Source of the DNA: an uncultured Lachnospiraceae bacterium
GTDB taxonomy: Bacteria > Bacillota > Clostridia > Lachnospirales > Lachnospiraceae
Length of the DNA: 45,163 nucleotides
NCBI GenBank assembly: GCA_947385425.1
Contig: CANDKY010000018.1
Location: forward strand, 1-45,163
Reading direction: 5' to 3'
Below, one piece after another: positions 1-45,163 of the stretch. The position numbers and the translations under genes were made by a program. Position 1 is the stretch's first letter. Each line of letters opens with the position of its first letter. The notes beneath the pieces were generated by a model. It was not told the DNA's origin. It did not search any database and saw nothing but the letters and a program-made list of their open reading frames with translations.

Positions 1-301
1 ATCCTGCGTGTATGCCCGTAAATCAAGGCTTTTTTGAGATAATCAACCATTTTTACTCAAAAAGTTCTCTGAAAAAACCTTCTATGGATTTGCGGTATCT
101 TTAAGTTGCTTCCGTTATACGCGACCTGGCTCCTGCTCCCGGATGTTATCCTTCCATGATCCACTTTTTCAGGTCTTGTCTATTTCTCCGATTGCACAGG
201 CCAAAAAGCCTCAACGTAGCCCGTTACGCCTACGTTTTTTGGCCTGTACACTCGAAGAAATGTCCTGCGCAATCTGTATCACTTATTTTCCTACAGTTTC
301 T

Positions 302-514
302 AAGAAAGGGGATTTTGGCCTGCAGGCTGCCGGGGAATGGAATGGCGCGGCTGTTTCCAGTGCTTCCCACGTGGTACAGATGGTGGAGGATGCTTACCGT
401 GCCGCCCTTACCTTTGGCGGCACACTGCTCCTGCTGGACAGGTACTTCCTTACGGTTGCGGCATTTGAAAAACTGGGCGCCCTTAACCGAAGCGGAGACA
501 TATGCATGGAGATT
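302..514 (+). pseudogene. Transposase fragment (DDE type), truncated
   Basis: The reading frame contains a stretch (VVQMVEDAYRAA, then LLLLDRYFLTV, then EKLGALNRSGD) that I recognise as the central part of DDE transposases common in Clostridia, normally several hundred residues long. Here the resemblance stops abruptly after a MEI tripeptide and the catalytic C-terminal part is missing. No complete terminal inverted repeat is visible. It is a relic of an insertion, lying directly upstream of the LysR gene. The family assignment rests on memory only; the exact borders are uncertain. Confidence 0.5.
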
Positions 515-554
515 TGGATTAGAACTTATACATGCAGATTTCACGGTGACTACC

Positions 555-583
555 TTGATTTTGTTCGCTTTTCCGCATATAAT
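555..583 (+). promoter_or_regulatory. Sigma-A type promoter for the LysR gene
   Basis: A -35 box TTGATT (555-560) is separated by 17 bases from a perfect -10 box TATAAT (578-583). Transcription would start near 590, giving a short leader before the start at 618. It lies about 40 bases past the end of the transposase relic. Confidence 0.6.
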
Positions 584-617
584 AGAGTGGAATATGCGGG
601 AGGAGGAAAAGGAAACC

Positions 618-1508
618 ATGTTGAAGCAACTTAAATATTTTATGTCTGTGGCAGACTGTAACAGCTTTACGGAAGCTGCCGAACAATGTTTCATCTCCCA
701 GTCAGCGATTTCCCAACAGATCAGCGCTCTTGAGCAGGATTTGGGAGTTCTGTTGATAAAACGCCGGAAACGTAAATTTTCTTTGACACCTGCGGGAGAG
801 TATCTATACCATGAATCGAGAGGTCTGCTTGAACAGGCGGAGGCGATCCGGCGGGAAACCGTGCGGATTGGGCAGGATGCCGAACTCAGGCTGCGTATCG
901 GATATTTGGAAGGGTATGAGGGGAAGAAACTGCAGGAAGCCATTTATGAGTTTACGGCTGCATATCCGGAGGTAGTACTCAGTGTAACAAAATACAGCCA
1001 TGAGGATCTGTATCTGAAAGTCAGTAATGATGAAATCGATCTCGTCCTTTCTTATCAGCGCAGGGCTTTTCAAGAGAAATATGAAAATTACCATTTACAA
1101 TATGTGCCATGCCTGATAGAAATTTCGGCACATAATAAATTAGCGCAGAAAACTTTTGCTTATGTAGAGGAAATCAAAGAAATCCCTTGTATTTTAATTG
1201 CCAAAAAGGAACAGAGGGAACTGGAACGGATTTTTTATCAAAATACACTTGGGATAGGGCGGCATTTCTATTTTGTAGAAAGCGCCGATGATGCAAGGCT
1301 TTCCGTTATAGGCAACAGGGGATTTCTTACGGTTGCGGATATTGGCCTGGACAACGATCCGCCGGGGCTGAAAAGGCTGCCTTTACTGCGCGGGGATCAT
1401 ACGCCGATTGAACTTAATTATTGTGCGTTCTGGAAAAAGGAAAAGAGTAATTATTATATAGAAGAATTTGTCTCTTCTATCAAAAATAAAATGACAGAGG
1501 AAAAATAA
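618..1508 (+). CDS. LysR family transcriptional regulator
   Basis: A 296-residue protein, the usual length for LysR regulators. The N-terminal winged helix-turn-helix is clear (LKQLKYFMSVADCNSFTEA, then SQSAISQQISALEQDLG, then LTPAGEYL), followed by a periplasmic-binding-like effector domain from about residue 90. The ATG at 618 was chosen because it follows a GGAGGAAAAGG ribosome site and gives the canonical LysR N-terminus; the open frame continues upstream into non-LysR sequence. The genes downstream are a broken cupin and an SDR oxidoreductase in the same orientation, which suggests it once controlled, or still controls, that small oxidoreductase operon. Its inducer cannot be predicted. 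Confidence 0.92.
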   Translation: MLKQLKYFMSVADCNSFTEAAEQCFISQSAISQQISALEQDLGVLLIKRRKRKFSLTPAGEYLYHESRGLLEQAEAIRRETVRIGQDAELRLRIGYLEGYEGKKLQEAIYEFTAAYPEVVLSVTKYSHEDLYLKVSNDEIDLVLSYQRRAFQEKYENYHLQYVPCLIEISAHNKLAQKTFAYVEEIKEIPCILIAKKEQRELERIFYQNTLGIGRHFYFVESADDARLSVIGNRGFLTVADIGLDNDPPGLKRLPLLRGDHTPIELNYCAFWKKEKSNYYIEEFVSSIKNKMTEEK

Positions 1509-1530
1509 AATGACAAAGGAAAAATAAAAC
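1483..1530 (+). repeat. 19-bp tandem duplication at the LysR stop codon
   Basis: Two and a half copies of a 19-base unit (AAAATAAAATGACARAGGA) run from 1483. They overlap the LysR stop at 1506-1508 and probably arose by slippage. The last residues of the regulator are encoded by the first unit. Confidence 0.7.
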
Positions 1531-1620
1531 GGATCTGCCAGGGCACATTCTATTTTACATAAGAAAAACTTATCTATGGCATTTGTTATCTGAATTGCTC
1601 CGGACGGGTAATTCCCTTAA

Positions 1621-1824
1621 AATGATAGGGAAAACAGGATACAGAACGAGGAAGCACAGGGACTGTATCCCGGCGATGTGGTAAATATCCCGCCAAAGGT
1701 GAGACATTGGCATGGTGCGGCTGGGGATAGCTGGTTTTCGCACCTTGCCGTATCTGTAACGGCAGAGGGTACGGCCTGTGAATGGCTGGAAGCCGTTTCA
1801 AACGAAGAATATGAAAAATTGTAG
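1621..1824 (+). pseudogene. Cupin-domain protein, C-terminal remnant
   Basis: Reading the frame that ends at the TAG at 1822-1824 gives YPGDVVNIPPKVRHWHGA, then SWFSHLAV, then CEWLEAVSNEEYEKL. This is the C-terminal half of a small cupin protein (metal-binding PGDVxxIPPxxxHWHGA region) of the type often encoded with carboxymuconolactone-decarboxylase-like proteins and SDR enzymes. No start codon or N-terminal half can be found upstream, and the sequence before 1640 matches the expected cupin only if frameshifts are allowed. It ends 16 bases before the SDR start, so the two were once neighbours in an operon. Confidence 0.7.
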
Positions 1825-1840
1825 GAGGAGCAAAGAAAAT

Positions 1841-2695
1841 ATGAACAAAGAAAATAGGAACAAAGTATGGTTGATCACAGGCTGCAGTGAAGGCGGCATT
1901 GGAGCGGGAATTGCAAAGGCAGTTCTGAAGAATGGCTATCAGGCGGTCATAACAGCCAGGAACACGAAAAAAATCGAGAATCTAGTTGCCGGATATGAAG
2001 ACAGGGCCTTACCGCTGGCATTGGATGTCACAAAGCCGGAGAGTGTGCAGGAGGCGGTGGAAAAAGCCATCGAACGCTTTGGGAAAGTTGATGTATTGGT
2101 CAACAATGCTGGCTACTGTTATCGTTCTTCTGTGGAGGAGGCAGAGGAAGATAGTGTGATGCAGATGTATCAGACGAACTTTTTCGGTGCTGTGCGCATG
2201 ATTCAGGCGGTGCTGCCGCATATGCGAAAACAAAAGAGCGGTGCTGTCATCAACATTTCTTCCATCGGTGCGGTTCGCACAGGTGCCGCGTCGGGCTATT
2301 ACGCCTCCACAAAAGCAGCCTTGGAATTGATGAGTGAGGGCCTGTATGCGGAACTCAAGCCTCTGGGTATCAAGGTAATGATTGTGGAACCGGGTGCTTT
2401 CCGCACGCACTTCTATGACAGTTCCTTAAAGGGTTCTGAGAATCGTATCTCTGATTACAGTGACACTGCCTGGCTGCGTTCAGTTGCACAGAGCAGGAAT
2501 CCCGGTAACCAGCCGGGGGATCCGGACAAGGTCGGCAAAGTTCTGATAGAGGCAATCGAAGGCGAAGAAACGCCTCTGCGCCTGCTTTTGGGCAGCGATG
2601 CAGTGAATGTTGTACGAAATGCGCTGGAGAGCCGGCTGGCGGAAGTAAACAAATGGGAATACCTGTCAACTCAAACAGATTATGCCGCGGAGTGA
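1841..2695 (+). CDS. SDR family NAD(P)-dependent oxidoreductase
   Basis: A 284-residue short-chain dehydrogenase with a Rossmann fold. The cofactor motif is TGCSEGGIG (TGxxxGxG) near the N-terminus, with the NNAG motif in VLVNNAGYC, the catalytic serine in INISSIGA and the catalytic pair in YYASTKAAL (YxxxK). The substrate is unknown; the C-terminal portion resembles the classical oxidoreductases often annotated only as SDR. The ATG at 1841 is preceded by TAGGAGGAG at ideal distance; the frame extends upstream without a ribosome site. It follows a cupin remnant and a LysR gene, which suggests a LysR-controlled redox operon that has lost one member. Confidence 0.93.
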   Translation: MNKENRNKVWLITGCSEGGIGAGIAKAVLKNGYQAVITARNTKKIENLVAGYEDRALPLALDVTKPESVQEAVEKAIERFGKVDVLVNNAGYCYRSSVEEAEEDSVMQMYQTNFFGAVRMIQAVLPHMRKQKSGAVINISSIGAVRTGAASGYYASTKAALELMSEGLYAELKPLGIKVMIVEPGAFRTHFYDSSLKGSENRISDYSDTAWLRSVAQSRNPGNQPGDPDKVGKVLIEAIEGEETPLRLLLGSDAVNVVRNALESRLAEVNKWEYLSTQTDYAAE

Positions 2696-2760
2696 AAGCG
2701 CGTCCGGATGAGATATGTGGTCTGCGGCGCTCCGGAAAGCTTAAGTTAATGACATTGGTT
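2690..2760 (+). repeat. Dispersed repeat family R1, copy 1
   Basis: About 70 bases with core AAGCTTAAGTTAATGACATTGG. The same element occurs at 10486-10553 in the same orientation and at 45082-45152 inverted, with only scattered substitutions. This copy begins inside the last codons of the SDR gene. No coding capacity or perfect terminal repeats are visible. Confidence 0.7.
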
Positions 2761-2944
2761 GTGTAGGGCAGCACAACAATAATGGAAAGGAAGTGATTTG
2801 TCCGATTATCGTACTATCGGTTATCGATAGGAAAATAGACGGGAAGAGCAGAAAATCAGAAATGAATAGGAAATAATAGACTGCAAGTGCGGTTTTTATT
2901 TTGGTATCATTAATGATTTTTGCTCTGTATATGGTTGATGTTTG

Positions 2945-2972
2945 GCTGCAGAGTGATATCTGCAGCTTTTTT
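2945..2972 (+). terminator. Rho-independent terminator
   Basis: GCTGCAGA and TCTGCAGC form an 8-bp stem with a 6-base loop, followed by six T. It could end the SDR transcript or act as an attenuator for the GNAT gene 115 bases downstream. Confidence 0.7.
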
Positions 2973-3061
2973 ATGCACAGGGGTGCGTAGGGAAATTAGC
3001 AGCTTTGCTGCACGCACCCCGCGCGGCGAGTAGGGGAAGATGGTTCTTCCCTGCTCGATTG
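2972..3061 (+). repeat. Structured repeat family R4, copy 1 (two hairpins)
   Basis: A 9-bp stem GGGGTGCGT/ACGCACCCC (2980-2988 with 3012-3020) encloses a small GCAGC/GCTGC hairpin. It is followed by a second hairpin from CGAGTAGGGGAA to TTCCCTGCTCG (3027-3057). A second copy with compensating base changes precedes aspS at 13923-14013. It sits right upstream of the GNAT ribosome site, so it is probably part of that 5' leader. Confidence 0.65.
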
Positions 3062-3086
3062 CTTTGTCAGGATTAGGAGGAAAATA

Positions 3087-3575
3087 ATGATAACGATTAA
3101 AAGTGTAGAAGATTTAGATGAAAAAACAAGGATTACATTAGAGATTATGAATGCACTGCCGGAATGGTTTTCTCCACCGGAGGATATTGTGAATAAGTCG
3201 GTAATACATAGGGAATATCCGTTTATTGCGGCATTTGACGGCGATAGAGCGATTGGATTTGTGGCGATAAAAGTCCATAATATATATACGGTTGATCTTT
3301 ATAATTTTGGTATTCTGCGGGAATATCATAGAAGGGGAATCGGACACCGGCTGATGGAAGCTTGTGTGGAGTATTGCAGGGCACATGGTTATGGGTTTTT
3401 GACAGTTAAAACATTAGATGAATCTGCGGTATATGAACCGTATAATGGCACGAGAGCATTTTACAAAAAGGAAGGATTTTATCCGTTGGAAGTCTTCACG
3501 TGTGTTTGGGATGAGGATAATCCCTGCCTGTTTATGGTAAAGGTAATAAGCGGGGGGAAGAAGGAGGATTGCTGA
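3087..3575 (+). CDS. GNAT family N-acetyltransferase
   Basis: A 162-residue protein of the Gcn5-related acetyltransferase fold. The central strand GFVAIKVHNIYTVDLYNFGI is followed by the acetyl-CoA pyrophosphate loop YHRRGIGHRLME (R/QxxGxG/A), and a late AFYKKEGFYPLEVFTCVW segment is typical of the C-terminal strands. The substrate is not predictable. ATG 3087 follows AGGAGGAAAATA. The gene stands alone behind a terminator and a structured repeat, and its stop codon overlaps a 14-bp perfect palindrome (3575-3588). Confidence 0.9.
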   Translation: MITIKSVEDLDEKTRITLEIMNALPEWFSPPEDIVNKSVIHREYPFIAAFDGDRAIGFVAIKVHNIYTVDLYNFGILREYHRRGIGHRLMEACVEYCRAHGYGFLTVKTLDESAVYEPYNGTRAFYKKEGFYPLEVFTCVWDEDNPCLFMVKVISGGKKEDC

Positions 3576-3714
3576 TGCACATGTGCATTTACCGGTAGGG
3601 GAAGTAAGGATTCTCTTCAGGAGCAGGCGGGCATTACGGACAGGGCAGTGGGTGAGAGAAGCGCGGGAAATGTGAAATTTAGCGGCAGAGAGGCTGTTTA
3701 AGGTGTTTTGTTGG

Positions 3715-3743
3715 TTGCGGGAATATTTTACAGATGGTATAGT
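3715..3743 (+). promoter_or_regulatory. Candidate promoter of the glycosyltransferase operon
   Basis: TTGCGG (3715-3720), a 17-base spacer and TATAGT (3738-3743) lie 120 bases before the glycosyltransferase start. The rest of the 290-base gap between 3576 and 3864 holds only the palindrome at the GNAT stop. Confidence 0.45.
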
Positions 3744-3864
3744 AGGAGATATGAGAAAGCAGAAAAAGAATTCGCATTAAATATATAGAGATTGTGGGAT
3801 AAAAGGATGGGGAGACTCAGAGATTTAATGGTGGCTGTGGTGCGGAAACGGAAAGAGTGGGAAG

Positions 3865-5259
3865 ATGGAAAGACGGGAAAAGGAAAAGAAAATAGCGGCA
3901 GTGATATGCAATTACAATAAAAGCGGTTATGTAACGGAGTGCATACAGAGTGTGCTGGAATCGGTTTACCGGGATTTTGATATTATTGTGGTGGATAATG
4001 CGTCTACGGACGATTCGGTGGAGCAGATCCGCCGAAAATACGGGGACAAGGTCCGGTTATTTGTAAATAAGGAGAATCTGGGCGGGAGCGGGGGATTCAA
4101 TACAGGGATCCGGTATGCCCTGGGGAAAGGGTATGAGTATGTCTGGTGCCTGGATAATGATGTGCTGGTGGATGAAAATGCCATAGGGGAGCTGTACCGT
4201 TTTATGGAAGGCCATCCGGAGGCGGGGATGTGCGGTTCCAAAGTTTATCATATGGAAGCGCCGGATTATGTACAGCAGTTTGGGATTGATATTGTGTGGG
4301 AAGAGTACTGCTGCGAGGCAAAGTATTACAACAGGCTGGAGGACGGCTCCATGCCGGAGGTGGTTTATTCCGATGCAGTGGCGGCCTGTTCCGTTTTGGT
4401 AAGGGCTTCGGTGATACGGGAGATAGGGGTTTTGCCGGAGGGGAATTTCCTTTATTGGGATGATACGGAATGGGGGCTTCTCTGCAATCGGGCAGGTTAT
4501 AAGGTTGCGTCGCTGGGGCGGTCGAAAGTGCTGCACTGCATGGGGGCGAAAAAAGAGGATGTCAGTACGTTCCCTCTGTATTATTCCTGGAGGAACTGGA
4601 TACGTTTCTTTATGAAATATACGCCTGCGGAAAACTGGGAAGGGATGTGCGCTTCATTCCTGAACGGTATTTTTGATGTGGTCTGCAATGACCTTTATCT
4701 GGGGGAGGAAAACAGGACGAAGACAGTAATGTATGCCTATGACGATGCCATCCACGGGCGGATGGGCAGGGCGGAGGAGGATAAAATTTACCCGGTCGTC
4801 CATTCGGAGGAAAAATTAAAAGGGCTTTTGGCAGGGCAGCGGCATATCCGTATCTTTGAAAACGGGAGGAAAGGGCAGGCAGGGGAATTTGCGGAACGGG
4901 CCAGGGAGACGGCGCGGGAGGAAGGGACGGAACTGTCTGTGGAAATCCTGCCCGGGCATGCGTTGGAGGAAGAGTATGGCCTTGGTGCGCGGCTTGCAGG
5001 GAGGAACAGCCGGGGGGACGGGGAAGCAGGGGAGGAAGGGGCAGTACCGAAGGAAGTTACTTTTACCATGACGGAGGATATTTTCCGGCTGGAAGCGGGG
5101 GAGCTGGGGTTGGCGACCTGTTATGTGGACGGCGAGGGGCGGATCGTGTCTTCGTCTGCGGATGTTTTCCTGATTCTGAGTGTCCCGGATATCCGGCGTT
5201 TGTTCCTGCACAGCCAGAAGGAGCTGTTTTTAAACGCGGTGAAAAAAATGCACTCTTAA
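3865..5259 (+). CDS. Glycosyltransferase family 2
   Basis: A 464-residue GT-A glycosyltransferase. The nucleotide-sugar domain covers about residues 8-270: VICNYNK at the start, VVDNASTDDSVE, ENLGGSGGFNTGI, then the metal-binding aspartates in WCLDNDVLVD, and WDDTEWGLLCNRAGY, the ED/DD-type acceptor motif usual in rhamnosyl- and galactofuranosyl-transferase relatives. No membrane segment is evident. The last 170 residues are a charged extension I do not recognise. Donor and acceptor are unknown; cell-wall or surface polysaccharide assembly is likely. ATG 3865 follows GAGTGGGAAG. The DUF5685 and J-domain genes follow in the same direction. Confidence 0.88.
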   Translation: MERREKEKKIAAVICNYNKSGYVTECIQSVLESVYRDFDIIVVDNASTDDSVEQIRRKYGDKVRLFVNKENLGGSGGFNTGIRYALGKGYEYVWCLDNDVLVDENAIGELYRFMEGHPEAGMCGSKVYHMEAPDYVQQFGIDIVWEEYCCEAKYYNRLEDGSMPEVVYSDAVAACSVLVRASVIREIGVLPEGNFLYWDDTEWGLLCNRAGYKVASLGRSKVLHCMGAKKEDVSTFPLYYSWRNWIRFFMKYTPAENWEGMCASFLNGIFDVVCNDLYLGEENRTKTVMYAYDDAIHGRMGRAEEDKIYPVVHSEEKLKGLLAGQRHIRIFENGRKGQAGEFAERARETAREEGTELSVEILPGHALEEEYGLGARLAGRNSRGDGEAGEEGAVPKEVTFTMTEDIFRLEAGELGLATCYVDGEGRIVSSSADVFLILSVPDIRRLFLHSQKELFLNAVKKMHS

Positions 5260-5359
5260 ATTTTAATAAATTGTTTATAGGCCGTTTATTGCCATCTTCT
5301 CAGGAAAGGGGTAGGATAGAAAGCAAAAGACAACAGACCGATTGCTGAGAGGAGCGGCT

Positions 5360-6211
5360 ATGTTTGGTTATGTGATTGTTAATAAAGGGGATATGAAATT
5401 CAAGGAATTTGATATATACCATGCTTATTACTGTGGGCTGTGCCGTTTGCTGAAAGAAAAATACGGGTTGACGGGGCAGCTTTCACTGTCTTATGATATG
5501 ACGTTCGTCGTCATGCTGCTGTCCGGGCTGTATGAACCGGATACTGTGACGGATAGCTGTAAATGTGTGGCGCACCCTTTTGAAAGACATATGGCGAAGA
5601 AAAATGAGTTTACGGAATACGGCGCCGATATGAACGTCCTTTTGTCTTATTACAAATGCATGGACGATTGGATGGACGACCGGAAATATATGAAACGGCT
5701 GTATGCCGGCCTGTTGGAAAAGGGCTACCGTTCCCTGCGGGGAAAGTATGCCGCAAAGGTGAAGCGTATCGAGAGCCTGATGCACCGGCTGCTGCAGAAG
5801 GAGAAAGAGGGCAGCAGCGATATTGACGAGATGTCCCGGCTGTTCGGGGAAGTGATGGCGGAAATCATTGTTTATAAGGATGATGAGTGGAAGGGCAATC
5901 TGTACCGTCTGGGGCTGAACCTTGGGAAATTCATTTATCTGTGCGATGCTTATGAGGATGTGGAAAAGGATCTGAAAAACGGCAGTTATAACCCTTTCCG
6001 GGGGATGTATGAGGATCCGGATTTTGAAGAGCAGTGCAGGGGCATCCTGGTGCTGATGATGTCGGAATGTTCAAGGGAGTTTGAACAGCTTCCCATATTG
6101 GATAATATTGAGATTTTGAGGAATATTATATATTCCGGTGTCTGGTACCGTTATGAAAAGGTGCGGGAAGGGCGTGGGAGCAAAAAAAGGCAGGGACAGG
6201 GCAATGAATAA
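5360..6211 (+). CDS. DUF5685 family protein
   Basis: A 283-residue soluble protein beginning [17 protein letters not shown], with the [14 protein letters not shown] cysteine motif (CGLC) and [13 protein letters not shown] typical of the uncharacterised DUF5685 family of Clostridia. The family is mostly helical, and its conserved Cys pair plus a later VAHPF suggests metal or redox function, but none is established. The ATG at 5360 follows GAGAGGAG. Its end overlaps the J-domain gene start by 8 bases, so translation is coupled and the two products probably act together. Confidence 0.8.
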
Positions 6212-7046
6212 TCCTTATCAGGTTCTCGGTGTATCCCCGGATGCTTCTGAGGAAGAGATAAAAAAAGCATACAGGGCGCTGAGCAGAAGATATCATCCGG
6301 ATGCAAATATCAATAATCCGAATAAGGCACAGGCGGAAGAGAAATTCAAGCAGATACAGGAAGCCTATCAGCAGATAATGAAGGAGCGGACAGGCGGTTA
6401 CGGAGGGGCAGGCAGTTATAGAGGCTATGGGAACGGCGGTTATGGCGGCAGGGCCGGAGGCTATGGGAGCGGCGGCTCAGGAAGCGGTGCCGGAGGTTAC
6501 GGGAGCAGTGCCGGGGGCTATGGGAGCGGCGGCTCAGGAAGCGGTGCCGGAGGTTACGGGAACGGTGACAGAACCGGAGGTTACGGGTATGGCGGTTTTG
6601 GCGGCTTCGGTGATTTTTTCGGCGGTTTTGGGAGTTTCGGCGGCTTTAATACAGGCTATGAAGAGGACGGGCATCTGCGCGCGGCCGGCAACTATGTGAG
6701 GAACGGGTATTACGGTGAAGCAAGGAACGTGCTTGACGGCATGGAGGAGAGGGGCGCAAGATGGTATTATTACAGCGCGCTGGCCCATGCCGGGCTGGGA
6801 AATACGGTGGCCGCGGTGGAACATGCGAAACGCGCGGCGGCTATGGAACCGCAGAATATGGATTACCGGAATCTGTTATATCGTTTTGAAAACGGCGGCG
6901 CGGAGTACCGGCAGCGGCAATATGCCTACGGGAGCCCTTATGCGGGCGGGGGTAATATGTGCTTAAGGCTGTGTATTTTAAATATGTTCTGCAACTGCTG
7001 CTGCGGGGGAGGGGGAATGTGCTGCGGAGGAGTACCGAGGTTTTAG
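6204..7046 (+). CDS. J-domain (DnaJ-like) protein with Gly-rich linker and Cys-rich tail
   Basis: A 280-residue protein. Residues 1-65 are a J domain ([21 protein letters not shown], with the HPD motif in RRYHPDAN), which stimulates DnaK-type ATPases. Residues 70-150 are a Gly/Tyr/Ser-rich linker with a duplicated 19-residue unit ([16 protein letters not shown]). A TPR-like helical stretch follows ([21 protein letters not shown], then [18 protein letters not shown]). The tail ends with hydrophobic residues and [14 protein letters not shown]. The zinc-finger and substrate domains of true DnaJ are missing, so this is a specialised co-chaperone, presumably partner of the overlapping DUF5685 gene. 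ATG 6204 follows AGGGACAGGG. Confidence 0.88.
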
Positions 7047-7250
7047 GGCATGTCTAAAATCTGCTTTTCGCCAGATGTGCGCCACAATTTGTGGGAGATT
7101 AAAAGCATATCTGCCTTGCCAAATGGAGGGCACGTAGTGGGCATTGCCCTAAGGGGATATGGGATATCAGAATGGTGGATTCCTTAGGCGCTTAACAACG
7201 AAATCCTGCGTAAAATGGCAAAATTTTGGTTCCGGCTTGTCCGGGTTATG
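7047..7250 (+). repeat. Dispersed repeat family R2, copy 1
   Basis: It starts with a block like TCTAAAATCTGCTTTTCGCC and CACAATTTGTGGGAG, and ends with AATGGCAAAATTTTGGTTCCGG. Both blocks recur in the same order at 42607-42800. The first block alone recurs at 24824 and 29865. It fills most of the 300-base gap between the J-domain gene and the DUF2752 gene; nothing else was seen there. Confidence 0.7.
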
Positions 7251-7348
7251 GCTATGCAGCCTGAATTTGGCAGACTAAGTGGTTAAAGCGGTTGCACTGC
7301 GTGCAGGAATGAATTTTAAGACACGCTCCGGACAGGGGATGGTGAGAA

Positions 7349-7819
7349 ATGGTTGCGGGGATAAAAGATGCCGCAGCGCGGCTTTGGAAGGATATATGTG
7401 ATTACAGGATTGGAATACTGGTATTTATAGTGTATTATGTGACGGTACATATAGTATTCCATGCATTCTGCCCTTCTGTGATACTTACCGGCCTGCCCTG
7501 TGCGGGCTGTGGGATGACGCGGGCTGTTTTTTTCCTGGTGACAGGGCAGTTCAGGCGCTCCTGGCAGTTGCATCCAATGGCATTCCCGGTGTTATTGTTT
7601 ATTTTATATTGTATAGTGATGAGATATGTCCTGGGGAAAAGGATAAGGGGGCTTAAAACCTGCGCTGCGGTTTTATGCCTTTGCCTGTTGGCGGTGTACG
7701 GTTTCCGGATGTGTACAGTGTTTCCGGGCCGGCCGCCTTATGTATATACGGCAGGGAACTTTTTGGAGAAACGATTGCCCTTTTACAGGGAGTTATTGCA
7801 TAAGCTGTTTGGGATATGA
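7349..7819 (+). CDS. DUF2752 domain-containing membrane protein
   Basis: A 156-residue protein with three to four hydrophobic segments (around residues 20-40, 70-95 and 100-120). The DUF2752 signature CPSVILTGLPCAGCGMTRA is followed by LHPMAFPVLL. The function of the family is unknown; it occurs widely as a small integral membrane protein, often beside other small membrane proteins, as here. The start at 7349 is preceded by GGGATGGTGAG. The end of the gene overlaps the promoter of the next gene. Confidence 0.85.
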   Translation: MVAGIKDAAARLWKDICDYRIGILVFIVYYVTVHIVFHAFCPSVILTGLPCAGCGMTRAVFFLVTGQFRRSWQLHPMAFPVLLFILYCIVMRYVLGKRIRGLKTCAAVLCLCLLAVYGFRMCTVFPGRPPYVYTAGNFLEKRLPFYRELLHKLFGI

Positions 7820-7825
7820 TATAAT
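7796..7825 (+). promoter_or_regulatory. Promoter for the repeat-bearing membrane protein
   Basis: TTGCAT (7796-7801), an 18-base spacer and TATAAT (7820-7825) overlap the end of the DUF2752 gene. The predicted leader of about 200 bases holds GC-rich inverted stretches (ATGTGCCGGCGGCACAT). Confidence 0.55.
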
Positions 7826-8031
7826 GGCGGGGTACGCCGATGGACGGCGCTATGTGCCGGCGGCACATGTTCAGCGCGGACTGAGACGGAGTGCAGGCCA
7901 ACGATGCATATCAAAATGAAAGTTTATTTCACGACAGAGCCTTACTGCGGGCGATGCCGTTGTTATTGGAGGTTTCATCGTTGTTTTTATAAAGGGAAGA
8001 AGAGTATGGCAGCCGGATGGGAGAGGGCAGG

Positions 8032-8712
8032 ATGGACAATAATAAAAAGGGCGTTTTGCTGGATAAAGAGGAATTGGATGAAGGGGGCGTGCAAAAAGAA
8101 GGTATGCAAAAAGAAAGCATGTCCAAAGAAGGTATGCAAAAAGAAGGTATGCAAAAAGAAAGCATGCCCAAAGAAGGCATGCAAAAAGAAAGTATACCAA
8201 AAGAAGGCATGCAAAAAGAAGGTATGCCGCAGGGCTATGGCCGTAGGGACTGTGACCCCAATGCAGGTATGCCGCCGTATTATGCCCAGGGGAACCGCGG
8301 GCAGTATGCGGATATGCCGCCGGGCCACGGCAGGACGGGGCAGGGACATAATATGGCTCCGGCCTATGGTTATGGAGGGCCGGGCCGGAATATGCATGGC
8401 GTAGGCGGCCCGATGCAGGAACCGGGCAGGCCGGGATATTGCTATGACAGGAATACTTACCCGTATCCGGGGCAGGGTGATTACGGGCAGGAGCCGGAAG
8501 TGCCGCTGACGGTGGGAGAATGGCTGTTTAACATGCTTTTAATGCTGATCCCCTGTGTGAATATTATTTTGATGTTAGTATGGGCTTTTGGAGACAAAGA
8601 GAAGAGAAGCAAATCTAATTATTATAGGGCCAGATTGATTTTCTGGGGGATATTGATTGGGATACTCTTTTTGTGGACTTGCCTTTATGGGATGTTATCA
8701 TGGCTTCTGTAG
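8032..8712 (+). CDS. Membrane protein with N-terminal pentapeptide repeats
   Basis: About 226 residues. Residues 20-65 are nine tandem five-residue repeats of the form MQKEG/MQKES/MPKEG, encoded by 15-base repeats at 8089-8223. A Gly/Pro/Tyr-rich linker follows to about residue 160. The C-terminal part has two membrane helices, EWLFNMLLMLIPCVNIILM and a second one near the end, separated by a short basic loop (GDKEKRSKSNYYRARL). This two-helix module occurs in many uncharacterised clostridial proteins. ATG 8032 follows GGGAGAGGG; the in-frame ATG at 8017 is the alternative. The repeats are probably a surface or cytosolic spacer that varies in length between strains. Confidence 0.75.
   Translation: MDNNKKGVLLDKEELDEGGVQKEGMQKESMSKEGMQKEGMQKESMPKEGMQKESIPKEGMQKEGMPQGYGRRDCDPNAGMPPYYAQGNRGQYADMPPGHGRTGQGHNMAPAYGYGGPGRNMHGVGGPMQEPGRPGYCYDRNTYPYPGQGDYGQEPEVPLTVGEWLFNMLLMLIPCVNIILMLVWAFGDKEKRSKSNYYRARLIFWGILIGILFLWTCLYGMLSWLL
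8089..8223 (+). repeat. 15-bp in-frame tandem repeat, nine copies
   Basis: The unit is ATGCAAAAAGAAGGT with small variants (AGC/AGT ends, CCC or TCC in place of CAA). All units keep the reading frame, so gain or loss of a unit changes protein length only. Confidence 0.9.
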
Positions 8713-8756
8713 ATGGGGTTCCGAAGCCGGGGCTGGCAGAGAGCTTATAACTTATA

Positions 8757-8814
8757 AAAAGAAACGCCGGGAACGTACAGAAACGTAGTGTTTCTGTACG
8801 TTCCCGGCGTTTTC
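8757..8814. terminator. Bidirectional terminator
   Basis: A perfect 23-bp stem (8762-8784 with 8790-8812) with a GTAGT loop has an A tract before it and a T tract after it. It separates the plus-strand gene ending at 8712 from the minus-strand gene ending at 8846. Confidence 0.9.
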
Positions 8815-8845
8815 CATCCCTCAGCCGGCCGAAAACCAGCCGGGG

Positions 8846-9706
8846 CTATACCTGCCAGCGTGCGGACGCCCCGCAGGGCAGGATCAGGCCGCTGTCCGTT
8901 ACCGGAAGCCCGATTTCGCCGGCTGAGGCGCTGCCGCCGAAGCGCCGCACGATGACGGTATGGATCATGTAAGACAGTACGGCGGGCTGCAGGCCGGTGG
9001 TGTAGGAATTGATCAGATAAAATATGGCATTTTTTGAAAGGATTTTGGCAGTTAATTCTATCAATGGAAAGATGCTTTCTTCGATTTTCCATGTTTCACC
9101 TTTCGGGCCTCGCCCGTAGGAGGGCGGATCCATTATAATGGCATCATAAGTATTTCCGCGGCGGATTTCACGCTCAACAAATTTCACACAGTCATCCACC
9201 AGCCAGCGGATGGGGGCATTGCCCAGGCCGGACGAAACGGCATTTTCTTTTGCCCAGGATACCATTCCCTTTGAGGCATCCACGTGAGTAACCTGGGCGC
9301 CGGCCCTGGCGCAGGCTAAAGTGGCCCCTCCGGTGTAGGCGAAAAGATTCAAAACTTTGACAGGCCGTCCGGCACTGCGGATAAGCCCGGAAAACCAGTC
9401 CCAGTTGACGGCTTGTTCCGGAAACAGCCCGGTATGTTTGAAACTGAAGGGCTTTAAATGAAAGGTGAGCCCTTTATAATGGATATCCCATTCATCCGGC
9501 AGATGGAAAAATTCCCACTCGCCGCCGCCTTTCGGACTGCGGTGGTAATGGCCGTTTTTCTTTTTCCATCCGGGGTTGTTTTTGGGCGTGTTCCATATGA
9601 CCTGGGGGTCGGGGCGCACGAGAAGATAATCTCCCCAACGTTCTAACTTTTCTCCGGCGGAAGTGTCAAGTACTTCATACTCTTTCCAATTATCAGCTAT
9701 CCACAT
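8846..9706 (-). CDS. Class I SAM-dependent methyltransferase (RlmI/RlmK-like family)
   Basis: A 286-residue protein. The SAM-binding motif I is VKVLNLFAYTGGATLACARAGA, with the acidic motif II in THVDASKGM and the DPPSYGRGP motif typical of the Methyltrans_SAM family that includes the 23S rRNA methyltransferases RlmI and RlmK. The N-terminal PUA domain of RlmI is absent, so this is the shorter stand-alone form; the target is unknown, probably RNA. ATG at 9706 follows GGAGAATC. It lies 59 bases downstream of the HD-domain gene on the same strand and is probably cotranscribed with it. Confidence 0.87.
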   Translation of the reverse strand: MWIADNWKEYEVLDTSAGEKLERWGDYLLVRPDPQVIWNTPKNNPGWKKKNGHYHRSPKGGGEWEFFHLPDEWDIHYKGLTFHLKPFSFKHTGLFPEQAVNWDWFSGLIRSAGRPVKVLNLFAYTGGATLACARAGAQVTHVDASKGMVSWAKENAVSSGLGNAPIRWLVDDCVKFVEREIRRGNTYDAIIMDPPSYGRGPKGETWKIEESIFPLIELTAKILSKNAIFYLINSYTTGLQPAVLSYMIHTVIVRRFGGSASAGEIGLPVTDSGLILPCGASARWQV

Positions 9707-9765
9707 CGTGATTCTCCATTCTGGGTATATTTTGTGAGAGGTTTATGAAGGATGCCTTTTGGGGA

Positions 9766-10356
9766 TTATGCTTCATATGCCTTCATTTGTTCCTGGACGG
9801 AGGTTTCGCAGGATTTCATGGCGTCAATGGTTTTACCGAACAGTTCATCCAGTTCCCAGCCCAGCATTTCGGCGCCCTGGCGGATGATATCCCTGGAACA
9901 TCCGGCGGCAAATTTTTTATCCTTAAATTTCTTTTTCAGGCTGGAAACTTCCAAATCCATGACGCTTTTCGAAGGGCGCATTTTAACGGCGGCGCCGATA
10001 AGGCCGGTCAGTTCGTCCGTGGCGAAAAGTATTTTTTCCATGGGATGCGCGGGCTCTATATCGGAGCATATGCCGAAACCATGGCTGCATACGGAACGGG
10101 TCAGATCTTCGCCGGCATCGATTTCCGCCAGAAGCCCGGGCGTTTTCTTACAATGTTCTTCCGGGAAGCATTCATAATCTATATCGTGCAGTAACCCGGC
10201 GAGCCCCCAATAGTCAGTTTCTTCCCCATAACCCATTTCGGGTGCAAACCACCGCATGACGCCTTCTACGGTGAAGGCATGGAGCAGGTGGAAAGGTTCT
10301 TTGTTATATTTTGTGAGCAGGGAGAGGGCATCCTCCCTTGTGATAGTAGTAACCAT
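9766..10356 (-). CDS. HD/HDIG-domain protein (putative phosphohydrolase)
   Basis: A 196-residue protein with the HD metal-binding pattern: an early His in PFHLLHAFTVEGV, the HD pair in AGLLHDIDYE, a later His in RSVCSHGFG, and Asp in ATDELTGLIGAAV. This matches the HDIG subfamily often annotated as hydrolase; the substrate is unknown. ATG at 10356 follows AAGGAGGAAAACATA on the minus strand. A strong promoter lies 65 bases upstream and the methyltransferase gene follows, suggesting a two-gene transcript. Confidence 0.85.
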   Translation of the reverse strand: MVTTITREDALSLLTKYNKEPFHLLHAFTVEGVMRWFAPEMGYGEETDYWGLAGLLHDIDYECFPEEHCKKTPGLLAEIDAGEDLTRSVCSHGFGICSDIEPAHPMEKILFATDELTGLIGAAVKMRPSKSVMDLEVSSLKKKFKDKKFAAGCSRDIIRQGAEMLGWELDELFGKTIDAMKSCETSVQEQMKAYEA

Positions 10357-10421
10357 TATGTTTTCCTCCTTATGTTTCCCGTGGGCAGGCCATTGTACCG
10401 GGATCTATGATAGCAACACTT

Positions 10422-10450
10422 ATTATAAACAGATATGGCCCATAATGCAA
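10422..10450 (-). promoter_or_regulatory. Promoter of the HD-domain / methyltransferase operon
   Basis: On the minus strand TTGCAT (10450-10445), a 17-base spacer and a perfect TATAAT (10427-10422). Transcription would start near 10415 and run into the gene at 10356. Confidence 0.7.
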
Positions 10451-10485
10451 GGGAGTACGTGGAAATGCTGCTGCCGGTCTGCTGT

Positions 10486-10553
10486 GAGCGGAAGCGCGTC
10501 TGGATGAGATATCTGGTTTGTAACACCATGGAAACCTTAAATTAATGGCATTG
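10486..10553 (+). repeat. Dispersed repeat family R1, copy 2
   Basis: This aligns without gaps to the copy at 2690-2757, sharing AAGCGCGTC, GGATGAGATAT and CTTAAATTAATGGCATTG with about a dozen substitutions. It lies between the divergent HD-domain and rsmI-like transcription units. Confidence 0.7.
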
Positions 10554-10648
10554 CTCCAAAGCCCAGGGCCTTTCCGGATGCGGCGCCGGCGCCGGCCTGT
10601 AAACAATAACGTTTCGGATAGCAGTTTTATTTAACGGAAGATACCCTG

Positions 10649-10678
10649 TTGACAAAGCGGAGCTTTAGTAAGTAAAAT
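10649..10678 (+). promoter_or_regulatory. Promoter of the rsmI-tgt-rmt operon
   Basis: A perfect -35 TTGACA (10649-10654), an 18-base spacer and TAAAAT (10673-10678). The predicted leader of about 90 bases carries two hairpins (see next entry). Confidence 0.65.
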
Positions 10679-10696
10679 GGATGGAAACGGTGGTTA

Positions 10697-10750
10697 CTGT
10701 AAGAATTATATTTTTACAGGCAAATTCGCGCCTGCGCCCGGATGCGCAGG
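10697..10750 (+). promoter_or_regulatory. Leader hairpins before the rsmI-like gene
   Basis: CTGTAA pairs with TTACAG (10697-10719), and CCTGCGC pairs with GCGCAGG (10731-10750, six-base loop). The second ends 22 bases before the ATG. There is no T tract, so they are not terminators. They could modulate translation, for instance in response to a drug-stalled ribosome, but no leader peptide with its own ribosome site is evident. Confidence 0.35.
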
Positions 10751-10772
10751 TATGGCAGGGACAGGGATTGTT

Positions 10773-11663
10773 ATGAGCGGTACTTTATATGTTGTTGCAA
10801 CGCCGATTGGCAACCGTGAGGATATTTCGGCGAGGGCGGTAAAAATCCTTACGGAAGTAGATATAATTGCGGCGGAAGATACACGGACGACACAAAAACT
10901 CCTTAATATGTATGGCATTACATGCCATATGGTATCCAATCACAAATTTAATGAGCAAAAGAATAAAGACCTTTTGCTGTCCTATCTTTTGGAGGGCAAA
11001 AATATCGCGGTTGTTTCCGATGCGGGTACTCCGTGTATATCGGATCCCGGATATGTTTTGATTAAGGCGGCGGCGGAAAGCGGTATACCGGTAGTCGGCA
11101 TATGCGGCGCCAGCGCGGTAATTACCGCATTATCCATATCCGGATTTCATTGTGCGTCTTTTTCCTTTTTTGGATTCCTTCCGCGGCAGGAGAGCGGGAT
11201 TCGGGAGATATTCCTGAATGCGGCGCAAAGGGATGTACGGGTCTGCGTTTTTTATGAGTCGCCGAAACGGATAAAAAAGACGATAAACATTCTGGCCGGG
11301 GTATCCCCTGGATCCAGCGTTTGTTTATGTAATGACCTGACCAAATTTTATGAAAGGACATACCGGGGGAATCCAATGGAAGTACTAGGCCTGCTGGAGG
11401 CGAATCCGGGGGCGGAAAAAGGGGAATACACTTTGGTTGTGGAATTTCCCGAAGCGGTATGCCCGGATGAAACGGCGGAAAATGCTGCCGTGAGCAAGGA
11501 AGGGAAAATAGTGGATTATATGATAAAAAATAATGTTTCGGCAAAACAGGCGGTATCTGCGCTCGCCGGGAACGGGATATCAAAAAAAGAGCTTTACGCG
11601 GCGTCGCTTCGCCTGAAACAGCTTTTTTCACAGGATGGCCAGAGAGGGATTGCGGATGAATAG
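10773..11663 (+). CDS. rsmI: RsmI-family 16S rRNA 2'-O-methyltransferase, divergent
   Basis: A 296-residue tetrapyrrole-methylase-fold protein. It has the RsmI landmarks LYVVATPIGNREDIS, AAEDTRTTQKLL, VVSDAGTPCISDPG, FSFFGFLPRQ and FYESPKRI. RsmI 2'-O-methylates C1402 in the 16S rRNA decoding centre. Several normally near-invariant blocks are altered: IPGPSA is GICGASAV here and the RELTKxxEE segment is NDLTKFYER, so it is a diverged paralogue rather than a typical housekeeping copy. The ATG at 10773 was chosen because homology begins there, although the ribosome site (AGGGACAGGG) is weak. It overlaps the tgt-like gene by 8 bases. Whether it still targets C1402 is not known. Confidence 0.85.
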   Translation: MSGTLYVVATPIGNREDISARAVKILTEVDIIAAEDTRTTQKLLNMYGITCHMVSNHKFNEQKNKDLLLSYLLEGKNIAVVSDAGTPCISDPGYVLIKAAAESGIPVVGICGASAVITALSISGFHCASFSFFGFLPRQESGIREIFLNAAQRDVRVCVFYESPKRIKKTINILAGVSPGSSVCLCNDLTKFYERTYRGNPMEVLGLLEANPGAEKGEYTLVVEFPEAVCPDETAENAAVSKEGKIVDYMIKNNVSAKQAVSALAGNGISKKELYAASLRLKQLFSQDGQRGIADE

Positions 11664-12789
11664 GAAAAAGACTTTAGCGCTTCCTCACGGAAACGTAAAT
11701 CTGCCCGCTTTTTTCCCGGATGGGACATATGGCGTTGTGCGCTGTGTGGATACGGTTGATTTGGAAGGAAGCTGCGTGGCGGGGCTTGTTATGAACAGCT
11801 ATCATTTATTGTCCAAGCCGGGCGTAACGGTGTTAAAACAGTTTGGGGGGCTCCATACCTTTAGCGGATGGACGCGTCCGATTTTGACTGACTCGGGGGG
11901 CTTTCAGGTATTTTCTTTGATCCGGGAGAATCCAAAGTACGGGGAGGTCCGTAAAAATGAAATAGTATTCCGTCCCGACGGGAAGAAGGAGAAAGTCATC
12001 CTTACTCCTGAGAAGTGCATACAGTCCCAGTTTAATTACGGATCGGATATCATGATGTGCATTGATTACTGCACACACCCGGATGACTCCTATGAAGAAA
12101 ATGTATTTTCGGTAGAAGTTACTGTTGATTGGGCCAAACGGTGCAGGGACGAGTACGACAGACAATTACGCCAAAGAAAAATTCCTTATGAAAAGCGCCC
12201 GCTCCTGTTTGGGATTATACAGGGGGGGAGTTTTGCCGACCTGCGGAAAAAGTGTGCGGAGGCATTGATCAGCCTGGATTTTGACGGATATGGGTTTGGA
12301 GGATGGCCGGTTGACGCAAACGGTGAATTGATTGAGGATATATTGCGTTATACGGCGGAACTGATGCCGGATGATAAAATCAAATATGCAATGGGGCTTG
12401 GAAAACCGGACGGTATAGTAAAATGCCGTGCAATGGGATATGATTTGTTTGACTGTGTCATACCGACACGCGATGCAAGGCACAACAGGCTGTATGTGTT
12501 CGACCGGTTTGAAGGGACAGGGACAAGCCATCACAATTTTTATATTTTGGATGATAAAAAGGCAAATATGCGCGATGCTTCGCCGGTAGCGCCGGATTGC
12601 GACTGTTTTACCTGCAGGCATTATTCGAGGGCATATTTGTATCATCTTTTCAAGATCGGGGATTCTCTGGGCTACAGGCTTGCAACGATACACAATTTGC
12701 GTTTTTATGCAAGGCTTATGGAAAAAATCCAGGAGCAGGAGACGGAAGGGATAACCCGCGGGACGGTTGAAGGGAATTATGGAAGTTAA
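11656..12789 (+). CDS. tgt: Tgt-family guanine transglycosylase, divergent
   Basis: A 377-residue TIM-barrel base-exchange enzyme, the normal length for bacterial Tgt. Visible motifs are LTDSGGFQVFSL (Asp79), GIIQGG (Gln189), the nucleophile in DCVIPTRDAR (Asp266), and the zinc site CDCFTC with TIHN near residues 315-346. Canonical bacterial Tgt replaces guanine by preQ1 in tRNA. Two base-recognition segments differ from the classical enzyme as I remember it: DECT is DYCT, and the GGLAVGE loop is GGWPVD. A changed base or RNA substrate is therefore plausible. It overlaps the gene before by 8 bases and the one after by 11, so it is tightly coupled to the methyltransferases. Confidence 0.85.
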   Translation: MNRKKTLALPHGNVNLPAFFPDGTYGVVRCVDTVDLEGSCVAGLVMNSYHLLSKPGVTVLKQFGGLHTFSGWTRPILTDSGGFQVFSLIRENPKYGEVRKNEIVFRPDGKKEKVILTPEKCIQSQFNYGSDIMMCIDYCTHPDDSYEENVFSVEVTVDWAKRCRDEYDRQLRQRKIPYEKRPLLFGIIQGGSFADLRKKCAEALISLDFDGYGFGGWPVDANGELIEDILRYTAELMPDDKIKYAMGLGKPDGIVKCRAMGYDLFDCVIPTRDARHNRLYVFDRFEGTGTSHHNFYILDDKKANMRDASPVAPDCDCFTCRHYSRAYLYHLFKIGDSLGYRLATIHNLRFYARLMEKIQEQETEGITRGTVEGNYGS

Positions 12790-13570
12790 TGAATTAGTGG
12801 AAGAAATTGCAAAAAGTAAGAAGTATGCGAATCTGTCCCGGGATATCATTGAGCGTGTGTGCGCAGAGTCGGCGGTAAAATATAAAAAGAAAAAAGCTGC
12901 TTTGAGTGAGGTAAAAAAGGAATTCCATATTGTCTACGAGTCTTTTTTGACACCGAATTGCCAGAATATCGCCAAAGAGAAGATTATGGGATATGAAGGA
13001 GAGGACATTTTAGCTGACAGGAAGTTTTGCCTGGAGTTATTGCCCCTTCACATATCAACGAAAGAACGGGTGGGGGTTGAAAAGGAAATATATTCTTTTA
13101 TCTCCCAATGCATTGTCCCGGACGGTATACTGTCAGATGTCGGGTGCGGGTTTAACCCGCTGGCGCTTCCCTTTATGGAGAAAAGGCCGGGAAGATACTT
13201 TGCATATGAGATAAGCAGGGATACGGTTGACGTGCTGAATGTTTATTTCCGTAAAGCGCGGATGGACGGATATACAGCGTCAATACTGGATGCGGTACAG
13301 GGGGTGCCGTCCGGCTATTCTGACTTATTGCTTGCGCTTAAGCTTCTTCCATTGCTCCAGCAGCAAAAAAAGGGAAGGGCGATGGAGTTTCTTTCCGAAG
13401 CATCCTTTGGGACGGCTGTTGTCTCATTTCCCACCAAAAGCATGGCGGGCAGAAACAAGGGGATGGAAGCTTATTATACCGCTTTTCTGGAAGATAATCT
13501 TCCGGAAAATATTTTAATAGCGGACAGGAGAGTTATATACAACGAACTGTTTTACGTGCTGAAAAAATAA
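12779..13570 (+). CDS. ArmA/Rmt-like 16S rRNA (guanine-1405-N7)-methyltransferase
   Basis: A 263-residue protein with strong resemblance to the aminoglycoside-resistance methyltransferases ArmA and Rmt (about 250 residues). Shared features as I remember them: SKKYANLSRDIIERV (residues 13-27), STKERV (93-98), the SAM motif GCGFNPLALPFM (122-133), KLLPLLQQQKKGR (188-200) and SFPTKSMAGRNKGME (216-230). ArmA has nearly the same GCGFNPLALPFM and IPLLEQQKKGR blocks. Family members methylate N7 of G1405 in the 30S A site and block gentamicin- and kanamycin-class drugs. The gene overlaps the tgt-like gene by 11 bases, so it is the third cistron. Activity and phenotype are inferred from similarity only. 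Confidence 0.85.
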   Translation: MEVNELVEEIAKSKKYANLSRDIIERVCAESAVKYKKKKAALSEVKKEFHIVYESFLTPNCQNIAKEKIMGYEGEDILADRKFCLELLPLHISTKERVGVEKEIYSFISQCIVPDGILSDVGCGFNPLALPFMEKRPGRYFAYEISRDTVDVLNVYFRKARMDGYTASILDAVQGVPSGYSDLLLALKLLPLLQQQKKGRAMEFLSEASFGTAVVSFPTKSMAGRNKGMEAYYTAFLEDNLPENILIADRRVIYNELFYVLKK

Positions 13571-13594
13571 TTGTTTCTTCTGCTAAAAAAACTA

Positions 13595-13623
13595 TTGCAA
13601 TCCCCGGAAAGATGTGCTAATAT
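13595..13623 (+). promoter_or_regulatory. Promoter of the aspS-gatCAB operon
   Basis: TTGCAA (13595-13600), a 17-base spacer and TAATAT (13618-13623) lie 25 bases downstream of the rmt-like stop and directly upstream of the T-box leader. Confidence 0.7.
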
Positions 13624-13629
13624 TTTCAC

Positions 13630-13923
13630 ATTAAAAAAAGCAAATGCAGGGAAAGAGACTCTGATTATGGAAAACGACAGGAATACGGCGTCACCGACTG
13701 AGAGCGCCGTTCGCGGGAAATAATGCGGGGAACACTCTGGAGCAGATTTCCTGAACTGTCCGTCAGGGCACTAGGGGGATACGTGGCACGCGTTAAGTGT
13801 AAGAGTGGGCAAGGCGGTTCACACATCTTGATAGAGATGTCGGCTTGTCAATGCGGGTGGTACCGCGGATAGGGAATGTTTATCCGCCCCGGAATGCAGG
13901 AGACTGTGTTCCGGGGTTTTTTT
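13630..13923 (+). ncRNA. T-box riboswitch leader, Asn (AAC) specifier proposed
   Basis: The hallmark T-box sequence TGCGGGTGGTACCGCGG is at 13852-13868 and forms the antiterminator. It is followed by the terminator CCCCGGAA ... TTCCGGGG plus seven T (13887-13923). Stem I spans about 13647-13755 (base CAGG/CCTG) with an AGAGA kink-turn-like motif. On its 3' side, AAC at 13731-13733 is followed by A, the usual codon-plus-purine arrangement. AAC reads as Asn rather than Asp, and no GAC lies at that place. The leader controls aspS and gatCAB by sensing uncharged tRNA. The specifier assignment comes from hand folding. Confidence 0.88.
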
Positions 13924-14013
13924 ATGCACACGGGCACCCAAAGGAAAAGTGTCAGCAAGAGCTGACGGGTGCCCGGCGCGCGAGTAGGGGGAAAAGCATT
14001 CCCTGCTCGATTG
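13923..14013 (+). repeat. Structured repeat family R4, copy 2
   Basis: The stem CGGGCACCC/GGGTGCCCG (13931-13939 with 13967-13975) encloses GTCAGC-AAGA-GCTGAC. It is followed by the CGAGTAGGGGG ... CCCTGCTCG hairpin (13981-14009). The architecture is the same as at 2980-3057 but stem sequences differ by paired changes. It lies between the T-box terminator and the aspS ribosome site. A further GC-rich partial echo (GCGTGCGCCCGGCGCGCGA) follows near 14050. Confidence 0.65.
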
Positions 14014-14107
14014 CACAGGATCGCACAGATGAAGTTGCTGCCTGCGCAGCGTGCGCCCGGCGCGCGAATTATTTCCGGGATGGGAAGCAGGAAAGGAGGA
14101 GCAGGAA

Positions 14108-15859
14108 ATGGAAATGAAAAATATTTATCGGGATGTTACGGTGAAAGAGTTGGACGAATCATATATTGGCAGGACGGTGAGGGCAGCCGGATGGGTGGAG
14201 AATATCAGGGATCACGGCGGGGTGTCTTTCGTGGATCTGAGGGATATGTACGGGACGCTGCAGGTGGTGATCCGGGATGGGGAACTCCTGAAAGGGATTG
14301 TGAAAGAAGCTTCCGTTTCGGTGGAGGGGCCTGTGCAGAAAAGGGATGAGGAGACTTACAATCCGAAGATACCAACGGGAACAATAGAACTGGAGGCGCA
14401 TTCCATTGATATTCTTGGGAAGGTTTATAAGCAGCTTCCGTTCGAGGTGATGACCTCCAAAGAGACGAGGGAGGAAGTGCGGCTGAAATACCGTTATCTG
14501 GATTTGAGGAATAAAAAAGTGAAGGACGCGATTATTTTCCGTTCACAGGTGATTGCTTTTCTGAGGGAAAGGATGGCGGAATTGGGTTTTCTGGAGATCC
14601 AGACGCCAATCTTATGCGCTTCTTCGCCGGAAGGGGCGCGGGATTACATCGTGCCTTCCAGAAAGTATAAGGGGAAGTTTTATGCATTGCCCCAGGCGCC
14701 GCAGCAGTATAAGCAGTTGCTGATGGTATCGGGATTTGACAAATATTTCCAGATTGCGCCCTGTTTCAGGGACGAGGATGCCAGGGCGGACCGGTCGCCG
14801 GGGGAATTTTACCAGTTGGATTTTGAAATGAGTTATGCGACGCAGGAGGATGTGTTCCGGGTAGGGGAGGAAGTGCTGTCGGCGGCGTTTGAGAAATTTG
14901 CGCCGGAAGGGTATGCTGTGACAAAAGCCCCTTACCCGGTGATCAGTTATAAACAGGCAATGCTGGAGTTCGGTACGGATAAGCCGGATTTGCGCAACCC
15001 TTTGCGCATATTGGATGTGACGGAATTTTTCCAGGGATGTACGTTCCGGCCGTTCCTGGGAAAGACGGTTAGGGCAATCAGGGTGCATGGGGATATGTCC
15101 AAAGGGTTCCATGAAAAGCTGCTGGAATTTGCGGTTTCCCTTGGCATGGGCGGCCTGGGTTATCTGGAGGTTACGGAGGGTTTGGCTTATAAGGGGCCGA
15201 TTGATAAGTTCATTCCCCAGGAGAAGAAAGGAGAACTTTTGGAATTGGCCGGGCTTGGCGCGGGGGATACCATTTTCTTTATAGCGGACAGGGAAGAACG
15301 GGCGAATTATTATGCCGGGCAGATCCGCATAGAACTGGGGAAGAGGCTGGATTTATATGAAAAAAATGCATACCGTTTCTGTTACGTGAACGATTTCCCG
15401 ATGTTTGAACTGGATGCTGAGACAAAACAGATAGGGTTTACCCATAACCCGTTCTCCATGCCGCAGGGCGGGCTGGAAGCTTTGGAAGGGAAAGATCCGC
15501 TGGAGGTGCTGGCGTATCAGTATGATATTGTCTGCAACGGGGTGGAGCTGTCCTCCGGGGCGGTGCGTAACCATGATATGCAGATTATGGTAAAGGCATT
15601 TGAAATTGCGGGCTATGATGAGGAGACATTGAAAAGCAAGTTCGGTGCGCTCTATCAGGCATTCCAGTTCGGGGCCCCGCCCCATGCGGGTATGGCGCCG
15701 GGGATAGACAGGATCCTTATGCTTCTTCGCAACGAGGAAAACATCCGGGAGGTGATCGCTTTCCCGATGAGCGGCTCGGCGCAGGATTTGATGTGCGGCG
15801 CGCCGGGGGATGTGACGGAGGAACAGCTTCGGGAGGTGCATATTAAAGTCCGGGCATGA
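14108..15859 (+). CDS. aspS: Aspartyl-tRNA synthetase (probably non-discriminating)
   Basis: A 583-residue bacterial-type class II synthetase. The N-terminal OB-fold anticodon-binding domain covers residues 1-110 (GRTVRAAGWVENIRDHGGV, SFVDLRDMYGTLQVV). Class II motif 2 is FRDEDARADRSPGEFYQLDFEM and motif 3 is GMAPGIDRILMLL, with the bacterial insertion domain between them. It charges tRNA(Asp). Because it shares a T-box operon with gatC, gatA and gatB, it probably also charges tRNA(Asn) with Asp, which GatCAB then amidates. ATG 14108 follows AAAGGAGGA; an in-frame ATG at 14114 is possible. Confidence 0.95.
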   Translation: MEMKNIYRDVTVKELDESYIGRTVRAAGWVENIRDHGGVSFVDLRDMYGTLQVVIRDGELLKGIVKEASVSVEGPVQKRDEETYNPKIPTGTIELEAHSIDILGKVYKQLPFEVMTSKETREEVRLKYRYLDLRNKKVKDAIIFRSQVIAFLRERMAELGFLEIQTPILCASSPEGARDYIVPSRKYKGKFYALPQAPQQYKQLLMVSGFDKYFQIAPCFRDEDARADRSPGEFYQLDFEMSYATQEDVFRVGEEVLSAAFEKFAPEGYAVTKAPYPVISYKQAMLEFGTDKPDLRNPLRILDVTEFFQGCTFRPFLGKTVRAIRVHGDMSKGFHEKLLEFAVSLGMGGLGYLEVTEGLAYKGPIDKFIPQEKKGELLELAGLGAGDTIFFIADREERANYYAGQIRIELGKRLDLYEKNAYRFCYVNDFPMFELDAETKQIGFTHNPFSMPQGGLEALEGKDPLEVLAYQYDIVCNGVELSSGAVRNHDMQIMVKAFEIAGYDEETLKSKFGALYQAFQFGAPPHAGMAPGIDRILMLLRNEENIREVIAFPMSGSAQDLMCGAPGDVTEEQLREVHIKVRA

Positions 15860-15870
15860 AAAGAAGCTCA

Positions 15871-15930
15871 CCTGTGCGGTTGGCACCCTGTACCCTTCCG
15901 GCAGCCCCTGGCTGCACGGAAGAGGAAAAA
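15871..15930 (-). repeat. Dispersed repeat family R3, copy 1
   Basis: Sixty bases that match 23661-23720 in inverse orientation with about eight differences. The core is GCAGCCAGGGGCTGCCGG, which itself forms a GCAGCC/GGCTGC hairpin, followed by AGGGTACAGGG. It lies just after the aspS stop. Confidence 0.75.
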
Positions 15931-15948
15931 GCAGGGTGTTACGGGGTA

Positions 15949-16004
15949 AGGAACTGTGAAAAAATAACTTTGCAATTTACTAAAGTTATTTTTTCACAAT
16001 TCCT
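15949..16004. repeat. Long inverted repeat between aspS and gatC
   Basis: Twenty-three bases (15949-15971, AGGAACTGTGAAAAAATAA...) pair with 15982-16004 with one mismatch and a 10-base loop. There is no clear T tract outside the stem, so within this operon it may act as an RNA-stability or partial-termination element rather than a full terminator. Confidence 0.7.
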
Positions 16005-16045
16005 AACGGGGATGGTTTGAGGACGGAAGAAAGGAAGGGAGTCGG

Positions 16046-16339
16046 ATGGCGAATAAGATTAGTGACGAAACGATAGAATATGTGGGGATTCTGGCGAAGC
16101 TGGAGTTGTCCGGGGAGGAAAAGGAAGCGGCGAAGGCGGATATGGGGAGGATGCTGGATTATATTGACAAGTTAGGGGAGCTGGATACGGATGGAGTGGA
16201 ACCGATGTCGCATGTATTTGCGGTGCAGAATGTTTTCCGGGAGGACGTGGTGACGAACGGGGATATGAGGGCAGATATACTGAAAAACGCGCCGGGAGAA
16301 AAGGACGGGATGTTCATGGCACCACGCACCTTCGAGTGA
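16046..16339 (+). CDS. gatC: Asp/Glu-tRNA amidotransferase subunit C
   Basis: A 97-residue protein, the normal GatC length. It starts [21 protein letters not shown] and contains the conserved helix and the [20 protein letters not shown] segment that threads between GatA and GatB. GatC stabilises the GatCAB complex, which converts Asp-tRNA(Asn) and Glu-tRNA(Gln) to their amides. ATG 16046 follows AAAGGAAGGGAG. It lies 186 bases after aspS across repeats and hairpins, in the same direction. Confidence 0.95.
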
Positions 16340-16380
16340 GGCGGAGGGGCATTTTTAGGGGATATGCGGAACTGGAAACA

Positions 16381-16469
16381 GCATAAGCCGCAAAAATGCC
16401 CGGAAGGAATTCGGGACGCGAATGCGTACGGAAATTCTTCCCTGAGCGGGGCATTTTTGCGGCTTATGC
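16381..16469. repeat. Long inverted repeat between gatC and gatA
   Basis: A perfect 21-bp stem (GCATAAGCCGCAAAAATGCCC at 16381-16401 with 16449-16469) is continued inward by GGAAGAATT-like pairing. An imperfect direct echo of the right arm (GGGGCATTTTTAGGGGATATGC) lies at 16346. The stem ends 24 bases before the gatA start. Confidence 0.8.
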
Positions 16470-16493
16470 GGTACTGGAATAGGAGACAGGCGG

Positions 16494-18023
16494 ATGGAGT
16501 TATGGAAGATGACGGCGTTGGAGCTGTCGGGGAGGATACGGGCGAAAGAGGTGTCCGTTGCGGAAGCGGCGCAGGCTATGCTTGACCGTATTGAGGAGAA
16601 GGACGGGTTGTATCATTGTTATGTGACAGTGGATAAGGAATCCGTCCGGAAGCAGGCGGAAGAGATTCAGAAGAGGATTGACAGCGGGGAGTTTGCCGGG
16701 GTTTTGGCCGGAGTGCCGGTGGCAGTCAAGGATAATATGTGTACGGAAGGTGTGCTGACGACCTGTTCGTCAAAAATATTGGGCAATTTTGTGCCTGTTT
16801 ATTCGGCGGAGGCAGTACGGAACCTGGAACGGGCGGGGGCTCTGGTGCTGGGAAAAACGAACATGGATGAATTTGCGATGGGATCGACCACGGAAACTTC
16901 CGCCTACGGCGTGACGCGGAACCCCTGGGATACGGGACGGGTGCCCGGAGGGTCTTCCGGCGGTTCGGCGGCGGCAGTAGCGGCCGGGGAATGTTTCGCG
17001 GCCCTTGGTTCGGATACCGGGGGTTCGATCCGGCAGCCGGCAGCGTTCTGCGGTGTGGTGGGGATGAAGCCTACTTATGGGACAGTATCGCGGTACGGGC
17101 TGATTGCATACGGCTCTTCCCTGGATCAGATAGGCCCCATCTGTAAGGATGTATCCGATTGTGCGGCTTTGCTGGAGGCCATTGCTTCTTATGATGCCAA
17201 GGATTCCACTTCCGTAAGGAGGCAGGATACGGATTTTACCTCGGCCCTGAAGGAGGATGTGCGGGGAATGAAAATCGGCGTCCCGCGGGATTATTTCGGC
17301 GGCGGGCTGGATGGGGAAGTGAAGGAAGCGGTGCAAAAGGCGGCAGGGCTTCTGCGGGAGAGGGGAGCGGCGGTGGAAGAGTTTGACTTAAGCCTGGTGG
17401 AATATGCGATCCCTGCATATTATACGATCGCGGCGGCGGAAGCAAGCTCCAATCTGGAACGTTTTGACGGGATTAAGTACGGCTTCCGGGCGGAAAACTA
17501 TACGGGCCTGCATGATATGTACAAAAAGTCCCGTTCGGAAGGGTTCGGCGCGGAAGTGAAGCGCAGGATTATGCTGGGTTCTTTTGTGCTTAGTTCGGGG
17601 TATTATGACGCTTATTATCTGAAAGCATTGAAAGTAAAAGCGCTGATTAAGAAGGCTTTTGATGAAGCGCTTTCAAAATATGATATCATTTTAGGGCCTG
17701 TGGCGCCGTCGACGGCACCGGAACTGGGGGGGAGCCTTGCGGATCCGATTAAGATGTACCTGGGTGATATTTATACGGTATCGGTAAATCTGGCCGGGCT
17801 TCCGGCAATCAGCCTGCCCTGCGGGAAGGACAGCGGAGGGATGCCCATTGGGCTGCAGTTGATTGGCGGCTGCTTCAAAGAGAAAGTATTGCTTCAGGCA
17901 GCTTATACCTACGAAAAAGCGAGAGGGGAATTCGGGCTGCCGGAAGGTTCCGGAAAAGATGCGGGCAGCATAGCAGATAGGGAAGAAGCAGAGGAGGCGG
18001 GCAGGTATGGCGAAGCAATATGA
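16494..18023 (+). CDS. gatA: Asp/Glu-tRNA amidotransferase subunit A
   Basis: A 509-residue amidase-signature enzyme. The Ser-cisSer-Lys triad is visible as Lys79 (PVAVKDN), Ser154 (PGGSSGGSAAAV) and Ser178 (SDTGGSIRQPA), the same positions I recall for Staphylococcus aureus GatA. It releases ammonia from glutamine for the amidation carried out on GatB. ATG 16494 follows AGGAGACAGG. Its last 17 bases overlap gatB, so translation is coupled. The C-terminal 25 residues (EEAEEAGR...) are a charged extension. Confidence 0.96.
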   Translation: MELWKMTALELSGRIRAKEVSVAEAAQAMLDRIEEKDGLYHCYVTVDKESVRKQAEEIQKRIDSGEFAGVLAGVPVAVKDNMCTEGVLTTCSSKILGNFVPVYSAEAVRNLERAGALVLGKTNMDEFAMGSTTETSAYGVTRNPWDTGRVPGGSSGGSAAAVAAGECFAALGSDTGGSIRQPAAFCGVVGMKPTYGTVSRYGLIAYGSSLDQIGPICKDVSDCAALLEAIASYDAKDSTSVRRQDTDFTSALKEDVRGMKIGVPRDYFGGGLDGEVKEAVQKAAGLLRERGAAVEEFDLSLVEYAIPAYYTIAAAEASSNLERFDGIKYGFRAENYTGLHDMYKKSRSEGFGAEVKRRIMLGSFVLSSGYYDAYYLKALKVKALIKKAFDEALSKYDIILGPVAPSTAPELGGSLADPIKMYLGDIYTVSVNLAGLPAISLPCGKDSGGMPIGLQLIGGCFKEKVLLQAAYTYEKARGEFGLPEGSGKDAGSIADREEAEEAGRYGEAI

Positions 18024-19437
18024 AACGGTTATCGGTCTTGAAGTCCATGTGGAGCTGGCGACAAAAACAAAGATATTCTGCGGCTGTTCCACGGCGTTTG
18101 GCGGGGCGCCGAACACCCATACCTGTCCGGTCTGTACAGGTATGCCGGGAACGTTACCGGTATTAAATAAGAAAGTGCTGGAATATGCGGTGGCGGTAGG
18201 GCTTGCCACGAATTGTACGGTAACGCGATATGGTAAGTTTGACCGGAAAAACTATTTTTACCCGGATAACCCGCAGAATTACCAGATTTCCCAGTTATAC
18301 CTGCCGATCTGCCGGGACGGCAGTGTGGAAATTGAGACGGAAGCGGGGAAGAAGCAGGTAGGCATCCATGAAATCCATATGGAGGAGGACGCAGGCAAAC
18401 TGATCCACGACGAATGGGAGGATTGTTCCCTGGTGGATTACAACCGTTCCGGCGTGCCGTTGATTGAGATTGTGTCGGAGCCGGATATGAGGAATGCGGA
18501 GGAAGTGATCGCTTATCTGGAAAAACTGCGGATGCTGATACAATATCTGGGCGCCTCCGACTGCAAGCTTCAGGAAGGTTCCATGCGGGCGGATGTGAAT
18601 CTTTCCGTCAGGGAAGCCGGGGCTGCGGAGTTTGGGACAAGGACGGAGATGAAAAACCTGAATTCTTTCCGTGCCATTGCGAGGGCGATTGAAGGGGAGC
18701 GGGAGCGGCAGATAGAGCTGATAGAGTCCGGGCAGAAGGTGGTACAGGAGACAAGGCGCTGGGATGACGGCAAAGGGGAATCTTATGCCATGAGGAGCAA
18801 GGAGGATGCGCAGGATTACCGTTATTTCCCGGATCCGGATCTGGCGCCGATTGTGATCAGCGATGAGTGGCTTGCGGAAATTAAGGCGGCACAGCCGGAA
18901 TTCCGCACGGAGAAAATGGCGCGTTATAAGAAAGAGTACGGCATCCCGGATTATGACATTGAGATTATCACCGGGTCGAAGCATATGGCCGATTTGTTTG
19001 AGGAAACGGTGCGGCTGTGCGGGGAGCCTAAGAAGGTATCGAACTGGCTGATGGTGGAAACTCTGCGTCTTTTAAAGGAACGCGGCATGGATCCGGAAGA
19101 TATCTGTTTTTCGCCGGAGAACCTTGCGAAACTGATACGGCTGGTGGACGGGAAGTCCATTAACGGTACGGTTGCAAAAGAAGTGTTTGAGATTATGTTT
19201 GAAAAGGATATCGACCCCGAAAAGTATGTGGAAGAAAAGGGGCTGGAAACGGTTAGTGACGAGGGCGCGCTGCGCAGGGCGGTAGAAGAGGTGATTGCCG
19301 CGAACCCGAAGTCAGTGGAGGATTACCGTAACGGGAAGGGGAAAGCGATAGGTTTCCTGGTGGGGCAGACAATGAAGGCTATGAAAGGAAAGGCAGATCC
19401 GGGAATGGTGAACCGGCTGTTGAAGGAGATGCTGTAA
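18007..19437 (+). CDS. gatB: Asp/Glu-tRNA amidotransferase subunit B
   Basis: A 476-residue protein of normal GatB length. It has the N-terminal signature YETVIGLEVHVELATKTK, the zinc-binding cysteines in KIFCGCS and NTHTCPVCTGMPG, and KNYFYPDNPQNYQISQ. The C-terminal tRNA-binding YqeY-like domain ends with FLVGQTMKAMKGKADPGMVNRLL. GatB activates the Asp or Glu on tRNA with ATP and transfers ammonia from GatA. Start ATG 18007 lies inside the end of gatA. It is the last gene of the T-box operon; a terminator follows at 19522. Confidence 0.97.
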   Translation: MAKQYETVIGLEVHVELATKTKIFCGCSTAFGGAPNTHTCPVCTGMPGTLPVLNKKVLEYAVAVGLATNCTVTRYGKFDRKNYFYPDNPQNYQISQLYLPICRDGSVEIETEAGKKQVGIHEIHMEEDAGKLIHDEWEDCSLVDYNRSGVPLIEIVSEPDMRNAEEVIAYLEKLRMLIQYLGASDCKLQEGSMRADVNLSVREAGAAEFGTRTEMKNLNSFRAIARAIEGERERQIELIESGQKVVQETRRWDDGKGESYAMRSKEDAQDYRYFPDPDLAPIVISDEWLAEIKAAQPEFRTEKMARYKKEYGIPDYDIEIITGSKHMADLFEETVRLCGEPKKVSNWLMVETLRLLKERGMDPEDICFSPENLAKLIRLVDGKSINGTVAKEVFEIMFEKDIDPEKYVEEKGLETVSDEGALRRAVEEVIAANPKSVEDYRNGKGKAIGFLVGQTMKAMKGKADPGMVNRLLKEML

Positions 19438-19477
19438 CCCATCCCGGACGGAATTGATATTCTGCCGTGGGCATATA

Positions 19478-19506
19478 TTGACTTAATGCTATATAAAAAG
19501 TATAAT
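19478..19506 (+). promoter_or_regulatory. Strong promoter upstream of the ABC exporter
   Basis: TTGACT (19478-19483), a 17-base AT-rich spacer and a perfect TATAAT (19501-19506). The predicted start near 19513 is only about ten bases before a terminator hairpin, an arrangement that suggests attenuation of the ABC exporter transcript. Confidence 0.7.
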
Positions 19507-19521
19507 ATGGATGGTATTGAA

Positions 19522-19552
19522 AACGCTGCCTTTGCAGGCGGCGTTTTTCTTC
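19522..19552 (+). terminator. Terminator / possible attenuator
   Basis: AACGCTGCC and GGCGGCGTT form a 9-bp stem (one G-T pair) with a short loop, followed by TTTTTCTTCT. It can end the gatB transcript. It also lies inside the leader of the downstream promoter. Confidence 0.75.
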
Positions 19553-19690
19553 TAAGCAACAAATGCCTGGAGGGATAACATGAGGAAGGAAGAAATACAG
19601 GTAAGGGAAATGTGAATTTATGGATCGAAGGAATTTCTGCCGGAAGAGGGAAATCCGGCCGGCAGGTGAAAGAAAGAGGGTTGGCTGTTT

Positions 19691-21439
19691 ATGGGTACAT
19701 TCCAGTTTATTCTTCAATATATAAAAAAGTACAGGCTGCAGTATGCGGCAGGGATACTTACGCTTTTGGTGGTGGATTATGCCAACCTGTTTATCCCGAA
19801 GCTGACAGGGACGGTTACGGACGGGCTGGCGGCGCGTACGCTGGATTGGGACGGGGTGGTTTCCTGCCTCATTTCTATTTTTGCGCTTGGCTTTACGTTG
19901 GCGCTTGGGCGTTTCCTCTGGCGCTATTTCCTTTTTGGGTCTTCGCGGTCGATTGAGAGGGAAATGCGTAATGATATGTTCGCCCATCTGGAGAAAATGG
20001 ATGTGGAGTATTATAATGAGCATAAAACCGGGGATTTGATGGCCCGTTTTACCAGTGATTTGAATGCAGTTCGTATGTCCATCGGCCCGGCGGTGATCTG
20101 TGTGTTTGACGCGTCGGTGATGACGGTGATGGTGATCTGCCAGATGATGTACTATGTGGATATCAAGCTGACGCTGCTGGCTGTCATTCCGATGCTCCTG
20201 ATTTGCGTGGGGGAGATTTATTATGGGAAAATCATACATAAGCGGTTTCTAAAACGTCAGGAGGCTGTTTCCGATCTTACGGATTTTGTGCAGGAAAGTT
20301 TTTCCGGTGTTAGGGTGATCAAGGCTTTTGTCCGGGAGCGTGCCGAGTTGAGGGCTTTTGAGAAGGCAAACCGGAATTCCATGGATAAGAATTTGCAGGT
20401 GATCCGCTTACAGTCGGTGGTGATGCCGCTTCTGGATGTGGTGATCGGGCTTTCCAGCCTGATTACACTGGTTTACGGCGGTTATCTGGCATTGGTCGGG
20501 GATATTACGCTGGGGCGTTTCGTGGCCTTTAACCAATATGTCAATATGCTGGTCTGGCCGATGTTAGCCTGCGGGGATGCCATCAATATGTTTTCCCAGG
20601 GGGCGGCTTCCATCCGGCGTATACGGGAAATCTTTGAGGAAAAGCCGGAGATTGCCGACAGGGAGGAGGCGGTGGAGGTAGAGCAGATCCGGGGGGATAT
20701 TGTATTTTCCCATTTGACATTTCTGCATCGGGGGCACAGCGAGCCAACATTGAAGGATATTAACCTGTCGGTTCCGGCCGGGACTACCCTTGCCGTTATC
20801 GGGCGTACCGGGAACGGGAAGTCTACATTGGTGAACCTTCTGCTGCATCTTTATAATACGAAACCGGGGATGATATGGATCGACGGCAGGGATATTAATA
20901 CGATACCGTTAAAGACTTTGCGGGAAAATATCGCATATGTGCCTCAGGATAATTTTCTGTTTTCGGATACGCTGAAATCGAATATTGCGTTCGGCACGGA
21001 CGATTGGGATATGGAAGCTGTCGTCCGGGCTACGCAGGCGGCCTGTATCCATGAAAGTATCGTGGCTTTTCCGGACGGTTATGAAACGATTGTCGGGGAG
21101 CGCGGGGTTACGCTTTCCGGCGGGCAGAAACAGCGCAGTTCGATCGCGAGGGCTTTGATGAAGGACGCGCCGATATTGATCCTGGACGATGCGCTTTCGG
21201 CGGTGGATACGGATACGGAAGAGCATATTTTGCGTAATTTGAAGGAAAACCGTGCGGGGAAGACGACGATCCTGATTGCCCACCGTATTTCCACGATACA
21301 GAATGCGGATATCATCCTTGTCCTGGAGGACGGCGAGGCGAAGGAAATCGGGAACCATGAGGAGCTGATGGAGAAAAACGGTATTTACAGGAGCATGTTT
21401 GAACAGCAGCAGTTGGATGAGCGTGAAAAGAAGCTCTAA
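19691..21439 (+). CDS. ABC exporter half-transporter (degenerate-site subunit)
   Basis: A 582-residue fused permease-ATPase. Six membrane helices occupy residues 15-300. The ATPase has Walker A GRTGNGKST (371-379), signature LSGGQ (475-479) and Walker B ILILDDALSAVD, where the catalytic Glu is replaced by Asp500. That substitution marks the non-catalytic subunit of heterodimeric exporters such as BmrCD, LmrCD or TM287/288. Its partner is the next gene. The substrate is unknown; multidrug, lipid or peptide export is usual for the family. ATG 19691 follows AAAGAAAGAGGG. Confidence 0.9.
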   Translation: MGTFQFILQYIKKYRLQYAAGILTLLVVDYANLFIPKLTGTVTDGLAARTLDWDGVVSCLISIFALGFTLALGRFLWRYFLFGSSRSIEREMRNDMFAHLEKMDVEYYNEHKTGDLMARFTSDLNAVRMSIGPAVICVFDASVMTVMVICQMMYYVDIKLTLLAVIPMLLICVGEIYYGKIIHKRFLKRQEAVSDLTDFVQESFSGVRVIKAFVRERAELRAFEKANRNSMDKNLQVIRLQSVVMPLLDVVIGLSSLITLVYGGYLALVGDITLGRFVAFNQYVNMLVWPMLACGDAINMFSQGAASIRRIREIFEEKPEIADREEAVEVEQIRGDIVFSHLTFLHRGHSEPTLKDINLSVPAGTTLAVIGRTGNGKSTLVNLLLHLYNTKPGMIWIDGRDINTIPLKTLRENIAYVPQDNFLFSDTLKSNIAFGTDDWDMEAVVRATQAACIHESIVAFPDGYETIVGERGVTLSGGQKQRSSIARALMKDAPILILDDALSAVDTDTEEHILRNLKENRAGKTTILIAHRISTIQNADIILVLEDGEAKEIGNHEELMEKNGIYRSMFEQQQLDEREKKL

Positions 21440-21539
21440 GGCGTCAAAGGACGCCGCCTCAGAGCTTCTAGGATTTGCATGCAGGATGCATTGCAAATCC
21501 ATTTCACGCGGAAGAACGCCGGGAAAGAGGCGTTCTTCC
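21421..21539 (+). repeat. Nested hairpin element between the ABC exporter genes
   Basis: The outer stem GCGTGAAA/TTTCACGC (21421-21428 with 21502-21509) encloses two hairpins: AGAAGCTCT/AGAGCTTCT (with an inner GGCGTC/GACGCC) and GGATTTGCA/TGCAAATCC. A third hairpin GGAAGAACGCC/GGCGTTCTTCC follows directly (21510-21539). The RNA would fold as a three-way junction plus a stem. It begins inside the last codons of the first ABC gene. Confidence 0.75.
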
Positions 21540-21609
21540 AGGTGCTTTATGGCGTGGGTTGCTGGCGTGGTGTATGGGATTGGGGTTGTATGGCGGGAGG
21601 TATGCCGGG

Positions 21610-23637
21610 ATGAGGAGGCTTTTTTCTTATTTGAAGCCGCATAAGTGGACGATGGCGGCGGCAACATTGCTGGTTTTGTTTATTATTGTGGTGGAACTGT
21701 ATCGGCCGATTATTATCGGGGATGCGATTGATGATTATATTAATGGTTATTATGAGCCTTATGTCGAGGCTGGCAAGGATGCCCCGGGGGCTGTGGCTTA
21801 CCGCGGGATATATCTGACGCGGGATGCGGCGGGTAGTTCCGGGGATGCGGCAGGGGCGGCTGTGGCTGACGGGGGGAAAGCCGGTGCGGGGGAAGCCGGT
21901 TATTACCAGATCCTGCTTTATGGGGATAAATATTATATGGCGGAGCGTTTGTCGGCGGAGGAGTGTGAGGCGTTAAAAAATGCGGATAATGCTTTGCTGG
22001 AATCTTATGTGGGGCAGGGGGCGGTATTGCTTACGCGCGATGATTTGAAGGAGCTGCGCCGTTTTGATTTTGCGGGAATATTGTATGCGGCGGGGGTGTA
22101 TCTGCTGTTTCTCCTTGCCGGGTTTGTTTTGAATGCTGTGGATACATGGATGCTGCAGAAAATGGGGCAGAGTATTATTTACCGGATGAGGGAGGAAGTG
22201 TTCGCACATATCCATAGCCTTTCGCTGGGATTTTTTAATGTGACACCGGTCGGGAAGCTGGTGACCCGTGTGGCAAATGATACGGAGGCCGTAAATGAAT
22301 TGTTTTCCACGATTCTGGTAAAATTGTTTAAAAATGTGGTGAAGATTATCGGTTATGCGGTGGTTATGCTTTCTATCCATGTGCGTATGGCAGTTGTTTC
22401 TTTCCTGCTGCTGCCGGTGGTTTCGGTGCTGACCTTTTTTTTTCGGGCGCTTTCGAGAAAGGCTTATCAGCTTACCAGGACGAAGATAACGGAATTAAAT
22501 ACTTTTCTTTCCGAGCATATTTCCGGCATGAAGCTGATCCAGATTTTCGTCCGTGAGAAGGAGAAATATGAGGAGTTTGAGGTAAAATCGGGAGAGTTGT
22601 TTGCGGCAAACTGGCGGGAGGTTATGACCTTTGCTGTTTTCCGTCCTGTTATATATCTGCTGTCTGTGATTGCCATGATTATTGTGATCGGTACGGGCAG
22701 TGCTTCTGTCCTGGAAGGTACGCTTTCCCTGGGGACTTTGTTTATTTTTATCAGTTATATCGGTTCCTTTTTTGAGCCGATCCAGGAGCTGGCGGAGCAG
22801 TTCGGTACGCTGCAGTCTTCCCTGGCTTCCGCGGAGAAGCTTTTTTCCATCCTGGATGAAAAGCCGCAGATTGTGCAGCCTGTCCGTCCGGCAAAGGTGC
22901 GGATACGGGGGCGGATAGAATTCAGGCATGTGTGGTTTGCTTATGAGAAGGAGGATTACATTTTAAGGGATGTGAGTTTCGTGACGGAACCGGGGCAGAA
23001 GATAGCTTTTGTCGGCGCCACCGGGGCCGGGAAGTCGTCGATCCTGAATTTGATAGGGCGTTATTATGATATACAGAAAGGGGAAATATTGATTGACGGT
23101 GTGGATATACGGGATATCGATACGGATGTGCTGCGGGCTGCCATAGGGCAGGTGCAGCAGGATGTCTTTATTTTTACAGGGGATATAAAAAGCAATATCT
23201 CCCTTAACAATGAGGGGATTTCCCTGGAGGAAATCAAGAGGGCGGCACGGATTGTAAATGCGGATCCGTTTATCCAAAAGCTGCCTGGCGGTTATGATGA
23301 GCCGGTGACGGAACGGGGCAGCACCCTTTCGGCGGGGCAGCGCCAGTTGCTTTCTTTTGCAAGGACGTTGGCCTATAATCCTGCAATCCTGGTTTTGGAT
23401 GAAGCGACGGCCAATATCGACACGGAGACGGAAAGCGTGATAACGCAGGCATTGGAAAAGCTGATGGAAGGGCGTACGACGATTATGGTTGCACACAGGC
23501 TGTCCACGATCCAGCACGCGGATAAGATTATTGTCATGCATAAAGGGAAAATACGGGAAGAAGGGACACATCAGGAATTGCTGGGGCAGGATGGGCTGTA
23601 CAAGAAACTGTATGAGCTGCAGCTTATGGATTCTTAG
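21610..23637 (+). CDS. ABC exporter half-transporter (catalytic-site subunit) with ectodomain
   Basis: A 675-residue permease-ATPase. Between the first and second membrane helices (about residues 45-160) lies a long extracellular insertion rich in Ala/Gly/Asp, seen in some clostridial exporters. The ATPase has Walker A GATGAGKSS, signature LSAGQRQ (variant) and Walker B ILVLDEATANID with the catalytic Glu intact. Paired with the preceding subunit it would form one consensus site (its own Walker A/B plus the partner's LSGGQ) and one degenerate site. ATG 21610 follows GGGAGGT; the longer frame from 21475 runs through the hairpin element and lacks a ribosome site. The stop is followed by repeats. 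Confidence 0.9.
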   Translation: MRRLFSYLKPHKWTMAAATLLVLFIIVVELYRPIIIGDAIDDYINGYYEPYVEAGKDAPGAVAYRGIYLTRDAAGSSGDAAGAAVADGGKAGAGEAGYYQILLYGDKYYMAERLSAEECEALKNADNALLESYVGQGAVLLTRDDLKELRRFDFAGILYAAGVYLLFLLAGFVLNAVDTWMLQKMGQSIIYRMREEVFAHIHSLSLGFFNVTPVGKLVTRVANDTEAVNELFSTILVKLFKNVVKIIGYAVVMLSIHVRMAVVSFLLLPVVSVLTFFFRALSRKAYQLTRTKITELNTFLSEHISGMKLIQIFVREKEKYEEFEVKSGELFAANWREVMTFAVFRPVIYLLSVIAMIIVIGTGSASVLEGTLSLGTLFIFISYIGSFFEPIQELAEQFGTLQSSLASAEKLFSILDEKPQIVQPVRPAKVRIRGRIEFRHVWFAYEKEDYILRDVSFVTEPGQKIAFVGATGAGKSSILNLIGRYYDIQKGEILIDGVDIRDIDTDVLRAAIGQVQQDVFIFTGDIKSNISLNNEGISLEEIKRAARIVNADPFIQKLPGGYDEPVTERGSTLSAGQRQLLSFARTLAYNPAILVLDEATANIDTETESVITQALEKLMEGRTTIMVAHRLSTIQHADKIIVMHKGKIREEGTHQELLGQDGLYKKLYELQLMDS

Positions 23638-23660
23638 AGCGTGTCTGATTTGCAGTTGGC

Positions 23661-23720
23661 TTTTTCCTCTTCTGTGCAGCCAGGGGCTGCCGGGAGGGTA
23701 CAGGGCTCTGGCCGCACAGG
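23661..23720 (+). repeat. Dispersed repeat family R3, copy 2
   Basis: Sixty bases matching the inverse of 15871-15930. The sequence just before it (AGAGCGTGTCTGATTTGC from 23636) resembles the left end of repeat family R2, so the site appears to be a composite of two elements. The rest of the gap up to 23903 shows nothing further. Confidence 0.75.
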
Positions 23721-23903
23721 CAGAAATTGCTCCGGCGGCTTTGCGTATAAATCAGTACTTATGCGGTTAAATATTTTGCTGTTTCGTCCGATATAAATAT
23801 AAAGTAACATATTGTGGTATGTTTGTATTTTGTTTCTAAAATGGATTTTAGGGACGGTAAGAGGAACTGGAAAACAGGTAAGGATCAAGGAGGATTGGGT
23901 AAA

Positions 23904-24662
23904 ATGAGTGATTACACGAGCGGGCTCGGGCAGAGCGGGTATTTAAATTCGGTGGCCGGGTATCAAAGCAGCCAGAAGGCGGCAGGCCAAAACGGCAGTC
24001 CGAAGGTGGAAGATGACAAGAATCTGAACAGAGTAGGGGGCAGGACAGTCGGGAATCCGAAGCTGAGCGATAAGGCCCAGAAATATTATGAAGAGTTGAA
24101 GAAAAAATATTCTAATATGGACTTTATCCTTGTGTCCCCGGAAGAGAAAGAAGCGGCGGAGCGTAACGTGGATAAATTTTCCAGCAGCAAGGAACTGATT
24201 GTTTTAATTGATTCCGATAAGATAGAGCGGATGGCGGAGGATGAGGAGTACCGTAAGAAATATGAGGGGATTTTATCCAATGCTTCCAGCAAGGTAAAGC
24301 AGATGAAGCAGAGCCTTGGGGCGAACGCCAACAAGGTCAGCTCTTTCGGGATGAAGATTGACGACCATGGAAACGCTTCGTTCTTTGCGGTGGTGGATAA
24401 GTCGCTGGCAATGCAGAGGGAGCGTATTGCGGAGAAACGCGAGGAGAACGCGAAGGCCCAGAAAGAGGAAGCGAAGAAAGCGGCGGAAGAAAAGCTGGCG
24501 GAAGGGATGAAATCGGACAGCGGCGATAAAGTAACCGTTACGGCGGGTTCCTGGGATGAACTGTTAAAGAAGATTGATGATGTGCTTATGGCGGACAGGG
24601 CAGATCATTTATTGACGGATCAGGAGCGTAAAGTCGGGCAGAATTTTGATTTCTCTTTGTAA
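23904..24662 (+). CDS. Uncharacterised protein, DUF6033-like
   Basis: A 252-residue soluble, charged protein without signal peptide. The first 65 residues are Ser/Gly/Gln-rich and probably disordered. A folded part follows (SDKAQKYYEELKKKYSNMDFILVSPEEK, then KELIVLIDSDKIERMAED), then a helical, coiled-coil-prone Lys/Glu/Ala segment at about residues 165-210 and a short C-terminal domain. I associate this pattern with DUF6033 of Lachnospiraceae, from memory. Function unknown. ATG 23904 follows AAGGAGG. It stands alone, between repeats and a terminator. Confidence 0.7.
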   Translation: MSDYTSGLGQSGYLNSVAGYQSSQKAAGQNGSPKVEDDKNLNRVGGRTVGNPKLSDKAQKYYEELKKKYSNMDFILVSPEEKEAAERNVDKFSSSKELIVLIDSDKIERMAEDEEYRKKYEGILSNASSKVKQMKQSLGANANKVSSFGMKIDDHGNASFFAVVDKSLAMQRERIAEKREENAKAQKEEAKKAAEEKLAEGMKSDSGDKVTVTAGSWDELLKKIDDVLMADRADHLLTDQERKVGQNFDFSL

Positions 24663-24777
24663 GCAGAGTATTGTAAGGGCTGTATTTTTCAGATGCAGGG
24701 CGGGCAGGATTTACAGGAAGGGATAGCGGACTTGTTCCTGTTCTTTACACAAATGCATGAGGCGCAGAAAAAGTAAG

Positions 24778-24823
24778 GCTGCGGTGTATGACAGTGTTTA
24801 TTGTTTATGCACCGCAGCTTTTT
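24778..24823 (+). terminator. Terminator after the DUF6033-like gene
   Basis: GCTGCGGTG/CACCGCAGC forms a perfect 9-bp stem with a 23-base loop, followed by TTTTT. A 27-codon ATG frame (24692-24775) lies before it but has no ribosome site and is not called. Confidence 0.75.
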
Positions 24824-24930
24824 AGCGCTTGTTTAAAATCTGCTTTTCGTCCGATGTGGGGCACAGTTTGTGAGAGGTTTGCCCCGAATGAGGGAGGCGT
24901 GGCGAGTAGGGGAGGTCATTCCCCTGCCCG
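24824..24930 (+). repeat. Composite of repeat R2 (left block) and R4 (second hairpin)
   Basis: TTGTTTAAAATCTGCTTTTC and CACAGTTTGTGAGAGGTTTGCCC at 24828-24883 match the left part of R2 at 42607. From 24903 the sequence CGAGTAGGGG ... CCCCTGCCCG repeats the second hairpin of R4. This fills the gap to the hicB end. Confidence 0.6.
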
Positions 24931-25002
24931 TATGACCGAAAATCCCGGAAGAAACAGATGGGACAGGATCTAATGCTGCATCCGGAGGAGGCAGTAGAAT
25001 AG

Positions 25003-25431
25003 TCATAATGATAATACTTTTGTTAATAGAGCATCTTGTAATGCTTTTGAGAAGTTGATGTTTTTTTCTTCACAAAGAGTATTCAGCCACATGGGAATGC
25101 TTAAAGTTTTTTTAACTGCCTTATCACTGTGGCGCTTTGCATATTCAGCCATATCCACCAGTACCATATTGACAAAAGCATCGTCTGCGGCGGCTTCCAT
25201 TTCAACATCTTTCAGGATGGCAGCAGGATTGATTTCGCTTAATGTGCTGGGAGGCGGGAAGGGTTCGCCGTCACGCAGGGCGGTAAAAAGATACAGGCCG
25301 CAGGCATCTGCCGCCATGTGCATAGCATCCGCGACATTATCACCAAAAGTTGCGAGGTTTCCCAAATCGGGAAAAATGACTGATATTTTTCCTTCTTCTT
25401 TATAGAAAACTGCCGGGTAAATAAAGTTCAT
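25003..25431 (-). CDS. hicB: HicB family antitoxin
   Basis: A 142-residue antitoxin. The N-terminal degenerate RNase H-like HicB fold is seen in FIYPAVFYKEEGKISVIFPDL and ATFGDNVADAMHMAADACG. The C-terminal part (KKTLSIPMWLNTLCEEKNINFSKALQDAL) looks like a ribbon-helix-helix DNA-binding module, giving autoregulation. HicB neutralises the HicA mRNA interferase encoded 38 bases upstream on the same strand. The start at 25431 is preceded by a GGAGC ribosome site. Confidence 0.9.
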   Translation of the reverse strand: MNFIYPAVFYKEEGKISVIFPDLGNLATFGDNVADAMHMAADACGLYLFTALRDGEPFPPPSTLSEINPAAILKDVEMEAAADDAFVNMVLVDMAEYAKRHSDKAVKKTLSIPMWLNTLCEEKNINFSKALQDALLTKVLSL

Positions 25432-25469
25432 AAGTTAATGCTCCTTTACATGATTTTCGGAGGCAGGGC

Positions 25470-25652
25470 CTATTTCAGCCCTGCCTGATTTTGTATGGAT
25501 TTAACGATACTTTTCGGGATGTCACCGGGATGATTCGGGACGCTTACTTTTCCGGGTTTTGTTGGATGTTTGTACTGGTAATGTGAGCCGCTTATGTCAG
25601 ACACATACCAACCATTATCCTTTAGCATCCGGTCGGCTTCTCTGAATCTCAT
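25470..25652 (-). CDS. hicA: HicA family toxin (mRNA interferase)
   Basis: A 60-residue double-stranded-RNA-binding-fold toxin: MRFREADRMLKDNGWYV, then the catalytic His in SGSHYQYKHPTK, then VSVPNHPGDIPKSIVKSI. It cleaves mRNA and arrests growth when HicB is lost. The ATG at 25652 follows AAGGAGGAAAC on the minus strand; the longer frame from 25685 lies inside the leader. Toxin first and antitoxin second is the common hicAB order. Confidence 0.92.
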   Translation of the reverse strand: MRFREADRMLKDNGWYVSDISGSHYQYKHPTKPGKVSVPNHPGDIPKSIVKSIQNQAGLK

Positions 25653-25675
25653 GTATGTTTCCTCCTTACAGATGC

Positions 25676-25704
25676 ATGATAACACGTGTTTTACGTATTG
25701 TCAA
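25676..25704 (-). promoter_or_regulatory. hicAB promoter with palindromic operator
   Basis: On the minus strand a perfect TTGACA (25704-25699), a 17-base spacer and TATCAT (25681-25676). The 10-bp palindrome AACACGTGTT (25681-25690) lies in the spacer and is a good candidate for the HicB binding site. Confidence 0.75.
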
Positions 25705-25879
25705 TAGAAGGCTTAAAAATAGGCGTATTTTGAGGATATCTACTACCAAAATACTACCTTAGTAGAATGGATTTTTTTGCGGTATTGTTTTACGCTGTTG
25801 TAAAAGCTGCAGGGGCAGCGTCCGGGACGTGCCCTGCAGGAGGGAGAGCAGAGGAAAAACGGAGGGAGGAATAGGGAGG

Positions 25880-28204
25880 ATGAAAAGGCGGAAGAAAAGA
25901 TGGAAGAAAGTATGGAAGAAAGTATGGTATAGTATCGCTGTAATTATGTTTCTTTTTCTATTTCTATGCGGCTGCGGGAAAGGGGCAGGCGGGGCGGATG
26001 GGGAGGCTGCGGCGGCAGGGGGGAAGGAGCCGCAGGGGAATGTGTTTGCCGTTAAGCATCAGCTGCTGAATGAATATTGTGATTCCGTCAGTGCAGTTAT
26101 GATTTGGGATGGCCGGAAAGTATATTTTACAGGTGCCAGGGATAACGCGGATATTTTGTTTGTGCTGGATATTGGCGGTGCGGAGGGGGAGGGCGTGAGG
26201 GAATATCTGCTGGAGACGGAACCGGGGATGCGTGTATCCGTAATCGGGAGGGATGCGGAAGGGAATCTTTTATTAGGGATGATTGGTTATCAGGGCGGGT
26301 CTGTGCCGGATGGGGCAGCATCGGGCGGGACAGTGGCGCGTGTAATTATTCAGAAGCTTTCGCCGGACGGGGTGATGCTGGGGAATGTGGATACCGGGAA
26401 TGTATTTTGGGGCAGGGATGCGGCGTCTTTTTATATAAACGGCCTTTATCAGGACAGCGGGGGGAACTATTATTTGTCGGCTGCGAAGGAAGTTTGTGTG
26501 CTGCATGAAGATGGCAGTATGTATTTTAACGCGGCCGCGGGGGATTATATATCTACCTTGTTTGTCCTGGAGGACGGCCGGGTTGTGGCCGGGTATGGCG
26601 GAAGGGATGGCTGGAAGCTGGGGGAAGTGGATTTTTCGCGGAAGGGGTTAAAGCCTTTGGAAAGCAGTATTGGATTTGGAAAAGGTGTATACCGGAGCGG
26701 GACGGATAAGGATTTGGTTTATACGGAAGGCGGAGCGCTTTATGCCTGCAACCTGGCGGATGAGGAGCCGGAGGTACTGTTACATTGGGCGGATTATGAT
26801 ATCAATGGCGGCAACATACAGGATTTTGCAGTATTGCCGGATGGACGGATAGTTTCGGTTACGGCAGATTACAGTAACGGTGCGGCGAGGGAACTCAGCA
26901 TCCTGGCAAAGAAGGAGGATTCCGGGACGGAGGAAAAAACGGTTTTACATTATGCGGCGCTGTATGTCCCGTATTATACGGAGCGGGATATTGCGGAGTT
27001 TAACAAGCAGAGTGAAAAATACCGCATAGAAGTGCAGGTGTATGGGGATGATGCCATGGAATATAAAGACAGGATGGCTTTGCTGGATGCGGCTTTGGCC
27101 GGCGGGCAGGCGATAGATATTATTGCTTTGGGGAATGGCGGGCCATCCCTGGAAAAGCTGGTTTCGGTCGGTGCGGCGGAGGATTTAACGCCTTATTTCG
27201 AGGGGGACGATGCGGTAAGAAGGGAGGATTTCCTGGAAAATGTTATGGAGGCATATGAACGGGACGGAAAATTGTATGCGGTAATGCCGTCTTTCGGGAT
27301 ACGGACTTTGGCCGGGAAGGCATCCGAGGTAGGGGAAGGGAGTACATGGTCTGTGGAGGAAATGACGGCACTGGCGGATTCCAAAGGGAAGGATACGGAA
27401 TTGTTGGAAAATGCGGATAAGGGTACGGTGCTTTGGCTGGTTTGTATGCTGAACGAGGGTCTGTTTATTGATTGGGAAACGGGCAGTTGTGATTTTACAG
27501 GAGGGGATTTCGGGGAATTCCTGGAATTTGCAGACCGCTTTCCCTCACAGGCGGCTTATGGGGAACGTGCAGGATCCGAGACGGAACCGGCGGGAAAAAT
27601 AAGGGACGGGAAGGTGCTGCTGTCAGACTGTGTAATTACTTCGGCGGAAGCTTATCAGTTATATGAGTATGAATTTGGGGAACCGGTGAATTTTATCGGC
27701 TATCCCACCGCGGGAACCAGCGGGCAGATCCTTGTGCCGAGGGGGACGGCGGCAGTGATGCACAGCGCTTCGGAAAATAAGGAAGGGGTATGGGAATTCA
27801 TCCGTTTCTGCCTGTCAGAGGGACGGCAGGAGAAGCTGAGGGCAATAAACGGGGACGGCTTCCCAATCAGGAAGTCTGCGCTGGATAAGCTACTGAAAGA
27901 GGAAATGCGGGAGGAATATTATGAGGACGCGAACGGAAACAGAAAAGTGCGGCCGAAGAACACATGGGCAGTCGGGGAACTCAATATCGATGTATATGCG
28001 GTTACGCAGGAACAGGCGGACGGAATACGGAGGATGATAGAGACGGCCCGGATGGGGGAAGGGATGGATGATAAAATATTTGAAATTATATATGAGGAGG
28101 CGGAAGCTTATTTTAACGGAATGCAAAGCGCGGACAGGACGGCGGAACTGATACAGAACCGGGTACAGACATATATGGATGAGCGGCAGGGAGGAATGCA
28201 TTGA
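25880..28204 (+). CDS. Lipoprotein with solute-binding-like C-terminal domain
   Basis: About 774 residues. The N-terminus has many Lys/Arg residues, a hydrophobic stretch (SIAVIMFLFLFLCGC) and a lipobox LCGC, so it is a lipoprotein. Residues 50-350 show repeated strand-rich units (VMIWDGRKVYFTG, VISVIGRDAEGNLLLG-like, YICNLADEEPEVLL-like) that look like a beta-propeller. Residues 365-770 resemble family 1 extracellular solute-binding proteins (DIAEFNKQSEKYRIEVQVYG, AIDIIALGN, FLSEGRQEKL-like). No ABC permease follows; the next genes are a MotA-like membrane protein and a membrane LuxR regulator, which suggests ligand sensing rather than uptake. ATG 25880 follows GGAGGGAGGA. Confidence 0.78.
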   Translation: MKRRKKRWKKVWKKVWYSIAVIMFLFLFLCGCGKGAGGADGEAAAAGGKEPQGNVFAVKHQLLNEYCDSVSAVMIWDGRKVYFTGARDNADILFVLDIGGAEGEGVREYLLETEPGMRVSVIGRDAEGNLLLGMIGYQGGSVPDGAASGGTVARVIIQKLSPDGVMLGNVDTGNVFWGRDAASFYINGLYQDSGGNYYLSAAKEVCVLHEDGSMYFNAAAGDYISTLFVLEDGRVVAGYGGRDGWKLGEVDFSRKGLKPLESSIGFGKGVYRSGTDKDLVYTEGGALYACNLADEEPEVLLHWADYDINGGNIQDFAVLPDGRIVSVTADYSNGAARELSILAKKEDSGTEEKTVLHYAALYVPYYTERDIAEFNKQSEKYRIEVQVYGDDAMEYKDRMALLDAALAGGQAIDIIALGNGGPSLEKLVSVGAAEDLTPYFEGDDAVRREDFLENVMEAYERDGKLYAVMPSFGIRTLAGKASEVGEGSTWSVEEMTALADSKGKDTELLENADKGTVLWLVCMLNEGLFIDWETGSCDFTGGDFGEFLEFADRFPSQAAYGERAGSETEPAGKIRDGKVLLSDCVITSAEAYQLYEYEFGEPVNFIGYPTAGTSGQILVPRGTAAVMHSASENKEGVWEFIRFCLSEGRQEKLRAINGDGFPIRKSALDKLLKEEMREEYYEDANGNRKVRPKNTWAVGELNIDVYAVTQEQADGIRRMIETARMGEGMDDKIFEIIYEEAEAYFNGMQSADRTAELIQNRVQTYMDERQGGMH

Positions 28205-28292
28205 TGTATCCGGATTAACTGTATATAATAAACAGAGAGGGAAGGATGAATGCGGGTGAAAGCGTAACGGGGCCGGAAGGAGGAGTTTTGAT

Positions 28293-29072
28293 ATGTATGT
28301 ATTGCTTGTAATAGGGCTGGCGATTGCAGTTATAGTGGTGGAAGCTTCCGCGTGGGGGCTTTCCAATGTGACAATGCTGTTTGATGTTCCGAGTCTATTG
28401 CTGCTTATGATTATAGGGATATCTATGTTATTGGCAGCCGGGCTGGGGAAGGATTTTCTGGCTGCGTTCCGTTTGGCGCTGGGAAAGGAAAGGCAGACGG
28501 GGCTGAGGGAAAGACAGCGGGCAGTGGAGGCGGTGGAGCTCTTTATGAAGTCTTTGCGATACGGTGGGGTATTTGGCCTTGTGCTGCAGTTTATAAGTAT
28601 TTATGGCCTGTTGGAGGATGCGGCTATGTGGAGTGTGCATCTGTCTGTGCTGCTTATTCTCCCGCTTTACGCATATGCCATGAACCTTCTGCTACTGCCT
28701 GTTAAGAGCAGGCTGAAGCTGGGAATGATAGAGTATATGCAGGAGGCTGGGACAGAAGATGAGGGGAAGGCGGATATTGTTAATCTGCAAAGCGGCAGGA
28801 CGGAAATAAGGGATATGGGAGGAAGGGCTGAGGAAAGACTGGCTGTGGGAGGCTGCTTTGCGGAAAGAAAGGGTGCAAAGGGGGAAAGCGCAGAAAAAGG
28901 AAGAACAGGGGAGAGAATGGCGGCGGAAGACTGGCCTGCGCGAAAAAGCATGGGGAAAAGAAGCACGGAGGGGGAAGGTAGGGGAAGAGAAGGCATGGAA
29001 TGGGAAGGTATGGAATGGGAAGGCATGGAAAAAGAGGCTGTGGAAGGAAAGAGCACCGAAAGGGCGGAATAG
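28293..29072 (+). CDS. MotA-like membrane protein with charged low-complexity tail
   Basis: 259 residues. Hydrophobic segments lie at about 1-20, 30-50, 90-110 and 115-135. The order ([20 protein letters not shown], then a cytoplasmic helix with [25 protein letters not shown], then two helices ending [15 protein letters not shown]) resembles the MotA/TolQ/ExbB proton-channel fold, but no MotB partner is present. Residues 150-259 are Glu/Lys/Arg/Gly-rich with small repeats ([16 protein letters not shown]) and probably unstructured. ATG 28293 follows GGAAGGAGGAG. It lies between the binding-protein-like lipoprotein and a LuxR regulator. Function unknown. Confidence 0.65.
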
Positions 29073-29118
29073 GAAAAAGTTATCGGGAAAATTAAGGGAA
29101 ACGGTCTGGGAGCGGGAA

Positions 29119-29877
29119 ATGAAAAGAGGAAAAAGGATCGTGGCTGTGTTTCTGTATCTGCTTACGGTTGCACTGCTGCTGGGGCTGCGCCCATGGGAAT
29201 TGTTTGATCTGAGCCAGTTTTTGCTTGTGCTGGCCGGTGGTATTATCTTATATCTTCCATCCATGGAGAAGGAGGATTTCAGGAATTGGCGAAAACCGGA
29301 TTTTGCCCTTCTGGCACGCAATACTATATATGCCAGTTATATTGAGACTTTCGTGCTGTTGTTCCTGCTTTTGTACCATGGGCCGGAGGCGGGACAGGCG
29401 CCGGGGCTGCGGGCAGTGCAGGAGGGCGGGCAGGGGGTGGAATCGGTTTCCGGCATTTTGATGAGGAATATTGCGTTGGGTTTCCGTCCGCTGCTGTACG
29501 GAATCTGTATCTGGATTGCGCTTGGAAGTGAAGAGGGGAAAGAGGGCGGCAAAAATGGCAGCGGCAAGGACGGCAGTAAGGCTATGGGAAATGCAGTGGA
29601 AGGGCAGGGGACTGCGGGCACCGGGGCTGGCGGAAGTTTCGGAGGGGAGGGGAAGGTATGGACAACACAGGAATGTTATCAGTATTTTCTGGACGCCGGG
29701 CTGACCAGACGGGAGTCAGAGGTCGCGCTGCAGATATGTAAGGGGATAAGCAATAAGGAGATTGCAATGGAACTGGGAATCTCCGAGACTACGGTGAAAA
29801 AGCATGTGTCCAATATTTTTGAAAAACTGGGGGTGAACAGGAGGGAGGAGATAGGCAGGGGGCTAGAGCGTGTTTAA
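29119..29877 (+). CDS. Membrane-anchored LuxR-type transcriptional regulator
   Basis: 252 residues. The N-terminal half has about four membrane helices ([63 protein letters not shown]). A Gly/Ser/Lys linker (residues 145-180) leads to a C-terminal LuxR helix-turn-helix: [46 protein letters not shown]. The DNA-binding domain is therefore tethered to the membrane, an uncommon design for one-component signalling. ATG 29119 follows GGGAGCGGG. The last codons and stop lie inside a copy of repeat R2. Probably cotranscribed with the two preceding genes. Confidence 0.82.
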
Positions 29878-29990
29878 AAAATGCTTTCCGGAAGAGGTGC
29901 GTCACAATTTGTGGGAGATGAAAAGCATATATGCTTAAAAGCAAATTTGCTTTGGCAAATGAAGGGCGCATAGCGGGCTATGTAACCCGG
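29865..29990 (+). repeat. Dispersed repeat family R2, copy 3
   Basis: AGAGCGTGTTTAAAAAATGC and CACAATTTGTGGGAGATGAAAAGCATAT match the left block at 7048 and 24824. It overlaps the stop codon of the LuxR gene and fills the space to the convergent gene that ends at 29995. Confidence 0.65.
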
Positions 29991-29994
29991 ATTT

Positions 29995-31686
29995 TTATCT
30001 TTTTCCAAAACGCACTTCACAATCCTTCCGGAAAAATGATATTCCATAACAGCCAATTTTCCGATACCCTTCCGCACGCAGCTCTTCCATATATCTTTTA
30101 TCATATATTTGCTGCAGCGCCTTTTCCGCATCACTTTCCAAATCATCCACAGAATCCGAAACTTTCACTTCCACAACAAACGCCCTCCCACGCAGCGAAG
30201 GGCTTTTTACCATAATATCAGAACGTCCGTTTCCCGACTCACGGTTCGATTTCACCAGATAATTTTCGCTCTGGCTTAAGATTCCGGCAAGAAATCCATG
30301 ATAAAAATTTTCCGCGCTGTCAAAAAAGCTTATCGTACGGAAAAGCTGGCCATTTAATATATCTGTCATCCTTTCAGCATTTCCTTCCTCCATTGCACGG
30401 TATAAATCATGAAAATCCTCTTTCCTTATCATATCCTTCATCCAGCTTGAAATCGTGTTCTCATAAATGGTCATAACTTCCACATTCGGGATGCGCACCT
30501 TTAAAAATATATATTTATCTTTAAAGTATTCGCTTTTCTTTGTAAGATAGCCTGTAAAATAGAGAAAATTCCACAAACTCTCCCCTCTGCTGTGCATATC
30601 TCCATAAGTAACTTCTTCATGAACCCGAATGTCTAAAGTTCCGCCGGATAAAAGCGTTTCAATCTGACCCTTAGTTTCCTGGTCTGCTCTGGCAATCAAA
30701 TCTTTTACAATGTCATTGGAACTGGTATTAATCCAATATGGATGAGGGAATGCTTCCGTATCTGAATATAAATCATATAAATACTTTATCACACTCCATG
30801 GATTATACACTTCCGTATCTCCAAACAAATATCCGTCATACCATTCTTTCATTGTCGAAAAACGGCTTTCCACTTCATAATAAGACATCATACGGATCAC
30901 TTCCTGCTCTGTAAAGCCAAAATGATCGCTGTATTTTTTATCAAGTACAGATACAATATTCAAATGATTCAGTCCTGTAAATATACTTTCTTTTGAAATC
31001 CTAAGACACCCTGTAATGACGGCAAACTGCAGATAATCATTCGTCTTTAACGCAGATTCAAACAATGACCGGATAAAATCCGCCATTTCCTCGTAAAACC
31101 CCCGGAAATAAGCATTCTCAAGGGGCACGTCATACTCATCTATCAGGATAACCGCCTGTTTCCCCGTTGCCTGGTAAAGGCATTTGCTTAAGAATTTCAA
31201 AGAGCCGGAATAATTGTCATATCCCGCCTCCCGATCCGCAATCTTTTGGAACAGCGCCTTTTCCCTTTCATTCATTTTTCCGGATTCCATGATATACTGA
31301 TGTCTTTGAAATTCGTCCGCAATATCGTCCCTCAGCTTGCCGTACGCGGATTCAAAAGAAGGTTGCTTCGCGGATTTAAGCGTCAGGTTAATGACCGGAT
31401 AGTCCCCCATATGCTTTGTATATTCTTCGCCCTGCTCCATAATCTTCAAGCCGTGAAAAAGCGATTTGTGTACCTCATTTTTCTCCGTATCCCCTGTATC
31501 CTCATAATAGTATCTAAGCATACTAAGATTTAATGTCTTTCCAAAACGTCTTGGACGGGTAAATAAGTTCACCTTCCCTTTCAGATCAGCCAATTCTTTT
31601 ATGAACAATGATTTATCGATATAATAATAACCGGATTCCATTATGTCCTTAAAGTTTTCCACGCCAATCGGCAGCGCTTTTTTCAT
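29995..31686 (-). CDS. AAA-ATPase-like / PD-(D/E)XK nuclease family protein
   Basis: 563 residues of the widespread two-domain family (AAA-ATPase_like plus PDDEXK_9, formerly DUF1703). The N-terminal domain starts [22 protein letters not shown], with Walker A-like [15 protein letters not shown] and Walker [10 protein letters not shown]. The C-terminal nuclease-like domain has FLAGILS, then [10 protein letters not shown] and AFVVEVKVS (the D...ExK core). The function is unproven; copies are numerous and mobile in gut anaerobes. The second ATG (31686) is preferred because GGAGG lies 7 bases before it and only 1 base before the first ATG (31692). It has its own promoter. Confidence 0.88.
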
Positions 31687-31718
31687 CCTCATACCTCCAT
31701 TCGAATGACGTTTTCCAT

Positions 31719-31747
31719 ATTATATCCCATCTCTGTCTGTTCCACAA
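31719..31747 (-). promoter_or_regulatory. Promoter of the AAA/PD-(D/E)XK gene
   Basis: Minus strand: TTGTGG (31747-31742), a 17-base spacer and a perfect TATAAT (31724-31719), about 30 bases before the start codon. Confidence 0.6.
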
Positions 31748-32225
31748 TCGGTTTCCATTGGGCGGAAATAAAATCAAGGCATAGATGCCTATTTCGCGCC
31801 TATGCCCTGTCACATTTCCCTATTTCACGCTCCACACGAACCGTTCTGTTTTGTTACTGCCATATGGCACGATGATTTGGGTATACATAAGGATAAGGAC
31901 AGCATCTCTGCGTAATCCTGACCTGTGTTTTGGCGGTTGCATCCTTGAGAGTTTTATCCTTTTTTATTTTAGAAAATGCAAATGTTTGTTGTGGGAGATA
32001 GTTGTTTGTAGTATAATGTGTTTGTAAAATATACAAGATATTGTAATATTAACCGGCCGCATAAATGCTAAAATTCGTACCGCTGGTGCGGGAAATCAGT
32101 TGGAGTAATAATATAATCATCATGGAAAAATGCGAGGATGGTTTGCAAAAAGAATTTAATCGAAATTTTTTGAAAGAGAATCCCTGAAAAGAAGGCATAA
32201 AAAACGGTTATAAAGCAGTTCCGGA
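31748..32225. other. Intergenic stretch without recognisable gene
   Basis: The sequence is between divergent genes. It holds a short inverted repeat (GGCATAG/CTATGCC near 31773-31806) and AT-rich tracts. Short frames here lack ribosome sites and homology that I can recognise. Confidence 0.5.
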
Positions 32226-32234
32226 TGGTATAAT
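32226..32234 (+). promoter_or_regulatory. Extended -10 promoter of the Uma2 gene
   Basis: TGG followed by TATAAT (32229-32234) is an extended -10 element; the -35 region (GGTTAT) is poor. It lies 30 bases before the start codon. Confidence 0.5.
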
Positions 32235-32263
32235 AGTATTCTTGTAAAAAGGAGAGTAATAAA

Positions 32264-32812
32264 ATGGATGCTGTAAAGCAGTTGGAATATTATACTATTG
32301 AAGATATATACCATTTACCGGACGGGCAAAGGGCTGAGCTGATTGACGGTGAATTATTTATGATGGCGTCGCCCGGCAGGATTCACCAGGATATTGTAAT
32401 GGATTTATCTTATTTCATAAAAGATTATATAATAAGGAAAGATGGCGGCTGTAAAGTATATTCCGCTCCCTTTGCGGTTTTTTTGAATGCGGGCAATGAT
32501 ATTTACCTTGAGCCGGATATATCTGTTATATGTGACAAAAATAAGCTTACAGAAGAAGGGTGTAAGGGGGCGCCGGACTGGATTATTGAAGTTGTTTCAC
32601 CGTCGAGCCGTCCGATGGATTATAATAAGAAGTTATTCAGATACCGGACCGCAGGTGTCAGGGAATACTGGATTGCCGATCCGATGGACCGGCGTATTAC
32701 GGTTTATAACTTTGAACAGGATACGTTTGGGGAATATTCCTTTTCGGATAAAGTAAAAGCAGGGATATATGAAGATTTTGAAATTGATTTTTCGGCGGTA
32801 AGTGTGGAATAA
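32264..32812 (+). CDS. Uma2 family protein (PD-(D/E)XK-type putative nuclease)
   Basis: 182 residues of the Uma2 (DUF820) family. Typical blocks are YTIEDIYHLPDGQRAELIDGE, SPGRIHQDIVMDLSYFI, the core YLEPDISVIC followed by DWIIEVVSPSS (D...ExV), and DYNKKLFRYRTAGVREYWIADP. Members have a restriction-endonuclease-like fold; their biological role is not settled, though many occur in mobile or multi-copy sets. ATG 32264 follows AAAAAGGAGAG. It stands alone. Confidence 0.9.
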   Translation: MDAVKQLEYYTIEDIYHLPDGQRAELIDGELFMMASPGRIHQDIVMDLSYFIKDYIIRKDGGCKVYSAPFAVFLNAGNDIYLEPDISVICDKNKLTEEGCKGAPDWIIEVVSPSSRPMDYNKKLFRYRTAGVREYWIADPMDRRITVYNFEQDTFGEYSFSDKVKAGIYEDFEIDFSAVSVE

Positions 32813-32944
32813 GCCGGTTATCATTTCCGCAATGATGTGGTATATTATAGATATGGTATTTATCCGGGCCATGCCCGGTGTTCCGTCCGGATGGGGCGCC
32901 GGGGAACTTAGGCCGGGGAATTTAGGAATGAAAGGAATTTTCCA

Positions 32945-34564
32945 ATGAGTTTATATCGTATCATGCTGGTAGATGATGAAGAAGAGGTGCGCAAGGCTAT
33001 TATCAGGAAGATGGATTGGGAGCGGCTTGGTTTTCTTGTGGTTGGGGATGCCGAGAATGGGGAAGACGCGCTGGAAAAGCTGGAGCAGTTGGAGCCGGAT
33101 GTCATTATGACGGATATCCGTATGCCCTATATGGACGGGCTTACCCTGACAGCCAGGATCCGTGAGAAATACCCTTCCATGAAAATACTTATTTTTTCCG
33201 GGTATGATGATTTTGAATATGCCAAGCAGGCCATACAGTTGAATGTGACGGAGTATATTTTAAAGCCTGTGAACGGGCAGGAACTGGAAGATATTTTAAA
33301 CCGGGTGCGGGTCAGCCTGGATAAGGAGATTGAGCAGCGCCGCAATATCGATATTTTAAGGGAGAGTTACCTTGGGAGCCTGCCTATCCTCAGGGAGCTG
33401 TTCTTAAATAACCTGGTGTGCCGGGCTACGGATGTGGAAGGGGCAGTGCCGAAACTGAGGGAATATGGGATAGATATCCTGGATGCGCACCGATGGCTGG
33501 CAGCGGTTATTGATGTGGAACAGGCGGAGCGGACGGAAGGGCAGGTGTTTTCCCAGCATCAGGAACTGATTCCCATTTCGGTGCGCAGGCTGGTGGAGGA
33601 CTATTTGAAGCCTTACTGCCGTTTTGCTATTTTCAATTCCATGGACGGGCTTACCGTGATTGTGGCAGTAGACGGGGAGAGGACGCAGGCAGGGCTGACC
33701 AATCTGTTAAATGATATCTGCAAAGAGAGCAAGCGCGTGCTGGAGGTATCCATTACCGTAGGGGTAGGGTATAGCTGCGGCAGTTTGCAGGAAATCAGCC
33801 GTTCTTACCGGACGGCCGTGGATGCGCTGGGCTATCGGGCGATTGTGGGCAGGGGTAAGGCTATTTATATCAGCGATGTGGAGCCAGTGGAGAGGGGAAG
33901 GCTGCAGTTGGATGCCAAGGACGAGGAGGAATTGACGGCGGCCATCAAGTTCGGCTCCCCGGAAATGATCGGCGATGTGCTGCGGCGCCTGTCGGCCCGT
34001 ATGGACGGAGCGAAGGTTCACGCAAGGCAGTATCATGTTTATATGCTGTCTATTGTTAATTGTATGATAAAATTGATGCAGCAGTACGGGCTGGATATGG
34101 ATGAGATGATTGATTTTGAAGCGCAGTACGGGGATATCCTGGAAGGGCGCTGCCACAGGGATGAGTTTGCCGGACGTATGATTCCGGTCGCCTGCCGGAT
34201 GAATGAAGTTATGAACCGGGAAAGGGATAATACGACAAGGAAGGCGGTGCAGGAGGCAAAGGAGTATATCCGGGAGCATTATTCCAATCCGGAACTGTCC
34301 GTGGAGATGCTGTGCCGTCATCTGCATATGAGCCCGGCCTATTTTTCAACGGTGTTCAGAAAAGAGACAGGACAGACATATGTCAATTACCTGACGGAAC
34401 TGCGTCTTAAGAAAGCGGTGGAGCTGCTGAATGAGACGGACGACAAGACCTATATGATAGCGCAGAAAGTGGGATATCAGGAGCAGAATTATTTCAGTTA
34501 TGTGTTTAAAAAGCGGTATGGGGTATCGCCTACCAAATACCGGGGGGCGCAGGGGAATGGGTAA
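32945..34564 (+). CDS. AraC-type response regulator (YesN-like)
   Basis: 539 residues. The receiver domain is at residues 1-125, with the acidic pocket Asp10/Asp11, phospho-acceptor Asp57 in DVIMTDIRMPYMDG and Lys in YILKPVNG. A middle region of about 300 residues (including a VDGERTQAGLTNLLNDI-type segment) is typical of large YesN regulators. The C-terminal AraC DNA-binding domain (about 435-535) contains LSVEMLCRHLHMSPAYFSTVFRKETGQTYVNYL and IAQKVGYQEQNYFSYVFKKRYGVSPTKYR. It overlaps the kinase gene by 8 bases and probably activates the sugar transporter genes downstream. The ATG follows GAAAGGAATTTTCC, a moderate ribosome site. Confidence 0.94.
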   Translation: MSLYRIMLVDDEEEVRKAIIRKMDWERLGFLVVGDAENGEDALEKLEQLEPDVIMTDIRMPYMDGLTLTARIREKYPSMKILIFSGYDDFEYAKQAIQLNVTEYILKPVNGQELEDILNRVRVSLDKEIEQRRNIDILRESYLGSLPILRELFLNNLVCRATDVEGAVPKLREYGIDILDAHRWLAAVIDVEQAERTEGQVFSQHQELIPISVRRLVEDYLKPYCRFAIFNSMDGLTVIVAVDGERTQAGLTNLLNDICKESKRVLEVSITVGVGYSCGSLQEISRSYRTAVDALGYRAIVGRGKAIYISDVEPVERGRLQLDAKDEEELTAAIKFGSPEMIGDVLRRLSARMDGAKVHARQYHVYMLSIVNCMIKLMQQYGLDMDEMIDFEAQYGDILEGRCHRDEFAGRMIPVACRMNEVMNRERDNTTRKAVQEAKEYIREHYSNPELSVEMLCRHLHMSPAYFSTVFRKETGQTYVNYLTELRLKKAVELLNETDDKTYMIAQKVGYQEQNYFSYVFKKRYGVSPTKYRGAQGNG

Positions 34565-36350
34565 CAGTAAAGAAGGGGTGGGTTTTCCGGGAAAAGCCAG
34601 TATCCGTTATACGATTTTCATTTATTTTACGGTCAGCGCTCTGGTGGCAATCCTGCTGACCGGTGTCGTCCTGTATATGCAGATGTCGCGCCAATTGACA
34701 GCGGCGGTGCGGGATGAAAACCAGGCTGTCCTAGGGCAGATCAACCGTTCGGTGGATTCTTATCTGCGTACTATAATGAAGCTTTCCGACAGTCTGTATT
34801 ATGGCGTGATTAAAAATGCCGATTTGGATCAGGGCTCGGTGAACAGCCGGATTACTTTGCTGTATGATAATAATAAAGATAACATTGCCAATATTGCCCT
34901 GCTGTCCAAAGAGGGTGAACTTTTGGAGGCAGTCCCGGCGGCACGTTTGAAGACGGGGCTGGATGTGACAAGGGAGGAGTGGTTTGCCAATACGCTGGAG
35001 CGGACGGACAACCTTCATTTTACCACGCCCCATGTGCAGTATATTTTTGATAACAGCGAAAACCAGTACCGATGGGTCATAACCCTGACCAGGGCGGTGG
35101 AAATTACCCACGGCACATCAACGGAGCAGGGTATTTTGCTGATTGATATCCGTTACAGCAGCCTGCAGCAGATGCTGGAAAATATTACATTGGGCAACCA
35201 GGGCTATCTTTATATGGTCAGCAGCAGCGGGGAGCTGATTTACCATCCGAAGATGCAGTTGATAGAAACCGGCCAGATAGAGGAGAACCTTTCCGCCACC
35301 GTGGATTACAGGGACGGGAACTATCAGGAGGAATATGGGGGCGAACGGCGGGAAGTCTGCGTGAAGTCTGTGGGCTATACCGGATGGAAACTGCTGAGTG
35401 TTACGCCGGAGAAAGGTTTGCCGCTGAGTAATCTGAAAATGCGCCTTTTTGCGGTGTTTGTAGTGGCAGTGTTCCTTCTGGCTCTGATACTCATCAATAC
35501 ATTTATTTCATCCCGTATCACAACCCCTATCCAGGAACTGGAAAGATCGGTCAACGCCATTGAGGCGGGGGATCTGGATACGGAGGTGTATATGGGAGGG
35601 TCCTATGAAATCAGGCATTTGGGCCGTTCTATCGGGGATATGGCGAAAAGGATCAAGGCATTGATGGAAGATATCGTGGCGGAACACGAGTCAAAGAGGA
35701 AGAGTGAGTTTGATACGCTGCAGTCACAGATTAATCCCCATTTTCTTTATAATACGCTGGACATCATTGTATGGATGATAGAAAATGAGCAGAAACAGGA
35801 GGCCGTGAAAGTAGTGACGGCGCTGGCTCGTTTTTTCCGTATCAGCCTCAGCAAGGGGAAAAGTATTATCACGGTCAGGGATGAACTGGAGCATGTGCGT
35901 AATTATCTGATGATCCAGCAGATGAGGTTCAAAAATAAATTTGCCTACCATATCGACGCGGGGGAGGATGTGATGGAGCTGGCAAGCTTAAAACTGATGC
36001 TGCAGCCTTTGGTGGAGAACGCAATTTATCACGGTATGGAATTTATGGACGGCGACGGTGAGATTTGCGTCAGGGTATACCGGGAGGCGCAGGATTTATG
36101 GTTCCGGATCAGTGACAACGGGCTCGGGATGACAAGACAGCAGGTGGAGAGCCTGCTTGACGAAGAACGGCATGTTTCTTCCCGGAGGGGATCCGGCATC
36201 GGCGTGAAAAATGTAAATGAGCGGATACGGCTGTATTTCGGAGAGACTTACGGCCTTGCCATTTGGTCGGAGCCGGACGAGGGGACAAGAATCAGCATCC
36301 GCCTCCCGGTGCTGGTATATGCGGAAATTGCGGAGGGGGAGCGGACATGA
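34557..36350 (+). CDS. Sensor histidine kinase (YesM-like)
   Basis: 597 residues. A membrane helix at about 20-42 is followed by an extracellular dCache-like sensor domain (to about residue 285), a second helix (RLFAVFVVAVFLLALILINTF) and a HAMP linker (SRITTPIQELERSVNAIEAG). The His_kinase domain has the phospho-His in SQINPHFLYNTLDIIVW (about residue 394), and the ATPase domain has LVENAIYHGM, ISDNGLGM and GSGIGVKNVNERIRLYFG. It phosphorylates the overlapping response regulator. The stop overlaps the next start (ATGA), coupling it to a sugar-binding protein that probably presents the ligand. ATG 34557 is set by the overlap and the AGGGGA ribosome site. Confidence 0.94.
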   Translation: MGNSKEGVGFPGKASIRYTIFIYFTVSALVAILLTGVVLYMQMSRQLTAAVRDENQAVLGQINRSVDSYLRTIMKLSDSLYYGVIKNADLDQGSVNSRITLLYDNNKDNIANIALLSKEGELLEAVPAARLKTGLDVTREEWFANTLERTDNLHFTTPHVQYIFDNSENQYRWVITLTRAVEITHGTSTEQGILLIDIRYSSLQQMLENITLGNQGYLYMVSSSGELIYHPKMQLIETGQIEENLSATVDYRDGNYQEEYGGERREVCVKSVGYTGWKLLSVTPEKGLPLSNLKMRLFAVFVVAVFLLALILINTFISSRITTPIQELERSVNAIEAGDLDTEVYMGGSYEIRHLGRSIGDMAKRIKALMEDIVAEHESKRKSEFDTLQSQINPHFLYNTLDIIVWMIENEQKQEAVKVVTALARFFRISLSKGKSIITVRDELEHVRNYLMIQQMRFKNKFAYHIDAGEDVMELASLKLMLQPLVENAIYHGMEFMDGDGEICVRVYREAQDLWFRISDNGLGMTRQQVESLLDEERHVSSRRGSGIGVKNVNERIRLYFGETYGLAIWSEPDEGTRISIRLPVLVYAEIAEGERT

Positions 36351-37312
36351 TAGGCAGAGGCGGGAGGGCGCTTATACTTTTGTATGCGGTATTGCTGGCA
36401 GTGCTGTTCCTTATGTGTTCGACGGATTTGGTTATCCGGGAGCCGGAGAAGGAGATTTACCAGATCGCCGTGATCATTGAGGATGACAGGGGGGATAATT
36501 ACAGCAACTTTCGGAAAGGGATGGATCAGGCGGCAATGGAATTTAACGCCGATGTCCATTTTATTACCCTGTATGAAAAACTGGACGCAGATCAGCAGTT
36601 GGAATTAATGGAACGCGAGCAGCAGGACGGGGCTGACGCGCTTATTGTAGTCCCTGCGGATGAAGGGCGGGTATCGGGGAAACATGCCGCCGTCCCGGTG
36701 ATATTTCTGTACCCGGGGTTTGCGGAAAACACAGGGGCAGGGAGTATTGTGACGGATTACCGGAAGATGGGGGAAGAGCTGGCGCGGGAAATGCTGGATG
36801 GGGCTGCGAAAGAGTGTACCGTACTGGAACTTATAGACACGGACAGCATGGGTGACGTGGACAGCTTCTTTCTGGAGGGGGCGGAGGAAGTGTTTGCCGC
36901 TGCAGGCTATAGCAGCCGGGCTGTTGCCAGACAGGGGCAGGAAGGGATCCGTGCTGCTTTGGAGGGGTTGGAAGCGGAGAGTGGGGGGAAGGCCCTTGTT
37001 TTGGCACAGAACCCGGAGATATTGGCGGAGACAGCGGCGATTATGACTGACAATCCGGATCTGGCGGAGCATGTCGAGGGGCTGTACGGGAGGGGCAGCA
37101 CGCTGCCGATCCTTAATTACCTGGATCGCGGGCAGATTACAGGGATTTGTGTGACCGACGGGTTCAGCACCGGATACCTGAGCGTACTTGCGGCAGTCCG
37201 GACACTGGAAGGCGACGGCGCCCAGGAGCCTGTAGTCATGGAGTCCTATTATATAGAAAAAAAGGATTTGAGGGATCCGGCCTGCGAGAAGCTGCTATAC
37301 CCTATTGAATAA
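36347..37312 (+). CDS. Membrane-anchored sugar-binding (periplasmic-binding fold) protein
   Basis: 321 residues. An N-terminal helix (LILLYAVLLAVLFLMC) is followed by a type 1 periplasmic-binding fold (YQIAVIIEDDRGDNYSNFRKGMDQAAMEF, ADALIVVPAD, VPVIFLYPGF, then ITGICVTDGFSTGYLSVLAAV). No lipobox consensus is clean (LMCS), so an uncleaved anchor is likely. It starts in the ATGA overlap with the kinase gene, so it is coupled to the two-component system. The usual sugar contacts of MglB are not obvious, suggesting a sensory or accessory role rather than high-affinity uptake. Confidence 0.8.
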   Translation: MIGRGGRALILLYAVLLAVLFLMCSTDLVIREPEKEIYQIAVIIEDDRGDNYSNFRKGMDQAAMEFNADVHFITLYEKLDADQQLELMEREQQDGADALIVVPADEGRVSGKHAAVPVIFLYPGFAENTGAGSIVTDYRKMGEELAREMLDGAAKECTVLELIDTDSMGDVDSFFLEGAEEVFAAAGYSSRAVARQGQEGIRAALEGLEAESGGKALVLAQNPEILAETAAIMTDNPDLAEHVEGLYGRGSTLPILNYLDRGQITGICVTDGFSTGYLSVLAAVRTLEGDGAQEPVVMESYYIEKKDLRDPACEKLLYPIE

Positions 37313-37435
37313 ACAGCAATTCCCTGCCAGGTACACAGAAGAAAACCGAAAACCCGGCCATGTATTAAGGACGGGATTTCTTCTGAGGGCGTTGTACCCA
37401 GGAAGGGGGTTGCGGGACTGGAATAGGAAAGAGAT

Positions 37436-38446
37436 ATGTTGAAAGGGAGATTGCTGTTATTTTTGTTTTTATGTATGTTTCTTTCTGCCTGCCGGGGCGG
37501 CCAGAAGGAGGAGGAAAAGGCTTCCATACGTATCGGTATCAGCCTGTACCGCGGGGAGGATACTTTTATCAATAATATATGCGGCATACTGGAGGAGAAA
37601 GCGAAGGAATATGAACGTGAAAGCGGCATAAAGGTAGTGCTGGATATCCAGGATGCGAAAGGGAGCCAGAATGTCCAGAACAACCAGGTGGAACGTTTTA
37701 TTTCGCTTGGCTGCGATGTACTGTGCATCAATCCCGTGGACAGGATGGATGCTTCGGTTATTATTGACCGGGCCATGACAGCCGGGGTGCCGGTGGTGTT
37801 TTTTAACAGGCAGCCGGTGGAAGAGGATATGAACCGCTGGGACGAGCTCTACTATATCGGCGTGGACGCGAAAGAAACGGCCGTCCTTCAGGGTAAGATG
37901 GTGGTAGACCTTTACCGGGAAGATGCCGGGGCCGTGGATTTAAACGGGGACGGTGTGGTCAGCTATGTGCTGTTGGAAGGGGAAACGAGCCATCAGGATT
38001 CGCTGATCCGTACGGAGTGGTCGGTCCGGACGCTGAAAAACGGAGGGGTGCCCATTGAGAAGCTTACCGGCGGCATAGCGAACTGGGAGCGCAGCCAGGC
38101 CTCCGCCCTGATGGAGCAGTGGCTTGCCGCCTACCCGGATACGATAGAACTGGTCGTCAGCAATAATGACGATATGGCATTGGGCGCTATTGACGCTATG
38201 GAACGTGCAGGGGTTACAGGGGTGAATGTTATCGGCATTGACGGTACTACGCCGGGCCTGGAGGCATTGGAAAGCGGCAAATTGCTGGGGACAGTTTCGG
38301 CAAATAAAGAGCTCTATGCCAGTGTCATCCTGGAATTAGCCGCAAGCTGCGCCCTGGGGGAGGAACCGCCGGAGGAATATCCTCTGGAAGGCGGGACCTA
38401 TTATTGGACGCCGCAGGAAATCCTGATTCGCGAAAATAAAGATTGA
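37436..38446 (+). CDS. Galactose/glucose-binding lipoprotein (MglB-like), accessory
   Basis: 336 residues with a lipoprotein signal (LLLFLFLCMFLSAC). The fold is MglB-like: IGISLYRGEDTFINNI, VLCINPVDRMDAS, the calcium-loop motif DLNGDGVVSYV, GETSHQDSLIRTEW, SNNDDMALGAIDAM and VIGIDGTTPGLEALESG. Compared from memory with Escherichia coli MglB, the contacts Asp14, Phe16, Asn91, His152, Asp154, Arg158, Trp183, Asn211 and Asp236 have counterparts, while Asn256 appears replaced by Ala. It lies between the sensor operon and mglB, so it may be a sensor partner of the kinase or a second uptake receptor. Start 37436 follows GGAAAGAG. Confidence 0.85.
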   Translation: MLKGRLLLFLFLCMFLSACRGGQKEEEKASIRIGISLYRGEDTFINNICGILEEKAKEYERESGIKVVLDIQDAKGSQNVQNNQVERFISLGCDVLCINPVDRMDASVIIDRAMTAGVPVVFFNRQPVEEDMNRWDELYYIGVDAKETAVLQGKMVVDLYREDAGAVDLNGDGVVSYVLLEGETSHQDSLIRTEWSVRTLKNGGVPIEKLTGGIANWERSQASALMEQWLAAYPDTIELVVSNNDDMALGAIDAMERAGVTGVNVIGIDGTTPGLEALESGKLLGTVSANKELYASVILELAASCALGEEPPEEYPLEGGTYYWTPQEILIRENKD

Positions 38447-38532
38447 GAGCGGCAGCTTCGGAAATAAGGCTCCTGCTTGGCCGCCGGGCATTGGAATCAA
38501 AGAAAATTTATAAGAATTCAAAGAATTTCTTA

Positions 38533-38561
38533 TGGAAAATATGTATAAAATCGTCTATAAT
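38533..38561 (+). promoter_or_regulatory. Candidate mglB promoter
   Basis: A perfect -10 TATAAT at 38556-38561 with a weak -35 (TGGAAA, 38533-38538, 17-base spacing) lies 100 bases before mglB. A poor -35 fits a promoter that needs an activator such as the upstream AraC-type regulator. Confidence 0.5.
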
Positions 38562-38661
38562 GAATTTGTCGGTGGTCATAATGTACAAAATATAAGTGCA
38601 TATGTGAAAAAAACTGATAAAAACGCCCGGGACAGGGCAGGATTAGAGGAGGATAAAAACT

Positions 38662-39807
38662 ATGAAATTGTTCAAAAGAGTGATGGCTATGACGATGGCA
38701 TCCATTATGGTGTTCTCCATGGCCGCATGCGGCGGAAGCGACAGCGCAAGCACATCCGGCACAAATGAAGCAGCGCCCGCAGAGAAGGAAGAAGAGGCGG
38801 CACCTGCAGAAACAGAGCAGGAAGCGGCGCCTGAACAGGCAGAGGAAGAGGCAGCACCTGCAGAGAATGAAGCGGCTCCGGAAGCAGGAGGAGAGGCAGC
38901 GGCAGGAGGCAGCGGCAATATTGGTGTCTGCATCTATAAGTTCGACGATGCGTTTATGACAACTTACCGTAATGCATTGCAGGAAATCCTGGAAGGCAAA
39001 GGTTACACAGTAACATTTATGGATGGTAAGAATGATCAGGCTGAACAGAATAACCAGATTAACAACTTCATTACACAGGGTGTTGATGCTTTGATTATCA
39101 ATCCGGTTATGACATCCGCTGCAGATCAGATCATTGCAACCGTTAAGGACGCAGGAATCCCTACCGTATTGATTAACCGTGAGCCGACAGCAGAGCAGAT
39201 GAGCGCATATGACAAGCTGGTGTATGTAGGGTGTGATGCGCGCCAGTCCGGGACTATGCAGGGCGAACTGATTCTGGATACCCCGAACAAAGGTGATATT
39301 AACGGCGACGGTAAGGTTTCCTATATCATGATCCAGGGTGACCCGGAGAACGTGGATGCACAGTACCGTACCGAGTTTTCCGTGAAAGCATTGACCGATG
39401 CAGGGATGGAAGTGGAAGAACTTGATTTACAGCGTGGTGACTGGGATCGTAACAAGGGCCAGGAAATTGCACAGAATGACCTTGCTAAGTTCGGCGATGA
39501 TATTGAAGTAGTATTCTGCAACAATGATGATATGGCAATCGGCGCACTGCAGGCAATCCAGGCAGCAGGACGTACTGTAAATGAAGACATTTATCTGGTA
39601 GGCGTGGATGCATTGGATGCAGCGCTGAACGAAGTGGCAAGCGGCAACATGACAGGTACTGTACTGAATGATGCGAACGGCCAGGCAGCAGGGGCTGTTG
39701 ACGCTATGGAAGCTTTGCTGGGCGGAAAGACTTATGCGGCAGGCGAGCAGTCCATTTATGTAGACTATGTAAAGGTTACGCCGGATAATGTAGCTGATTT
39801 CCAGTAA
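38662..39807 (+). CDS. mglB: Galactose/glucose ABC transporter substrate-binding protein
   Basis: 381 residues. The lipoprotein signal is followed by lipobox SMAAC and a Glu/Ala/Pro-rich linker (about residues 30-85). The MglB fold then shows ICIYKFDDAFM, the calcium loop DINGDGKVSY, DPENVDAQYRTEF, FCNNDDMAIGALQAI and GVDALDAALNEVASG with TVLNDANGQ. Nine of the ten sugar contacts I recall for E. coli MglB have counterparts; His152 is Asn here. It delivers hexose (probably galactose or glucose) to MglAC. Its codon use (GCA, CGT, AAC) looks more biased than its neighbours, as expected for an abundant protein. ATG 38662 follows AGGAGG. Confidence 0.93.
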   Translation: MKLFKRVMAMTMASIMVFSMAACGGSDSASTSGTNEAAPAEKEEEAAPAETEQEAAPEQAEEEAAPAENEAAPEAGGEAAAGGSGNIGVCIYKFDDAFMTTYRNALQEILEGKGYTVTFMDGKNDQAEQNNQINNFITQGVDALIINPVMTSAADQIIATVKDAGIPTVLINREPTAEQMSAYDKLVYVGCDARQSGTMQGELILDTPNKGDINGDGKVSYIMIQGDPENVDAQYRTEFSVKALTDAGMEVEELDLQRGDWDRNKGQEIAQNDLAKFGDDIEVVFCNNDDMAIGALQAIQAAGRTVNEDIYLVGVDALDAALNEVASGNMTGTVLNDANGQAAGAVDAMEALLGGKTYAAGEQSIYVDYVKVTPDNVADFQ

Positions 39808-39843
39808 TCGGAAGCAGGTAATAAAATAAGATAATGCAAATTA

Positions 39844-39881
39844 CCAGGAAGTGCGTGTGCAATGGCGTATGCACTTCTTGG
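39844..39881 (+). terminator. Hairpin after mglB (attenuating terminator)
   Basis: CCAGGAAGTGC pairs with GCACTTCTTGG across 16 bases and is followed by TTTATG. It probably ends part of the mglB transcripts. Confidence 0.55.
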
Positions 39882-39949
39882 TTTATGATTCCCGCAGGCA
39901 GGAGCCGGATACCGTGACGATGCACGGGTATCTGGCGAACGCCGTGAGG

Positions 39950-40023
39950 GCACAATCCCCCGCAGCCCGCTGCGTTGCAAGTCTAATGCCACGTTGCTTG
40001 CAGCGGGCTGCGGGGGATTGTGC
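39950..40023. repeat. Large inverted repeat between mglB and mglA
   Basis: A perfect 24-bp stem (39950-39973 with 40000-40023, GCACAATCCCCCGCAGCC...) with a 26-base interior that allows further pairing (TTGCAAG/CTTGCA). Another hairpin (CCGGATACCGTG/CACGGGTATCTGG) precedes it at 39904-39934. Such structures often set unequal expression of binding protein and ATPase. Confidence 0.85.
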
Positions 40024-40068
40024 TTAGGAACTGTGCGCAGATGTAGAAAAGAAAAGGAGGTCATCGAA

Positions 40069-41577
40069 TTGTCAGAGTATCGTTTGGAAATGCACAATGT
40101 TGTAAAGACATTTCCGGGTGTCAAGGCGCTGAATGGCGCACAGCTAAATCTTCGGCCGGGTACAGTCCATGCACTGATGGGCGAAAACGGCGCCGGGAAG
40201 TCTACTTTGATGAAGTGTATGTTTGGTATTTACCATATGGATGAGGGGGAAGTGATCTATGAAGGGGAGAAAGTCCAGATAAAGGGGCCGCTGGATGCCC
40301 TAAACCGCGGTATTGCCATGGTGCATCAGGAATTGCAGCCGATTCCGGAGAGAAGCATCGGGGAGAACATTTATGTAGGGCGGTATCCGATGAAGAAATT
40401 GGGGCCGCTGTCTGTAGTAGATCACAGCAAAATGTATGAGGATGCCGCCAGGGTATTGGAGGAAGTCCATTTAAACTTTGACCCAAGGGCAAAACTCGGA
40501 AGCCTTTCCGTATCCCAGATGCAGTTGGTGGAGATTGCAAAGGCTGTATCGGCTGATTGTAAAGTCCTTATTTTGGATGAACCTACTTCATCGCTGACAG
40601 CCGCGGAGGTAGAGGCGCTGTTTACCATTATCAATGAACTGAGGGGAAAAGGGGTTTCCATCGTTTATATCAGCCACAAGATGGATGAAATCCTCCGTAT
40701 CAGCGATGAAGTGACTATAATGAGGGATGGCCAGTATATCGGGACATGGTCTTCCAAAGATCTGACGACGGATTTCATCATCACGAAGATGGTAGGCCGT
40801 GAACTTTCGGAACTGTATCCTGCCCGTGAAAATGTGCCAGGTGAGATAGTATTTGAAGTAGAAGATTTCACTTCTATTAACCCGAAGAGTTTCCGCAATG
40901 CTTCCTTCCAGTTGCGGAAAGGGGAAATCCTGGGTGTGGCAGGTCTTGTAGGGGCGCAGCGTACGGAACTGATGGAAGGGCTGTTCGGGCTGCGCAGCCA
41001 TACAGCCGGCAGGATTACATATAAAGGGAAGGAACTTAAGATTACCCAGCCAAAGGATGCCATCAACAATGGAATCGCCATGCTGACGGAAGATCGCCGC
41101 GCTACGGGGATATTGGGAGTGCTGTCAATTGCGGATAATGTTTCCATTGCATCTTTAAACCAGTATCTGATCGGAGGGGTGATGCTGAATGATGCAAGGA
41201 TAGAATCTCTGGTACAGGAAAATGTAGCCAAGCTTTCCATCAAGACACCGTCATCCAAGACACAGATACAGTCTCTTTCGGGAGGTAATCAGCAGAAAGT
41301 GCTGATCAGCCGCTGGCTGGCCAACAATCCGGATATTTTTATCATGGATGAACCTACGAGGGGGATCGATGTAGGGGCCAAGTATGAGATTTACTGCATT
41401 ATTGCGGAGATGGCGAAACAGGGAAAGAGTATTATCATGATTTCCTCCGAGATGAGCGAACTCATTGGTATGTCTGACCGTATCATGGTTATGTGCGACG
41501 GCCGTGTGACCGGATTTATCGATGGGGCGGAGGCAAATCAGGAGAATATTATGGCACTGGCAACCCAGTTTGAATAA
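40069..41577 (+). CDS. mglA: Galactose/glucose ABC transporter ATP-binding protein
   Basis: 502 residues, the usual length for the two-domain MglA/RbsA ATPases. The first ATPase has GENGAGKSTLMKCMFG, signature LSVSQMQLVEIAKA and Walker B LILDEPTSSL. The second has the degenerate Walker A normal for this family (GLVGAQRTELMEGLFG) and SLSGGNQQKVLISRWL, FIMDEPTRGIDVGAK. It powers uptake through MglC. The start is taken as the TTG at 40069, which follows AAAGGAGG at 8 bases and begins SEYRLEMHNVVKTFPG; the ATG at 40090 would cut into the domain. Confidence 0.94.
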   Translation: MSEYRLEMHNVVKTFPGVKALNGAQLNLRPGTVHALMGENGAGKSTLMKCMFGIYHMDEGEVIYEGEKVQIKGPLDALNRGIAMVHQELQPIPERSIGENIYVGRYPMKKLGPLSVVDHSKMYEDAARVLEEVHLNFDPRAKLGSLSVSQMQLVEIAKAVSADCKVLILDEPTSSLTAAEVEALFTIINELRGKGVSIVYISHKMDEILRISDEVTIMRDGQYIGTWSSKDLTTDFIITKMVGRELSELYPARENVPGEIVFEVEDFTSINPKSFRNASFQLRKGEILGVAGLVGAQRTELMEGLFGLRSHTAGRITYKGKELKITQPKDAINNGIAMLTEDRRATGILGVLSIADNVSIASLNQYLIGGVMLNDARIESLVQENVAKLSIKTPSSKTQIQSLSGGNQQKVLISRWLANNPDIFIMDEPTRGIDVGAKYEIYCIIAEMAKQGKSIIMISSEMSELIGMSDRIMVMCDGRVTGFIDGAEANQENIMALATQFE

Positions 41578-41594
41578 GGAGGGAGAACATAATA

Positions 41595-42578
41595 ATGGGA
41601 AAATCATTTAACCTGAAAAAATTCATTTCCAACAATGCGATTATTATTTTGATCGTGCTGCTGGGCATCCTGACCGGATTTACGACAAAAAATTTCTTTA
41701 CTTTAAACAATTTTAAAAACCTGGTAGTAAATGTATCCCCAAGGTTTATCATAGCCTGCGGCGTATCGGGCTGTCTTATCACCAAAGGGACGGATCTTTC
41801 CGCGGGGCGTGCGGTAGGCCTTGCGGCGTGCCTTTCCGCCATGCTGCTGCAGAGTCTGGACTATTCGGCGCGTATGCTGCCCTGGATGCCTGATATTCCA
41901 TGGCCGGTGGCATTGATTATTGTAATGGTTATCATGGGATGTTTCGGCGCAGTGAACGGTGTCGTGATTTCCATGCTGAAAGTGCCGCCCTTCATTGCAA
42001 CCCTTGGTATGCAGACGATTATTTACGGGCTGTGCTCCCTGATCACAAATAACCAGCCTATGGGCGGTTACAAAAAGAGTTATCTGACAGTGGCAAGCGG
42101 TTCCCTGGGGCCGATTCCTTATCTGATGATTTTTGCGGTAGTGATCGGTGTTTATTTCTGGTTTTTGTATAATAAGACACGCCACGGCAAATATATGTAT
42201 GCCATCGGCGGCAATGAAAATGCGGCACAGGTTGCCGGTGTGAATGTTACGGCATCTTTGATCCGTATTTACATTCTGGCAGGCTGTATGTATGCTTTGG
42301 CAGGTTTCCTGGTAGGTGCGAAGGCCGGAGGGGCTTCCACGGCAACCGGGAACGGCTATGAATTGGAGGCCATTGCGGCCTGTACCATCGGCGGCGTATC
42401 CGCGAACGGCGGTGTCGGCCGGGTAGGCGGTATCCTGATAGGTGTACTGGTATTTGAAATTTTGAAGATCTGCCTCCAGTTCCTGGGTGTGGATCCGGCT
42501 TATACATATATTGCACAGGGTCTTGTCATCGTTATCGCGGTTGCGCTTGACTTGAGGAAGTATTTGCAGAAGAAGTAA
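41595..42578 (+). CDS. mglC: Galactose/glucose ABC transporter permease
   Basis: 327 residues with about ten hydrophobic segments. Typical BPD_transp_2 permease blocks: GVSGCLITKGTDLSAGRAVGLAA, PPFIATLGMQTIIYGLC, YAIGGNENAAQVAGVNV and the C-terminal LEAIAACTIGGVSANGGVGRVGGILIG. It forms the membrane channel for the MglB/MglA system. ATG 41595 follows AAGGAGGGAGAAC, 17 bases after mglA. Last gene of the mgl operon. Confidence 0.95.
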   Translation: MGKSFNLKKFISNNAIIILIVLLGILTGFTTKNFFTLNNFKNLVVNVSPRFIIACGVSGCLITKGTDLSAGRAVGLAACLSAMLLQSLDYSARMLPWMPDIPWPVALIIVMVIMGCFGAVNGVVISMLKVPPFIATLGMQTIIYGLCSLITNNQPMGGYKKSYLTVASGSLGPIPYLMIFAVVIGVYFWFLYNKTRHGKYMYAIGGNENAAQVAGVNVTASLIRIYILAGCMYALAGFLVGAKAGGASTATGNGYELEAIAACTIGGVSANGGVGRVGGILIGVLVFEILKICLQFLGVDPAYTYIAQGLVIVIAVALDLRKYLQKK

Positions 42579-42606
42579 TGGACGGGAAAATTTAAGGCAT
42601 ATTTTA

Positions 42607-42800
42607 AGAGCCTGTTTAAAATCTGTTTTTTGCCAGGTGTGCCATAGTTTGTGAGAGGTTTGCCCGAAGGGGCGAAGGTTTCGCAAAATAGGGTGTACAG
42701 ATGGTGAAAATGAGATTTTAAGCAGGTTCTTAGGCACTTATAAGCGATTTCCTGCACAAGATGGCAAAATTTTGGTTCCGGTTTATCTGGGTTAGGTTTG
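42607..42800 (+). repeat. Dispersed repeat family R2, copy 4, with terminal inverted repeats
   Basis: The left end AGAGCCTGTTTAAAATCTG (42607) and the inverse of GAGATTTTAAGCAGGTTCT (ending 42730) match in 16 of 19 positions, so 42607-42730 looks like a small inverted-repeat element (MITE-like). It is followed by the block CAAGATGGCAAAATTTTGGTTCCGG, shared with 7190-7250. Confidence 0.65.
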
Positions 42801-42836
42801 TGGAAAAAGTGTCTGTGAAAGAAAGGGAGGAGCATT

Positions 42837-43103
42837 ATGGAGGGAGAGCGGAAGGGGACTACGGAACAGGGAGCAGCCGGGCTGGATGGTGCCATAGGGC
42901 AGGATACTATGGAGCGGCAGGCGGCGGCCGATCCGGAAGAAGATATTTCCGGAAAGAAAGAAGAGACGGGAATGTTTGAAAGCATTTATGACCGGCTGCC
43001 GGATATTTCCATTAAATCGTTGGATCGTTTTATCGTGCTTTGCGTGGTGGTGCTGGTGATGGTTATTTTGGTTGGGGTGTTAAAAGCGAGGCATTTGTTG
43101 TAA
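42837..43103 (+). CDS. Small single-pass membrane protein, unknown
   Basis: 88 residues. The first 55 are hydrophilic (Glu/Gly/Ala-rich); then comes FESIYDRLPDISIKSLDRF and one membrane helix (IVLCVVVLVMVILVGVL) with a short basic tail. ATG 42837 follows AAAGGGAGGAGC, a good ribosome site that supports a real gene. No family recognised. It lies after the mgl operon, separated by repeat R2. Confidence 0.6.
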   Translation: MEGERKGTTEQGAAGLDGAIGQDTMERQAAADPEEDISGKKEETGMFESIYDRLPDISIKSLDRFIVLCVVVLVMVILVGVLKARHLL

Positions 43104-43354
43104 AAGATATTTGTTCGGAGCCGGGGGGAGGTTGGTTATGAGGCCGGTGTCGGCCCTGCAGCCGGAAATCAGATTTCTCCTTCTGCCGGTTCCGCACTAT
43201 TGCCGCGTTAAATTTTCCGGTTGATGCATCACAGCGTTGCCGAAATTTTGTCTTGTACTGGCTCGAACCATGCAAAGCAGATGTTCGTTTTCAAAAAAGT
43301 TTGATAATTAAACCCTATTATTCCGTTATCAAAAATAAAGCATACAATAAAATA

Positions 43355-43402
43355 CTCTTTCTAAATGAGGAGCATTTATACTTGCCTATCATTTAGAAAG
43401 AG
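43355..43402 (-). terminator. Terminator of the AT-rich minus-strand operon
   Basis: CTCTTTCTAAATGA (43355-43368) pairs perfectly with TCATTTAGAAAGAG (43389-43402). On the minus strand the stem is followed by TATTTTATTG. It lies 10 bases past the last gene of the operon. The rest of the gap between 43104 and 43354 shows no gene; base composition drops sharply from about 43270. Confidence 0.75.
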
Positions 43403-43412
43403 CTAACAGTTA

Positions 43413-43976
43413 TTATTCATACTCTTTTAATATATTTGGTTGAATTTGATTATGTTCTAATGTCAGATACTCAAGTAAAAATAACCGCTCAGCAATATCA
43501 AGAGGATTCAAATTCCATTCTTCATTTGTATTAGCAAAATACAAATTGCGATAAAAAATCCTAAAATAATCTGTTGGACAAGAATTTGCTTTCGGAAAAT
43601 AAAAGCCTTGTATGGGTTTCATTTCTTCCTTAAGCTTTTCTTCTAATTTTTCGTTAAGAGCCTTAAGCATATACGAAAATCCCACTTCGGTTGCTAAAAC
43701 ATAATTTCCTACAAAAACAATATTTTCTTCTTCTTTTGTTGTCTCTAATACTTCTGCCTTTATAACTGAAATCATAAAAATTGCAGTCATTTTATGTCGA
43801 TCAAGGGGCTTTTCTTTATCCTCCATATATTCTAGAAGAACATTATATATTTTTTTACATGAATTCTCAAACACTTGCTTTTTCGATTCTTTAAAACGGA
43901 TTTTTGAATCTTCTGAGCACATTGCGTCTGCGCCAACCTTTACAATATCCCACATCTCATTAATTAAAGGTGTCAT
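43413..43976 (-). CDS. Hypothetical protein of the AT-rich operon (third gene)
   Basis: 187 residues, soluble, mostly helical and charged. Visible blocks: KKIYNVLLEYMEDKEKPLDRHKMTAIFMISVIKAEVL, then NIVFVGNYVLATEVGFSYMLKALNEKL, then YFPKANSCPTDYFRIFYRNLYFANT, and ERLFLLEYLTLEHN. I recall similar RHK-containing small proteins in accessory regions of Firmicutes but cannot name a family. Its ATG lies in a 4-base overlap with the stop of the preceding small gene (ATGA type), so it is coupled. AT-rich codon use unlike the genes to its left. A terminator follows. Confidence 0.75.
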   Translation of the reverse strand: MTPLINEMWDIVKVGADAMCSEDSKIRFKESKKQVFENSCKKIYNVLLEYMEDKEKPLDRHKMTAIFMISVIKAEVLETTKEEENIVFVGNYVLATEVGFSYMLKALNEKLEEKLKEEMKPIQGFYFPKANSCPTDYFRIFYRNLYFANTNEEWNLNPLDIAERLFLLEYLTLEHNQIQPNILKEYE

Positions 43977-44269
43977 TTTTTCTCTTCCTTTTTAAACCAA
44001 TAATCTTCTTTTTTGCTATATTTAGTATATGCTATTTCACCCATGCATTCGCAAGGTTCTTTGCCTGTATTATGCATTTTAAAAAAGTCACAAGTTTTAT
44101 AACATTCATCACCTATGCCAGAAGGAACATCTGAAAAAATAATTCCCCGGTTATGATTATTTAATTTTGTTTTTAAAAATTTTTGCTGCTTTTTAGAGAT
44201 AATACCATTTACTATTAATAATACAGAAAAAAATATCAATACCATCAACATTAAGATTTTGTCATTCAT
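43973..44269 (-). CDS. Small Cys-containing membrane protein of the AT-rich operon (second gene)
   Basis: 98 residues. One N-terminal membrane helix (ILMLMVLIFFSVLLIVNGII) is followed by a basic stretch and a cysteine cluster, GDECYKTCDFFKMHNTG and EPCECMGEIAY, that may bind metal or form disulfides. No family recognised. The start at 44269 follows GGGAGATATAAG. It lies 12 bases after the first gene and overlaps the third by 4. Confidence 0.7.
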   Translation of the reverse strand: MNDKILMLMVLIFFSVLLIVNGIISKKQQKFLKTKLNNHNRGIIFSDVPSGIGDECYKTCDFFKMHNTGKEPCECMGEIAYTKYSKKEDYWFKKEEKK

Positions 44270-44281
44270 ACTTATATCTCC

Positions 44282-44827
44282 CTATATCTTTATATAAACT
44301 TCCGGAACCGCTTCGTATCTAGCTGTTAAATTATCAAGAAAGCTATTTAAAAATGTTTCAATAATTGCAACAATACCAATAACCCCTAAGGATGTTGAAA
44401 CTACTGAGCCATAGCAAAGGTAATATATGGAAATAATTACTGCTATTACATATCCTATATATATAATCCACAATCTATATTGCCAGGCTTTCATGTCCAA
44501 CTTTTTTACTAGACCTTGTTTTAACAGTTTCTCTTCTGTAATGTTTATACTTTCTTTTTTCTTTATATATATGCTTATATTCAGCCGAACGAGTATTATG
44601 ATATTTAAAATTATTGTAATTCCGGAAGGAGACACACCATTGCTGTTAGTCAACGTTGAAGTCGGAAACACCATTATTAAGGCATTATATAAAGAAAATC
44701 CTGAATAAATAAACAAAAACATTAAATCGGATATATATGACCATTTATGCTTGTTTCCGACTTGATTACAGACTTCATACGAAAACCTCGTCAGAATCCA
44801 TTTATCAAAGTTCGATAGCCGTTTCAT
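44282..44827 (-). CDS. Four-helix membrane protein of the AT-rich operon (first gene)
   Basis: 181 residues with about four membrane helices in two hairpins (YISDLMFLFIYSGFSLYNALIM, ITIILNIIILVRLNISIYI, LWIIYIGYVIAVIISIYYLCY, GVIGIVAIIETFLNSFL) separated by a charged loop (KKKESINITEEKLLKQGLVKK). The arrangement is reminiscent of small membrane effectors in bacterial immunity operons such as SLATT proteins, but I cannot confirm this. The ATG at 44827 follows AAAGGGGAT. First gene behind a strong promoter. Confidence 0.7.
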   Translation of the reverse strand: MKRLSNFDKWILTRFSYEVCNQVGNKHKWSYISDLMFLFIYSGFSLYNALIMVFPTSTLTNSNGVSPSGITIILNIIILVRLNISIYIKKKESINITEEKLLKQGLVKKLDMKAWQYRLWIIYIGYVIAVIISIYYLCYGSVVSTSLGVIGIVAIIETFLNSFLDNLTARYEAVPEVYIKI

Positions 44828-44886
44828 TTTATCCCCTTTGTTTTTCTGCTGTGTATTTAATGGTTGTTCTGTCCACCACCGTATTC

Positions 44887-44915
44887 ATTATATAGGATTC
44901 ATTTATAATTTTCAA
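44887..44915 (-). promoter_or_regulatory. Promoter of the AT-rich operon
   Basis: Minus strand: TTGAAA (44915-44910), a 17-base spacer and a perfect TATAAT (44892-44887), with a predicted leader of about 50 bases. Confidence 0.75.
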
Positions 44916-45081
44916 TACATATACAAGAATTTTTTTAAATTTTAAATCAATTAACACAATTTTCCGGCACATGACTTTTGCCCGGCATCATGTCGTTAAC
45001 TTAGGGTTTACGTTAAGGCGAAAAGTTCAAATTCTCCAAAGACCAGGAACCCTCGGGAGACCGGACAGGTACCGTTCTGTG

Positions 45082-45152
45082 AACCAATGTCATTAACTTA
45101 AGCTTTTTGGGGTGCTGCAGACCATATATCTCAATCCGGACCATCGAAAGAC
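45082..45152 (-). repeat. Dispersed repeat family R1, copy 3 (inverted)
   Basis: The inverse reads GTCCGGATTGAGATATATGG, TCTGCAGCACC and AAGCTTAAGTTAATGACATTGGTT, matching 2690-2760. A weaker echo (ATGTCGTTAACTTAGGG) lies at 44991-45007. This copy bounds the AT-rich island on the right. Confidence 0.7.
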
Positions 45153-45163
45153 GCCGGCACTTA

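Follow-up and report, generated by a model that had tools for sequence, protein, structure and literature searches.

We analyzed a stretch of 45,163 nucleotides (hereafter, the window) from an uncultured Lachnospiraceae bacterium (GCA_947385425.1, contig CANDKY010000018.1, positions 1 to 45,163, forward strand), in which an open reading frame (ORF) scan revealed three overlapping genes, all on the plus strand, resembling rsmI, tgt, and rmt. The features of this locus are as follows:

10649..10678, plus strand: sigma-70-type promoter-like site TTGACA-18-TAAAAT, with 11/12 consensus matches
10773..11663, plus strand: rsmI, homologue of the 16S rRNA C1402 2'-O-methyltransferase (TIGR00096, 217.4 bits)
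11656..12789, plus strand: tgt2, a Tgt paralogue with a GGWPVD loop (PF01702, 334.7 bits; TIGR00430, 342.2 bits)
12779..13570, plus strand: rmt, homologue of the Rmt/ArmA family (16S G1405 N7-methyltransferase type; PF07091, 93.7 bits)

The longest ORF for rsmI begins at ATG 10677, while homology begins at ATG 10773, and its stop codon ends at 11663, giving an overlap of 8 bases with tgt2 (11656 to 11663); the rmt-like gene starts at ATG 12779 and overlaps tgt2 by 11 bases (12779 to 12789), in agreement with the three overlapping cistrons described in a first-pass annotation of this DNA. That annotation had also proposed one promoter, for which the site ahead of rsmI is a putative candidate; because the promoter-like sites in the scanned region (5 observed) were no more numerous than in shuffles (5.8 expected), a single promoter for the operon is plausible only.

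The three family assignments were borne out by profile searches. The window RsmI exceeded the curated cut-off of TIGR00096 (217.4 versus 167.9 bits) and was the single match in its genome, and Tgt2 exceeded those of TIGR00430 (342.2 versus 306.75 bits) and PF01702 (334.7 versus 26.3 bits). The third enzyme surpassed the cut-off of the FmrO domain PF07091 (93.7 versus 27 bits) and scored slightly below that of NF000466, "Rmt_gen" (245.8 versus 250 bits), for which a related enzyme in genome G474 reached 268.1 bits. It could not be assigned to RmtE itself, its score for NF000069 being far below the exception cut-off (226.9 versus 525 bits); RmtE is its nearest acquired relative, with 40.6% identity to the RmtE of NZ_OV754012.1. 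Weak matches to NF000466/PF07091 (18 to 35 bits) were taken as other methyltransferases and left out of the counts. A search of genome contigs for close relatives of the window Rmt protein gave no match, and the FmrO family had no match in 14 control genomes. Strong Rmt matches occurred in only 2/250 sampled genomes of the window's family, and the gene set is therefore dispensable; in the other of these genomes (G474), the trio is adjacent and in the same order as in the window, so that the expected neighborhood in related genomes was recovered, but in few relatives.

To place this arrangement in a wider context, Tgt loci were collected by a scan for the Tgt2 motif (GGWP), which returned at least 116 loci from several phyla. 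Among the matches listed, rmt adjoined tgt2 in 93/116 loci, an adjacent rmt was always on the same strand as tgt2 (94/94), and rsmI and rsmH occurred anywhere in 61/116 and 33/116 loci, respectively, often either or both, while 8/116 loci had no rmt despite at least 1.2 kb on both sides. These listed matches comprised at least 10 gene orders, including rsmH>tgt>rmt>rsmI (23), rsmI>tgt>rmt (12, the window included), and tgt>rmt>rsmI (12). Moreover, an RsmB/RsmF-type gene adjoined the cluster in 11 loci, and the one tested was best named RsmF (C1407). Rmt, rsmI, or rsmH lay within 1.5 kb of canonical Tgt genes in 0/52 loci; thus, considering that the same genes adjoin in many other genomes, their grouping is more than chance, and the three genes belong together as a dedicated, conserved set, as first supposed. 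The group is widespread in several phyla and had been described earlier for plasmids in a 2022 review (PMC9311965). A converse search in the Bellilinea class found Tgt2 within 1.5 kb in 19 of the best 30 Rmt loci; no Tgt2 whatever was found in 12/23 Rmt-bearing genomes examined from this class, indicating that Rmt does not need Tgt2. Viral contigs contained no exact match to the Tgt2 motif pattern.

Housekeeping RNA-modification genes are often clustered, and transfer of the group as a whole is likely, since it is present in few relatives. Both points would suit the view that unrelated RNA-modification genes became neighbors by chance, or for historical reasons alone, and that co-transfer has kept them together. 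We regard this explanation as very improbable, given that the association survives many gene orders in several phyla, where drift would break such linkage.

Tgt2 is an unusual Tgt. Its GGWP loop replaces the GG[L/V][A/S]VGE of canonical Tgts (30/30), and although the pattern used for searching dictated the Pro in most sequences, loops retrieved free of the pattern read GG[WF]P in 26/26 cases. In the window Tgt2, Leu231-Ala232 is changed to Trp-Pro and the Glu is absent; Glu235 is kept in 11/126 Tgt2 sequences compared with 30/30 canonical Tgts. In contrast to this loop, equivalents of D102, D156, and D280 were each found in 126/126 Tgt2 sequences, Q203 in 125/126, the zinc-binding Cys and His ligands in 120 to 124 of 123 to 124, and the two Arg residues flanking the PTR.AR motif in 124/126 and 125/126. 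According to the source for these residue roles (PMC3660597), the Leu231/Ala232 peptide switch together with Glu235 constitutes the guanine/preQ1 switch. As judged from these alignments, the published switch is lost in Tgt2 and the catalytic and zinc residues are retained, and we therefore predict that this transglycosylase paralogue is catalytically competent but has a remodeled base pocket. Phylogenetic analysis separated 126 Tgt2 sequences and 30 canonical Tgts into distinct clades (support, 1.0). The window's genome also encodes a canonical Tgt (526 bits) on a separate contig (C6), and a further Tgt accompanied Tgt2 in 49/54 genomes examined; Tgt2 therefore probably has its own job and, considering also the altered base pocket, likely a substrate separate from that of canonical Tgt. 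QueA was present in 51/54 Tgt2 genomes, so 7-deazaguanine chemistry is available to them. No preQ1 riboswitch was found in the window or in 16 loci.

With regard to the role of the gene group, the sole RsmI of the genome lay no more than about 5 kb from tgt2 in 26/38 genomes examined, and the sole RsmH lay near it in 12/38, which points to ribosome maturation; an RsmI away from tgt2 or not found in 8/38 genomes counts against it. On balance, we consider it rather probable that the locus is a native chromosomal operon for maturation of the decoding site, Tgt2 included, with aminoglycoside resistance as a by-product and with such operons as the source of acquired rmt genes. By homology, RsmI would place a 2'-O-methyl group on C1402 and Rmt would methylate G1405 at N7. 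Enzymes forming m7G1405 have been reported to interfere with other modifications, ArmA with RsmI (C1402) and Sgm and RmtC with RsmF (C1407) (PMC12406665); because of this reported blocking, joint production of RsmI and Rmt may set the order and dose of modification. The by-product would be high-level resistance to 4,6-substituted deoxystreptamine aminoglycosides.

Within such a maturation operon, Tgt2 would most likely exchange a guanine in the 16S rRNA segment presumably targeted by RsmI and Rmt; a specialized tRNA target is a close second. We tentatively propose, as something short of probable, that Tgt2 is an rRNA-guanine transglycosylase replacing a guanine in the decoding region of 16S rRNA with a 7-deazaguanine, alongside RsmI/RsmH (C1402) and Rmt (G1405). 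The amide facing guanine N7 appears to be lost in Tgt2, so that m7G would even be allowed as the removed base. A serious contender, of which we are equally far from persuaded, is that the methyltransferases alone act on rRNA and Tgt2 is a tRNA enzyme that modifies G34 in a particular subset of tRNAs, either introducing a different 7-deazaguanine or working under different conditions, and thereby balances decoding in ribosomes bearing m7G1405. The above-cut-off score of Tgt2 with TIGR00430, a model for tRNA-Tgt, its two conserved Arg residues beside PTR.AR, and the 7-deazaguanine chemistry at hand through QueA are all consistent with a tRNA substrate, but most of these genomes already possess another Tgt, the neighbors of Tgt2 methylate rRNA, by family, at C1402, at G1405, and, in the one case tested, at C1407, and none of 52 canonical Tgt loci had such a neighborhood. 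To our knowledge, no base exchange has been reported in rRNA, and activity of Tgt2 there, if true, would be the first; it is the most interesting possibility suggested by these sequences.

The relationship to acquired resistance genes was assessed by phylogenetic analysis, for which ultrafast bootstrap (UFBoot) values refer to 68 chosen sequences and supports were taken from unrooted trees. Acquired RmtD and RmtG nested within the clostridial operon enzymes, and RmtB, RmtE, and RmtF grouped with them. The precise sister of RmtE was weakly placed (RmtE plus the enzyme of locus L028; support, 48), and the placements of ArmA and RmtC, unstable or weakly supported between two trees, were not used. 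Among 396 Actinomycetota genomes, strong matches occurred only in the center genome G655, and the trees consequently lack an antibiotic-producer outgroup; Sgm, encountered solely among PDB matches, is absent from them.

Synteny persists on plasmids. A paired tgt is retained beside rmtD1, rmtE2 (truncated), and rmtG and one gene away from rmtB2, which confirms and extends the first-pass remark on a tRNA-ribosyltransferase-like gene next to rmtD. The rmtG region retains rsmH, tgt, and the start of RsmI, the gene downstream of rmtG being a truncated RsmI, and 31 residues of RsmH (81% identical) are left in the rmtD1 region. The ORF after rmtE2/rmtE4 shares 58 to 62% identity with the gene that follows tgt2-rmt at locus L070; the ORFs after rmtD1 and rmtE2/E4 are not RsmI. 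The metallophosphoesterase and CorA genes beside rmtB2 had no close match in the compared loci. Such operons are the likely source of acquired rmtB, rmtD, rmtE, rmtF, and rmtG. In open PubMed Central, only PMC9311965 and PMC3904158 were found to name neighbors of acquired rmt genes; the former assigns plasmid-borne rmtG to one operon together with rsmH, tgt, and "rsmL", and the first-pass statement that no described system unites the three functions is thus incorrect for plasmids.

No Tgt, RsmI, or RsmH was found in the 3-kb flanks of the rmtB1, rmtF, rmtC, and armA regions; together with the truncated tgt beside rmtE2, this indicates that resistance does not need Tgt2. We know of no part played by Tgt2 in resistance. 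These observations bear on the earlier suggestion of self-protection, namely, that the operon is a cassette against aminoglycosides from the host or its neighbors. Acquired Rmt homologues do confer aminoglycoside resistance (PMC9311965), and the distribution is patchy (4/391 over the cut-off, besides the low frequency in the window's family). Nevertheless, genome-unique RsmI and RsmH genes lie inside the operon, scans of 20 other ORFs of the window named no aminoglycoside-synthesis family, and several acquired genes lack Tgt2 beside them, making such a cassette unlikely.

The Rmt family is known mainly as resistance genes, and the native maturation operon would give it a natural, nonclinical setting. 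Clostridial operons offer a testable source of five acquired rmt types, a short motif defines a Tgt paralogue whose genes are associated with those of 16S decoding-site enzymes, and Bellilinea caldifistulae GOMI-1 (L043) is a cultured host carrying tgt2-rmt.

In comparison with known systems, Tgt2 shares with canonical Tgt (TIGR00430; Zymomonas mobilis, PDB) the fold family, the catalytic Asp, the base-recognition Asp/Gln, and the zinc ligands, whereas it differs in its GGWP loop, the mostly missing Glu235, its own clade, and its status as a second copy in most genomes examined. Like housekeeping RsmI/RsmH/RsmF, the window RsmI passes its family model (TIGR00096) and is the only one found in its genome; the difference is the linkage to tgt2 and rmt. 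Acquired RmtE (E2 and E4) and the window enzyme belong to the same six-sequence clade (UFBoot, 98), and the truncated tgt beside RmtE shares about 70% identity with the window Tgt. The rmtG operon of Klebsiella plasmids (rsmH-tgt-rmtG-truncated rsmI, e.g., pKP13f) links the three families as in the window, and its Tgt, 55% identical to that of the window, is of the GGWP type too; the plasmid copy, in which RsmI is truncated, is surrounded by IS elements and adjoins sul2, whereas the chromosomal copy in the window starts with a full-length RsmI and lacks RsmH.

The three overlapping genes, rsmI, tgt and rmt, that the first-pass annotation had read as a decoding-site modification cassette were borne out by ORF positions and family scores in the window, and all lie on the forward strand:

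stop ending at 11663, + strand, RsmI homologue (TIGR00096, 217.4 bits; cut-off, 167.9)
11656-12789, + strand, Tgt homologue, here Tgt2 (TIGR00430, 342.2 bits; cut-off, 306.75)
12779-13570, + strand, Rmt/ArmA-family homologue (PF07091, 93.7 bits; cut-off, 27)
13640-13894, T-box leader directly after the operon and before aspS (RF00230, 58.6 bits, short of the gathering score, 93)

The Rmt homologue also reached 245.8 bits against NF000466, just under the cut-off of 250. The operon copy is the only RsmI match in the window genome, while two Tgts were found there, the second (526 bits) on another contig. Downstream of the operon, the T-box leader is followed by aspS, gatA and gatB. Elsewhere in the window, the minus strand (29995-31692) carries a gene with AAA-ATPase_like and PDDEXK_9 domains.

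The gene grouping was confirmed and is more general than the first-pass annotation had supposed, extending broadly over bacterial chromosomes. Strong Rmt matches occurred in 2 of 250 genomes of the window's family, the second of which (G474) has rsmI-tgt-rmt in the window's order; a weak match in another family member (35 bits, four in-frame stops; contig C278 of G396, locus L029) is perhaps a decayed copy. Moreover, tgt and rmt are adjacent in two clostridial genomes found through Rmt alone, G002 and G084, with rsmI after tgt-rmt in the former. In the alignment, these operon Tgts share the loop FDGYGFGGWP, absent from canonical Tgt, and a degenerate DNA pattern for this loop (W, F, C or L permitted before P) served as search probe. 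It gave at least 117 matches in the genome collection, and 116 of the matches listed were Tgts; groups named in the record titles include Clostridia, Chloroflexi/Anaerolineae, Eisenbacteria, Chlorobiota, Hydrogenedentes, Coatesbacteria, Latescibacterota, Alphaproteobacteria, Acidimicrobiia and Patescibacteria.

Among these 116 listed loci, rmt lay within 400 nt of Tgt2 in 93, and all 94 adjacent rmt genes shared its strand; gene order was variable, with rsmI somewhere in the locus DNA in 61 and rsmH in 33. Fifteen loci lacked rmt but had <1.2 kb of sequence on one side, and in eight, several from Patescibacteria and one cyanobacterial, rmt was not found despite ≥1.2 kb on both sides. Six loci with GGWP-type Tgt, both such flanks and no rmt (L061, L064, L079, L109, L141 and L143) are mostly of Patescibacteria type. 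At 52 canonical-Tgt loci, by contrast, no rmt, rsmI or rsmH gene was found in the surrounding 1.5 kb. Among 199 genomes of the Bellilinea class, 43 had an Rmt match of >100 bits; Tgt2 lay within 1.5 kb at 19 of the best 30 Rmt loci, RsmI without Tgt2 at 4 more, and Tgt2 was not found in 12 of 23 Rmt-bearing genomes examined. Together, these counts indicate that Tgt2 mostly accompanies Rmt, while Rmt can manage without Tgt2.

The cassette methyltransferases RsmI and RsmH are housekeeping copies, not extras. Of 38 genomes selected from cassette carriers, 30 had one RsmI and 6 had two, with no match found in the other 2 (RsmH: 35, 1 and 2, respectively). By a hand count from coordinates, 30 of the 38 had an RsmI no more than about 5 kb from tgt2 (27 sharing its strand), and the genome's sole RsmI or RsmH was near tgt2 in 26 and 12, respectively. 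An RsmB/RsmF-type gene occurred in 11 loci, adjoining a second Rmt in those inspected. The sole copy tested, from Bellilinea caldifistulae (L043), fitted RsmF models best, with scores below their cut-offs, and carried the RsmF N-terminal domain (PF17125) over cut-off. A second Rmt paralogue near tgt2-rmt was seen in Anaerolineae-type genomes (L043, 4374-6769, overlapping the RsmF-like gene; also L078, L088, L101 and L120). Excerpts of PMC12406665 give C1402 as the target of RsmI/RsmH and C1407 as that of RsmF, and report that RsmI is blocked by ArmA and RsmF by Sgm and RmtC; on these excerpts, the operon unites Rmt with the very enzymes that Rmt disturbs.

As excerpted, PMC3660597 describes a pocket that changes over from guanine to preQ1 when the Leu231/Ala232 peptide flips, a flip that Glu235 stabilizes; the amide of Ala232 contacts N7 of guanine via water. 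Equivalents of Zymomonas mobilis Asp102, Asp156 and Asp280 are invariant in 126 Tgt2 sequences, Gln203 is kept in 125, and the zinc Cys and His are retained in nearly all. Whereas all 30 canonical Tgts compared, taken from the same genomes, have GG[LV][AS]VGE, Tgt2 has Trp-Pro at 231-232 (Trp, 125/126; Pro, 126/126, preset by the search pattern for most sequences) and retains Glu235 in only 11/126. GG[WF]P was likewise present in 26 of 26 loops from loci found independently of the pattern, via Rmt or whole-protein similarity, and a tree separated Tgt2 from canonical Tgt with support of 1.0. Because proline at the Ala232 position is without an amide hydrogen and the guanine/preQ1 switch residues are changed, we infer that Tgt2 would be a transglycosylase with a different base preference. 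A second Tgt, whole or fragmented, was present in 49 of 54 Tgt2 genomes (not found in G633, G652, G668, G669 and G673), and QueA in 51. An action of Tgt2 on rRNA is a tentative prediction, to which we give rather less than even weight.

Plasmid Tgts beside rmtG, rmtD1 and rmtE2 (one gene away at rmtB2) belong to the GGWP/GGFP type, with 55 to 71% identity to the window Tgt, versus 40% or less for canonical Tgts. Klebsiella plasmid pKP13f reads rsmH-tgt-rmtG-98-residue ORF, the ORF being an RsmI start (57% identity over 58 residues to window RsmI), and 31 C-terminal residues of RsmH remain before tgt at rmtD1. The ORF after rmtE2/rmtE4 is 58 to 62% identical to the solute-binding-protein gene after tgt2-rmt in a rabbit Oscillospiraceae genome (L070), and this shared gene can be read as a synteny mark of the source:

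L070, 5698-7050, solute-binding lipoprotein gene after rmt
L014 (rmtE2 plasmid), 7564-7881, solute-binding lipoprotein gene after rmt

At the rmtB2 plasmid locus (L012, 3775-7955), a metallophosphoesterase gene lies between tgt and rmtB2, with a CorA gene upstream; neither had a close match among the fetched loci. In a 68-sequence Rmt tree, RmtD and RmtG were nested among 13 clostridial enzymes in a clade of 15 sequences (UFBoot, 100). RmtF belonged to a clade of 27 (UFBoot, 88), RmtB was sister to the RmtD/RmtG/RmtF grouping (29 sequences; UFBoot, 100), and RmtE fell with the window Rmt in a clade of 6 (UFBoot, 98); ArmA and RmtC took unstable or weakly supported positions in the Rmt trees.

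The trio very probably represents a native operon for the decoding site and a reservoir of rmt genes; joined to an action of Tgt2 on rRNA, the statement is only somewhat favored. The plasmid version of the gene group is already in print, excerpts of PMC3904158 placing a tRNA ribosyltransferase gene upstream of rmtG and those of PMC9311965, citing a 2019 paper, assigning rmtG to one operon with rsmH, tgt and 'rsmL'; new here are the chromosomal breadth of the group, the definition of a Tgt2 subfamily and a likely origin for acquired rmt genes.
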